DNA from: Spirodela intermedia | Lineage: Eukaryota > Streptophyta > Magnoliopsida > Alismatales > Araceae | NCBI GenBank assembly: GCA_902729315.2 | Contig: LR746276.1 | Location: 4,198,169-4,262,168 of the forward strand | Direction of reading: 5' to 3' | DNA: 64,000 nt | Program-made: the position numbers and the translations under genes | Shown: positions 1-64,000 of the stretch, in pieces | Layout: each line of letters opens with the position of its first letter | How positions within the stretch are numbered: the stretch's first letter is position 1 | Notes under the pieces: model-generated | Databases searched by the model: none | The model's input: only the letters and a program-made list of their open reading frames with translations | Told to the model about the DNA's origin: nothing

Positions 1-598
1 GATTTACAGTCTTTATGAGAATTTAAATGAAAATTCTAGAGATCAAGCCTCTTTTGAATTATATGACAAGGATAAGAAGAGAGGAATTTATGAATTGCAT
101 CATGATGATGATTCTAAATTTAGAAATGAGGTCAATCAGATTAATTAAAGATTAGAAAAACTTGATTTACTTATTGAGAATATTAGAAAGCTTCCTAACC
201 TTCAATTGAATGCATATAGTGCTTGTCCTAGGTATGGTGAAAATGACCATTTCGAATTTCAATATCATCCTAAGCAAGAACAAGTGCAAGTACCCCACGA
301 TTTTAGTAAAAATAGGGAATATTTTTTTAATTCTTATAATCCTAATTGGGGGAATAATTTTTCATGGAGAAACCCAAATAATATTCAAAATCCAAAAGCA
401 CTTAGATCCAATTCAAACTCTGAATTTCGTCCAAAACAAGAAAACAGATTTCAGAAAAATCAGTCCTCTCAAACCCAACCTGATACTATAGATATGATGC
501 AACAAATGAGCCAAATGATGCAACAAACTATGAATCAAATGATGTTGCACCAAAAACAAATTATAGAGGCTTTTGAGAATAGGAGAAAAGAGGGACAG
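1..598 (+). pseudogene. gag fragment of an Athila-type retroelement, cut by the window start and by LTR1
   Basis: This is the C-terminal half of a capsid/nucleocapsid (gag) protein of the same family as element A. The frame read from base 2 contains the family hallmarks IYSLYENL, YDKDKKRGIYELHHDDDS, SYNPNWGNNFSW and a Met/Gln-rich tail (MMQQMSQMMQQTMNQMM). A CAA codon has become TAA at 146-148, and a few residues before HPKQEQ are missing compared with element A. The frame stops abruptly at 598, where a complete LTR begins. Homology to A continues right up to the junction (A has the same GAGGGACAG), so A, or the element it recombined with, inserted here. The rest of this older element is not found beyond A. 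Confidence 0.85.
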
Positions 599-814
599 TG
601 ATAAGTCTTCATTATCATGAGTTAATAATTAGTAAATAATATAGTTTTAGCCTTAACTCGTGATAAATAGACTTATAATTGTGTTAAAGTGTGAAAAGTG
701 GTTTTCAGTTGATTAATGTGATTTTTTGGGTAATTATGTGATTTTATACAAATTTATCTGATTTTTACAGTCTTATTTTTGAGATAAATGAGGAAAAAGA
801 AATAAAAATATTGC

Positions 815-1004
815 AAAATGGGGGGACTTGCCGGCCAGCCGGGCCCGCAAGCGAGTCGGAAGCGCAGTCGGGAGTAGCCACGAGCAGGGGCTCGAGCGGC
901 TTAAGCTTGGACCGATAGGGGCACGTGTGCGCCACTCCCCTTCCACGTCACCGGTGGCCAGCCGGCTGTGGGGCAAGGAGTGGTCGTACACGCGAGAGAA
1001 GGGA
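815..1004 (-). ncRNA. Hypothetical antisense Pol III-type transcript within the LTR
   Basis: This prediction rests on promoter geometry only. On the minus strand a USE (1060-1070) and a TATA box (1029-1035) would place a start near 1004. The first run of four T residues on that strand after the start is at 818-815, giving about 190 nt. The block is GC-rich, unlike the rest of the LTR, and has several short inverted repeats: CCACTCC/GGAGTGG, GCCGC/GCGGC and CCCGC/GCGGG in the better preserved copies. I do not recognise it as a known snRNA, snoRNA, 7SL or MRP RNA. It could equally be a GC-rich LTR segment with no transcript. Confidence 0.25.
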
Positions 1005-1028
1005 CTTTGCCTAAAAAGCTAACATTAC

Positions 1029-1070
1029 TATATATTTGCCTGAAAAATTGGCGCACAACCGATGTGGGAC
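1029..1070 (-). promoter_or_regulatory. Antisense USE plus TATA (plant snRNA-type promoter motif) in LTR1
   Basis: CGATGTGGGAC at 1060-1070 is the exact reverse complement of the plant upstream sequence element RTCCCACATCG. TATATAT lies at 1029-1035, leaving 24 nt between them. In plant snRNA genes about 23-24 bp is the Pol III spacing and about 33-34 bp the Pol II spacing. Motif and spacing are seen directly; activity is inferred. The TATA may also serve the normal sense LTR promoter. Confidence 0.5.
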
Positions 1071-2241
1071 TAAACCCGCGTCACACCTTCCTCAGAAGGG
1101 GCGGACAACCGGCGCGGGTTCGAATCCTCCCAGAGTCAAAATTCATATATTTTTATCTGATTATCGCGACTTTCTTGCAGATCGCCGGTGAAGGATTAAG
1201 CAACCAGAATCGCTGGATCATCGGCGAAAATCTCGTCAACGCGATTTGCGGAGCATTGCTACTAAAATTGCTGAACGATTCGCGATAAAAGGATCGCGAA
1301 TCCATCGAGTAAATCATCTCCGATTGATCGACGAACAAGCCGTCGTCGGGAAGAGGACAATCCGTTGGGAGACGAGTCGCCACCTCCTGAGAGCATACTA
1401 GATGCGATGAAGAGCCTCCTCTTGCTGCGCGGACCTGAGGATGAAGCTCCCTGACACGCGCCCCACCTCCATCCAGCTCCTCTCCGTCGGGTGAGAGCCA
1501 CCGGAGAGCCGCAAAGTCGTCGTTTTTCCGCTCCGCCGGGTGACAGCCGCCGGAGACGATTCGACGACCCACTTCATTGATCTCTAGACTTCGCGAGAAG
1601 ATCTAGATATTGCCCACGTCGTCTTTGTCCAAGGAGAGCCTTCGAGGCCGTGGACACTGCACGACGATCCTCCCGAACGCTCAGGATTCCGGTGCATCGC
1701 CGACGCATCGCCGTCGCGACGCCAGAACTCTGTTTTCCTGCTTTCAACTTACTTTACGCTTCATTTAGTGATAGTTTTTCTGATTTTAATTTACCAAAAT
1801 ATACTTTGTTCTATTACGATTCTTCCAGCTTTTACAGATCTTAATTTGATTAATTAAATCATCTGAAATCGCTTACGTAAGAATCGCCAGGCGGAACTCT
1901 GTTTCCGCCCGATTCGCGTTCGCCAGGTGTTGACGTCATCCTGACGCCCGCACCCTTATTTCCCTTTTTCGTGAATTTTAAATATATTTCCTTTTTTTTC
2001 CCTAGTATAAAATTCATAGAAAATCGTATTCATTGAGAAAAATTCTGAATAATTACTAGATATTATATTACATCCCTGTGATCGACCTGGAAAATTACCG
2101 CTATTTTTGAAATTTTTATTGAATTATAATTGATATATTTATTTAGAAATACTTCTAAATATCTGAAAATTCGTATTTTCTAGTTTTATAAATTTTATAT
2201 TTGCGTGATTTAATATACAACGACTGAGTCACGTCAAATTT

Positions 2242-2259
2242 TGGCGCCGTTGCTGGGGA
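2242..2259 (+). other. Primer-binding site of element A (tRNA-Asp)
   Basis: TGGCGCCGTTGCTGGGGA starts 5 nt after the LTR end. It is complementary to the 3' end of plant cytosolic tRNA-Asp(GUC), with one mismatch (CTGG for CCGG). This primer is typical of Athila elements. Confidence 0.9.
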
Positions 2260-2449
2260 TGTATTGCATAATATTTAGTATTTTTCTATTTTTCTCTTAG
2301 AGTACACAAAAAAAAACTTAACTCTTGTTTTATTTTCTTTTTGCCAATTTTTATTAGAAAAAGGGAACGAAAAGAAGCACGGCAAGGACTGGAGCATCCT
2401 AAAGGAGGGTAACAGTTACTAACTTTTTCCCTCGAATTGATTGATTTTT

Positions 2450-4849
2450 ATGCATGGTAGAAGATCTTTGCATCCAAGGCTAGAAAATCCTTTCAAAAAT
2501 AAAAATCCGAAAGAAAAATTAATTTTGATGGATCCTGAAGGAAGTACAGGTCAAACTGAGAACAATCTTCTGGCCATGAAAAATCATTATATCCCTGATT
2601 CATTTCAAAGAGCATCTAATATTAGAGTCCCATTAGCACCCACTGTTAAATTCGAAATAAATGCAGGAATTTTTCAAATGCTCCCTAATTTTCATGGATT
2701 GCCTTTAAAGGAACCTCATCAGCACTTAGAAAAATTTCATATGGTCTGTGATTTAGTTAATCTCCCTCAAGTTACACCGGAAATTATTAAGATGAAATTA
2801 TTCCCTCATACACTTAGGGACAAAGCTAGTCATTGGCTATCCACATTAGATAGAGAATTAACTAGCTAGAAAGATATAGAACAGGTCTTTCTTCGAAAAT
2901 TTTATCCCTTAGGAAAAACTCAAAATATGAGAAAACATATATGGAGTTTTTCTCAAAGACCAGGAGAAACTTTGCATGAGACATGGGAAAAATTTAAAGA
3001 TTTACTTAGAAAGTGTCCTCATCATGCTATACCCAAGTGGTAGCTCAATAGAATTTTTTATGATGGATTATTAGAACAACATAGAAATATGGTTGATTCT
3101 ATATGTGGAGGAGCTTTTATGGAGAAAACTCCTGATGAGATTTACAATCTTTATGAGAATTTAAGTGAAAATTTGAGAGATCAAGCCTCTTTTGAATTAT
3201 ATGACAGGGATAAGAAGAGAGGAATTTATGAATTGCATCATGATGATGATTCTAAACTTAGAAATGAGGTTAATCAGATTAATCAAAAATTAGAAAAAAT
3301 TGATTTACTTATTGACAATATTAGAAAGCCTTTTAACCCTCAACTTAATTCGAATAGTACATGTCCTATATATGGTGAAAATGATTATTCTGAATTTCAA
3401 TGTTATAATTTAGATCAATCATTTCACCCTATGCAAGAACAAGTGCAAGTAGCTCACGGTTTTAATAGAAACAGGGAACCTTTTTCAAATTCTTATAATC
3501 CTAATTGGAGGAATAATTTTTCATGGAGAGACCCAAATAATATTCAAAATCCAGAAGCACTTAAACCCAATTCAAACTCGGAATTTCGTCCAAAACAAGA
3601 AAACAGATTTCAAAAAAATCAGTCCTCTCAAACCCAACCCGATACTATGGAAATGATGCAGCAAATGAGCCAAATGATGCAACAAACTATGAATCAAATG
3701 ATGCAGCACCAGAAACAAATTATAGAGGCCCTTGGGAATAAGAGAGAAGAGGGACAGCTACCTAGTCAGCCCATAGAAAATCCAGGGAACCGCGCAACAA
3801 TAGGATTTCAGCAAGGGGAGTCTAGTAGTATGAATCTAGGAAAAAACCCACGAAATGAAAATGTTAGGACAGTGAATGCATTAAGGAGTGGTAAGATCTT
3901 ACCTGATCCTTATCCCCAAACATTAGAAGAAAAAGAAAACGTGGACAACCCAAAACAAAATCAAATAGGAGTAGAAGAGGATTTTATAGATTCTACCAAG
4001 GAAATTTCGAAAGAGAGGACAACCATTCCATTTCCTAAAGCTCTAGAGCCTAGACAAAGAAAGAAAAAGGAACACAATGAAGAAATAAAGAAAATTTTAC
4101 AAGATGTGCAAATTAGTCTTCCTTTACTCACTGCCATTGAACATATTCCTGAATATGCTAGAGTTTTGAAAGAAATGTGTACACCAAAAAGGGCACCTAG
4201 AGTAGAAAAATTATCTATGCATGCTAGTGCATTATTATTAAATCAATTACCATATAAATTGAGAGATACAGGTGCCCCTTTAATTTCGTGTGATATTGGT
4301 GGATTCATTTTTCAGAATGCATTACTTGACACCGGTGCTAGTATTAATTTATTACCTGCAAGTATTTGCGATAAATTTAATATTTCTGATCTTAAACCTT
4401 CTACTGTTACCTTACAATTTGCTGATAGATCCATAAAACATCCTAAAGGTATTTTAGAAAATGTGATAGTGACAGTTAAAGGGTGTAAATTTCCAGCTGA
4501 TTTTGTAGTGCTGGAAATGGATTTTAATGGACAGTTTTATGATACACCAATCATCCTAGGGAGACCATTTTTGCATACAGCAAAGATGAATATTGATTTT
4601 CCCACAGGTATTGCAAAAATTTCATGTGGAGATCAATCAGTAGAAATTAAAATTTTTGAGGTACCAAATGATCTTAAGAAATCACAAGTATATGATTGTC
4701 ATACCATAGATCTTCTAGATGATTTTGATGATCCAGATGTTATTGATGACTGTGTGCTGGAAGAATTAGAGGAAATAGAGAATATAAATTTGGGAAAAAA
4801 GAAAGAGGAAGATCATCTGAAATTTACAGTTGAAACCTCTTCCCTCTAG
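2450..4849 (+). pseudogene. gag: gag-protease of element A, broken by two stops and a frameshift
   Basis: This region encodes the particle protein followed by an aspartic protease. The start chosen is the ATG at 2450 (MHGRRSLHP), which is also ATG in B, C and F. The first part runs to 2869, where the Trp codon after RELTS is TAG. A second stop replaces Gln in PKWQLN near 3041. From 3089 the frame is open to 4849 and contains the central gag (IYNLYENL, YELHHDDDS), a Met/Gln-rich stretch at about 3650-3720, and the protease near 4321-4600 with LLDTGAS and IILGRPFLH. The protease keeps its catalytic Asp, unlike the other copies. Compared with the other copies, extra bases near 4815-4830 push pol into another frame, so the family's single gag-pol frame is broken here. 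Confidence 0.88.
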
Positions 4850-7724
4850 TTTAAAATATATATTTTTGGAGGAAAATAATTCATTTCCTGTAATTATCGC
4901 AGCTGATTTGAGTGATGAACAAAAAGAAGAATTATTAGATGTACTTCGAAAAAATAAGAAGGCTATGGGCTGGAAAATGGACGATCCAAGGGGCATTGAT
5001 ATGAGTGTATGCATGCATAGTATATATCTAGAGGAGGGGGCCAGAACTAGCAGGGAACCACAACGAAGATTAAATCCTAACATGATGGAAATTGTAAAAA
5101 AAGAAATTTTAAAGTGGCTGGCTGCTGATATTATTTATCCTATTTCAGATAGCAAATGGGTTAGTCCTACACAAGTAGTGCCAAAACAATCAGGGATCAC
5201 GGTTATAAAAAACGAAAATGGGGATGAAATACAAACAAGATTAACTACCGGTTGGAGGGTTTGCATTGATTATAGAAAATTAAATTCAGTTACTAGAAAA
5301 GATCATTTTCCCCTACCATTTACTGATCAAATTCTAGAAAAATTAGCTGGAAAAAACTTTTTTTGTTTTCTCGATGGATACTCTGGTTATAATCAAATTT
5401 ATATAAACCCTTTAGATCAAGAAAAAACAACTTTCACTTGTCCATTTCGTACTTTTGCTTTTAAACGCATGCCTTTTGGTCTGTGTGATGCTCCAGCCAC
5501 ATTTCAAAGATGTATGCTGTCTATTTTTTCTGATATGATTGGAAAATGCATGGAAATTTTTATGGACGATTTTTCTGTTTTTCGTGAATCATTTGATGAA
5601 TGCTTAAATCATTTACAGCATGTACTTGAGAAATGCATAGAGAAAAAATTAGTTTTGAGTTGGGAGAAATCACATTTTATGGTTAAAGAGGGAGTTGTGT
5701 TGGGTCATATTGTGAGTGAAAGGGGTTTAGAGGTGGATAGAGCAAAAATTGATATTATATCTAAAATGAAACCTCCAAATTCAGTAAAACAGATTAGATC
5801 TTTCTTGGGTCATGCAGGTTATTATAGAAAATTTATTCAAGATTTTTCGAAGATTTCAAAACCTCTCACCATGCTATTATCTAAAGATGTGCCTTTTAAT
5901 TTTGATGAGAAATGTTTTGAGTCTTTTTTCGAAATAAAAAGATTACTTACTGAGGCACCCATTTTACAAGTTCCTGATTGGTCCCTTCCCTTTGAAATAA
6001 TGTGTGATGCATCCAATTATGCAATGGGGGCCGTTCTAGGACAAACAAAAGAGTCAAAACCCATAGTAATTTCATATGCTAGTAAAACTATATCTGATGC
6101 TCAATTAAATTATACCACGAATGAAAAAGAGTTGTTAGTTGTAGTATTTTCGTTAGAAAGGTTTAGATCATATATTTTGGGAGCTAAAATTATTATTTAT
6201 ACTGATCATGCAGCATTAAAATATCTGTTAAATAAGAAAGATGCAAAGCCACGTTTATTAAGATGGATTTTATTGTTGCAGGAATTTGACTTAGAAATAA
6301 AAGATAAAAAAGGTTTCGAGAATGCTATTGCTGACCATCTTTCTAGATTAAGTGACACAGGAATAAATGCAGCACCTTTACAAGATGCATTTCCAGATGA
6401 ACAATTGATGGCAGCTCAACATCAACCATCACCATGGTATGCACATATTGTAAATTTTCTGGTTTCTGGAAAAACTCCAGAACAGTGGGATAAGAACAGA
6501 AAACATCATTTCTTGTCTAAGATTAGAAATTATTTTTGGCATGATCCTGATTTATATTACTTGGGCAATGATCAAATTTTAAGGAGATGTGTTCCTGAAG
6601 AAGAATACCATAGCATTATTAACATGTGCCATTCATCTAATTGTGGAGGAGACTTCTCTGGACGAAAAACAGCTGCAAAAAATTTTCAGTGTGGTTTTTA
6701 TTGGCCTACAATCATTAGAGATTCTATAGAATTTAGTAGAACATGTATTTCATGCCAATCTATAGGTAACATGAGTAAAAAAGATGAAATGCCCATGAGT
6801 AACATGTTAGTAGTCGAAATTTTTGATGTATGGGGAATAGATTTCATGGGTCCCTTCCCATCAGCTGAAAAATATGAATATATTTTGCTTGCTATTGATT
6901 ATGTGTCGAAGTGGGTGGAAGCTATTCCTACTAGAACTAATGATCATAAAATCGTGATGAAATTTGTGCAGGAAAATATTTTTTCGAGATTTGGATGTCC
7001 TAGAGTGATTATTAGTGATGGAGGAACACATTTTACAAATAAAAATTTCAGAGAACTGTTGAAAAAGAATGGAGTACACCATAGAGTAGCCACTCCATAT
7101 CATCCCCAAACAAATGGGCAAGCTGAAGTAGCAAATAGGGAAATTCAGAGAATTTTGAGAAAAATAGTTAGACCAGATAGGAAAGATTGGCCCACAAAAT
7201 TACAAGATGCATTATGGGCTTATAGAACAGCTTATAAAAATCCCATAGGTATGTCCCCATTTCGTTTCATTTTTGGAAAGCCATGTCATCTTCCTGTGGA
7301 AATAGAGCATAAAGCATTATGGGCTATAAAAAATTTATGTATGGATGAAAAATCAGCTGGTGGGCATAGAATTTTTCAGCTACATGAACTAGAGGAGTTG
7401 AGGAATGAAGCTTATGAAAATCATAGAATATATAAAGAAAAAACTAAAACTTTTCATGATAAATATATTAGCAGAAAAAAAATTGATGTTGGACAAAAAG
7501 TGTGGTTATATGATTCTAGGCTGAAATTATTCCTAGGAAAATTAAAATCAAAATGGAAAGGGCCTTATGTGGTGGAAGAGACATATGATCATGGGGCTGT
7601 AATGATTAAAGATCCTAAAAGTGATCACAACTTTAAGGTAAATGGACAGCGGCTTAAACATTACATAGAACATGAACGCCTTGCAGAAAAAGAAATTTTA
7701 TTATTAAAAGAAATTCAAGAGTAA
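4830..7724 (+). CDS. pol: Pol of element A: reverse transcriptase, RNase H and integrase
   Basis: An uninterrupted frame of 964 codons; no independent start codon is implied, because pol is normally made as part of gag-pol. Order: a protease-RT linker; reverse transcriptase with the first catalytic Asp in [12 protein letters not shown] and the active-site FMDD; RNase H with [16 protein letters not shown] and [12 protein letters not shown]; an integrase zinc-binding region (CHSSNCGGD...CISC); the DDE core with [17 protein letters not shown] and [10 protein letters not shown]; and a basic C-terminal region ending near HYIEHERL. In the zinc finger the second His is replaced by Asp (GGD; other copies have GGH), which should weaken integrase. 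It ends just upstream of a conserved hairpin. This is the only pol in the window without a stop. Confidence 0.92.
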
Positions 7725-7763
7725 GATCAAGGAGTCCAGCTGGAGACATTAAATTCAGCGCTG

Positions 7764-7781
7764 CATGGGAGGCAACCCATG
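7764..7781 (+). other. Conserved hairpin just after pol
   Basis: CATGGGAGGCAACCCATG has a perfect 6-bp stem and a 6-nt loop, 40 nt after the pol stop. The same GGGAGGCAACC core follows pol in elements B (about 17870, with CCC changed to CTC) and F (about 41327-41344). I recall such a motif after pol in other Athila-type elements; its role is unknown. Confidence 0.6.
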
Positions 7782-8049
7782 GTTTTTATTTCATTCTGTT
7801 TGATGTTTTTAATTTTTTTTTAAGCTCTGTTTTTCTTAGATTTTTGCAGTACTTGTTTCTGTATTTGTTTTTTCGAAAAACTGCAGGAGGAGGAGTGTAA
7901 GATGAAGTGGAAAATTAAAAACGAGGTTGAGGTGATGTCTTTCGGAGCTTTATCATTTATGACAACATTTTTAATGCTAAACTTTGCATATATGCATGCT
8001 TCATTTGAAAATTATATTTTCTGCATATTCTGTTTCGATTTTTCTGTGT

Positions 8050-8084
8050 CATTGAGGACAATGTCATTTTTAAGTTGGGGGGGG
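8050..8084 (+). other. Stem motif plus internal polypurine-like tract
   Basis: CATTGAGGACAATG (8050-8063) has a 5-bp stem. It is followed by TTTTTAAGTTGGGGGGGG, which resembles the true polypurine tract at 9331 (TTAAGTTGGGGGG). Counterparts occur in B (about 18135-18175) and F (about 41032-41066). A second polypurine tract could act as an extra plus-strand primer. Confidence 0.45.
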
Positions 8085-8785
8085 AAGTATTCATTATTAA
8101 TTTATGCTGTAGGACGATTAAGAACATGTGTTTGCATTTTATTCAACTTAGAACAGCAACTAAAAAAATAAAAAAAGATCGCCGAATTCGGAAAAATTGC
8201 AACATCTATTTTCTGGTTTTCTGTCAGTAACAACAGACTGTCAAAAACAGCAGACGAAAAAAACAACCCGAAATTTGAAATTATAGAGACCCTTTTCTCA
8301 CATTTCAATCCCCTAGACATATATTACTGAAATTCGAAATTACAGCTATAAAGAAGATAGTTTTGATTTATTTTTGACAAATTTATTGCTGCTAAAAATA
8401 GAACTGAAAACAGAAAACAGAACTGTCAGAACTATCTAATTTATAAATTTCTTACATCATATTGCATGCATGAAAAATTAAATCAATTAGATTGATTGAT
8501 ACCAAAAGATACTAGGAAGATTATTATTGAGTCAAAAGAATGATCTAGTAGCATGAAATGTTGGAATACTCCTTGGATACATGATAGATAACATGGATTT
8601 GATTTTACAGATTTTCACTTCATGATCTTGATGGATAATATTTACTTGATGTGAAAATTTGATTGATCATTTGAGTTTAATGGAGATTTTTGCACCCTGA
8701 TCTATAAGACTTGTGAGGAGAAATCACTTATTTCGAAAAAAAAAAAAAAAGAAAAAAAAGAGAGCAATGTGAAAAATCTAGAAAC

Positions 8786-8932
8786 GAAGAGTACACATGG
8801 AGGGTGTGAGACATCATTCTCATTGTCAAAAATTGTGCATAGAAAAACACTTGCTGAAAAATGAGTGGATAAAGTGAAAGCCCTGAAAATGAAGAGTATA
8901 CATGGAGGGTGTGAGACATCATTCTTATTGTC
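8786..8932 (+). repeat. Two direct repeats of 42 bp, 105 bp apart
   Basis: Copies at 8786-8827 and 8891-8932 share GTACACATGGAGGGTGTGAG and GACATCATTCT, with only a few differences. The same pair is present in B (about 18870-19020) and F (about 40205-40360, reverse), so it belongs to the family and did not arise locally. Confidence 0.75.
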
Positions 8933-9330
8933 GAAATTTATCTATAGGAAAAGCTACTTATCCACTATATATAAAGAAAGAAGAAATATAGTGCAAACTT
9001 CAAAAATCAAGCCATAGAAAAAGGGAAATGTAGGATCAATATTATTCTTAGATGAGTATTGATAATTGGAACATCTTGTAAATACATCTATGAGTGAAGA
9101 AGTGATAAAGATGTGAATAGAAGAAGTGAAGTCTAGATTGTTATTCCAAGGAGTGTTTAAACATTTAAGTGCTTGACATCATTCTTAAATACTTGATATA
9201 AGAATCCAAAGTGTCTAAAGGTGCATCATTTCTAATTGTATTTTTTTCTTTCTGTATTGAAATATGATGTTTGAGATTTGTAAATTTTTATTTTCGTAAT
9301 TCCATTGCTAAGGGACTAGCAATGATTTAA

Positions 9331-9341
9331 GTTGGGGGGTG
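9331..9341 (+). other. Polypurine tract of element A
   Basis: GTTGGGGGGTG lies immediately upstream of the TGATAAG start of the 3' LTR, where plus-strand synthesis would be primed. The same sequence precedes the 3' LTRs of B (about 19423) and F (39801, reverse). Confidence 0.85.
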
Positions 9342-10983
9342 TGATAAGTCTTCATTATCATGAGTTAATAATTAGTAAATAATATAGTTTTAGCCTTAAC
9401 TCGTGATAAATAGACTTATAATTATGTTAAAGTGTGAAAAGTGGTTTTCAGTTGATTAATGTGATTTTTTGGGTAATTATGTGATTTTATACAAATTTAT
9501 CTGATTTTTACAGTCTTACTTTTGAGATAAATGAGGAAAAAGAAATAAAAATATTGCAAAATGGGGGGACCCGCCGGCCAGCCGGGCCCGCAAGCGGGTC
9601 GGAAGCGCAGTCGGGAGTAGCCGCGAGCAGGGGCTCGAGCGGCTTAAGCTTGGACCGATAGGGGCACGTGTGCGCCACTCCCCTTCCACGTCACCGGTGG
9701 CCAGCCGGCTGTGAAGCAAAGAGTGGTCGTACACGCGAGAGAAGGGACTTTGCCTAAAAAGCTAACATTACTATATATTCGCCTGAAAAATCGGCGCACA
9801 ACCGATGTGGGACTAAACCCGCGTCACACCTTCCTCAGAAGGGGGGGCGGACAATCGGCACGGGTTCGAATCCTCCCAGAGTCAAAATTCATATATTTTT
9901 ATCTGATTATCGTGACTTTCCTGCAGATCGCCGGTGAAAGATTAAGCAACCAGAATCGCTGGATCATCGGCGAAAATCTCGTCAACGTCATTCGCGGAGC
10001 ATTGCTACTAAAATTGCTGAATGATTCGTGATAAAAGGATCACAAATCTATCAAGTAAATCATCTCCGATTGATCGACGAACAAGCTGTTGTAAGGAAGA
10101 GGACAATCCGTTGGGAGACGAGTCGCCACCTCCTGAGAGCATACTAGATGCGATGAAGAGCCTCCTCTTGTTGCGTGGACTTGAGGATGAAGCTCCCTGA
10201 CACGTGCCCCACCTCCATCCAGCTCCTCTCCATTAGGTGACAACTGCCAGAGAGCCGGAAAGTCGCTGTTTTTCCGCTCCGCCGGGTGACAGCCGCCAGA
10301 GATGACTCGACGACCCATTTCATTAATCTCTAGACTTTGCGAGAAGATCTAGAGATTGCCCATGTCATCTTTGTCCAAGGAGAGCCTTTGAGGCCGTGGA
10401 CACTGCACGACGATCCTCCCGAACGCTCAAGATTCCGATGCATCGCCGACTCATCGCCGTCACGACACTGAAACTCTATTTTCCTGCTTTCAACTTAATT
10501 TTCATTTCATTTAGTGATAATTTGTTGATTTTAAATTTACCAACATATACTTCATTTCATTACGATTCTTCCGTCTTTTATAGATCTTAATTTGATCAAT
10601 TAAATTATGTGTAATCGCTTACGTAAGAATCGCCGGACGTAACTATGTTTCCGCCCGATTCGCGTTCGCTGGGCGCTGACGTCATCTTGACACCCGCACC
10701 CTTATTTCCTTTTTTCGTGAATTTTAAATATATTTCCTTTTCATTTCTTAGTATAAAATTCATAGAAAATAGTATTCTTTGAGAAAAATTCTGAATAATT
10801 ACTAGATATTATATTACATCCCTGTGATCGACCTGGAAAATTACTGCTATTTTTGAAAAGTTTTATTGAATTATAATTGATATATTTGTTCAGAAATCCG
10901 TCTAAATATCAAAAAATTCGTATTTTCTAGTTTTATAAATTTTATATTTGTGTGATTTAATATACAACGACTAAGTCACGTCA
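9342..10983 (+). repeat. 3' LTR of element A (LTR2), mosaic
   Basis: A full LTR from TGATAAG to CACGTCA. Its first ~450 bp match LTR1 closely. Its second half differs much more from LTR1 and instead shares diagnostic variants with LTR4, for example ACCAACATATACTTCATTTC around 10540 compared with 21700. It keeps the antisense USE (9803-9813) and TATA (9772-9778). The right flank (GCTCC) does not match the left flank of the element. Confidence 0.88.
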
Positions 10984-12364
10984 GCTCCCTTGCTCTCGCT
11001 CGCTCGCGAGCAGTTAGGAGGAGCTGCGAGTAGGGGCTCGAGCGACTTGAACTGATGGAGGCACGTGTGCGCCACTCCCCTTCCACGTCACCGGTGGCCA
11101 GCTGGCTATGGGGCAAAGAGTGGTCGTACACGTGCAAGAAAGGGACTTGATTGCAAATATAATATTACTATATATTCACCAGAAACTTTGGCGCACAAGC
11201 GATGTCGAACTAAACTCACATCACACCTTCCATAGAACGGGCGGGCAACTAGTGCAGGTTCGAATCTTCCATGGGCCAAAACTCATATTTTTTATCTGAT
11301 TATCGCGACTTTTCTACACAACGTCGGTGAAGGATTAAGCTACTAGAATTGCTAGATCATCGACAAAAACCTCGTCAACACAATTCGCGGAGCATTGTTA
11401 CTAAAATTGTTGAGCGATTCATGATAAAAGGATCGCAAATTCATTGAGTAAAGCATCTCCAATTGATCGACGAACAAGCCATCATCAGAAAGAGGACGAT
11501 CCACTAGGAGATGAGTCGCCACCTCCTGAGAGTGTACTGGATGCAATGAAGAGCCTCCTCTTGCTACGCGGACTTGAGGATGAAGCTCCTTGACACATGC
11601 CCCACCTCCATCCAACTCTTCTCCCTCGAGTGACAGCAGCCGAGGAGCTGCAAAGTCATCATTTTTCTACTCCGTCAAGTGACAACCACCAGAGAGATTC
11701 GATGACCCATTTAATTGATCTCTAGACTTCGCAAGGAGATCTAGAGATTGTCCATGTCGTCCTTGTCCAAGGAGAGTCTTCAAGGCCTTGGACACTACAC
11801 GACGATCCTCCCAAACGCTCAGGATTCTGGTGCATCGCTGACGTATTGCCGCCCAATGCCGGAACTCTATTTTCCTACTTTCAACTTAATTTCTGCTTCA
11901 TTAGTGATAATTTGTGTCATTTAAATTTATGCTTCATTCAATTATCATTCTTCCGACTTTTACAGATTTTAATTTGATCAATTAAATCATATGTAATCGC
12001 TTATGTAAGAATCACTGGGCGGAACTATGTTTCTACCCGATTCGCATTCGCCGGGCATTGACACCATCTTGACATCCGTACCCTTATTTCCCTTTTTTTG
12101 TGAATTTTAAATATATTTAATTTCATTTCCTAGTATAAAATTCATAGAAAATTGTATTCTTTGAAGAAAATTCTGAATAATTACTTGATATTATATTACA
12201 TCCCTGTGATTGATCTGGAAAACTACCACTATTTTTCGAAGTTTTATTAAATTATAATTGATATATTTGTTCAGAAATACTTCTAAATATCTAAAAATTT
12301 GTATTTTCTAGTTTTATAAATTTTAACTTTACGTGATTTACTATACAACGACTAAGTCACATCA
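10984..12364 (+). repeat. 5' LTR of element B, 5'-truncated
   Basis: LTR homology starts around 11010 (GGAGGAGCTGCGAGTAGGGG) and runs to CACATCA at 12364. The first ~27 bases (CTCG-rich) are not LTR-like. The USE is mutated here (CGATGTCGAAC), the only loss among the copies that cover it. Confidence 0.85.
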
Positions 12365-12369
12365 AATCT

Positions 12370-12387
12370 TGGCACCGTTGCTGGGGA
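12370..12387 (+). other. Primer-binding site of element B
   Basis: TGGCACCGTTGCTGGGGA matches the tRNA-Asp complement with two transitions. Confidence 0.8.
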
Positions 12388-12582
12388 TGTATTACATAAT
12401 ATTTAGTATTTTTCTATTTTTCTCTTAGAGTATACAAAAAAACTAACTTTTATTTTATTTTCTTCTTGCCGATATTTTTTTTTAAAAAAAGAAGGAAACG
12501 AAGAGAAACAAGGCAAGGACTGAAGCATACTGAAGGAGGGTAGAAATTACTAAACTTTTCCCCTCAAGTTTATTTATTTTTT

Positions 12583-15500
12583 ATGCATGGTAGAAGATCC
12601 TTGCATCCAAGGCTAGAAAATCCTTTCATTCTTTCAGTCAAAACTAAAAATCCGAAAGAAATATTAATTTTGATGGATTTTGAAGGAAGTACAAGTCAAA
12701 CTGAAAACAATCCTATGGCCATGAAAAATCATTATATCCCTTATTCATTTCAAAGAGCATCAAAATATTAGAGTCCCATTAGCACCCACTATTCAATTCA
12801 AAAGAAATCCAGGAATTTTTCAAATGCTCCTTAATTTTCATGGATTGCCTTTAAGGGAACCTCATCAACACTTAGAAAATTTTCATATGGTATGTGATTT
12901 AGTTAATCTCCCTCAAGTTACACCGGAAATTATTAAGATGAAATTATTTCTTCATACACTTAGGGACAAAGCTAGTCATTGACTATCCACATTAGATAGA
13001 GAATTAACTAGCTGGAAGGACATAGAACAGGCTTTTCTTCGAAAATTTTATCTCTTAGGTAAAACTCAAAATATGAGAAAACATATATAGAGTTTTTCTC
13101 AAAGACCAAGAGAAACTTTACATGAGACATGGGAAACATTCAATGATTTACTTAGAAAATGTCCTCATCATGCTATACCCAAGTGGCAGTTCAATAGAAT
13201 TTTTTATGATAGATTATTAGAACAATATAGAAATATGGTTGATTCTATATGTGGAGGAAATTTTATGGAGAAAACCCCTGATGAGATTTATAGTCTTTAT
13301 GAAAATTTAAGTGAAAATTTTAAAGATCAAGCCTCTTTTGAATTATATGACAAAGATAAGAAGAGAGGAATTTATGAATTACATCATGATGATGATTCTA
13401 AATTAAGAAATGAGGTTAATTAGATTAATAAAAGATTAGAAAATTTTAATTTACTTATTGACAATATTAGAAAGCCTCTTAGCCCTCAATTTAATTCAAA
13501 TAATACGTCCTATGTATGCTAACAATGATTATTTTGAATTTCAATGTTGTAGTTTAGATCAATCATTTCACCATATGCAAGAACAAGTACAAGTAGATCA
13601 TGGTCTTATAATCCTAATTGGAAGAATAATTTTTCATGGAAAGTCCCAAATAATATTCAAAATTCAGAAGCACTTAGACTCAATTCAAACTCGTAATGTT
13701 GTCCAAAACAAGAAAACAGATTTCAGAAAAATTAGTCCTCTCAAACCCAACCTGATACTATGGAAATGATGCAGCAAATAAGCCAAATGATGCGACAAAC
13801 TATGAATCAAATGATGCTACAGCAGAAACAAATTATAGAGGCTCTTGGGAATAAGAGAGAAAGGGAGAACTACCTAGTCAGCCCATAGAAAACCAAGGAA
13901 CTGCCCAGCAATAGGATTTCAGCAAGGGGAGTCTAGTAGCATGAATCTAGGAAAAAACCCACGAAATGAAAATGTTAGGACAGTGAATGCATTAAGGAGT
14001 GGTAAGATCTTACCTGATTCTTATCCCCAAACATTAGAAGAAAAAGAAAACGTGGACAGCCCAAAACAAAATCAAATAGGAGTAGAAGAGGATTTTATAC
14101 ATTCTACAAAGGAAATTTTGAAAGAGAGGACAACCATTCCATTTCCTAAAGCTCTAGAGCCTAGACAAAGAAAGAAAAAGGAACACAATGAAAAATAAGG
14201 AAAATTTTACAAGATGTGTAAATTAGTCTTCCTTTACTCACTGCCATTGAACATATTCCTGAATATGCTAGAGTTTTGAAAGAAATGTGTACACCAAAAA
14301 GGGCACCTAGAGTAGAAAAATTATCTATGTATGATAGTGCTTTATTATTAAATCAATTACCATATAAATTGAGAGATATGGGTGCCCCTTTAATTTCGTG
14401 TGATATTGGTGGATCCATTTTTCAGAATACATTACTTGACACTAGTACTTCTATTAATTTATTACTTGTAAGTATTTGTGATAAATTTAATATTGCTGAT
14501 CTTAAACCTTCTACTACTACCTTACAATTTACTGATAGATTCATAAAACATCTTTAAAGTATTTTAAAAAATGTGATAGTGACAGTTAAAGGGTGTAAAT
14601 TTTCAATTGATTTTGTAGTGCTAGAAATAGATTTTAATGGACAGTTTTATAATACACCAATCATCTTAGGGAGACTATTTTTACATACAACAAAGATGAA
14701 TATTGATTTTCCCACAAGTATTGTGAATATTTCATGTGGAGATCAATTAGTAGAAATTAAAATTTTTGAGGTATCAAATGATCTTAAGAAATCCCAAGTA
14801 TATTATTGTCATACCATAGATCTTCTAGATGATTTTGATGATCCAAATTTTATTGATGATTGTGTGCTAGAAGAATTAGAGAAATAGAGAATATAAATTT
14901 GGGAGAAAAGAAAGAGGAAGATCATCTGAATTTAGAGTTGAAACCTCTTTCCTCTAGTTTAAAATATATATTTTTGGAGGAAAATAATTCATTTCCTATT
15001 ATTATTGCAGCTGATTTGAGTGATGAACAGGAAGAAAAATTATTAGATATACTTTGAAAAAATAAGAAGGCTATGGGCTGGAAAATGGATGATCTAAGGG
15101 GCATTTATATGAGTGTATGCATACATAGTATATATCTGAAGGAGGGGGCTAGAACTAGCAGGGAACCACAACGAAGATTAAATCCTAACATGATGAAAAT
15201 TGTAAAAAAAAAAAATATTTAAGTGTCTGGCAACTGATATTATTTATCCTATTTCAGATAGCAAATGGGTTAGTCCTTCACAAGTGGTGCCAAAAAAATT
15301 AGGGATCATTGTTATAAAAGATGAAAATGGGGATGAAATACAAACAAGATTAACTACCGGTTGGAGGGTTCGTGTTGATTATATAAAATTAAATTAAGTT
15401 ACTAGAAAATATCATTTTCTTCTATCATTTACTCATCAAATTCTAGAAAAATTAGTTGGAAAAAACTTTTTTTTTCTAGATGGAAACTCTAGTTATAATC

Positions 15501-17810
15501 ACATTTATATAAACCCTTTAGATCAAGAAAAATAACTTTCACTTGTCCATTTCGTACTTTTGCTTTTAAATGCATGCCTTTTGGTCTGTGTAATGCTCTA
15601 GCTACATTTCAAATATGTATGCTGTCTATTTTTTCTGATGTGACTAGAAAATGCATGGAAATTTTTATGGACGATTTTTCTATTTTTGGTGAATCATCTG
15701 ATGAATGCTTAAATCATTTACAACATGTACTTGAGAAATGTATAGAGAAAAAATTAGTTTTGAGTTAGGAGAAATCACATTTTATGGTTGGAGAGGGAGT
15801 TGTGTTGGGTCATATTGTGAGTGAAAGGGGTTTAGAGGTGGATAGAGCAAAAATTGATATTATATCTAAAATGAAACCTCCAAATTTAGTAAAACAGATT
15901 AGATCTTTCTTAGGTCATGCAGGTTATTATAGAAAATTTATTCAAGATTTTTTGAAAATTTCTAAACCTCTTACCATGTTATTATCTAAAGATGTGCCTT
16001 TTAATTTTGATGATAAATGTTTTGAGTCTTTTCTGAAATAAAAAGATTACTTACTGAGGCACTCATTTTACAAGCTCCTGATTAGTCCTTTCCTTTTGAA
16101 ATAATGTGTGATGTATCGAATTATGCAGTGGGGGCCATTCTATGACAAACAAAAGAGTCAAAACCTATAGTAATTTCATATGCTAATAAAACTATATCTG
16201 ATGCTCAATTAAATTATACCACGACTGAAAAAAAGTTATTAGCTATAGTATTTTTGTTAGAAAGGTATAGATCATATATTTTGGGAGCTAAAATTATTAT
16301 TTATACTGATCATGCAATATTAAAATATTTGTTAAATAAGAAAGATGCAAAGTCACGTTTATTAAGATGAATTTTATTGTTGTAGGAATTTGACTTAGAA
16401 ATAAAAGATAAAAAAAGTTTTGAGAATGTTGTTGCTGACCATCTTTCTAGATTAAGTGATACAGGAATAAATGCAGCACTTTTACAAGACGCATTTCTAG
16501 ATGAACAATTGATGGCAGCTCAACATCAACCATCACCATGGTATGCACATATTGTTAACTTTCTGGTTTCTGGAAAAATTTCAGAGTAGTGGGATAAGAA
16601 CAGAAAACATCATTTCTTTTCTAAGATTATAAATTATTTTTGGCATGATCTTGATTTATATTACTTAGGCAATGATCAAATTTTAGGGTGATGTGTTCCT
16701 AAAGAAGAATATCATAGCATTATTAACATGTGCTGTTCATCAAACTATGGAGGACATTTCTCTTGAGAAAAAACAGCTGCAAAAAATTTTCAGTGTGGTT
16801 TTTATTGGCCTACAATTATTAGAGATTCTATAGAATTTAGTAGAACATGTATTTCATGCCAATCTATAGGTAACATGAGTAAAAAAGATTAAATGCCCAT
16901 GAGTAACATGTTAGTAGTCGAAATTTTTGATGTATGGGGAATAGATTTCATGGGTCACTTCCCATCAGCTGAAAAATATGAATATATTTTGCTTGCTATT
17001 GATTATGTGTCGAAGTGGGTGGAAGTTATTCCTACTAGAACTAATGATCATAAAATCGTGATGAAATTTGTGCAGGAAAATATTTTTTCGAGATTTGGAT
17101 GTCCTAGAGTGATTATTAATGATGAAGGAACATATTTTACAAATAAACATTTTAAGGAACTATTGAAAAAGAATGGAGTACACCATAGAGTAGCCACTCC
17201 ATATCATCCCCAAACAAATGGGTAAGCTGAAGTAGCAAATAGGGAAATTCAAATAATTTTGAGAAAAATAGTTAGACCAGATAGGAAAGATTGGCCCACA
17301 AAATTACAAGATGCATTATGAGCTCATAGAATAGCTTATAAAAATCCCATGGGTATGTCCCCATTTTGTCTCATTTTTGGAAAGCCATCTCATCTTCTTG
17401 TGGAAATAGAGCATAAAGCATAATGGGCATTAAAAAATTGATGTATGGACGAAAAATCAGCTGGTGGGCATAGAATTTTTTAGCTACATGAACTAGAGGA
17501 GTTGAGGAATGAAGCTTCTGAAAATCATAGAATATATAAAGAAAAAACTAAAACTTTTCATGATAAATATGTTAGCAGAAAAAAAATTGATGTTGGACAA
17601 AAAGTGTGGTTATATGATTCTAGGCTGAAATTATTCCCAAGAAAATTAAAATCAAAATGGACAGGGCCTTATGTGGTGGAAGAGACATATGATCATGGGG
17701 CTATAATGATTAAAGATCTTAAAAGTGACCATAACTTTAAGGTAAATGGACAACGACTTAAACATTACATAGAACATGAATGTCTTGTAGAAAAAGAAAT
17801 TTTATTATAA
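12583..17810 (+). pseudogene. gag-pol of element B, multiply broken
   Basis: Starts at ATG 12583 (MHGRRSLHP). An extra A near 12765 shifts the frame, Trp has become TGA near 12981, and further stops and shifts follow. Protease at about 14276-14887 has LLDTSTS, so the DTG motif is altered. RT keeps [11 protein letters not shown] at about 15655-15690, but the segment before it is broken. Integrase pieces at 16893-17225 keep WGIDFMG and TPYHPQTNG, then hit a stop where the catalytic Glu region begins (GQAEV has become a stop plus AEV). The C-terminal frame 17502-17810 mirrors A. No functional product is expected. Confidence 0.88.
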
Positions 17811-17819
17811 AAAAAAATT

Positions 17820-19433
17820 CAAGAGTAAGATCAAGGTGTCTAGTTGGAGACATTAAATTCAGCGCTGCATGGGAGGCAACTCATGGTTTTTATTTCATTC
17901 TATTTGAATTTTTTAAGCTCTGGTTTTCTTAGAATTTCATAGTACTTGTTTTTGTATTTGTTTTTTTGGAAAAAGTGCAGGAGTGTAAGATGAAGTGGAA
18001 AATTAAAAACGAGGTTGAGGTGATGTCTTTCTGAGCTTTATCATTTATGACAATATTTTTAATGATTAACTTTGTATATATATATGCTTCACTTGAAAAT
18101 TATATTTTCTGCATATTTTGTTCTTATTTTTCTATGTCATTGAGAACAATGTCATTTTTAAGTTAGGGGTTGAAGTATTAATTATTAATTTATGCTGTAA
18201 GATGATTAAGAACATGTGTTTACATTTTATTTTTATTTTTTCATGCTCACTTAGAACAGGAACCAAAAAAATAAAATAAAATTCAGAAAAACTATAACAT
18301 CTATTTTCTGGTTTTCTGTCAAGAACAACAAACTGTCAAAAATAAGAAACAAAAAACAGTCCAAAATTTGAAATTCTAGAGACCCTTTTCTCACATTTCA
18401 ATCCCCTAGACATATATTACTGAAATTCCAAAATTATAGCTATAAAGAGAATAGTTTTGATTTATTTTTGACAAATTTATTGTTGCTAAAAATAGAATTG
18501 AAAAGAGAAAATATAACTATTAGAACTATCTAATTTACAAATTTCTTACATCATATTACATGCATGAAAAATTAAATCAATTAGATTGATTGATACCAAA
18601 AGATACAAGGAAGATTATTATTGAGTCAAAAGAATGATCTAGTAGCATGAAATGTTGGAATACTCCTTGGATACATGATAGATAACATGAATTTGATTTT
18701 ACAGATTTTCACTTCATGATCCTGATAGATAATATTTACTTGATGTGAAAATTTGATTGATCATTTGAGTTTAATAAAGATTTTTGCACCCTAATCTATA
18801 GGACTTGTGAGGAGAAATCACTTATTTCAGAAAAAAAAGACAAAGAGTAATGTGAAAAATCTAGAAACGAAGAGTACACATGGAGGGTGTGAGACATCAT
18901 TCTCATTGTCGAAAATCGTGCATAGAAAAACACTTGCTGCAAAATAAGTGGATAAAGTGAAAGCCCTGAAAATTAAGAGTACACATGGAGGGTGTGAGAT
19001 ATCATTCTTATTGTCGAAATTTGTCTACAGGAAAAGCTACTTATCCACTATATATATATAAAAAAAAAGAAGGAAGAAATATAATGCAAACTTTAAAAAT
19101 CAATCCATGAAAAAAAGGAAATGTAGGATCAATATTATTCTTGGATGAGTATTGATAATTGGAACATCTTCTAAATATATCTATGAGTGAAAAAGTAATA
19201 AAGATGTGAACAGAAGAAGTGAAGTCTAAATTGTTATTTCAAGGAGTGCATAAACATTTAAGTGCTTGACATCATTCTTAAATACTTGATATAAGAGTCC
19301 AAAGTGTCTAAAGGTGCATCATTTCTAATTGTATTTTTTTTTTATGTATTTAAATATGATTTTTGAGATTCGTAAATTTTTATTTTCGTAATTACAATGC
19401 TAAGGGACTAGCAATGATTTAAGTTGGGGGGTG
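17820..19433 (+). other. 3' internal region and polypurine tract of element B
   Basis: Same layout as 7725-9341 in A: the post-pol hairpin core near 17870, CATTGAGAACAATG plus a shortened purine tract near 18140, the 42-bp direct repeats, and AAGTTGGGGGGTG just before the LTR. No coding frame is conserved. Confidence 0.75.
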
Positions 19434-20504
19434 TGATAAGTTTTCATTATCATGAGTTAATGATTAGTAAATAATATAGTTTTAGCCTTAACTCATGATA
19501 AATAGACTTATATTTGTGTTAAAGTGTGAAAAGTGGTTTTCAGTTGATTAACGTAAATTGTTGGGTAATTATGTAATTTTATAAGAATTTATATGATTTT
19601 TATAGTTTTACTTTTGAGATAAATTATGAAAAAGAAATAAAAATAAAAATAAGACAAAATAGGGGGAACCCGCCAGCCAGCCGAGCCCACAAGCAGGTCA
19701 GAAGCACAATGGGGGAGGAGCCGCGAGTAGGGGCTCGAGCGGCTAAGAACGATAGGGGCTTTTGTGCGCCACTCCTCTTCCACGTCATTGGTGGCCAGCC
19801 AGCTGTGGGGCAAGGAGTGGTCATACACACGCGAGAAAGGGACTTTATTGAAAATATATTATTACTATATATTCGCTAGAAACTTTGACGCATAAACGAT
19901 GTGGGACTAAACTCGCGTCACACCTTCCCCAGAAAGGGCGGGCAACCGGCAATGGTTCGAATCCTCCCAGAGCTAAAAGTCATATTTTTTATCTAATTAT
20001 CGTGACTTTCTTGTAGATCGTCGGTGAAGGATTAAGCCACGAGAATTGCAGGATCATCAGCAAAAATCTCATTAATGCGATTCGCGGAGCATTGTTACTT
20101 AAATTGTTGAACAATTCATGATAAAAGGATCGCGAATCCATCGAGTAAAGCATCTCCGATTGATCGATGAACAAGTCGTCGTCGGGAAGAGGACGATCCG
20201 TCGAGAGACGAGTTGCCACCTTTTGAGAGCATACCGAATGCAATGAAGAGCCTCCTTTTGTTGTGTGAACCTAATGATGAAGCTCCTTGACACGCGCCTC
20301 ACCTCCATCTAGCACCTCTTCGTCAGGTCACGGCTGCCGGAGAGCCACAAAGTCGTTGTTTTTTCTCTTTGTCAGGTGACAACCGCCGAAGATGATTTAT
20401 TGACCCATTTCATTGATCTCTAGACTTCGCAAGGAGAGCTAGAGATTGTTCACGTCGTCCTTGTCCAAGAAGAGCCTTTGAGGCTGTGGACATTGCACGA
20501 TGAT
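19434..20504 (+). repeat. 3' LTR of element B, cut off by LTR4
   Basis: Begins TGATAAGTTTTC after the polypurine tract and follows the LTR until GCACGATGAT, where a new LTR starts. About 570 bp of the 3' end are missing. The antisense USE is intact near 19890. Confidence 0.85.
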
Positions 20505-22141
20505 TGATAAGTCTTCATTATCATGAGTTAATAATTAGTAAATAATATAGTTTTAGCCTTAACTCATGATAAATAGACTTATATTTGTGTTAAAGTGTGA
20601 AAAGTGGTTTTCAGTTGATTAATGTTAATTTTTAGGTAATTATGTGATTTTACATGAATTTATATGATTTTTACAGTCTTGCTTTTGAGATAAATGAAGA
20701 AAAATAAATAAAAATAAGACAAAATAAGTGGGGGACCCGCCGGCCAGCCGGGCCCGCAAGCGGGTCGGAAGCTTAGTCGAGGAGTAGCCGCGAGCAGGGG
20801 CTCGAGCAGCTTGGACCAATAGGGACAACGTGTGCGCCACTCCCCTTCCACGTCACCGGTGACCAGCCGATTGTGGGGCAAGGAGTGGTCGTACACGCGA
20901 GAGAAGGAACTTTGCTTAGAAAGCTAACATTACTATATATTCGCCCGAAAAATCGGAGCACAACCGATGTGGGACTAAACCCACGTCACACCTTCCTCAG
21001 AAGGGGCGGACAACCGACGCAGGTTCGAATCCTCCCAGAGTCAAAATTCATATATTTTTATCTGATTATCGCGACTTTCCTACAGATTGCCAGTGAAGGA
21101 TTAAGCAACAAGAATCGCTAGATCATCGGCGAAAATCTTGTCAACGTGATTCGCAGAGCATTGCTACTAAAATTGTTGAACGATTCGTGATAAAAGGATC
21201 ACGAATCCATCGAGTAAATCATCTCCAATTGATCGACGAATAAGCCGTTGTCGGGAAGAGGACGATCCGCCGGGAGACGAGTCGCCACCACTTCAGAGCA
21301 TACCAGATGCGATGAAGAGCCTCCTCTTGCTGTGCGGACCTGAGGATGAAGCTCCCTGACATGCACCCCACCTCCATCCAGCTCCTCTCCATCAGGTGAC
21401 AACTGCCGAAGAGCCGCAAAGTCGCTGTTATTCCGCTCCGCCGGGTGACAGCCACCGAAGACGATTCGACGACCCATTTCATTAATCTCTAGACTTTGCG
21501 AGAAGATCTAGAGATTGCCCATGTCATCTTTGTCCAAGGAGAGCCTTTGAGGCCGTGGACACTACACGACGATCCTCCCGAACGCTCAGGATTCCAGTGC
21601 ATCGCCGACGCATCGCCGTCGCGACGCCGGAACTCTATTTTCCTACTTTCAACTTAATTTTCATTTCATTTAGTGATAATTTGTTGATTTTAAATTTACC
21701 AACATATACTTCATTTCATTACGATTCTTCCGTCTTTTACTGATCTTAATTTGATCAATTAAATCGTTTGTAATCGCTTATGTAAGAATCACCAGGCGGA
21801 ACTCTGTTTCCGCCCAATTCGCGTTCGCCGAGCACTAACATCATCCTGACGCCCGCACCCTTATTTCCTTTCTTCGTGAATTTTAAATATATTTCCTTTT
21901 CATTTCTTAGTATAAAATTTATATAAAATATTATTCTTTGAGGAAAATTCTGAATAATTACCAGATATTATATTACATCCCTGTGATCGACCTGGAAAAT
22001 TACTACTATTTTTGTAACTTATATTGAATTATAATTGATATATTTGTTCAGAAATACTTCTAAATATCCGAAAATTCGTATTTTCTAGTTTTATAAATTT
22101 TATATTTGCGTGATTTAATATACAACGACTAAGTCACGTCA
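20505..22141 (+). repeat. Complete solo LTR (LTR4, 1637 bp) without matching flanks
   Basis: Full TG...CA LTR. Its left flank is element B's LTR (...GATGAT) and its right flank is the gag of element C in reverse (AGAAT...). The two sides come from different insertions and there is no duplicated 5-mer, so this is best read as a recombination product of two LTRs with loss of everything between them. USE and TATA are kept. Confidence 0.85.
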
Positions 22142-23699
22142 AGAATCTATAAAATCCTCTTCTACTCCTATTTGATTTTGTTTTGGGCTGTCCACGTTTT
22201 TCTTTTCTTCTAATGTTTTGGGATAAGGATCAGGTAAGATCTTACCACTCAATGCATTCACTGTCCTAACATTTTCATTTTGTGGGTTTTTTCCTAGATT
22301 CATGCTACTAGACTCCCCTTGCTGAAATCCTATTGTTAGGCGGTTCCTTGGATTTTCTATGGGCTGACTAGGTAGTTGTCCCTTTTCTCTCTTATTCCCA
22401 AGAGCCTCTATAATTTATTTCTACTGCAGCATCATTTTATTCATAGTTTGTAGCATCATTTGGCTTATTTGCTACATCATTTCCATAGTATCAGGTTGGG
22501 TTTGAGAGGGCTGATTTTTCTAAAATCTATTTTCTTATTTTGGACGAAATTCAGAGTTTGAATTGAGTCTAAGTGTTTCTGGATTTTGAATATTATTTGG
22601 GTCTTTCCATGAAAAATTATTCCTCCAATTATAATTATAAGAATTTAAAAAAAGGCTCCCTATTTCTATTAAAACTGTGAGCTACTTGCACTTGTTCTTA
22701 CATAGGATGAAATGATAGATCTCAATTATAGCATTGAAATTCAGAATAATTATTTTTACCATACATAGGACATGTACTATTTGAATTAAATTGAAGGTTA
22801 AGAAGAGGCTTTCTAATATTGTCAATAAGTAAATTAAAATTTTCTAATCTTTGATTAATCTGATTAACCTCATTTCTTAATTTAGAATCATCATCATGAT
22901 GTAATTCATAAATTTCTCTCTTCTTATCCATGTCATATAATTCAAAAGAGGCTTTATCTCTAGATTTTTTACTTAAATTCTCATAAAGACTGTAAATCTC
23001 ATCAAGGGTTTTCTCCATAAAATTTCTTCTACATATAGAATCAACCATATTTCTGTGTTGTTCTAATAATTCATCATAAAAAATTCTATTGAGCTGCCAC
23101 TTGGGTATAACATGATGAGGACACTTTCTAAGTAAATCTTTGAATTTTTCCCATGTCTCATGTAAAGTTTCTTCTAGTCTTTGAGAAAAACTCCATATAT
23201 GTTTTCTCATATTTTGAGTTTTTCTTAAAGGATAAATTTTTTGAAAAAAAGCCTATTCTATGTCTTTCCAGCTAGTTAATTCTCTATCTAATGTGGATAG
23301 TTAATGACTAACTTTGTCCCTAAGTGTACGAAGAAATAATTTCATCTTAATAATTTTCAGTGTAACTTGAGGGAGATTAACTAAATCATAGACCATATGA
23401 AATTTTTCTAAGTACTGATGAGGTTCCTCTAAAGGCAATCCATGAAAATTAGAGAGTATTTGAAAATTTTCTGGATTTATTTCAAATTTAATAGTGAGTG
23501 CTAATAGGACTCTAATATTGGATGCTCTTTGAAATGAATCAGGGATATAATGATTTTTCATGGCCATAGGATTGTTTTCACTTTGACCTGTACTTCCTTC
23601 AAGATCTATCAAAATTAATATTTCTTTTGGATTTTTAGTTTTGAATGAAAGAATGAAAGGATTTTCTAGCCTTGGATGCAAGGATCTTCTACCATGCAT
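22142..23699 (-). pseudogene. gag of element C, broken
   Basis: The minus-strand ATG is at 23699 (MHGRRSLHP). The first frame runs to about 23301, then there is a stop near SHW and others downstream. Open pieces include 23210-22722, with HETWEKFKDLLRKCPHH and YELHHDDDS. In the Gln-rich tail, CAA codons have become TAA after FRPK and in QKQIIEA; both stops also occur at the same codons in element F. The fragment ends before the protease. Confidence 0.85.
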
Positions 23700-23893
23700 A
23701 AAAATCAATAAATTCGAGGGAAAAAGTTTAGTAACTGTTACCCTCCTTCAGTATGCTCTAGTCCTTGACTTGCTTCTCTTCATTCCCTTTTTTTTTATAA
23801 AAAAAAAGTTCGACAAAAAGAAAAAAAATAAGAATTATTTTTTTTGTGTACTCTAAGAGAAAAATAGAAAAATACTAAATATTATACAATACA

Positions 23894-23911
23894 TCCCTAG
23901 TAACGGTGCCA
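23894..23911 (-). other. Primer-binding site of element C, decayed
   Basis: The minus strand reads TGGCACCGTTACTAGGGA, the tRNA-Asp complement with three transitions, the most decayed of the five. Confidence 0.75.
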
Positions 23912-23916
23912 AGATT

Positions 23917-24974
23917 TGATGTGACTTATTTGTTGTATAGTAAATCACGTAAATTTAAAATTTATAAAACTAGAAAATACAAATTTTTGGATATTTAGAA
24001 GTATTTCTGAACAAATATATCAATTATAATTCAATAAAACTTCCAAAAATAGTGGTAGTTTTTCAAGTTGATCACAGGGATGTAATATAATATCAAGTAA
24101 TTATTCAGAATTTTCCTCAAAGAATACTATTTTCTATGAATTTTATACTAGGAAATGAAAATTAAATATATTTAAAATTCATGAAGAAAGGAAAATAAGG
24201 GTGGAGATGTCAAGATGGTATCAGCGCCCCACGAACGCGAATCGTACAGAAATAGATTTCCACCCGGTGATTCTTACATAAGCGATTACATACGATTTAA
24301 TTGATCAAATTAAGATCTGTAAAAGTCGGAAGAATCGTAATTGAATGAAGTAGAAATTTAAATGACACAAATTATCACTAAATGAAGCAGAAATTAAGTT
24401 GAAAGTAGGAAAATAGAGTTTCGCGTCGCGGCGGCGATGTGTTGGCGATGCACCAGAATCCTGAGCGTTTGGGAGGATCGTCGTGTAGTGTCCACGGCCT
24501 CAAAGGCTTTCCTTGGACAAGGACGACGTGGGCAATCTCTAGATCTCCTTGTGAAGTCTAAAGATCAATGAAATGGGTCGTCCGTCTCTAGCAGCTATCA
24601 CCCGACTGAGCAGAAAAATGACGACTTTGCGGCTCTACGGCGGTTGTCACCCAAGGGAGAAGAGCTGAATGGAGGTGGAGCGTGTGTCAGAAAGCTTCAT
24701 CCTCAAGTCTGCGTAGCAAGAAGAGGCTCTTCATTATAACCGGTACGCTCTCAAGAGGTGGCGACTCATCTCCCAGTGGATCGTCCTCTTCTCGACGACG
24801 GCTTGTTCGTCGATCAATCGGAGAAGCTTTACTCGATAGATTCGCGATCCTTTTATCACGAATCGTTCAGCATTTTTAGTAACAATGCTCCGCAAATCGT
24901 GTTGATGAGATTTTCGTCCATGATCTAGTGATTCTAGTGGCTTAATCCTTCACCGACGATCTGTAGGAAAGTCA
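23917..24974 (-). repeat. 5' LTR of element C, truncated
   Basis: On the minus strand it ends CACATCA next to the primer site. LTR homology stops after the segment equivalent to CGACTTTCCTGCAG; the first ~580 bp, including the USE/TATA block, are missing. It joins the AT-rich repeat U directly. Confidence 0.85.
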
Positions 24975-24985
24975 CTACCATGTTA

Positions 24986-26046
24986 AAATAGATTCACAAT
25001 GAAATCATATTTGAAATAGATTCACAATGAAATCATCACCACAAAAGAATAAAATATTTCAATTTGTGATGAAGTTTACAATATTAGTTGACAATTCATT
25101 AAGCTTAAGTTTAGAAAAGAATATGACAACACATGGCAAGATTTGTAACTATAGTAAAAAAAACAACTATTAGGAAGCCAAAAATGTAGAATATAAAATC
25201 ATGCCCACCTCTCTTTTGGTTTCTCATGCTACCTTAATTGAATCAATAAGGCTCTTTACAAAAGTATCATGACTCTTAATAGACTTGTAAACTTATTTTA
25301 ATAGATATAATGTCTCCTTGGATTAATTTTCCTTTCTATGAATTTGGTGTAATAATTTTATTTTACATAATTTTTTTAAAAAATAATCATTTAAAAAATT
25401 ATCAAGATAAATTATGAAGATATAACTATTTTTTTAATTAATTTTTATTTCTTTAAAATTGATTCTCCTTATGTTTCATTTATAGAATTCTTTAGAAAAA
25501 GGTTTATGCATATTCAATAACAAACTAAATGGTTTTATGATGGTAGTTTCCTCTATAGAATCAACTCCTGATTTTTAGCTTAAATAAACTGAGAAAATAT
25601 CATTTTTAATCTGTAATATCTAAAACAATTCGAGATTTTCTTGGTTACCTTCGTTTTGAATTTTACTACCCTCAAGCCCCAATTGAACCATATTTCAATA
25701 TCTATAAGATCATTTTCATTTAATTCAAGAATTTAAGGTAAAGATTGGGTGCTAATACGAAAAACCTAGGAGATGCTTTTCATGGTTTCTCGCCAAATAT
25801 AGAACGTATATAACTCTCTTTCTAAGGAACTTGGTAGGAAACGTTTTCTTTAACTTAGAGATCAAATGAAAAGAATAATTTTTTTATCAATACTTTAGGT
25901 TTTCATCGTTATTTCTCAATGGAGAATTTAACCCAATATAATCCGGTCTAAATCATTATTCCACTACCATGTTTTTATTTCTTATCATTAAATTTCTTCC
26001 AAAATTTTCCCAAGCACGCCAAATCACCCGTCTCATCCAAAGTCGT
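24986..26046 (+). repeat. AT-rich dispersed repeat U, copy 1
   Basis: About 1.06 kb that recurs at 29830-31064 in the same orientation and at 60150-61215 in reverse. Shared marks include TTTGTGATGAAG near the start, GACAACACATGGC, AGGCTCTTTACAAAA, TTTTCCTTTCTAT and ATTTCTCAATGGA. It starts with a 23-bp tandem pair (24986-25008 and 25014-25036, core AATAGATTCACAATGAAATC). It has no coding frame and I do not recognise a transposon family. Confidence 0.7.
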
Positions 26047-26813
26047 AAGAAAATGTTTATTAGTACTTTTTTTATTATCTGAATGTTTAAAGGGTCTACC
26101 GCTCCAGGCTGAGCTCTACAGTCCAACTGTTCCACATATTTTCCTCCTGCTTTTCTCCCACTGTGCGAAGCGAAGCAATCAGCCGGAACTGCTGATCACC
26201 ATTGGCGCCGAGGCTGAGCAGAGAAGCATGAACAAGCGAAGAGACACAGAGAGAGACAGAGAGAGAGAGAGAGGGGTAGACCTTGAAGACAGGAAGGTTC
26301 CGGTCCGTGGTGGACGCCGTCGCCGTTGTCGGCGTCGGAGCCTGTACATCGTCATCGCCGGTGTCCACGCCGCCGTGCATCATCATGCTCCTGCCGTCAG
26401 GCCTTGGTCGACGAAGATTCCGGCTCCGATCATCAACTTCCTAGAATTCTTCGGGGCACCCAACTTCTGGTGACAACGGAAGACCGCCGGCGATACGCAT
26501 TTAACCAAACAGAGAAAATATGCAGACATGTTCCTCCGCCGACGAGGAGGAAGAAGAAGAAAACCGGCAGCTGCATCTATGACCAGGAAAGGAAAGCAAC
26601 TCAAGAAAACTCGGCCGATCGAAGAAAACTCGGAGTAAATATCCGACGGATCGACGACCGCAGAAGCGGAAAACGATTCGAGAAAAATGTCAGAGAAATC
26701 CATCATCGTGCATACAAGAGAAAGAAGAAGAAAACTCGGGCGGGCGGCGGGCTAGAAGGGGAGAACCGGGCTCTTCCCCGCCCCGTCTGCCCACCCGTGT
26801 TGTCCCCTGTACA
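26047..26813 (-). other. 3' flank of CDC20 copy 1 with a possible unidentified exon
   Basis: GC-rich sequence downstream of the CDC20 stop, matched almost base for base in copy 2 (59381-60149). On the minus strand, 26440-26282 could be an exon: acceptor TTCTAG at its start, donor AAG|GTCTAC at its end, 53 open codons containing GRSMMMHGGVDTGDDDVQ and TDRNLPVFK. A (GA)n tract lies at about 26249-26273. The 3' UTR of CDC20 should also lie here. I cannot identify the exon; copy 2 has lost one base in it. Confidence 0.35.
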
Positions 26814-28573
26814 TTACCTGATGCGGCTGAAGCTGGAGAATGGCTCTAGGTCCGGAGGGGGCTTCGGAGGCGACTTCTTCGTCGTCTCCGGCGATCCAAA
26901 GACGTTCCAGAACCTCAGCGTCTCGTCACCCGACACCGACGCCACCGTGCACCCGTCCGGGCTCTGCGAAGCCGATATCTCGCCGTCATACCAGCATTAT
27001 AGACAACAGCTGGGAATAAACGGACAGGATCTGGGGGGATTTTGGTCCATACCACGGCCGTGCACAAGACTCGGGAACTGTGGCCGGTGAGGTCGATAAT
27101 CTTCCTAAAAGAGGGGTACTTCCACAAAGTCAGCTGGTTCTGACCGAACCCATGGGAGCTTAGCAGCTCCTTCTCCTTCTTGCTCCACAGCAGGGAGCAG
27201 ACCTGGGACCCCGTGTCCACCGAGTCGAGGCAAGTGCCGTTCTCGGTGTTCCAGAGCTTGATACACCGGTCGTTGCCGCCGCCGCCGGAGGCCAGCAGGT
27301 TGCTCTGGAAGGGGCACCATGCGAGGGCCTTCACGGCGGAGGCATGCTTGTCGAACCTGTGGATCCAGGGACCTTGGGAGGTCCGCGGAGCAGTGGCCGT
27401 CGATGCCCTGCGCAGGTCCCAGATGTGGACTAGGTTGTCGTCGCCGCCGCTGGCCAGACGCCGGCCGGAACCAGACCACCTTAACCCGCAGACTTCTCCT
27501 CTGTGGCCTCTGTATGAGTGGACGACGTGAGACCTGATTCTCACGTCGTTGTTCACCACCTTGCCATCCTTCCCTCCCGTCGTCAGAATGTGATTGCTCC
27601 ATGAGAGCGATCCGACTCGAGAACGGTGTACACCTCTCAGAGTCCTCAGCTGCAGCGGCGGATAAACACAGAGGACGATTCTCGTCAGAAAAGGAAACCC
27701 TGAAATCCTCTAGGCAGGGAGGGAAGGAGGTCTGGCCACTTACCAGTCGCTGGGAGTCGGTATCCCACAGCTGGACGTCGGAGCCGTTCAGACCCAGTGC
27801 AAGGTACCGGCCATCTGGAGCCCAGGAGACGCTCGCTGCGGCTCCGAGGTCGTCCTCCGCCATCATCATCTCCAACGTGGAACCGTCGGTGCCGTTCCAC
27901 AGGTGGACGGTGCTGCCGAGGGCGATAGACAGGATGTTCCTGCTCCCCCAGTCCAGCACGTTAAGATAGTAGTCGTCGGTCATGTCCGGGGCGTCCAGGA
28001 TCCGATCTGCCGACCGGGAGATTTCTCTCGTCTGTTTCGTGGACTTGGGCTGGTGATCGAAGGAGACCTCCTCGGCCGTGGAGGAGGAAGCAGGGGGCCG
28101 CGCCTGGAAGGCCAGAATCCGATTTCTATTCGGGAGCAACCTCTCGGCCAGGAGTTTCCCGTAGGTCTGCCCCGGATGGGAGGCCAGGGCGGCGGCTTTC
28201 TCCTTCTCTTTCCTGGTTTGTGTCAGCAGGTAGAAGGCCATGTCGAAGTCCATTGCTGATCTGTTGGGGATAAATCGATCGCCCTGAATCGCCGAGATGA
28301 TGACGTTCAGAGAACGAGTAACTACGCAATTAGGAATACGAAGGAAACGTAATCTGCAGAAATCATGAATCTGGTGGCACTAGAAATCTAAATCGAAACC
28401 CTAAATGGTTTAGAATAAAGAACTGGGTCAATCCGTCGAGGGCTTACGCTGTGCTTGGAAACGCCATGCTGCCTCGAGATGAGTCTTGACTGACGGGCCT
28501 CCTGAATGGAGCTGCGGCTTATCGAAGATGATTCCTCTTCGCTGCAGCTCTTCAATCCCCAGGAAGCCATCAT
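26814..28573 (-). CDS. CDC20: CDC20, APC/C activator (copy 1, intact, four exons)
   Basis: CDC20 recruits substrates to the anaphase-promoting complex in mitosis and is held by the spindle checkpoint. My model joins 28573-28448, 28283-27744, 27649-27053 and 26963-26814 (126, 540, 597 and 150 nt), giving 470 aa plus a stop; plant CDC20 proteins are usually about 450-460 aa. All three introns (164, 94 and 89 nt) are GT-AG and phase 0. Visible: [10 protein letters not shown] at the start, C-box DRFIPNR at 44-50, RILAF at 97-101, LDAPD at 138-142, a WD40 propeller (VHLWN, VQLWD, VHIWD, IKLWN, LRFWN) and the APC/C-binding Ile-Arg tail at 469-470. No KEN box is seen. The start is the first ATG of the exon (28573); the next codon is also ATG. 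G/C-rich third positions contrast with the surroundings. The 60-aa frame starting at the same ATG is the unspliced read-through. Confidence 0.9.
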
Positions 28574-29190
28574 CGCCGCGTCCCAGGATCTGCGAAATCA
28601 GCAGAGAAAAGGACCACAAGGCAAGAGGAAAACCAGCCGCAGACGCGGCAGACCGGCAGGCCAACGAGAGGTGGGAGGCAAGTAAGAAAACAGAGGAAGA
28701 GAGAAATCTCTGCGCAAAGAGATCGTCACGATAGCCGGGAAAGAAAACCACCCGCAGACGTGAGCTGTAGAAGAACGAGAAACCAGGAAGAACACGCCAG
28801 CAGACCTGGAGATCTATTGACAGAGGAGATGTGGAAAAATCAAGAAAAACAAGAAATAAACTTTCCCGTCGACGGGAATAATCCGCACAAAACCAACCAA
28901 GAAAGAAGACCAGTCGCAGAAGCAAATCTACAGACTAACGAGACACGAGAAGCAAGAACAAAGATTCACGGGATAAGGGACTTCCCCCCGCTCAAAGGCC
29001 GTCACCGAAACGAAAGACGGCCGCAGACGGAGCAGACTCGCAGGCCAATCCAGAGCGACCTCCGGCAGGAATCAACCGCAAGAGATCGCAGCACCAAGAA
29101 GGAGTCACCAGAGAGGTAGAGAGAGCGAGCGAGCGAGAGCGAGGGAGGGGTAGACAGAGAAAGAGCGGGAGAGAATGAGAGAGATGACTG
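28574..29190 (-). other. 5' leader of CDC20 copy 1
   Basis: About 600 nt between the expected start site and ATG 28573, pyrimidine-rich on the coding strand with CTCGCTCGCTCG-type repeats. The sequence just before the ATG (TTTCTCTGCTGATTTCGCAG) looks like a 3' splice site, so part of the leader may be an intron. No donor can be assigned with confidence. Confidence 0.5.
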
Positions 29191-29201
29191 GACGGAATGG
29201 G

Positions 29202-29270
29202 CTATATATACGGCCAAGATTCAAAGGCGCGCCAAGGCGTACTTCCCGCCAACGGTCATCTTCATAACGG
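29202..29270 (-). promoter_or_regulatory. CDC20 copy 1 core promoter: TATA, E2F and MSA elements
   Basis: On the coding (minus) strand TATATATAG lies at 29210-29202. Upstream, TTCCCGCCAA (29243-29252, + strand) is an E2F consensus. Overlapping it, GCCAACGGTCA (29248-29258) matches 10 of 11 positions of the M-specific activator consensus YCYAACGGYYA bound by three-repeat MYB factors. A second AACGG core is at about 29266-29270. The set fits a G2/M-expressed gene. Motifs are seen; use is inferred. Confidence 0.7.
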
Positions 29271-29285
29271 CCCGCCTCTTTCTCT

Positions 29286-29829
29286 CTCTTTAGGCAGGGG
29301 TTCTTGGCCCATGAATTAAGCGAGCTTAACTATGATAAGCTCCACATTGATTCACCGGTTTTTGCGCCATTTCCCTAGACTACTTAGCATAGTAAAAGGC
29401 ACCACAAAATCCTCTTTCTTCGTGTTGATGTTGATGGAACTGATCGTTGTAAAACTCTTATTGGTGTATTCAAGCATATTGGTTACTTTAAACTTTTTTT
29501 ATTATGGGTGATTGATTAACCATTGTAAACTCTAGGATTAAAATTTTCGGTCTCTTTATTGAATTGAAACACAAGAGATTAACTAACTTGTTCCATGTTA
29601 AGCTCCAAATTGTTCCATATCTAATCCCCTAAGATCCTTAAATCTTAGTCTATTAATTATCTTTCCCCTTCCAAGCAAGGAAGGAGAGTTCTATAAAGAG
29701 TTCTCTATCAGATCGTGCAAAATTTAACAATTTATTTACTTTTAGATTGTTTCATTTCAACGATCTTTCAAACATTGTTGATTTGAGCTAGTACTGCAAG
29801 TGTGTAGCATTTGGGTTTTTTTAATTCTA
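29286..29829. other. Upstream flank of CDC20 copy 1
   Basis: AT-rich, no coding frame. It is collinear in reverse with about 56346-56870 upstream of copy 2. A piece of it (about 29654-29715) is also found at about 50879-50945 next to an LTR fragment. Confidence 0.6.
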
Positions 29830-31064
29830 TACACAAGTATAGAAATGTGTATACACTTGAAATATATTGAAATAAATTCACAATGGAATAAGCACCACAT
29901 AAAAAATTAAATATTTCTATTTGTGATGAAGGCTATAATATTATTTGACAATTTATGACGCTTCAATTTTGGTACTGATGTGACAACACATGGCGAGATT
30001 TGTAACTAATGTTAAAAACTACTAGGCAGCCCTTAATGTAGAATATGGAGATTGGAGTTCAACCAACAAAGGAAATAAAGGATTGAGAATAATATGAGGA
30101 AAGTAATTTCGCTTGACCAAACCACTATAAGCCTAGTGTGTGAAAACTATTGAGAATAATTTGAGGAAAATACTAGTTTGATCATAAAAAAGGTCATGTT
30201 CACCTCTCTTTTAGTTCCTCATAGTGCCTTTATCAAATCAATAAGGCTCTTTACAAAACAAACATGACACTTAATAGACCAATACGCTTATTTGAATAGA
30301 TATATATGAGGTCTCTTTGAGTGACTTTTCCTTTCTATAGATTTACTATAAAAAAAAAGTCATAGATGTTAGAATAAGAATTTAATCTAATAGAAATTAT
30401 CTAAATCAATTAGGAAAGTACTAAATAATCTTAAAGTAAATTTTATTTCTGTAAAATTTATTCCATGTTTTATTCAGATGGAGTTGAAAATAGCACCCCT
30501 TTATTTCATTTATAAGAGTTTAAAACGAAAAATTATGAGTATTAAATAAACAACTAAATAGTATAGATATGTTTAGATATTATTTCTTTAAGAGGTGCTC
30601 TTGTTGCTTAGCTTAGTTAATTAGAAAATACCATTTTTGGTTTCAAATATCTAATGCTGCTTAGAATTTTCTCTAATATTTTCGTTTCTAAATTTTATTA
30701 CCCTCAGATATTTGCTTCAGCCACCTTCCAATATCCTAAGTACCATTTTCAATTATTTGAAGCATTTAAGGTAAAGATTGGGGACTAATTGATCAAATTC
30801 TGAAGATACATTTCACGTTTTCTCATCAAATAAATTTTATATGATATGCCTCTATTTGCGAAAAACTTATGAGGAAACATTTTTTATTTAGGTTAAAGGT
30901 TACATGAAAAAAGCTAAAAACAATTGTTATAAAATACTCAAGATTCTCATGATTATTTTTTATAATATATCAAAATCATTATCCCAATATAACAGTTCTT
31001 ATTTCTTGTCATCAAATTTATTCCAACATTTTCCCAAACTCACCAAATCACCTTCTGATCCACT
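29830..31064 (+). repeat. Repeat U, copy 2
   Basis: Same orientation and content as 24986-26046, more diverged, with about 150 bp extra around 30055-30190 (contains AAGCCTAGTGTGTGAAAA). Its first half (to about 30475) is duplicated in reverse at 55736-56345. CDC20 copy 1 therefore sits between two direct copies of U. Confidence 0.7.
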
Positions 31065-31808
31065 TTGCAAAAAGAGATGGGGAAATTGAGGGATAGAAGT
31101 TTACGGGGGGGAGGGGGGAGAATGTAGGTCTCTAATTGGGTAGACAAATTTAGGGGGTGGATGAATTAATTTTTCATTTTTTTTAGTTAAGTATAATATA
31201 TTTCTTTTTTGTTTCACTATAGTTTAATATATTGCATATTTCTCTATGTTAATATAAAAACATGAAACAATTTAGAAGAAGTTTGTGCACAAAAGATTGT
31301 ATAGTGGTTTGGCCAAACTCTATCAGCATATATTAACTTTTGAGGAATCCAACTGAATTATATTATTCCAGCACAAGAATGTGCTTAATTTTACAGGGTT
31401 TAATAACCTCATTCCCAAACTGTGGGTCTATGACCCTTAGAATTGCTACGCCCCTAAGTTTCCTCGTTGCGTACACATACATGTGCCTCAATGACCAATA
31501 TGACTATAGTGACGATGCAACACATGTCTCCATTAGTTCAAATACAATAATCAATGTGATTTCGTTGATGATATACTACAACTGTTTCAACCAGTCCACA
31601 CACCACAACTCAAAATAAAATAAAAAATAATCAAGAATGAGTTTTCACATCCTTCAAAAAAAAAAATTCATATACTAAGAGATGTACCATAGTTCAAATA
31701 TAGTGTTTGATGTTTTCAGATTTTTTTATACCTTAATATGTCTCGCATATACATATGTTATAGTCTTTGAGAATGTCACTAGATAAAGAAACAAGCATTG
31801 TCAAAAAA
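31065..31808. other. Intergenic, no gene seen
   Basis: A G-rich tract (7 G, A, 6 G) lies at 31105-31118. The 92-codon frame at 31340-31618 shows no motif or supporting context. The segment ends at the truncated LTR of element E. Confidence 0.5.
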
Positions 31809-33265
31809 AGTTTGAGATAAATGAAGAAAAATAAATAAAAATAAAAATATAGTAAAATAGGGGGGGGACCCACCGGCCAGCCGGGCCTATAAGTGAGTCA
31901 GAAGTGTAGTCGCGGAGGAGCCACAAGTAGGGGCTCGAGCGGCTAGGACCAATAGGGGCCCGTGTGCACCACTCCCCTTCCATGTCACCGGTGGCCAGCC
32001 GGCTATGGGGCAAGGAGTGGTCGTACACGTGCAAGAAAGGGACTTGATTGTAAATGTAATATTATTATATATTCACTAGAAACTTCGACACACAAGCGAT
32101 GTGGGACTAAACTCGCATCACACCTTCCCTAGAAAGGGCGGGCAACTAGTGCAAGTTCGAGTCCTCCTCGAGCCAAAACTCATATTTTTTATCTGATTAT
32201 CGTGACTTTCTTGCAGATCGCCGGTGAAGGATTAAGTCACTAGAATCACTAGATCATCAGCGAAAATCTCGTCAACACGATTCGCGGAGCATTGTTACTA
32301 AAATTGCTGAATGATTCGCAATAAAAGGATTGTGAATCCATTGAGTAAAGTATCTTTGATTGATCGACGAACAAGCCATCATCGGAAAGAGGACGATCCA
32401 CCGAGAGATGAGTCGCCACCTCCTGAGAGCGTACCAAATGCGATGAAGAGCCTCCTCTTGCTATGCGGACATGAGGATGAAGCTCCCTGACATGCACCCC
32501 ACCTCTATCCAGCTCCTCTCCCTCGAGTGACAGCCGCTAGAGAGCCGCAAAGTCGCCGTTTTTCCGCTCCGCTAGGTGACAGTTGCCGGAGATGATTCGA
32601 CGACCCATTTCATTGATCTCTAAACTTTGTAAGGAGATCTAGTGATTGCCCACGTCGTCCTTATCCAAGGAGAGCCTTCGAGGCCGTGGACACTACACGA
32701 CGATCCTCCCAAATACTCAGGATTCTAGTGTATTACCGACGCATCACCGCCGCGATGCCAGAACTCTATTTTCCTACTTTCAACTTAATTTCTGCTTCAT
32801 TTAGTGATAATTTGTGTCATTTAAATTTCTGCTTCATTCAATTATGATTCTTCTGGCTTTTACAGATCTTAATTTGATCAATTAAATCGTATGTAATTGC
32901 TTATGTAATAATCACCGGACAGAACTCTATTTTCGCTAGATTCGCGTTCACTAGATGCTAACACCATTCTGACATCCGCACCCTTATTTCCCTTTTTTCA
33001 TGAATTTTAAATATATCTTATTTTCATTTTCTAGTGTAAAATTCATAGAAAATAGTATTCTTTGAGAACAATTCTGAATAATTACCTGATAATATATTAC
33101 ATCCCTGTGATCGACTTGGAAAATTATCACTATTTTTTGAATTTTTATTGAATTATAATTGATATATTTGTTTAGAAATACTTGTAAATATCTAAAAATT
33201 TGCATTTTCTAGTTTTATAAATTTTAAATTTGCATGATTTACTACACAATAACTAAGTCACATCA
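31809..33265 (+). repeat. 5' LTR of element E, 5'-truncated
   Basis: LTR homology starts inside U3 (TTTGAGATAAATGAAG) and ends CACATCA. It carries the USE (CGATGTGGGAC) and a TATATAT with 24 nt between them, as in A. Confidence 0.86.
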
Positions 33266-33270
33266 AATTT

Positions 33271-33288
33271 TAGCACCGTTGCCGGGGA
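33271..33288 (+). other. Primer-binding site of element E
   Basis: TAGCACCGTTGCCGGGGA matches the tRNA-Asp complement with two transitions. Confidence 0.78.
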
Positions 33289-33485
33289 TGTTTTGCATAA
33301 TATTTAGTATTTTTCTGTTTTTCTCTTCTAGTACACAAAAAAAAATTAACTTTTATTTTATTTTCTTCTTGCCGAAATTTATTTTTTTTTAAAAAAAGGA
33401 ATGAAGAGAAGCAAGGCAAGGAATGGAGCATACTGAAGGAGGGTAACAATTACTAAACTTTTTCCCTCAAATTTATTGATTTTTT

Positions 33486-36400
33486 ATACATGGTAGAAGA
33501 TCCTTGCATCCAAGGCTAGAAAATCATTTTATTATTTCATTCAAAACTAAAAATCCGAAATAAATATTAATTTTGATAGATCTTGAAGGAAGTACAGGTC
33601 AAACTGAAAACAATCTTATGGCCATGAAAAATCATTATATCCATGATTCATTTCAAAGAGCATCCAATATTAGAGTCCCATTAGCACCCACTATTAAATT
33701 CGAAATAAATCCAGAAAATTTTCAAATAGTCTCTAATTTTCATGGATTGACTTTAGAGGAACCTCGTCAGCACTTAGAAAAATTTCATATGGCCTGTGAT
33801 TTAGTTAATCTCTCTCAAGTTACACCGGAAATTATTAAGATGAAATTATTTCTTCGTACACTTAGGGACAAAGTTAGTCATTGGCTATCTACATTAGATA
33901 GAGAGTTAACTAGTTGAAAGGCATAGAACAGGCTTTTCTTCAAAAAATTTATCTTTTAAGAAAAACTCAAAATATCAGAAAACATATATAGAGTTTTTCT
34001 CAAAGACCAGAAAAAACTTTACATGAGACATAGGAAAAATTCAAAGATTTACTTAGAAAGTGTCCTCATCATGCTATACCCAAGTGGCAGCTCAATAGAA
34101 TTTTTTATGATGGATTATTAGAACAACAAAGAAATATAGTTGATTCTATATGTGGAGAAGCTTTTATGAAGAAAACCCTGATGAGATTTATAGTTTTTAT
34201 AAAAATTTAAGTGAAAATTCTAGAGATCAAGCCTCTTTTGAATTATATGACAGGGATAAGATGAGAGGAATTTATGAATTGTATTAGATGATGATTTTAA
34301 ATTAAGAAATGAGGTTAATCAGATTAATCAAAGATTAGAAAATTTTAATTTACTTATTGACAATATTAGAAAGCCTCTTAACCCTCAATTTAATTCAAAT
34401 AGTACATGTCCTATTTATGGTAAAAAAGATTATTTTGAATTTTAATGCTATAATTTAGATCAATCAATTCACCGTATGCAAGAACAAGTGCAAGTAGCTC
34501 ATGGTTTTAATAGAAATAGAGAGCCTTTTTCAAATTCTTATAATCTAAATTGAAGGAATAATTTTTCATGGAGAGACCATGAATGGTGGATCCATTTTTC
34601 AGAATGCATTACTTGACACCAATGCTAGTATTAATTTATTAACTGTAAGTATTTGTGAAAAATTTAATATTGTTGATCTTAAACCTTCTACTATTACCTT
34701 ATAATTTGCTAATAGATCGATAAAACATCCTAAAGGTATTTTAGAAAATGTGATAGTGATAGTTAAAGGGTGTAAATTTTTAGCTGATTTTGTAGTCCTG
34801 AAAATGGATTTTAATGGACAATTTTAAAATACACCAATCATCTTATGGAGACCATTTTTGCATACAACAAAGATGAATATTGATTTTCTCACAAGTATTG
34901 TGAAAATTTCATGTGGAGATCAATTAGTAGAAATTAATATTTTTGAGGTATTGAATGATCTTAAGAAATCCCAAGTATATGATTGTCATACCATAGATCT
35001 TCTAGATGATTTTGATGATCCAAATGTTATTGATGACTGTGTGTTGGAAGAATTAGAGGAAATAGAGAATATAAATTTAGGAGAAAAGAAAGAGGAAGAT
35101 CATCAGAATTTAGAGTTGAAACCTCTTCCCTCTAGTTTAAAATAGATGTTTTTGGAGGAAAATAATTCATTTCCTATTATTATTGCAGCTGATTTGAGTG
35201 ATGAACAAGAAGAAGAATTATTAGATGTACTTCGAAAAAATAAGAAGGCTATGGGCTGGAAAATGGATGATCTAAGAGGCATTGATATGAGTGTATGCAT
35301 ATAGAGGATATATCTAAAGGAGGGGGCTAGAACTAGCAGGGAACCATAACGAAGATTAAATCCTAACATGATGGAAATTGTAAAAAAAAGAAATTTAAAG
35401 TGGCTAGCTGCTGATATTATTTATTCTATTTGAAATAGCAAATGGGTTAGTCCTACACAAGTGGTGCAAAAAAAATCAGGGATCACAGTTATAAAAAACG
35501 AAAATGGGGATAAAATACAAACAAGATTAACTACCGGTTGGAGGGTTTGCGTTGATTATAGAAAATTAAATTCAGTTACTTGAAAAGATCATTTTCCTCT
35601 ATCATTTACTGATCAACTTCTAGAAAAATTAGCTAGAAAAAACTTTTTTCTTTTCTAGATGGATACTCTAGTTATAATCACATTTATATAAACCCTTTAG
35701 ATCAAGAAAAAATAACTTTCACTTTCCATTTGGTACTTTTGTTTTTAAACGCATGCCTTTTGGTCTGTGTAATACTCCAACCACATTCGAAAGATGTATG
35801 CTGTCTATTTTTTCTAATATGACTAGAAAAGGCATGAAAATTTTTATGGATGATTTTCCTATTTTTGGTAAATCATTTGATGAATTCTTAAATCATTTAC
35901 AACATGTACTTGAGAAATGTATAGAGAAAAAATTAGTTTTGAGTTGGAAGAAATCACATTTTATGGTTGGAGAGGGAGTTGTGTTGGGTCATATTGTGAG
36001 TGAAAGGGGTTTAGAGGTGGATAGAGCAAAAATTGATATTATATCTAAAATGAAACCTCCAAATTCAATAAAATAGATTAGATCTTTCTTGGGTCATGCA
36101 GGTTATTATAGAAAATTTATTCAAGATTTTTTGAAAATTTCTAAACCTCTCACCATGTTATTATCTAAAGATGTGCCTTTTAATTTTGATGAGAAATGTT
36201 TTGAGTCTTTTTTTGAAATAAAAAGATTACTTACTGAGGCACTCATTTTACAAGCTCTTGATTGGTCCTTTCTTTTTGAAATAATGTGTGATGTATCGAA
36301 TTATATAGTGGGGGCCATTCTAGGACAAACAAAAGAGTCAAAACCTATAGTAATTTCATATGGTAGTAAAACTATATTCGATGCTCAATTAAATTATACC

Positions 36401-37931
36401 ACGACTGAAAAAGAGTTGTTAGCTATAGTATTTTCGTGAGAAAGGTTGAGATCATATATTTTGGGAGCTAAAACTATTATTTATACTGATCATACAGCAT
36501 TAAAATATCTGTTAAATAAGAAAGATGCAAAGCCACGTTTATTAAGATGGATTTTACTATTGCAGGAATTTGACTTAGAAATAAAAGATAAAAAAGGTTT
36601 CGAAATGTTGTTGCTGACCATCTTTCTAGATTAAGTGATACAGGAATAAATGCAACACTTTTACAAGATGCATTTCTAGATGAACAATTGATGGCAGCTC
36701 AACATCAACCATCACCATGGTATGCACATATTGTTAACCTTCTGATTTCTAGAAAAATTCCAGAACAGTGGGATAAGAACAGAAAACATCATTTCTTTTC
36801 TAAGATTAGAAAATATTTTTGGCATGATCCTGATTTATATTACTTGGGCAATGATGAAATTTTAAGGAGATGTGCTACTGAAGAAGAATATCATAACATT
36901 ATTAACATGTGCCATTCATCTAATTGTGGAGGACATTTCTCTGGACGAAAAATAGCTTGAAAAACTTTTCAGTGTGGTTTTTATTAGCCTACAATCATTA
37001 GAGATTCTATAGAATTTAGTAAAACATGTATTTCATGCCAATCCATAGGTAACATGAGTAAAAAAGATGAAATGCCCATGAGTAACATGTTAGTAGTCAA
37101 AATTTTTGATGTATGGGGAATAGATTTCATAGATCCCTTCCCATCAGCTGAAAAATATGAATATATTTTGCTTGCTATTGATTATGTGTCGAAGTGGGTG
37201 GAAGCTATTCCTAATAGAACTAATGATCATAAAATCGTGATGAAATTTGTGTAGGAAAATATTTTTCGAAATTTGGATGTCCTAGAGTGATTATTAGTGA
37301 TGGAGGAATATATTTTACAAATGAACATTTCAGAAAATTGTTGAAAAAAAATAGAGTACACCATAGAGTAGCCACTCCATATCATCCCCAAACAAATGGG
37401 CAAGCTGAAGTAGCAAATAGGGAAATTCAGATAATTTTGAGAAAAATAGTTAGACTAGATAGGAAAGATTGACCCAAAAAATTACAAGATGCATTATGGG
37501 CTTATAGAACAGCTTATAAAAATCCCATAGGTATGTCCCCATTTCATCTCATTTTTGGAAAGTCATGACATCTTCTTGTGGAAATAGAGCATAAAGCATA
37601 ATGGGCTATAAAAAATATATGTATGGATGAAAAATTAGCTGGTGGGCATAGAATTTTTCAACTACATGAACTAGAGGAGTTGAGGAATGAAGCTTATGAA
37701 AATCATAGAATATATAAAGAAAAAACTAAAACTTTTCATGATAAATACATTAGTAGAAAAAAAATTGATGTTGGACAAAAAGTATGGTTATATGATTCTA
37801 GGCTGAAATTATTCCCAAGAAAATTAAAATCAAAATGGACAGGGCCTTATGTGGTGGAAGAGACATATGATCATGGGGCTGTAATGATTAAAGATCCTAA
37901 AAGTTACCATAACTTTAAGGTAAATGGACAG
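33486..37931 (+). pseudogene. gag-pol of element E, start codon lost, deleted and broken
   Basis: The family ATG is ATA here (33486-33488). Gag frames are interrupted by stops. At about 34577 the sequence passes straight into the protease, where the DTG motif is DTN. RT keeps FMDDFPIFG (35753-36076), but its upstream half has stops and the first catalytic Asp segment is shifted. RNase H ([18 protein letters not shown]) and integrase ([34 protein letters not shown]) survive as separate pieces. The sequence stops mid-frame at NGQ at the LTR of F. Confidence 0.87.
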
Positions 37932-39800
37932 TGACGTGACTTAGTCGTTGTATATTAAATCACGCAAATATAAAATTTATAAAACTAGAAAATACAAATT
38001 TTTAGATATCTAGAAGTATTTCTGAATAAATATATCAATTATAATTCAATAAAAGTTCGAAAAATAGCAGTAATTTTCCAGGTCGATCACAGGGATGTAA
38101 TATAATATCTGGTAATTATTCAAAATTTTCCTTAGAGAATACTATTTTATGTGAATTTTATACTAAGAAATGAAAAGGAAATATATTTAAAATTTACGAA
38201 AAAAGGAAATAAGGGTGCAGACGTCAGGATGACATCAGCGCCCGGTGAATGCAAATCGGGCAGAAATAGAGTTCCGCTGGTGATTCTTACGTAAGTGATT
38301 ACAGACGATTTAATTAATCAAATTAAGATCTGTAAAAGCCGAAAGAATCGTAATAGAACAAAGTATATTTTGGTAAATTAAAATCAGAAAATTTATCACT
38401 AAATGAAGCGTAAAGTAAGTTAAAAACAAGAAAACAGAGTTCTGGCGTCGCGACGGCGATGCGTTGGCGATGCACTGGAATCTTGAGCATTCGGGAGGAT
38501 CGTCGTGCAGTGTCCACAGCCTCGAAGGCTCTCTTTGGACAAAGACGACGTGGGCAATCTCTAGATCTTCTCGCGAAGTCTAGAGATTAATGAAATGGGT
38601 CGTTGAATCGTCTCCGGCGACTGTCACCTGGCGGAGTGGAAAAATGGCGACTTCGAGGGCTCTCTGGTGGCTGTCACTCGACGGAGAGGAGCTAGATGGA
38701 GGTGGGGCGTGTGTCAAGGAGCTTCATCCTCAGGTCTACTGATAAGTCTTCATTATCATGAGTTAATAATTAGTAAATAATATAGTTTTAGTCTTAACTC
38801 ATGATAAATAGACTTATATTTGTGTTAAAGTGTGAAAAGTGGTTTTCAGTTGATGAATGTGAATTTTTAGGTAATTATGTGATTTTACATGAATTTATAT
38901 GATTTGTATAGTCTTGCTTTTGAGATAAATGAAGAAAAAGAAATAAAAATAAGACAAAATGAGTGGGGACCCGCCAGCCAGCCGGGCCTGCAAGCGGGTC
39001 GGAAGCTCAATCAGGGAGGTGGTGACTCGTCTCCCGGCGGATTGTCTTCTTCTCGATGACGGCTTGTTCGTCGATCAATCGGAGATGATTTACTCGACGG
39101 ATTCGCGATTCTTTTATCGCGAATCGTTCAGCAATTTTAGTAGCAATGCTCCGCGAATCGCATTGACGAGATTTTCGCCAATGATCCAGCGATTCTCGTT
39201 GCTTAATCCTTCACTGGCGATCTGCAGGAAAGTCACGATAATCAGATAAAAATATATGAATTTTGACTCTGGGAGGATTCGAACCCACGCCGGTTGTCCG
39301 CCCCTTTTGAGGAAGGTGTGACGCGGGTTTAGTCCCACATCGGTTGTGCGCCGATTTTTCGGGCGAATATATAGTAATGTTAGCTTTTTAAGCAAAGTTC
39401 CTTCTCTCGCGTGTACGACCACTCCTTGCCCCACAGCCGGCTGGCCACCGGTGACATGGAAGGGGAGTGGCGCACACGTGCCCCTATTGGTCCAAGCCGC
39501 TCAAGCCCCTGCTCGCGGCTACTCCCCGACTGAGCTTCTGACCTGCTTGCGGGCCCGGCTGGCCGGCGGGTCCCCACTCATTTTGTCTTATTTTTATTTC
39601 TTTTTCTTCATTTATCTCAAAAGCAAGACTGTAAAAATCATATAAATTCATGTAAAATCACATAATTACCTAAAAATTCACATTCATCAACTGAAAACCA
39701 CTTTTCACACTTTAACACAAATATAAGTCTATTTATCATGAGTTAAGGCTAAAACTATATTATTTACTAATTATTAACTCATGATAATGAAGACTTATCA
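37932..39800 (-). repeat. 3' LTR of element F with a foldback insertion
   Basis: Reverse-oriented LTR from TGACGTGAC (37932) to GACTTATCA (39800). The two LTR parts, 37932-38739 and 39018-39800, would be continuous apart from about 45 bp missing at the break, where a plus-oriented LTR start is inserted. The antisense USE and TATA (about 39329-39375) are intact. Confidence 0.85.
38740..39017 (+). repeat. Inverted 278-bp LTR start inside the 3' LTR of F
   Basis: Begins exactly at the LTR terminus TGATAAGTCTTC and runs through the GC-rich start (GGAAGCTCAATC). It is nearly the reverse complement of the end of the same LTR at about 39523-39800, so the two form a ~278-bp inverted repeat with a ~505-bp spacer. 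Confidence 0.85.
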
Positions 39801-39811
39801 CACCCCCAACT
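39801..39811 (-). other. Polypurine tract of element F
   Basis: The + strand reads CACCCCCAACT, the reverse of AGTTGGGGGTG, directly next to the LTR end at 39800. Confidence 0.82.
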
Positions 39812-41382
39812 TAAATCATTGCTAGTCCCTTAGCAATGGAATTACGAAAATAAAAATTTACAAATCTCAAACATCATATTTTAATACAAAAAAAATAAAA
39901 ATACAATTAGAAATGATGCACCTTTAGACACTTTGGACTCTTATATCAAGTCTTTAAGAATGATCTCAAGCACTTAAATGTTTAAGCACTCCTTGGAATA
40001 ACAATCTAGACTTCACTTCTTTTATTCACATCTTTATCACTTCTTCACTCATAGACATATTTACAAGATGTTCCAACTATCAATAATCATCCAAGAATAA
40101 TATTGATCCTACATTTCCCTTTTTCCATGGCTTGATTTTTGAAGTTTGCACTATATTTCTTCCTTCTTTTATAGTGGATAAGTATCTTTTCCTGTAGACA
40201 AATTTCGACAATGAGAATGATGTCTCACACCCTCCATGTGTACTCTTAATTTTCAGGGCTTTCACTTTATCCACTTATTTTGCAGCAAGTGTTTTTCTAT
40301 ACACGATTTTTGACAATGAGAATGATGTCTCACACCCTCCATGTGTACTCTTCATTTCTAGATTTTTCACATTGCTCTCTCTCTTTTTTTTTTCGAAATA
40401 AGTGATTTCTCCTCACAAGTCTTATAGATCAAGATGCAAAAATCTCCATTAAACTCAAATGAACAATCAAATTTTCACATCAAGTAAATACTATCCATCA
40501 AGATCATGAAGTGAAAATCTGTAAAATCAAATCCATGTTATCTATCATGTATCCAAGGAGTATTCCAACATTTCATGCTACTAGATCATTCTTTTGACTC
40601 AATAATAATCTTCCTAGTATCTTTTGGTATCAATTAATCTAATTGATTTAATTTTTCATGCATGCAATATGATGTAAGAAATTTTTAAATTAGATAGTTC
40701 TGACAGTTCTGATTTCTGTTTTCAGTTCTATTTTTAGCAACAATAAATTTGTCAAAAATAAATCAAAACTATCCGTTTTATAGCTCTAATTTTGAATTTC
40801 AGTAATATATGTCTAAGGGATTGAAATGTGAGAAAAGGGTCTCTAGAATTTCAAATTTCGGGCTGTTTTTGGTCTGCTATTTTTGACAGTCTGTTGTTCC
40901 TGACAAAAATCCAGAAAATAGATGTTGCAGTTTTTTCAAATTTTATTTTATTTTTTATTTTTTCAGTTGCTGTTCTAATGCAAACACATGTTCTTAATCG
41001 TCCTATAGCATAAATTAATAATGAATACTTCACCCCCCAACTTAAAAATGACATTGTCCTCAATGACACAGAAAACTCGAAACAAAATATGCAGAAAATA
41101 TAATTTTCAAGTGAAGCATGCATATATGCAAAGTTAAGCATTAAAAATGTTGTCATAAATGATAAAGCTCAGAAAGACATCACCTCAACCTCGTTTTTAA
41201 TTTTTCACTTCATCTTACACTCCTCCTCCTGCACTTTTTCGAAAAAACAAATACAGAAATAAGTACTGCGAAATTATAAGAAAAATAGAGCTTAAAAAAA
41301 AATTCGAATAGAATGAAATAAAAACCATGGGTTGCCTCCCATGTAGTGCTGCATTTAATGTCTCCAGCTGGACTCCTTGATC
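39812..41382 (-). other. 3' internal region of element F
   Basis: Reverse counterpart of 7725-9341 in A: the two 42-bp repeats (about 40205-40250 and 40315-40360), the internal stem and purine tract (about 41032-41066) and the post-pol hairpin (about 41327-41344, CATGGGAGGCAACCCATG). No env frame. Confidence 0.75.
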
Positions 41383-44300
41383 TTACTCTTGAATTTCTTT
41401 TAATAATAAAATTTCTTTTTCTGCAAGGCGTTCATGTTCTATGTAATGTTTAAGCCGTTGTCCATTTACCTTAAAGTTATGATCACTTTTAAGATCTTTA
41501 ATCGTTACAGCCCCATGATCATATGTCTCTTCCACCACATAAGGCCCTTTCCATTTTGATTTTAATTTTCCTGGGAATAATTTCAGCCTAGAATCATATA
41601 ACCACACTTTTTGTCCAACATTAATTTTTTTTCTACTAATGTATTTATCATGAAAAGTTTTAGTTTTTTCTTTATATATTCTATGATTTTCATAAGCTTC
41701 ATTCCTCAACTCCTCTAGTTCATGTAGCTAAAAAATTCTATGCCCACCAGCTGATTTTTCATCCATACATAAATTTTTTATAGCCCATAATGCTTTATGC
41801 TCTATTTCCACAAGAAGATGACATGGCATTCCAAAAATCAAACGAAATGAGGACATACCTATGGGATTTTTATAAGCTGTTCAATAAGCCCATAATGCAT
41901 CTTGTAATTTTGTGGGCCAATCTTTCCTATCTGGTTTAACTATTTTTTTCAAAATTCTCTGAATTTCTCTATTTGCTACTTCAGCTTGCCCATTTGTTTG
42001 GGGATGATATGGAGTGGCTACTCTATGGTGTACTCCATTCTTTTTCAACAGTTCCCTGAAATGTTTATTTATAAAATGTGTTCCTCCATCACTAATAATC
42101 ACTCTAAGACATCCAAATCTCGAAAAAATATTTTCCAGCACAAATTTCATCACGATTTTATGATCATTAGTTCTAGTAGGAATAGCTTCCACCCACTTCG
42201 ACACATAATCAACAACAAGCAAAATATATTCATATTTTTCAGCTGATGGGAAGGGACCCATGAAATCTATTCCCCATACATCAAAAATTTTGACTACTAA
42301 CATGTTACTCATGGGCATTTCATCTTTTTTACTCATGTTACCTATAGATTGGCATGAAATACATGTTCTACTAAATTCTATAGAATCTCTAATGATTGTA
42401 GGCGAATAAAAACCACACTGAAAAATTTTTGCAGCTATTTTTCGTCTAGAGAAATGTCCTCCACAGTTAGATGAATGGCACATGTTAATAATGTTATGAT
42501 ATTCTTCTTCAGAAACATCTCCTTAAAATTTGATCATTGCCCAAGTAATATAAATCAGGATCATGCCAAAAATAATTTCTAATCTTAGAAAAGAAATGAT
42601 GTTTTCTATTCTTATCCCACTGGTCTGGAGTTTTTCTAGAAACCAGAAAATTAACAATATGTGCATACCATGGTGATGGTTGATGTTGAGCTGCCATCAA
42701 TTGTTCATCTGGAAATGCATCTTATAAAGGTGCTGCATTTATTCCTGTATCACTTAATCTAGAAAGATGGTCAGCAACAACATTCTCGAAACCTTTTTTA
42801 TCTTTTATTTCTAAGTCAAATTCCTGCAACAATAAAATCCATCTTAATAAATGTGGCTTCGCATCTTTCTTATTTAACAGATATTTAAATGCTGCATGAT
42901 TAGTATAAATAATAATTTTAGCTCCCAAAATATATGATCTAAACCTTTCTAACGAAAATACTACAGCTAACAACTCTTTTTCAGTCGTGGTATAATTTAA
43001 TTGAGCATCGGATATAGTTTTACTAGCATATGAAATTACTATGGTTTTGACTCTTTTATTTGTCCTAGAACGGCCCCCACTGCATAATTTGATGCATCAC
43101 ACATTATTTCAAAGGGAAAGGACCAATCAGGAGCTTGTAAAATGAGTGCCTCAGTAAGTAATCTTTTTATTTCAGAAAAAGACTCAAAACATTTCTCATC
43201 AAAATTATAAGGCACATCTTTAGATAATAGCATGGTGAGAGGTTTAGAAATTTTTGAAAAATCTTGAATAAATTTTCTGTAATAACCTGCATGACCTAAG
43301 AAAGATCTAATCTGTTTTACTGAATTTGGAGGTTTCATTTTAGATATAATATCAATTTTTGCTCTATCCACCTCTAAACCCCTTTTACTCACAATATGAC
43401 CCAACACAACTCCCTCTTTAACCATAAAATGTGATTTCTCCCAACTCAAAACGAATTTTTTCTCTATGCATTTCTCAAGTACATGCTGTAAATGATTTAA
43501 GCATTCATCAAATGATTCACCAAAAACAAAAAAATCGTCCATAAAAATTTCCATGCATTTTTCAATCATATCAGAAAAAATAGACAGCATATATCTTTGA
43601 AATGTGGCTGGAGCATTACACAGACCAAAGGCATGCATTTAAAAGCAAAAGTACTAAATGGACAAGTGAAAGTTGTTTTTTCTTGATCTAAAGGGTTTAT
43701 ATAAATTTGATTATAACCAGAGTATCCATCTAGAAAACAAAAAAAGTTTTTTCCAACTAATTTTTCTAGAATTTGATCAGTAAATGGTAGGGGAAAATGA
43801 TCTTTTCTAGTAACTGAATTTAATTTTCTATAATCAATGCAAACCCTCCAACCAGTAGTTAATCTTGTTTGTATTTCATCCCCATTTTTGTTTTTTATAA
43901 CCGAGATCCCTGATTTTTTTGGCACTACTTGTGTAGGACTAACCCATTTGCTATCTGAAATAGGATAAATAATATCAGCAGCCAGCCACTTTAAAATTTC
44001 TTTTTTTACAATTTCGATCATGTTAGGATTTAATCTTCATTGTGGTTCCCTGCTAGTTCTAGCCCCCTCCTCTAGATATATACTATGCATGCATACACTC
44101 ATATCAATGCCCCTTAGATCGTCCATTTTCCAGCCCATAGCCTTCTTATTTTTTCGAAGTACATCTAATAATTCTTCTTCCTGTTCATCACTCAAATCAG
44201 CTGCAATAATAATAAGAAATGAATTATTTTCCTCCAAAAACATATATTTTAAACTAGAGGGAAGAGGTTTCAACTCTAAATTCAGATGATCTTTCTCTTT

Positions 44301-46388
44301 CTTTTCTCCCAAATTTATATTCTCTATTTCCTCTAATTCTTCCAGCACACAGTCATCAATAACATCTGGAGCATCAAAATCGTCTAGAAGATCTATGGTA
44401 TGACAATAATATACTTGGGATTTCTTAAGATCATTTGGTACCTCAAAAATTTTAATTTCTACTAATTGATCTCCACATGAAATTTTCGTAATACCTGTGG
44501 GAAAATCAATATTCATCTTTGTTGTATGCAAAAATGGTCTCCCTAGGATGATTGGTGTATCATAAAACTATCCATTAAAATCCATTTCCAGCACTACAAA
44601 ATCAGCTAGAAATTTACACCCTTTAACTGTTACTATCATATTTTCTAAAATACCTTCAGAATGTTTTATGGATCTATCAGCAAATTGTAAGGTAACAGTA
44701 GAAGGTTTAAGATCAGAAATATTAAATTTCTCACAAATACTTGCAAGTAATAAATTAATACTAGCACCGGTGCCAAGTAATGCATTCTGAAAAATGGATC
44801 CACCAATATCACACGAAATTAAAGGGGCACCTGTATCTCTCAATTTATATGGTAATTGATTTAATAATAATGCACTAGCATGCATAGATAATTTTTCTAC
44901 TCTAGGTGCCCTTTTTGGTGTACACATTTCTTTCAAAACTCTAGCATATTCAGGAATATGTTCAATGGTAGTGAGTAAAGGAAGACTAATTTGCACATCT
45001 TGTAAAATTTTCTTTATTTCTTCATTGTGTTCCTTTTTCTTTCTTTGTCTAGGCTCTAGAGCTTTAGGAAATGGAATGGTTGTCCTCTCTTTCGAAATTT
45101 CCTTGGTAGGATCTATAAAATCCTCTTCTACTCCTATTTGATTTTGTTTTGGGTTGTCCACGTTTTCTTTTTCTTCTAATGTTTGGGGATAAGGATCAAG
45201 TAAGATCTTATCACTCCTTAATGCATTCACTGTCCTAACATTTTCATTTCGTGGGTTTTTTCCTAGATTCATGCTACTAGACTCCCCTTGCTAAAATCCT
45301 ATTGTTGGGCGGTTCCCTGGATTTTCTATGGGCTGACTAGGTAGCTGTCCCTCTTCTCTCTTATTCCCAAGGGCCTCTATAATTTATTTCTGGTGCTGCA
45401 TCATTTGATTCATAGTTTGTTGCATCATTTGGCTCATTTGCTGCATCATTTCCATAGTATCAGGTTGGGTTTGAGAGGGCTGATTTTTTTGAAATCTATT
45501 TTCTTATTTTGGATGAAATTCAGAGTTTGAATTGGGTCTAAGTGCTTCTGGATTTTGAATATTATTTGGGTCTCTCCATGAAAAATTATTCCTCCAATTA
45601 GGATTATAAGAATTTGAAAAAGGTTCCGTATTTCTATTAAAATCGTGAGCTACTTGCACTTGTTCTTGCTTAGGGTGAAATGATTGATCTAAATTATAAC
45701 ATTGAAATTATGAATAATCATTCTCACCATACATAGGACATGTACTATTTGAATTAAATTGAGGGTTAAGAGGTTTTCTAATATTGTCAATAAGTAAATC
45801 AAGTTTTTTTAATCTTTGATTAATCTGATTAACCTCATTTCTAAGTTTAGAATCATCATCATGATGCAATTCATAAATTCCTCTCTTCTTATCCTTGTCA
45901 TATAATTCAAAAGAGGCTTGATCTCTAGAATTTTCACTTAAATTCTCATAAAGACTGTAAATCTCATCAGGGGTTTTCTCTATAAAAGCTCCTCCACATA
46001 TAGAATCAACTATATTTCTATGTTGTTCTAATAATCCATCATAAAAAATTCTATTGAGCTGCCACTTGGGTATAGCATGATGAGGACACTTTCTAAGTAA
46101 ATCTTTGAATGTTTCCCATGTCTCATGTAAAGTTTCTCCTGATCTTTGAGAAAAACTCCATATATGTTTTCTCATATTTTGGATTTTTCCTAAGGGATAA
46201 AATTTTCGAAGAAAGGCCTGTTCTATGTCTTTCTAGCTAGTTAATTCTCTATCTAATGTGGATAGCCAATGGCTAGCTTTGTCCCTAAGTGTATGAGGAA
46301 ATAATTTCATCTTAATAATTTCCGGTGTAACTTGAGGGAGATTAACTAAATCACAGACCATATGAAATTTTTCTAAGTGCTGATGAGG

Positions 46389-48041
46389 CTCGTTGATAAG
46401 TCTTCATTATCACGAGTTAATAATAAGTAAATAATATAGTTTTAGCCTTAACTCGTGATAAATAGACTTATATTTGTGTTAAAGTGTGAAAAGTGGTTTT
46501 CAGTTGATTAATGTGATTTTTTGGGTAATTATGTGATTTTATACGAATTTATATGATTTTTACAGTCTTACTTTTGAGATAAATGAAGAAAAAGAAATAA
46601 AACTAAAATATTGCAAAATGGGGGAGACCCGCCGGCCAGCCGGGCCCGCAAGCGGGTCGGAAGCTCAGTCGGGGAGTAGCCGCGAGCAGGGGCTCGAGCG
46701 GCTTGGACCGATAGGGGCACGTGTGCGCCACTCCCCTTCCACGTCACCGGTGGCCAGCCGGCTGTGGGGCAAGGAGTGGTCGTACACGCGAGAGAAGGGA
46801 CTTTGCTTAAAAAGCTAACATTACTATATATTCGCCTGAAAAATCGGCGCACAACCGATGTGGGACTAAACCCGCGTCACACCTTCCTCAGAAGGGGCGG
46901 ACAACCGGCGCGGGTTCGAATCCTCCCAGAGTCAAAATTCATATATTTTTATCTGATTATCGCGACTTTCCTGCAGATCGCCGGTGAAGGATTAAGCAAC
47001 CAGAATCGCTGGATCATCGGCGAAAATCTCGTCAACGCGATTCGCGGAGCATTGCTACTAAAATTGCTGAACGATTCGCGATAAAAGGATCGCGAATCCA
47101 TCGAGTAAATCATCTCCGATTGATCGACGAACAAGCCGTCGTCGGGAAGAGGACGATCCGCCGGGAGACGAGTCGCCACCTCCTGAGAGCGTACCAGATG
47201 CGATGAAGAGCCTCCTCTTGCTGCGCGGACCTGAGGATGAAGCTCCCTGACACGCGCCCCACCTCCATCCAGCTCCTCTCCGTCGGGTGACAGCCACCGG
47301 AGAGCCGCAAAGTCGCCGTTTTTCCGCTCCGCCGGGTGACAGCCGCCGGAGACGATTCGACGACCCACTTCATTGATCTCTAGACTTCGCGAGAAGATCT
47401 AGAGATTGCCCACGTCGTCTTTGTCCAAGGAGAGCCTTCGAGGCCGTGGACACTGCACGACGATCCTCCCGAACGCTCAGGATTCCGGTGCATCGCCGAC
47501 GCATCGCCGTCGCGACGCCGGAACTCTGTTTTCCTGCTTTCAATTTACTTTACGCTTCATTTAGTGATAATTTTTGTGTTTTTAAGTTACCAAAATATAC
47601 TTTGTTCAATTACGATTCTTCCGGCTTTTACAGATCTTAATTTGATTAATTAAATCGTCTGTAATCGCTTACGCAAGAATCACCAGGCGGAACTCTGTTT
47701 CCGCCCGATTCGCGTTGGCCGGGCGCTGACGTCATCTTGACGTCCGCGTCCTTATTACCCTTTTTTTTTCGTGAATTTTAAATATATTTCCTTTTTATTT
47801 CCTAGTATAAAATTCATAGAAAATCGTATTCATTGAGAAAAATTCTGAATAATTACCAGATATTATATTACATCCTTGTGATCGACCTGAAAAATTACCG
47901 CTATTTTTGGAAGTTTTATTAAATTATAATTGATATATTTATTTAGAAATACTTCTAAATATCTGAAAATTCGTATTTTCTAGTTTTATAAATTTTATAT
48001 TTGCGTGATTTAATATACAGCGACTGAGTCACGTCACTCGT
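46389..48041 (+). repeat. Solo LTR with 5-bp target-site duplication (LTR10)
   Basis: A full LTR, 46394-48036 (1643 bp), flanked on both sides by CTCGT (46389-46393 and 48037-48041), inserted in the opposite orientation in the gag of element F. This is the classic product of recombination between the two LTRs of one insertion. It is one of the best preserved LTRs here, with USE at 46856-46866 and TATA at 46825-46831, again 24 nt apart. Confidence 0.95.
46615..46866 (-). promoter_or_regulatory. Antisense USE/TATA unit and downstream GC-rich block in LTR10
   Basis: Best-preserved example of the motif described for LTR1: USE 46856-46866, TATA 46825-46831, expected start near 46800, first T4 run on the minus strand at 46618-46615 (about 186 nt). 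Hairpins visible in the block: CCCGC/GCGGG at about 46645, and GCCGC with GAGC/GCTC at about 46679-46702. Confidence 0.4.
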
Positions 48042-48505
48042 CTAAAGGCAATCCATGAAAATTAGGGAGCATTTGAAAAATTCCTAGATTTATTTCGAAT
48101 TTAATAGTGGGTGCTAATGGGACTCTAATATTTGATGCTCTTTGAAATGAATTAGGGATATAATGATTTTTCATGGCCATAGGATTGTTCTCAGTTTGAC
48201 CTATACTTCCTTCAGGATCCATCAAAATTAATTTTTCTTTCAGATTTTTAGTCTTGAATGAAATAATGAAAGGATTTTCTAGCGTTAGATACAAGAATCT
48301 TCTACCATGCATAAAAAAAATCAAGAAATTTGAGGGAAAATTTTAGTAATTGTTCCCCTCCTTCAGTATGCTCCAGTGCTTGCCTTGTTTCTTTTCATTC
48401 CCTTTTTCTAAAAAAAATTCGGCAAGAAGAAAATAAAATAAGAGTTAATTTTTTTTTGTGTACTCTAAGAGAAAAACAGAAAAATACTAAATATTATGCA
48501 ATACA

Positions 48506-48523
48506 TCCCCGGCAACGGCGCCA
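48506..48523 (-). other. Primer-binding site of element F, perfect tRNA-Asp match
   Basis: The minus strand reads TGGCGCCGTTGCCGGGGA, without mismatch to the tRNA-Asp complement. Confidence 0.9.
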
Positions 48524-48528
48524 AAATT

Positions 48529-50077
48529 TGATGTGACTTAGTCGTTGTATATTAAATCACGCAAATATAAAATTTATAAAACTAGAAAATACGAATTTTC
48601 AGATATTTAGAAGTATTTCTGAACAAATATATCAATTATATTTCAATAAAACTTCCAAACATAGCGATAATTTTCTAGGTCAATCACAGGGATGTAATAT
48701 AATATCTGATAATTATTCAGAATTTTCCTCAGAGAATACTATTTTATATGAATTTTATACTAAGAAATAAAAAGAAAATATATTTAAAATTCACGAAAAA
48801 AGGAAATAAGGATGCAGACGTCAAGATGACGTCAGCACCTGGCGAATGCAAATTGGGCAGAAATAGAGTTCCGCCTGGCGATTCTTACGTAAGTGATTAC
48901 AGACGATTTAATTAATCAAATTAAGATCTGTAAAAGCCAGAAGAATCGTAATAGAATAAAGTATATTTTGGTAAATTAAAATCAGAAAAGTTATCACTAA
49001 ATGAAGCGTAAAGTAAGTTGAAAGCAAGAAAATAGAGTTCCGGCGTTGCGTCGGCGATGCACTGGAATCCTGAGCGTTCGGGAGGATCATCGTGCAGTGT
49101 CCACAGCCTCGAAGGCTCTCCTTAGACAAGGACGACGTGGGCAATCTCTAGATCTTCTCGCGAAGTCTAGAGATTAATGAAATGGGTCGACGAATCGTCT
49201 CCGGCGGCTGTCACCCGGCGGGGCAGAAAAACGGCGACTTCGCGGCTCTCCGGCGGCTGTCACCCGACGGAGAGGAGTTGGATGGAGGTGGGCCGCGCAT
49301 CAGGGAGCTTCATCCTCAGGTCCGCGCAGCAAGAGGAGGCTCTTTATCGCATCTGGTATGCTCTCAGGAGGTGGCGACTCGTCTCCCGGCGGATCGTCCT
49401 CTTCCTGACGACGGCTTGTTCGTTGATCAATCGGAGATGATTTACTCGATGGATTCACGATCCTTTTATCACGAATCGTTCAGCAATTTTAGTAGTAATG
49501 CTCCGTGAATCGCGTTGACGAGATTTTTACCGATGATCTAGTGATTCTCATTGTTTAATCCTTCACCGGCGATCTGCAGGAAAGTCGCGATAATCAGATA
49601 AAAATATATGACTTTTGACTCTAGAAGGACTCGAACCCGCACCAGTCGCCCGCCTCTTCTGAAGAAGGTGTGACGCAGGTTTAGTCCCACATCGGTTGTG
49701 CGGTGATTTTTTGAGCGAATATATAGTAATGTTAGCTTTCTAAGCAAAGTCCCTTCTCTCGCATATACAACCACTCCTTGCTCCACAGCCGGCTGGCCAC
49801 CGGTGACGTGGAAGGGGAGTGGCGCACACGCATACCCCTATCAGTCCAAGCCGCTCGAGCCCCTGCTTGCGGCTACTCTCCGACTGAGCTTCCGACCTAC
49901 TTGCAGGCCCGGCTGGCCGGCGGGTCCCCCTCATTTTGTCTTATTTTTATTTTTTATTTCTTTTTCTTCATTTATCTCAAAAGCAAGACTATAAAAATCA
50001 TATAAATTCATGTAAAATCACATAATTACCTAAAAATTCATATTAATCAACTGCAAACTATTTTTCACACTTTAACA
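48529..50077 (-). repeat. 5' LTR of element F (LTR11), outer end truncated
   Basis: Reverse LTR from TGATGTGAC (48529). Homology stops at CACTTTAACA near 50077, about 125 bp short of the TGATAAG terminus. USE and TATA are intact around 49688-49728. Confidence 0.86.
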
Positions 50078-50269
50078 AGTCAACATGAAAATACAAAGAA
50101 AGATAAGGGTGAGCTCGAGCTTATCGTCGTCGCGGAGGTGGAATGTCATTGTCCCGAAGGGCTAGGCTGTGTAGCAAAAGCCAAGCTCCTTCATCTTCGC
50201 GCGTCGATTGGGCTGAACTCAGACTACCGGTGTCTCCTGAGCTAATGGAGATGGGTCCCACTCATCATC
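50078..50269. other. Short segment of unknown origin between two LTR pieces
   Basis: Moderate GC, unlike its AT-rich surroundings. On the minus strand 50261-50121 is open for 46 codons and ends in IPPPRRR plus a stop (contains STREDEGAWLLLHSLALR). It could be a scrap of a gene carried in by rearrangement; not recognised. Confidence 0.3.
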
Positions 50270-50876
50270 AAAAAGAGCTTTTGAGGGCGTAGACACTGCA
50301 CGAAGATCCTCCCAAACGCTCACGATTCTAGTACATCGCCAACGCATCGTTGTTGCGAGGCCGGAACTCTGTTTTCCTACTTTCAACTTAATTTCCGCTT
50401 CATTTAGTGATAATTTATGTGATTTAAATTTATCAAGATATACTTCATTTAATTACGATTCTTCTCGCTTTTATAAATTTTAATTTCATCAATTAAATTG
50501 TCTATAATTGCTTACATAAGAATCACCAAGTAGAAATTTGTTTTCGCTCAATTTGTGTTCGCCAGGTGCTGACGCCATCCTAAGGTCCGCACCCTTATTT
50601 CTCTTCTTTTGTGAATTTTAAATATATTTTATTTTCATTTCCTAGTAAAAAATTTATAGAAAATAATATTCTTTGAGGAAAATTTTGGATAATTACCTAA
50701 TATTATATTATATCTTTATGACCGACCTGGAAAACTATCACTATTTTTGGGAGTTTTATTGAATTATAATTGATATATTTGTTCAGAAATACTTTTAAAT
50801 ATCCAAAAAATTATATAATATAGTTTTATAAATTTTAAATTTGCATGATTTACTATACAACAACTAAGTTACATCA
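50270..50876 (+). repeat. LTR fragment (3' part only)
   Basis: LTR homology starts near GAGGGCGTAGACACTGCACG and ends TTACATCA at 50876. No primer site follows; instead host-like sequence begins (50879 on), also found upstream of CDC20 copy 1. Confidence 0.82.
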
Positions 50877-53225
50877 AGTATCTTCTCCTTTCCAAGCAAA
50901 GAAGGAGAATTCCGAAGAGAGTTATCTATTAGTTCAAGGTGTTAATGTGAATATAGTGCAATGAATTAGAGATGATATATTACTTCTCAATAAAGTCAAT
51001 ATAAAGTTGCCAACTCAATTCAAAGAAAGATTGTCTCATAGTTACTCAATTCCTCCATAAGTATCTTGTAACATCAAGCTGGGGATTTGGTGACTATAGA
51101 AGCACTAAGATGAAACAAGTACATCTTCACCACTATGTCTTTGGTAGAAATATTAATTTATTCAATTGAGTACAGATATAATACATTCTACTAAGTCTAA
51201 CATAGAGTTGTGAATCTAGAAGAGACTAGCATGTTAATCTAGAGTCATAAATTTAAAGGTAATTTGAGTTGTCTTAGTCATATTTCTAACTAACCTAGCC
51301 TTAGTAGGTTATAATCTTGTGTGGTCAATAAAAACAATAAAACATTTGGTTACTTAAGTCTCCTGATGAGGTTATTGAAACTTTAGTGGATGTAGATGGC
51401 CTTAGTACATCCTTCACACTATGTTGTTGAAGTATTAAATCTACTTATGATGTTCCTTAAGTCTTTAAATTCAATATAAGTGACTGATAATGTTTTATTT
51501 TTATATAGTAGTTGGGATAAAATCAAAGTATATGTTGCATGAATTAACGTAAAATGTGAATTATTTATGTTAAAAAAATACTAGTATTGATTTGAGAGTG
51601 GTGTGATAAATTTATATTTAATTTACTAATTTTTATGATTTATGAGAAATGATGTATTTCTGATTTTTAATGCATCAGCTAACATGATTATCAAAGGTTT
51701 ATAATCTTGAGAATTTTTTTAAGAGTGATAGTAAATTACTTATGAAGTTAAAATTACAAAATGGATTCTTTTGAACTTTTTGAAGAATTTATGAATACAT
51801 TTTAAAGCCCTTTTAAACTAATTTAGAAATCATCAAAATAATGAGAAGAAAATTCAGCGATTCATGGCCACATAACCAGGAGGACTTGCCAAGAATTTAT
51901 TAGCCAAGTCAGCATTTTTGGTCTATGTCAACAAGTTGTGCCACGTCATTAATGTACATGTCATCTTCGATGCTCTATTTTTGGGTGGTGAAATAGATAG
52001 AGATAATTACAGACTCCTTGATGATTGTTGAGAGATTATTGTATGAAAATGAGAAGCAAGCTCTAGGAAAAAACACGTTCTATATGATGAAAGAAGAAGA
52101 TTGGCATAATTTTTAAGCTTTTTAGGTAGAGTTCTCTCTAGGTGGCAGGTGGAGACAAGCATAGAGAGACCTTGGACACTTACGAATTCAATTCCTTTTT
52201 TCATTGTATGTACTTTCTTTCTTTCTTAATTCATCATTTGGGTAATAGTCCAACAATGACATTAAGGCCTTTTTATCTATTTATTTACCAATTTTAGAAA
52301 ATTTCACATCCATTTTCAATACTTTGTTTTAAGATGACAGATGAATAGAGCAACATATGTTGTTTGCGAATTAGATTTTTGTTTCGATTTTTTTTTTTTT
52401 TTATCTTATCTTATTTCATCATTTGAGTGACATGTGGGGCATTTTATCCCACATCTTTATCGTGGCAGTACTTTGGTCCTAGGTGACAACCAAGGAGGAG
52501 ATCCTGCATTCATCTTTTTTTTTTAGTTTTTTCTTAAGCTTTTAATGATCCTAACTAAATTTAACTTTGTTAAGATCATTCACAGAGATTTGTTTTCATA
52601 GATTGGCTGGGTTTTATGGGGATTCAAATCGATAACATTTTCCTATTTTTCACCAGTAGAGTTGCTCTGCATGTAGATGATTTTAGATTTTACTTTTTTT
52701 CAGTAAATGTTTTCATGATTTTAGTTTCTCTCATGAAATTTTACTTAGTTAATATCATTTAGAGCAATTTATTTCAAAAAGTTACTTTTTTTTTTGTTAG
52801 AATTCGGCCTAAATCTATTTCCATTTCACTACTAATGAGGTTTCTCTATCCTTAGTCATATTTTCTCTCTCTTCCCTATTTTTCTCGATTTTAAGAGTAT
52901 TTTCTGTTTATTTTTATAATTTTATTTTATTTTTATTCGAAATATTTTACAATTCTTGAGTCATTCATTAATTCTGAACAAGAGAACACTTCAAAATTTG
53001 AAGACAGAGCTCAAGCAATTTAGAAGATTTAAAGTACGGAGAAAGGTTATTTAAATTTATTTTAATTTCAATAATTGTTTTACAAAAAAACTTCAAATTG
53101 AGATTGACGATCATTCAAGTGGACAACTTGAATTCAAGAAAAGTTACTTTTAATCATTACTTTGAATTCAGTTTATAAAACTTAATTTGACCATTTTATT
53201 TACAATCACCAAAGTAATATTAGTG
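50877..53225. other. AT-rich intergenic sequence, no gene seen
   Basis: The first ~65 bp match the CDC20 upstream flank (29654-29715). The rest holds no frame with recognisable motifs. There is a poly-T run at about 52386-52401. Short frames such as 52007-52204 (-) have no support. Confidence 0.5.
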
Positions 53226-53380
53226 ATTAAATTTAAGTAACCTTGAGGACATTATTTTAGCAAGGCAATTAGTTTTCATTGACCAAGCAAGAAAAGCCTA
53301 GTGTGTGAAGAGAATTGAGAAAAATATTAGGAAACTATTTGTGATCATGAAAACTCTTGTTCATCTCTCTATTCGTTTCT
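53226..53380. repeat. Fragment of repeat U
   Basis: AAGCCTAGTGTGTGAA followed by a TTCATCTCTCT stretch matches U copy 2 around 30132-30215. It ends at the junction with the CDC20-derived promoter. Confidence 0.5.
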
Positions 53381-54263
53381 CATAGTTAAGCTTGCTTAAT
53401 TGACGAGCCAAGAACAACTGCCTAAAGAGAGAGAAAGAGGCGGGCCGTTATGAAGATGACCGTTGGCGGGAAGTACGCCTTGGCGCTCCTTTGAATCTTG
53501 GCCCTGTATATACCCCATTCCGTCCAGTCATCTCTCTCATTCTCTCCCGCTCTTTCTCTGTCTACCGCTCCCTCGCTCTCGCTCGCTCGCTCTCTCTCCC
53601 TCTCTGGTGACTCCTTCTTGGTGCTGCGATCTCTTGCGGTTGATTCCTCCCGGAGGTCGCTCTGGATTGGCCTGCGAATCTGCTCCGTCGGCGGCCATCT
53701 TTCGTTTCGGTGACGGCCTTTGAGCGCGGGGAAGTCCCTTATCCCGTGCATCTTTGTTCTTGCTTCTCACGTCTCGTTAGTATGTAGATTTGCTTCTGCG
53801 ACTGGTCTTCTTTCTTGGTTGGTTTTGTGCGGATTATTCTCGTCGACGGGAAAGTCTATTTTCCTGTTTTTCTTGATTTTTCCACATCTCCTTTGTCAAT
53901 AGATCTCCAGGTCTGCTGGCGTGTTCTTCCTGGTTTCTCGTTCTTCTATAGCTCGCGTCTGCGGGTGGTTTTCTTTCCCGGCTATCGTGACGATCTCTTT
54001 GCGCAGAGATTTCTCTCTTCCTCTGTTTTCTTACTTGCCTCCCCACCTCTCGTTGGTCTGCCGGTCTGCCGCGTCTGCGGCTGGTTTTCCTCTTGGCTTG
54101 TGGTTGCAACTATCTATCTGTGCAGGAATTTGTCCTTTTCTCTGCTGATTTCGCAGATCCTGGGACGCGGCGATGATGGCTTCCTGGGGATTGAAGAGCT
54201 GCAGCGAAGAGGAATCATCTTCGATAAGCCGCAGCTCCATTCAGGAGGCCCGTCAGTTAAGAT
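53381..54263 (+). pseudogene. CDC20-derived left part: promoter, leader and first 30 codons
   Basis: Collinear with the promoter and leader of CDC20 copies 1 and 2. ATG at 54173 opens the same first exon ([10 protein letters not shown]), but after about 30 codons the sequence switches, at a short TTAAGA homology, to the reverse strand of exon 2, and TAG follows directly. It therefore encodes at most a 30-aa stub. It is listed separately from the inverted repeat because its promoter looks usable. Confidence 0.85.
53445..53512 (+). promoter_or_regulatory. Intact CDC20-type promoter in front of the inverted repeat
   Basis: CCGTTA near 53445, MSA core TGACCGTTGGC (53457-53467), E2F site TTGGCGGGAA (53463-53472) and TATATA (53507-53512), with nearly the same spacing as in CDC20 copy 2. 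Confidence 0.65.
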
Positions 54264-55200
54264 AGTACTCATCGGCCATGTCTGGGGCGAACATCATCTG
54301 ATTTGCCAACCGAGAGATCTTTCTCCTCTGCCTCGTGGAGTTGGTCTGGTGGTCGAAGGAGATCTCTTCGGCCGTGGAGGAGGAAGCAGCGGGCCGCGCC
54401 TGGAAGACCAGAATCCGAGTTCTTTCCGGGAGCAACCTCTCGGCCGGGAGTTTCCCGTGGGTCTGCCCCGGATGAGAGGCCATGGCCGCGTCTTTCTCCC
54501 TCTCCTTTCTTGTTTGTGTCAGCAGGTAGAAGGCCATGTCGAAGTCCATCGCGGATCTGTTGGGGATAAATCGATCGCCCTGCATGGCCGAGAAGATGAA
54601 GATCAGAGAACAACCAACTCCGCAACTAGGAACATGAGGGAAACTCAATCTGCAGAAACCATGAATCTGATGGCGCCGGAAATCTAAATCGGAACCCTAA
54701 ATGGTTTAGAATAAAGAACTGGGTCAATCCGTCGAGCGCTTACGCTGTGCTTGGAAACGCCATGCTGCCTCGAGATGAGTCTTGACTGACGGGCCTCCTG
54801 AATGGAGCTGCGGCTTATCGAAGATGATTCCTCTTCGCTGCAGCTCTTCAATCCCCAGGAAGCCATCATCGCCGCGTCCCAGGATCTGCGAAATCAGCAG
54901 AGAAAAGGACAAATTCCTGCACAGATAGATAGTTGCAACCACAAGCCAAGAGGAAAACCGGCCGCAGACGCGGCAGACCGGCAGACCAACGAGAGGTGGG
55001 GAGGCAAGTAAGAAAACAGAGGAAGAGAGAAATCTCTGCGCAAAGAGATCGTCACGATAGCCGGGAAAGAAAACCACCCGCAGACGCGAGCTATAGAGGA
55101 ACGAGAAACCAGGAAGAACACGCCAGCAGACCTGGAGATCTATTGACAAAGGAGATGTGGAAAAATCAAGAAAAACAGGAAAATAGACTTTCCCGTCGAC
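53842..55200. repeat. CDC20-derived 417-bp inverted repeat (hairpin-forming)
   Basis: Left arm about 53842-54258, right arm about 54783-55200, spacer 524 bp. Both arms end with GTCGAC on the outside and cover the second half of the CDC20 leader plus the first ~29 codons. I count about three differences between the arms, but eight or more between an arm and CDC20 copy 1. Both arms also carry 28 bp (TGCAACTATCTATCTGTGCA and 8 more) absent from both full CDC20 copies. Transcribed from the promoter at 53457-53512, the RNA would fold into a long, nearly perfect stem, a plausible Dicer-like substrate. Transcription is inferred. Confidence 0.88.
54260..55200 (-). pseudogene. CDC20-derived right part: truncated antisense gene without promoter
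   Basis: On the minus strand: leader from 55200, exon 1 intact at 54869-54744 ([10 protein letters not shown]...), intron 1, then exon 2 from 54579 to about 54260, ending after DEYYLN, about 107 codons into the exon. It keeps the C-box DRFIPNR. The WD40 repeats, promoter and distal exons are absent. Residues before DEYYLN (MMFAPDMA) differ from both copies 1 and 2, so it derives from a third, diverged CDC20 copy. Confidence 0.85.
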
Positions 55201-55202
55201 GA

Positions 55203-55735
55203 CATGAAATTGTCTTTATTTGTTAAGATCTACTTTTTCTGCTAAGATTAGTTAAATAGATAAAAAATCATTTTTCATCAAAAATATCTAAAACTGCTCG
55301 ACATGTTCTCAACTATTTCGATTTTAAATTTATTACCCACAAGCCCCTTTGCGACACCTTCCAGTATCTAGAATGCCATTTCTATTTGATTCAAGCATTT
55401 AAAGTGAAGATCGGATACGAATAGATGAAAAATCCAAAGATGCCTTTCATGGTTTCTCATCAATTCATTCTTATTTGATATGCCTCTATTTGCAGGAAAT
55501 TAGAAGGAAACCTTTTTGTTTAGTTTAGAGGTTACAAGAAAAACGTAAAAAGTTTACTATAAAATACTCAAGGTTCTCGTGGTCATTTCTCAATGGAAAA
55601 TTTAACACAATATAATCTGTCAAAATCGTTGTTCCAAAACAATCTTTGTTATTTCTCATCATTCCATTTACTGCAACATTTTCCCAAACAAGCTAGTTAA
55701 CCCATCTCATCCACTTCCTAAAACATGGAATAAAT
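55203..55735 (+). repeat. Repeat U, second half, plus orientation
   Basis: Starts at CATGAAATTGTCTTTATTTG, identical to the U start of that segment at 63938, and corresponds to about 30600-31060. Directly abuts the outer end of the inverted repeat. Confidence 0.65.
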
Positions 55736-56345
55736 TTTACAGAAATAAAATTTAATTTAAGATTATTTAGCACTTTCCTAATTGATTTAGATAATTTTTA
55801 TTAGATTAAATTCTTATTCTAACATCTATGAAAAAAAAATATTATAGTAAATCTATAGAAAGGAAAATTCACTCAAAGAGACCTCATATATATCTATTCA
55901 AATAAGCGTATTGTTCTATTAAGTGTCATGTTTGTTTTGTAAAGAGCCTTATTGATTTGATAAAGGCAGCATGAGGAACTAAAAGAGAGGTGAACATGAC
56001 CTTTTTTATGATCAAACTAGTATTTTCCTCAAATTATTCTCAATAGTCTTCACACACTAGGCTTATAGTGGTTTGGTCAAGCGAAATTACTTTCCTCATA
56101 TTATTCTCAATCCTTTATTTCCTTTGTCGGTTGAACTCCAATCTCCATATTCTACATTAAGGGCTGCCTAGTAGTTTTTAACATTAGTTACAAATCTCGC
56201 CATGTGTTGTCACATCAGTACCAAAATTGAAGCTTCATAAATTGTCAAATAATATTATAGCCTTCATCACAAATAGAAATATTTGATTTTTTATGTGGTG
56301 CTTATTCCATTGTGAATTTATTTCAAATATATTTCCAATGTATAC
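55736..56345 (-). repeat. Repeat U, first half, minus orientation
   Basis: Reverse complement of about 29830-30475, nearly base for base. Its junction with the plus-oriented second half at 55735/55736 marks an inversion breakpoint. Confidence 0.7.
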
Positions 56346-56880
56346 ACATTTCTATACTTGTGTATAGAACTAAAAAAACCCAAGTGCTACACACTTGCAG
56401 TACTAGCTCAAATCAACAATGTTTAAAAGATCGTTGAAATGAAACAATCTAAAAGTAAATAAATTGTTTAATTTTGCACGATCTGATAGAGAACTCTTTA
56501 TAGAACTCTCCTTCCTTGCTTGGAAGGGGAAAGATAATTAATAGACTAAGATTTAAGGATCTTAGGGGATTAGATATGGAACAATTTGGAGCTTAACATA
56601 GAACAAGTTAGTTAACCTCTTGTGTTTCAATTCAATAAAGAGACCAAAAATTATAATCCTAGAGTTTACAATGGTTAATCAATCACCCATAATAAAAAAC
56701 GTTTAAAGTAACCAATATGCTTGAATACACCAATAAGAGTTTTACAAGGATCAGTTCCATCAACATCAACACGAAGAAAGAGGATTTTGTGGTGCGTTTT
56801 ACTATGCTAAGTAGTATAGGGAAATGGCGCACAAACCGGTGAATCAATGTGGAGCTTATCATAGTTAAGCTCGCTTAATT
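56346..56880. other. Upstream flank of CDC20 copy 2
   Basis: AT-rich, reverse counterpart of about 29300-29829. No gene seen. Confidence 0.6.
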
Positions 56881-56923
56881 CATGAGCCAAGAACCCCTGC
56901 CTAAAGAGAGAGAAAGAGGCGGG

Positions 56924-56991
56924 CCGTTATGAAGATGACCGTTGGCGGGAAGTACGCCTTGGCGCGCCTTTGAATCTTGGCCGTATATATA
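56924..56991 (+). promoter_or_regulatory. CDC20 copy 2 core promoter: MSA, E2F, TATA
   Basis: CCGTTA near 56924, MSA TGACCGTTGGC 56936-56946, E2F TTGGCGGGAA 56942-56951, TATATATAG from 56984. Same as copy 1, so a transcript is still likely although the first exon is frameshifted. Confidence 0.65.
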
Positions 56992-57619
56992 GCCCATTCC
57001 GTCCAGTCATCTCTCTCATTCTCTCCCGCTCTTTCTCTGTCTACCGTTCCCTCGCTCTCGCTCGCTCGCTCTCTCTCCCTCTCTGGTGACTCCTTCTTGG
57101 TGCTGCGATCTCTTGCGGTTGATTCCTGCCGGAGGTCGCTCTGGATTGGCCTGCGAATCTGCTCCGTCTGCGGCCGTCTTTCGTTTCGGTGACGGCCTTT
57201 GAGCGCGGGGAAGTCCCTTATCCCGTGCATCTTTGTTCTTTCTTCTCGCGTCTCGTTAGTCTGTAGATTTGCTTCTGCGACTGGTCTTCTTTCTTGGTTG
57301 GTTTTGTGCGGATTATTCCCGTCGACGGGAAAGTCTATTTCTTGTTTTTCTTGATTTTTCCACATCTCCTTGTCAATAGATCTCCAGGTCTGCTGGCGTG
57401 TTCTTCCTGGTTTCTCGTTCTTCTACAGCTGACGTCTGCGGGTGGTTTTCTTTCCCGGCTATCCTGACGATCTCTTTGCGCAGAGATTTCTCTCTTCCTC
57501 TGTTTTCTTACTTGCCTCCCACCTCTCGTTGGTCTGCCGGTCTGCCGCGTCTGCGGCTGGTTTTCCTCTTGCCTTGTGGTCCTTTTCTCTGCTGATTTCG
57601 CAGATCCTGGGACGCGGCG

Positions 57620-59380
57620 ATGATGGCCTTCCTGGGGATTGAAGAGCTGCAGCGAAGAGGAATCATCTTCGATAAGCCGCAGCTCCATTCAGGAGGCCCG
57701 TCAGTTAAGACTCATCTCGAGGCAGCATGGCGTTTCCAAGCACAGCGTAAGCCCTCGACGGATTGACCCAGTTCTTTATTCTAAACCATTTAGGGTTTCG
57801 ATTTAGATTTCTGGTGCCACCAGATTCATGATTTCTGCAGATTACGTTTCCTTCGTATTCCTAATTGCGTAGTTAGTCGTTCTCTGAACGTCATCATCTC
57901 GGCGATTCAGGGCGATCGATTTATCCCCAACAGATCAGCAATGGACTTCGACATGGCCTTCTACCTGCTGACACAAACCAGGAAAGAGAAGGAGAAAGCC
58001 GCCGCCCTGGCCTCCCATCCGGGGCAGACCTACGGGAAACTCCTGGCCGAGAGGTTGCTCCCGAATAGAAATCGGATTCTGGCCTTCCAGGCGCGGCCCC
58101 CTGCTTCCTCCTCCACGGCCGAAGAGGTCTCCTTCGATCACCACCCCAAGTCCACGAAACAGACGAGAGAAATCTCCCGGTCGGCAGATCGGATGCTGTT
58201 AATCCCGGAAATGGCCGACGACTACTACCTTAACGTGCTGGACTGGGGGAGCAGGAACATCCTGTCTATCGCCCTCGGCCGCACCGTCCACCTGTGGAAC
58301 GGCACCGACGGTTCCACGTTGGAGATGATGATGGCGGAGGACGACCTCGGAGCCGCAGCGAGCGTCTCCTGGGCTCCAGATGGCCGGTACCTTGCACTGG
58401 GTCTGAACGGCTCCGACGTCCAGCTGTGGGATACCGACTCCCAGCGACTGGTAAGTGGCCAGACCTCCTTCCCTCCCTGCCTAGAGGATTTCAGGGTTTC
58501 CTTTTCTGACGAGAATCGTCCTCTGTGTTTATCCGCCGCTGCAGCTGAGGACTCTGAGAGGTGTACACCGTTCTCGAGTCGGATCGCTCTCATGGAGCAA
58601 TCACATTCTGACGACGGGAGGGAAGGATGGCAAGGTGGTGAACAACGACGTGAGAATCAGGTCTCACGTCGTCCACTCATACAGAGGCCACAGAGGAGAA
58701 GTCTGCGGGTTAAGGTGGTCTGGTTCCGGCCGGCGTCTGGCCAGCGGCGGCGACGACAACCTAGTCCACATCTGGGACCTGCGCAGGGCATCGACGGCCA
58801 CTGCTCCGCGGACCTCCCAAGGTCCCTGGATCCACAGGTTCGACAAGCATGCCTCCGCCGTGAAGGCCCTCGCATGGTGCCCCTTCCAGAGCAACCTGCT
58901 GGCCTCCGGCGGCGGCGGCAACGACCGGTGTATCAAGCTCTGGAACACCGAGAACGGCACTTGCCTCGACTCGGTGGACACGGGGTCCCAGGTCTGCTCC
59001 CTGCTGTGGAGCAAGAAGGAGAAGGAGCTGCTAAGCTCCCATGGGTTCGGTCAGAACCAGCTGACTTTGTGGAAGTACCCCTCTTTTAGGAAGATTATCG
59101 ACCTCACCGGCCACAGTTCCCAAGTCTTGTGCACGGCCGTGGTATGGACCAAAATCCCCCCAGATCCTGTCGGTTTATTCCCAGCTGTTGTCTATAATGC
59201 TGGTATGACGGCGAGATATCGGCTTCGCAGAGCCCGGACGGGTGCACGGTGGCGTCGGTGTCGGGTGACGAGACGCTGAGGTTCTGGAACGTCTTTGGAT
59301 CGCCGGAGACGACGAGGAGGTCGCCTCCGAAGCCCCCTCCGGACCTAGAGCAATTCTCCAGCTTCAGCCGCATCAGGTAA
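57620..59380 (+). pseudogene. CDC20: CDC20 copy 2, first exon frameshifted
   Basis: Same four-exon structure as copy 1: 57620-57746, 57911-58450, 58545-59141 and 59231-59380, with GT-AG introns at the same sites. One extra C (GATGGCCTTCC at about 57627) shifts exon 1, so the normal N-terminus cannot be joined to exon 2. The first in-frame ATG afterwards (57941) would give a protein starting at [10 protein letters not shown], lacking the C-box needed to activate the APC/C. The WD40 exons are open and the Ile-Arg tail is kept. Other changes: LDAPD reads LLIPE, and SSR before VLCTA reads SSQ. It may be a young pseudogene, or make an N-truncated, possibly interfering protein. The sequencing error alternative should be kept in mind. 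Confidence 0.82.
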
Positions 59381-59914
59381 TGTACAGGGGACAACAAGGG
59401 TGGGCAGACGGGGCGGGGAAGAGCCCGGTTCTCCCCTTCTAGCCCGCCGCCCGCCCGAGTTTTCTTCTTCTTTCTCTTGTATGCACGATGATGGATTTCT
59501 CTGACATTTTTCTCGAATCGTTTTCCGCTTCTGCGGTCGTCGATCCGTCGGATATTTACTCCGAGTTTTCTTCGATCGGCCGAGTTTTCTTGAGTTGCTT
59601 TCCTTTCCTGGTCATAGATGCAGCTGCCGGTTTTCTTCTTCTTCCTCCTCGTCGGCGGAGGAACATGTCTGCATATTTTCTCTGTTTGGTTAAATGCGTA
59701 TCGCCGGCGGTCTTCCGTTGTCACCAGAAGTTGGGTGCCCCGAAGAATTCTAGGAAGTTGATGATCGGAGCGGAATCTTCGTCGACCAAGGCCTGACGGC
59801 AGGAGCATGATGATGCACGGCGGCGTGGACACCGGCGATGACTATGTACAGGCTCCGACGCCGACAACGGTGACGACGTCCACCATGGACCGGAACCTTC
59901 CTGTCTTCAAGGTC

Positions 59915-59951
<37 letters not shown>

Positions 59952-60149
59952 CTCTTCGCCTGTTCATGCTTCTCTGCTCAGCCTCGGCGCCAACGGTGAT
60001 CAGCAGTTCCGGCTGATTGCTTCGCTTCGCACAGTGGGAGAAAAGCAGGAGGAAAATATGTGGAACAATTGGACTGTAGAGCTCAGCCTGGAGCGATTTT
60101 CTTCAGATAATAAAAAAAGTACTAATAAACATTTTCTTACGACTTTGGA
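59381..60149 (+). other. 3' flank of CDC20 copy 2
   Basis: Counterpart of 26047-26813, including the possible exon after TTCTAG at 59753 (here one base is lost, GAGCGG for GAGCCGG) and a (TC)n tract at about 59919-59947, longer and purer than in copy 1. Confidence 0.45.
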
Positions 60150-61215
60150 TGAGACGAGTGATTTGGCGTGCTTGGGAAATTTTGGAATAAATTTAATGAT
60201 AAGAAATAAAAACATGGTAGTGGAATAATGATTTAGACCGGATTATATTGGGTTAAATTCTCCATTGAGAAATAACGATGAAAACCTAAAGTATTGATAA
60301 AAAAAATTATTCTTTTCATTTGACCTCTAAGTTAAAGAAAACGTTTCCTACCAAGTTCCTTAGAAAGAGAGTTATATACATTCTATATTTGGCGAAAACC
60401 ATGAAAAGCATCTCCTAGTTTTTCCTTATAAGCACCCAATCTTTACCTTAAATTCTTGAATTAAATGAAAATGGTCTTATAGATATTGAAATATGGTTCA
60501 ACTGGGGCTTGAGGGTAATAAAATTCAAAACGAAGGTAACCAAGAAAATCTCGAATTGTTTTAGATATTACAGATTAAAAATGATATTTTCTCAGTTTAT
60601 TTAAGCTAAAAATAAGGAGTTGATGCTATAGAGGAAACTACCATCATAAAACCATTTAGTTTGTTACTGAATATGCATAAACCTTTTTTAAAAAAAATCC
60701 TATAAATGAAAAATAAGGGGAATCAATTTTAAATAAATAAAACTTAACTAAAAAATTAGTTATATCTTCATAATTTATCTTGATAATTTTTTAAATGATT
60801 ATTTTCGAAAAACTTTATTTGAAATAAAATTGTTACACCAAATTTAGAGAAAGGAAAATTAACCCAAGGAGACATTATATCCATTAAAATAAGTTTACGA
60901 GTCTATTAAGAGTCATGATACTTTTTTAAAGAGCCTTATTGATTCAATTAAGGTAGCATGAGAAACCAAAAGAGAGGTGGGCATGATTTTATATCCTGCA
61001 TTTTTGGCTTCCTGATAGTTATTTTTTTACTATAGTTACAAATCTTGCCATGTGTTGTCATATTCTTTTCTAAACTTAAGCTTAATGAATTGTCCGACTA
61101 ATATTGTAAACTTCATCACAAATTGAAATATTTTATTCTTTTGTGGTGCTCATTCCATTGTGAATCTATTTCAAATATATTTCCAATGTGTACACAAGGC
61201 TATACTTGTGATAGA
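60150..61215 (-). repeat. Repeat U, copy 4
   Basis: Reverse complement of 24986-26046 and very close to it. Past the point where copy 1 is cut by an LTR it continues through TATACTTGTG, as the other U copies do. Confidence 0.7.
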
Positions 61216-63540
61216 TGTTTATAACAAAAAGCTCTATTATGTAAAGGTCTATATGATCCATTTTATCACTGAGTATTTCATTAGTTTATGACATATCTTT
61301 ATCTAGAATGATTCTAGAACATCAGTCAATAAAATACTATCATTTTGAGATTATCATTTTACCATTTTATCTATTTTTGTTCATCTTCAAAATTATGTGT
61401 CTATTTCTCATTCTTATTTAATGCGTTGAACTAATGTGGAACCTAATTGGTTTCAATCTGGGTTGTTTATAATAAGATAGGTGAATTTGTTTTAAATTGT
61501 TTTTCTTAATTTTTATTTTTTTAATATTTTCTTCAAGTTTTGTAGCAAATGGGTTAATACAAATTGAGTTGGGTTGACACATTGGGTTGTCATGATTGAC
61601 TTGATACAATAAAAAAGAATGTAAAGTGGATAGATCATAATATCACGAATTTATTGTATCTATTATTCTCAAATTTATTGTAGTTTTTTGCTACTCAATC
61701 AATGATCTCTTAAGGACAAAATCACTAGTGATCAGAATCACAGAATAACTGGGTTTCTACTGGTTTTCAAAATTTTAGTTGAGAGAAATATAGCTGATGT
61801 TCATGGAATCAATAAAATCCCTTTATCGTATGCTGTGAAATGATCCAAGACAATGTCACTCACTACCATCAAGATTTCTATCGGCGATCTTACCTTAGAT
61901 GGGATCAATCATCTTCAATACGTGCCAATTAGTTTTTGCACCCAACCATAGATGAGATTTTTGCATCCTCCCAGGCTTTCAATTGTGTGCTTGCATGCCA
62001 CAAGAGATTATGATTCACCAGCCACATCATGGTCTAGCATAGCATGCATGGCATGCATGCGATTTAATTTTCTTCTTCTCTTCGAGATCTCTTTGTTAGA
62101 TCCTGGGTTATCACGCATATAATGATATTTTATGAGAAATATTTTTCTTTAATTATCACCCATAATGATGATTAAAGCATGCTTATCTGATGCTAGTTTT
62201 AGAAGTCTCTTTAACAGTGCAGCTGTGGCTCTCTGGTTCTACAAGAGGTGGCCCTCTTACATCAACCCTCCTTATCCTCATGATCTTCCATGCCGGCTTT
62301 GAACTTGTTTGCATCTCTCGAGATAACCAACTGTGGATTTCTAATTTTTCTAACACAAAGATTAATTCAAAAGAAAATAATAAATAAAATAGGATGAGAT
62401 AAATGATAAAAGTTTATCTTCATTAGTTACTAGCCTTCTTTATCAATTAATTTCAGATATTTAACTCTCATGTCAGCTCTAGATAATAAGAGAAAGGGTT
62501 TAATGATGAGATGATTAAATCAAAAATAGTGGAAAATAGATTATAGATTATGATGTGAAAAAATGAGAAAGGTGGTTATCAATAAAATAACTTCTAATAT
62601 GGGAAGAATGTTTTGAAATAATTAAAAATAAGACGTAAAGTAAAGTGAAAGTAAATAAGCTTAGGAAATATCCTTGGTTTTCAATCAAGGATAAATTAAA
62701 ATAAGTAAATTCATGGTCATAAACACTTTTAAAACTAAAATTACACTCTACTTTTCATCACACAGCAAAGTCCTATAGAACTAAGATTTTTTTTAATTAA
62801 AATATCAAATCTAGATTAAACCTTATAACTTTGAATAATTCCTTTCCTTGTCCGTCACCCAATGACGAAAAAAGAAACTATAAGTAATTAAAAGTAGAAT
62901 TTTAACTAAATTCGAAATGAGGAAGACTAAGAACAATTATTAAAGCTCTCTACTTTCTTTGTATGTAACCCAAGAAAATGAGAAGAACAAAATCGAAGTA
63001 AGAGTCTCTGTGATCAATGTATGTCACCCAAAGAATAGAACAAATATGAAATAAGGTAATAATAACAATTAAAAATACAAAAAAGACCATTGATTTGTAG
63101 CCAGATTTTTCCCTATATCTTTCTCCTTCCCTTGCTCTCCAGGCTTGTTTCCTACCTTCTAGCCTCTTGCACTCCAACCAACCCTTTGTGAGATCCCTTA
63201 GTTCAAGTGAGGGGCCTCCTTTCTCTTATTCAAATTCAAAAGTCTCTCATTTTCTTTTGGATTGAATTATTTTTTTTATTTTCCATCTTCAATCTTTGAC
63301 TTCTATTTCTTACTCCAAGTCTTGTCAAAATATGTATTTTTGGTATATATAATCATTCATTAATAAGTAAAAGAGATTCATTTCAAATTCTAGATCAAAT
63401 TTTACTAAGTTATCCATTTTTTGGATTTCTCTTAATTTTCAAATTTTTTTATTGATTCATGTTGTTTTTGAACTTTTTTGAGGTTTTCTCGGCATTTCCA
63501 CTATGTTCCCTTTGTGTTCTGTTGGGTCAAACCTAAGGAG
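61216..63540. other. AT-rich intergenic sequence, no gene identified
   Basis: No frame with recognisable domains. A 45-codon ATG frame at 62165-62302 (contains ALWFYKRWPSYINPPYPHD) is compositionally protein-like but unsupported. A CATGCA cluster is listed separately. Confidence 0.5.
62042..62060. promoter_or_regulatory. Cluster of CATGCA (RY) motifs
   Basis: GCATGCATG directly followed by GCATGCATGC. RY elements bind B3 factors of the ABI3/FUS3/LEC2 group, but no gene is evident nearby, so this may be chance. Confidence 0.25.
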
Positions 63541-63546
63541 GACATA

Positions 63547-63675
63547 GGGATCAAACCCAGGCCACCCACTTGATAGGTGGGTTAATGATCAACCATATGG
63601 CTTTTTCATCCCATAAAAAAAAATTAGGTAGGCTTATACATATGACGTTTTCATCCCATAAACAAAATGATTAGG
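63547..63675. repeat. tRNA-like B-box remnant and a short tandem duplication
   Basis: GGGATCAAACCC (63547-63558) is the reverse of a B-box-like GGGTTTGATCCC, as in tRNA-derived SINEs. Next to it CATATG...TTTTCATCCCATAAA occurs twice, at about 63593-63628 and 63639-63675. No A box was found, so a SINE is not claimed. Confidence 0.3.
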
Positions 63676-63689
63676 ACCACAATAATGAC

Positions 63690-64000
63690 CCTTTGAGTTA
63701 ATTTTCCTTTTCTATAAATTTAATATAACATTTTCTTTAAAATTTTAACAATATATTCAGTTAAAAATACGTATAACCATTAATAACACAATAATTTTTT
63801 GAATTAAAATTTATTTCTTTAAACATTATTCCCCTTATGTTTTATTTAGGTAAAGTTGAAAATGTCACCCCTCATTTAATTTATTGGAGTTTAAAATAAA
63901 AAATTAAGAGTATGAAATTAAAAATTACATTTTTCATGAAATTGTCTTTATTTGTTAAGAACTACTTTTGCTGCTAAGATTAGTTAAATCGATAAAAAAT
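63690..64000 (+). repeat. Repeat U, copy 5, cut by the window end
   Basis: TTAATTTTCCTTTTCTATAA, GTTTTATTTAGGTAAAGTTG and CATGAAATTGTCTTTATTTG correspond in order to U. It continues beyond the window. Confidence 0.65.

Follow-up and report, generated by a model that had tools for sequence, protein, structure and literature searches.

What is the function of a fragment of a CDC20 gene that lies inverted behind a CDC20 promoter, and how did it arise? The question is raised by a stretch of 64,000 nucleotides from the 136.5-Mb genome of the duckweed Spirodela intermedia (C13:4198169-4262168, hereafter the window). A preliminary description had placed an inverted repeat of CDC20 leader and exon 1 here, with arms of 417 bp and about three differences between them, and had proposed that it could make small interfering RNAs (siRNAs) against CDC20. 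Sequence comparison within the window shows that the CDC20-derived stretch runs from 53377 to 55202 and that the repeat is real, with arms of 423 bp rather than 417 (3 mismatches, 0 gaps). The left, sense arm (53840..54262, plus strand) consists of 333 nt of CDC20 leader and 90 nt of exon 1 (54173..54262, with the ATG at 54173), and the right, antisense arm (54780..55202, minus strand) derives from a 5'-truncated CDC20. Between them lies a loop of 517 bp (54263..54779, minus strand). The sense half meets the inverted half at the rearrangement junction GTTAAGA (54256..54262), and the frame opened at the ATG runs into a stop shortly beyond it. From the junction onwards the sequence is antisense to CDC20: 324 nt of exon 2 (54256-54579, loop and junction together, in agreement with the roughly 320 nt first described), 164 nt of intron 1 (54580-54743) and the last 36 nt of exon 1 (54744-54779).

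At all three positions where the arms differ (among them 53944/55098 and 54082/54960), the left arm has T and the right arm C, so that the RNA pairs through each of them as G.U. In the predicted RNA fold, which had been suggested as a check, 423 of the 423 arm bases are paired with their mirror base. A search of the window for inverted repeats with a seed of 20, arms of 150 nt or more and spacers no longer than 3 kb listed 11, of which the CDC20 hairpin is the most nearly perfect (99%, against 97% for the next ones). The assembly contains this CDC20-derived stretch three times, with 99.7-100% identity over 1,826 aligned bases, which excludes a chance match. That the anatomy of the hairpin is real is nearly certain. 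A search against Rfam at the gathering score matched no RNA family in 52500-56500.

Other repeated elements surround the hairpin. The outer end of its right arm is a truncation point that is common to C13:4268738. It is followed by a 514-bp repeat (55203..55716), which adjoins the truncated copy, occurs identically beside a truncated gene further along the contig (t4269) and has a related copy in the middle of a CDC20 palindrome. AATAAA sites stand at 55729 and 55744. Stretches of about 470 bp that are 72-73% alike (55245-55713, 25577-26039 and 60146-60607) adjoin the hairpin and the CDC20 copies. Ty3/gypsy-type gag-pol frames occupy 3089-7724 (a weak protease match, reverse transcriptase, RNase H and integrase domains), with apparent decayed relatives elsewhere in the window. 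Two further inverted repeats, 46720-47509/49041-49830 (790 bp, 93%) and 38740-39018/39522-39800 (279 bp, 97%), lie in retroelement-rich parts.

Upstream of the left arm, the remainder of the left half (53377..53839, plus strand) contains the CDC20 promoter and the start of the leader. Promoter-type motifs are indeed found here, as reported earlier (E2F, MSA and TATA elements): CCGTT, the MSA core in reverse, at 53445 and 53460, GGCGGGAA at 53465 and TATATA at 53507. Identical motifs precede the neighbouring CDC20 copy 2. Only 2 substitutions and a single 29-bp indel separate the left half, over its full 886 bp, from an intact gene locus (C13:4348875-4349731, c4349). Judged by its motifs and its near identity to the 5' end of this intact gene, the promoter is placed such that it would read through both arms.

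The part of the arms that is retained in a mature messenger may nevertheless be small. At 54156/54157 there is a plausible splice acceptor, which points to an intron in the leader; no donor for it was found. Such a 5'-UTR intron may cover about 317 of the 423 arm bases, leaving about 106 nt in common with the mature mRNA. A 29-bp leader segment with GTGCAG (54103-54131) could influence this splicing: it is present in all six hairpin arms, in t4269 and in array genes 4023, 4033 and 3988, and absent from the remaining 11 of the 15 array genes compared. Outside the array, 61 bp at C10:2949658-2949718 are 89% like the leader arm, on a contig for which no other CDC20 match is listed. This site was discarded: it has no exact 21-mer in common with the arm, though 18 positions match within 2 mismatches.

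A whole-genome search with 428 bases of the loop gave 21 matches, and these 21 candidates comprise the three hairpins, 17 CDC20 genes of C13 and a single C4 gene. All but the last fall in a cluster of 0.36 Mb (C13:3988296-4351469), where the hairpin units lie at 4085637, 4167905 and 4251545, about 83 kb apart and with few private differences. The single hairpin first described is thus one part of a larger array with three hairpins, 17 genes, two parent loci and a diverged loop. Sixteen of the 17 array genes have a 1,413-bp coding sequence with four exons and an intact 470-codon frame. They include copy 1 (26744..29344, minus strand; C13:4224912-4227512), whose protein scores 389 bits against the CDC20/Fizzy propeller (Pfam PF24807) and has entries named cell division cycle protein 20 homolog as its best solved relatives, and also t4269, which starts within the leader and hence has no promoter. 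The sole broken frame is that of copy 2 (56850..59450, plus strand; C13:4255018-4257618), with a frameshift in exon 1. Six convergent palindromic pairs account for 12 of the 17 genes and lie inside larger duplicated blocks (at least 4.5 kb at 95% identity or more, up to 99.7%), as seen in a block comparison that took in the stretches of 15 of the 17.

Among the 16 intact genes the mean pN is 0.0083 and the mean pS 0.0099, hence the array copies evolve almost unconstrained among themselves and their intact frames are not taken as proof of function. Compared with the C4 gene, constraint is visible (dN 0.225, dS 0.764). Counts of CDC20 in seven plants are given as 3-6 copies each (PMC3095333), against which a cluster of 17 is unusual even if the hairpin is silent. 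Records for S. intermedia also include a cluster of 19 array-type CDC20 proteins on a contig of 6,676,301 bases (C13 has 6,666,668), a hint that the array may be present in another assembly too; two clones are reported as assembled, one with PacBio and one with Nanopore/Illumina (PMC7645714). The main text of that genome paper contains neither 'CDC20' nor 'small RNA', and the open-licence literature, judged by titles and abstracts, gave a survey of cell-cycle genes and a study of land-plant APC genes but nothing on the number of CDC20 copies, or on hairpins of this gene, in a duckweed.

With the array in hand, both halves of the hairpin can be traced. The left half and 3.9 kb of upstream flank are colinear with the intact gene locus at 4345001-4349731 (4.7 kb, 98.4%; 4345001 being the start of the compared stretch). 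The right half and its flank mirror 4262749-4269684 over 6.9 kb (98.9%), where t4269 adjoins a palindromic gene pair. The left gene is broken in exon 1 and the right gene in exon 2, and the junction shows a microhomology of 2 perfect nucleotides, or 6 of 7 when c4349, the nearest left parent, is considered. Given these correspondences the hairpin is very probably the junction of two different CDC20 loci, and a deletion between two convergent copies would be the simplest route to it. A local fold-back duplication was rejected as origin, since each half has a locus of its own as its source and the loop derives from neither of the two. Of the proposed resemblance to the inverted-duplication stage of MIRNA birth, the inverted-repeat geometry stands, while the local inverted duplication gives way to a joining of two loci.

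The near-identity of the arms does not call for a special explanation either. The left arm in the window differs from c4349 by 2 substitutions and the 29-bp indel, each of the three right arms is 0-1 substitutions away from t4269 (1 in the window copy), and c4349 and t4269 are themselves only 2 substitutions and the 29-bp indel apart. Gene conversion from arm to arm is not needed, as the parents were already near-identical. Moreover, the drop in likeness to t4269 does not coincide with the arm edge: it comes only after about 100 nt of loop, a stretch with 2 differences. A conversion that brought the 29 bp into the left arm may still have taken place. By comparison with the parent copies, apparently one of the three arm differences arose after the junction, and the arms thus give no sign of selection.

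The loop has a different history. Spacer and right arm match t4269 almost perfectly over about 1.45 kb, with one difference in the 423-bp arm and none in the 514-bp repeat. Beyond the first 100 nt of the loop the likeness falls, and loop and junction together hold 61 differences from t4269 in 524 bases. Compared with 15 array genes the same region shows 58-62 differences in 524 bases (about 11.5% diverged), and over 428 bases the loop is 86-87% identical to all 17 (87% to the two outside the set of 15). The three loops are identical to one another. In their exon 2 part the reading frame is still open (dN 0.113 and dS 0.214 against the array consensus). Of the 40 positions at which loop and array differ, 12 have the C4 state in the loop, 18 have it in the array and 10 have it in neither. 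Methylation decay was rejected as the source of this divergence, because C>T or G>A changes (12 of 40) are not in excess of the reverse (12 of 40). The whole-genome search found no closer relative of the fragment 54263-54690. Taken together, these comparisons point to a right parent that was probably a chimera, its downstream part coming from a third CDC20 lineage of which only the hairpin loops are left.

Which messengers could the hairpin reach? Of the 403 21-mers in the left arm, between 205 and 376 occur exactly in each of the 17 array genes and none in the canonical CDC20 on C4. For the 86 that start within the probable mRNA part, each array gene matches 60-81. Of the 497 21-mers of the loop, which is predicted to be single-stranded, 73-79 recur in each array gene and 2 in the C4 gene. 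Copy 1, originally singled out as the likely target, is accordingly a possible target that does not stand alone: every array gene matches, and the arms exclude the C4 gene.

Processing of the duplex would depend on the dicers available. We joined nearby domains as one gene and named each gene after the best-matching solved plant dicer, which gave a DCL1-like locus at C2:4948385 (4.95 Mb), a DCL4-like locus at C6:5453433 (5.45-5.48 Mb) and a DCL3-like locus at C6:607138 (0.61 Mb). In the latter, the dimerisation piece is closest to DCL1 and both RNase III pieces to DCL3. No fourth locus, which would be DCL2, was found in the genome domain search; split or diverged domains could escape such a search, and no solved DCL2 was among the hits. 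In other systems DCL2 is needed for strong secondary siRNAs. The link between DCL2, 22-nt siRNAs and amplification agrees with PMC6119189. In the sister species S. polyrhiza, DCL2 is described as missing, DCL3 as present with no detected expression, and DCL4 as expressed (PMC10989885). As no DCL2 was found, the prediction for S. intermedia is primary 21-nt siRNAs without amplification driven by 22-nt species. This does not fit an earlier finding, cited and disputed in PMC10989885, that the small RNAs of one S. polyrhiza line were mostly 22 nt long.

The hairpin is an inverted repeat of a gene family with a promoter in place and with arms that match intact members, and on these sequence features it is probably a new member of the class of loci exemplified by Lgc1 and the chalcone synthase (CHS) repeats. 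It lacks the usual form of a young MIRNA gene: such genes have a short imperfect foldback with one precise miRNA/miRNA* duplex, and here the stem is 423 bp long, near-perfect and without a match in Rfam. The inverted-duplication model for plant MIRNA origin has the hairpin formed from a copy of the gene that it would come to target (PMC3237417). The CDC20 hairpin also derives from its would-be target family, although it is much longer and nearly perfect, joins two loci and carries a loop that is probably from a third, diverged CDC20.

In rice Lgc1, a deletion between the family members GluB4 and GluB5 is reported to leave a silencing tail-to-tail inverted repeat (PMC10647759). The CDC20 hairpin shares this geometry; however, Lgc1 is a product of mutation breeding with a reported silencing effect, whereas the CDC20 junction is natural, exists in three copies, holds only 5' gene parts and is merely a candidate for silencing. 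At the soybean I locus (CHS1-3-4 cluster, GmIRCHS), inverted repeats are described as yielding siRNAs against the family (PMC3804491, PMC13051633). The CDC20 hairpin too is an inverted repeat inside a gene cluster. The two differ in that the soybean locus proceeds from primary to secondary siRNA amplification with 22-nt siRNAs early on, while no DCL2 locus was found in S. intermedia, and in that the candidate target here is a cell-cycle gene. Among animals, the Drosophila hpRNA suppressors (Nmy against Dox/Dxl) are reported as hairpins from a young amplified family (PMC12941216). The CDC20 hairpin is likewise from such a family and is predicted to silence it. A suppressor of this kind acts on a selfish family that distorts transmission, and the CDC20 hairpin further differs in that it sits within the array it would silence.

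Weighing these results, we consider siRNA production with selective silencing of the array plausible, though our support for it is tentative. In its favour count the unbroken pairing, the intact promoter motifs, the identified parents of both halves, the three copies, the 21-mer matches, the DCL4-like locus and the known silencing repeats; against it count the possible leader intron, the near-neutral array, the missing sign of selection, the two loop 21-mers in common with the C4 gene, the DCL2 that was not found and the disputed 22-nt report, as well as the Ty3/gypsy-rich region, in which the locus may be silent. Nearly as likely is an inert rearrangement scar that makes no siRNA of consequence and was passively tripled by the segmental duplications that multiplied CDC20. 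The three hairpins sit in duplicated blocks spaced by about 83 kb, two related palindromic gene pairs (4023/4033 and 4310/4319) exist without a hairpin, the arms show no signal of selection, the array genes change near-neutrally, and the surroundings are rich in retroelements. Harder to reconcile with a scar are the unbroken promoter, nearly identical to that of the intact gene, and the two plant gene-family inverted repeats known to silence.

That the hairpin acts on the DNA of the array, by way of 24-nt siRNAs and methylation instead of mRNA cutting, appears improbable. A DCL3-like locus is present and the arms are mostly leader, adjoining the promoter; yet in the sister species 24-nt siRNAs are reported as scarce and expression of DCL3, AGO4, NRPD1 and NRPE1 as undetected (PMC10989885), and the loop lacks the C-to-T excess relative to the array consensus (12/40 against 12/40). 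Hence 24-nt siRNAs would not be the expected product of the hairpin. Although the region is highly repetitive, it is very improbable that the hairpin is an assembly artefact caused by a chimeric or fold-back long read. Fold-back artefacts mirror one locus on itself; here each half has its own, distinguishable parent locus, the loop agrees with neither of these, and a few private bases set the hairpins apart from one another.

Returning to silencing by siRNAs, the preferred reading would run as follows. As the sequence shows, a rearrangement in the young CDC20 array, possibly a single deletion, joined a promoter, leader and the first 90 coding bases to an inverted, 5'-truncated CDC20, leaving out the 3' ends of both parent genes, and the junction was copied to three sites along with segments of about 83 kb. 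From the inherited CDC20 promoter an RNA of sense arm, loop and antisense arm would be transcribed and, according to the computed fold, form a 423-bp duplex. DCL4 would dice this into 21-nt siRNAs against the mRNAs of the amplified array, acting in the very dividing cells where these mRNAs are made, and the canonical C4 gene would be spared, as computed from the lack of any 21-mer in common with the arms.

It might further be argued that array genes and hairpins, multiplied together under the same cell-cycle promoter, amount to an amplification with its own brake, which we regard as unlikely. If true, double-stranded RNA made at each division would cap the extra CDC20 dosage while the canonical gene escapes, and with no DCL2 found, and hence no siRNA amplification expected, the result would be a proportional, cell-autonomous and self-limiting dosage circuit. 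If the hairpin is transcribed, it would be a natural RNAi locus that targets an anaphase-promoting complex activator, seen at a young age while both of its parents can still be recognised. Its host divides fast, and the dicers found there, with no DCL2 among them, predict that siRNAs would be limited to primary ones of 21 nt. The hairpin would thereby offer a case for how young gene amplifications and the hairpins derived from them evolve together.
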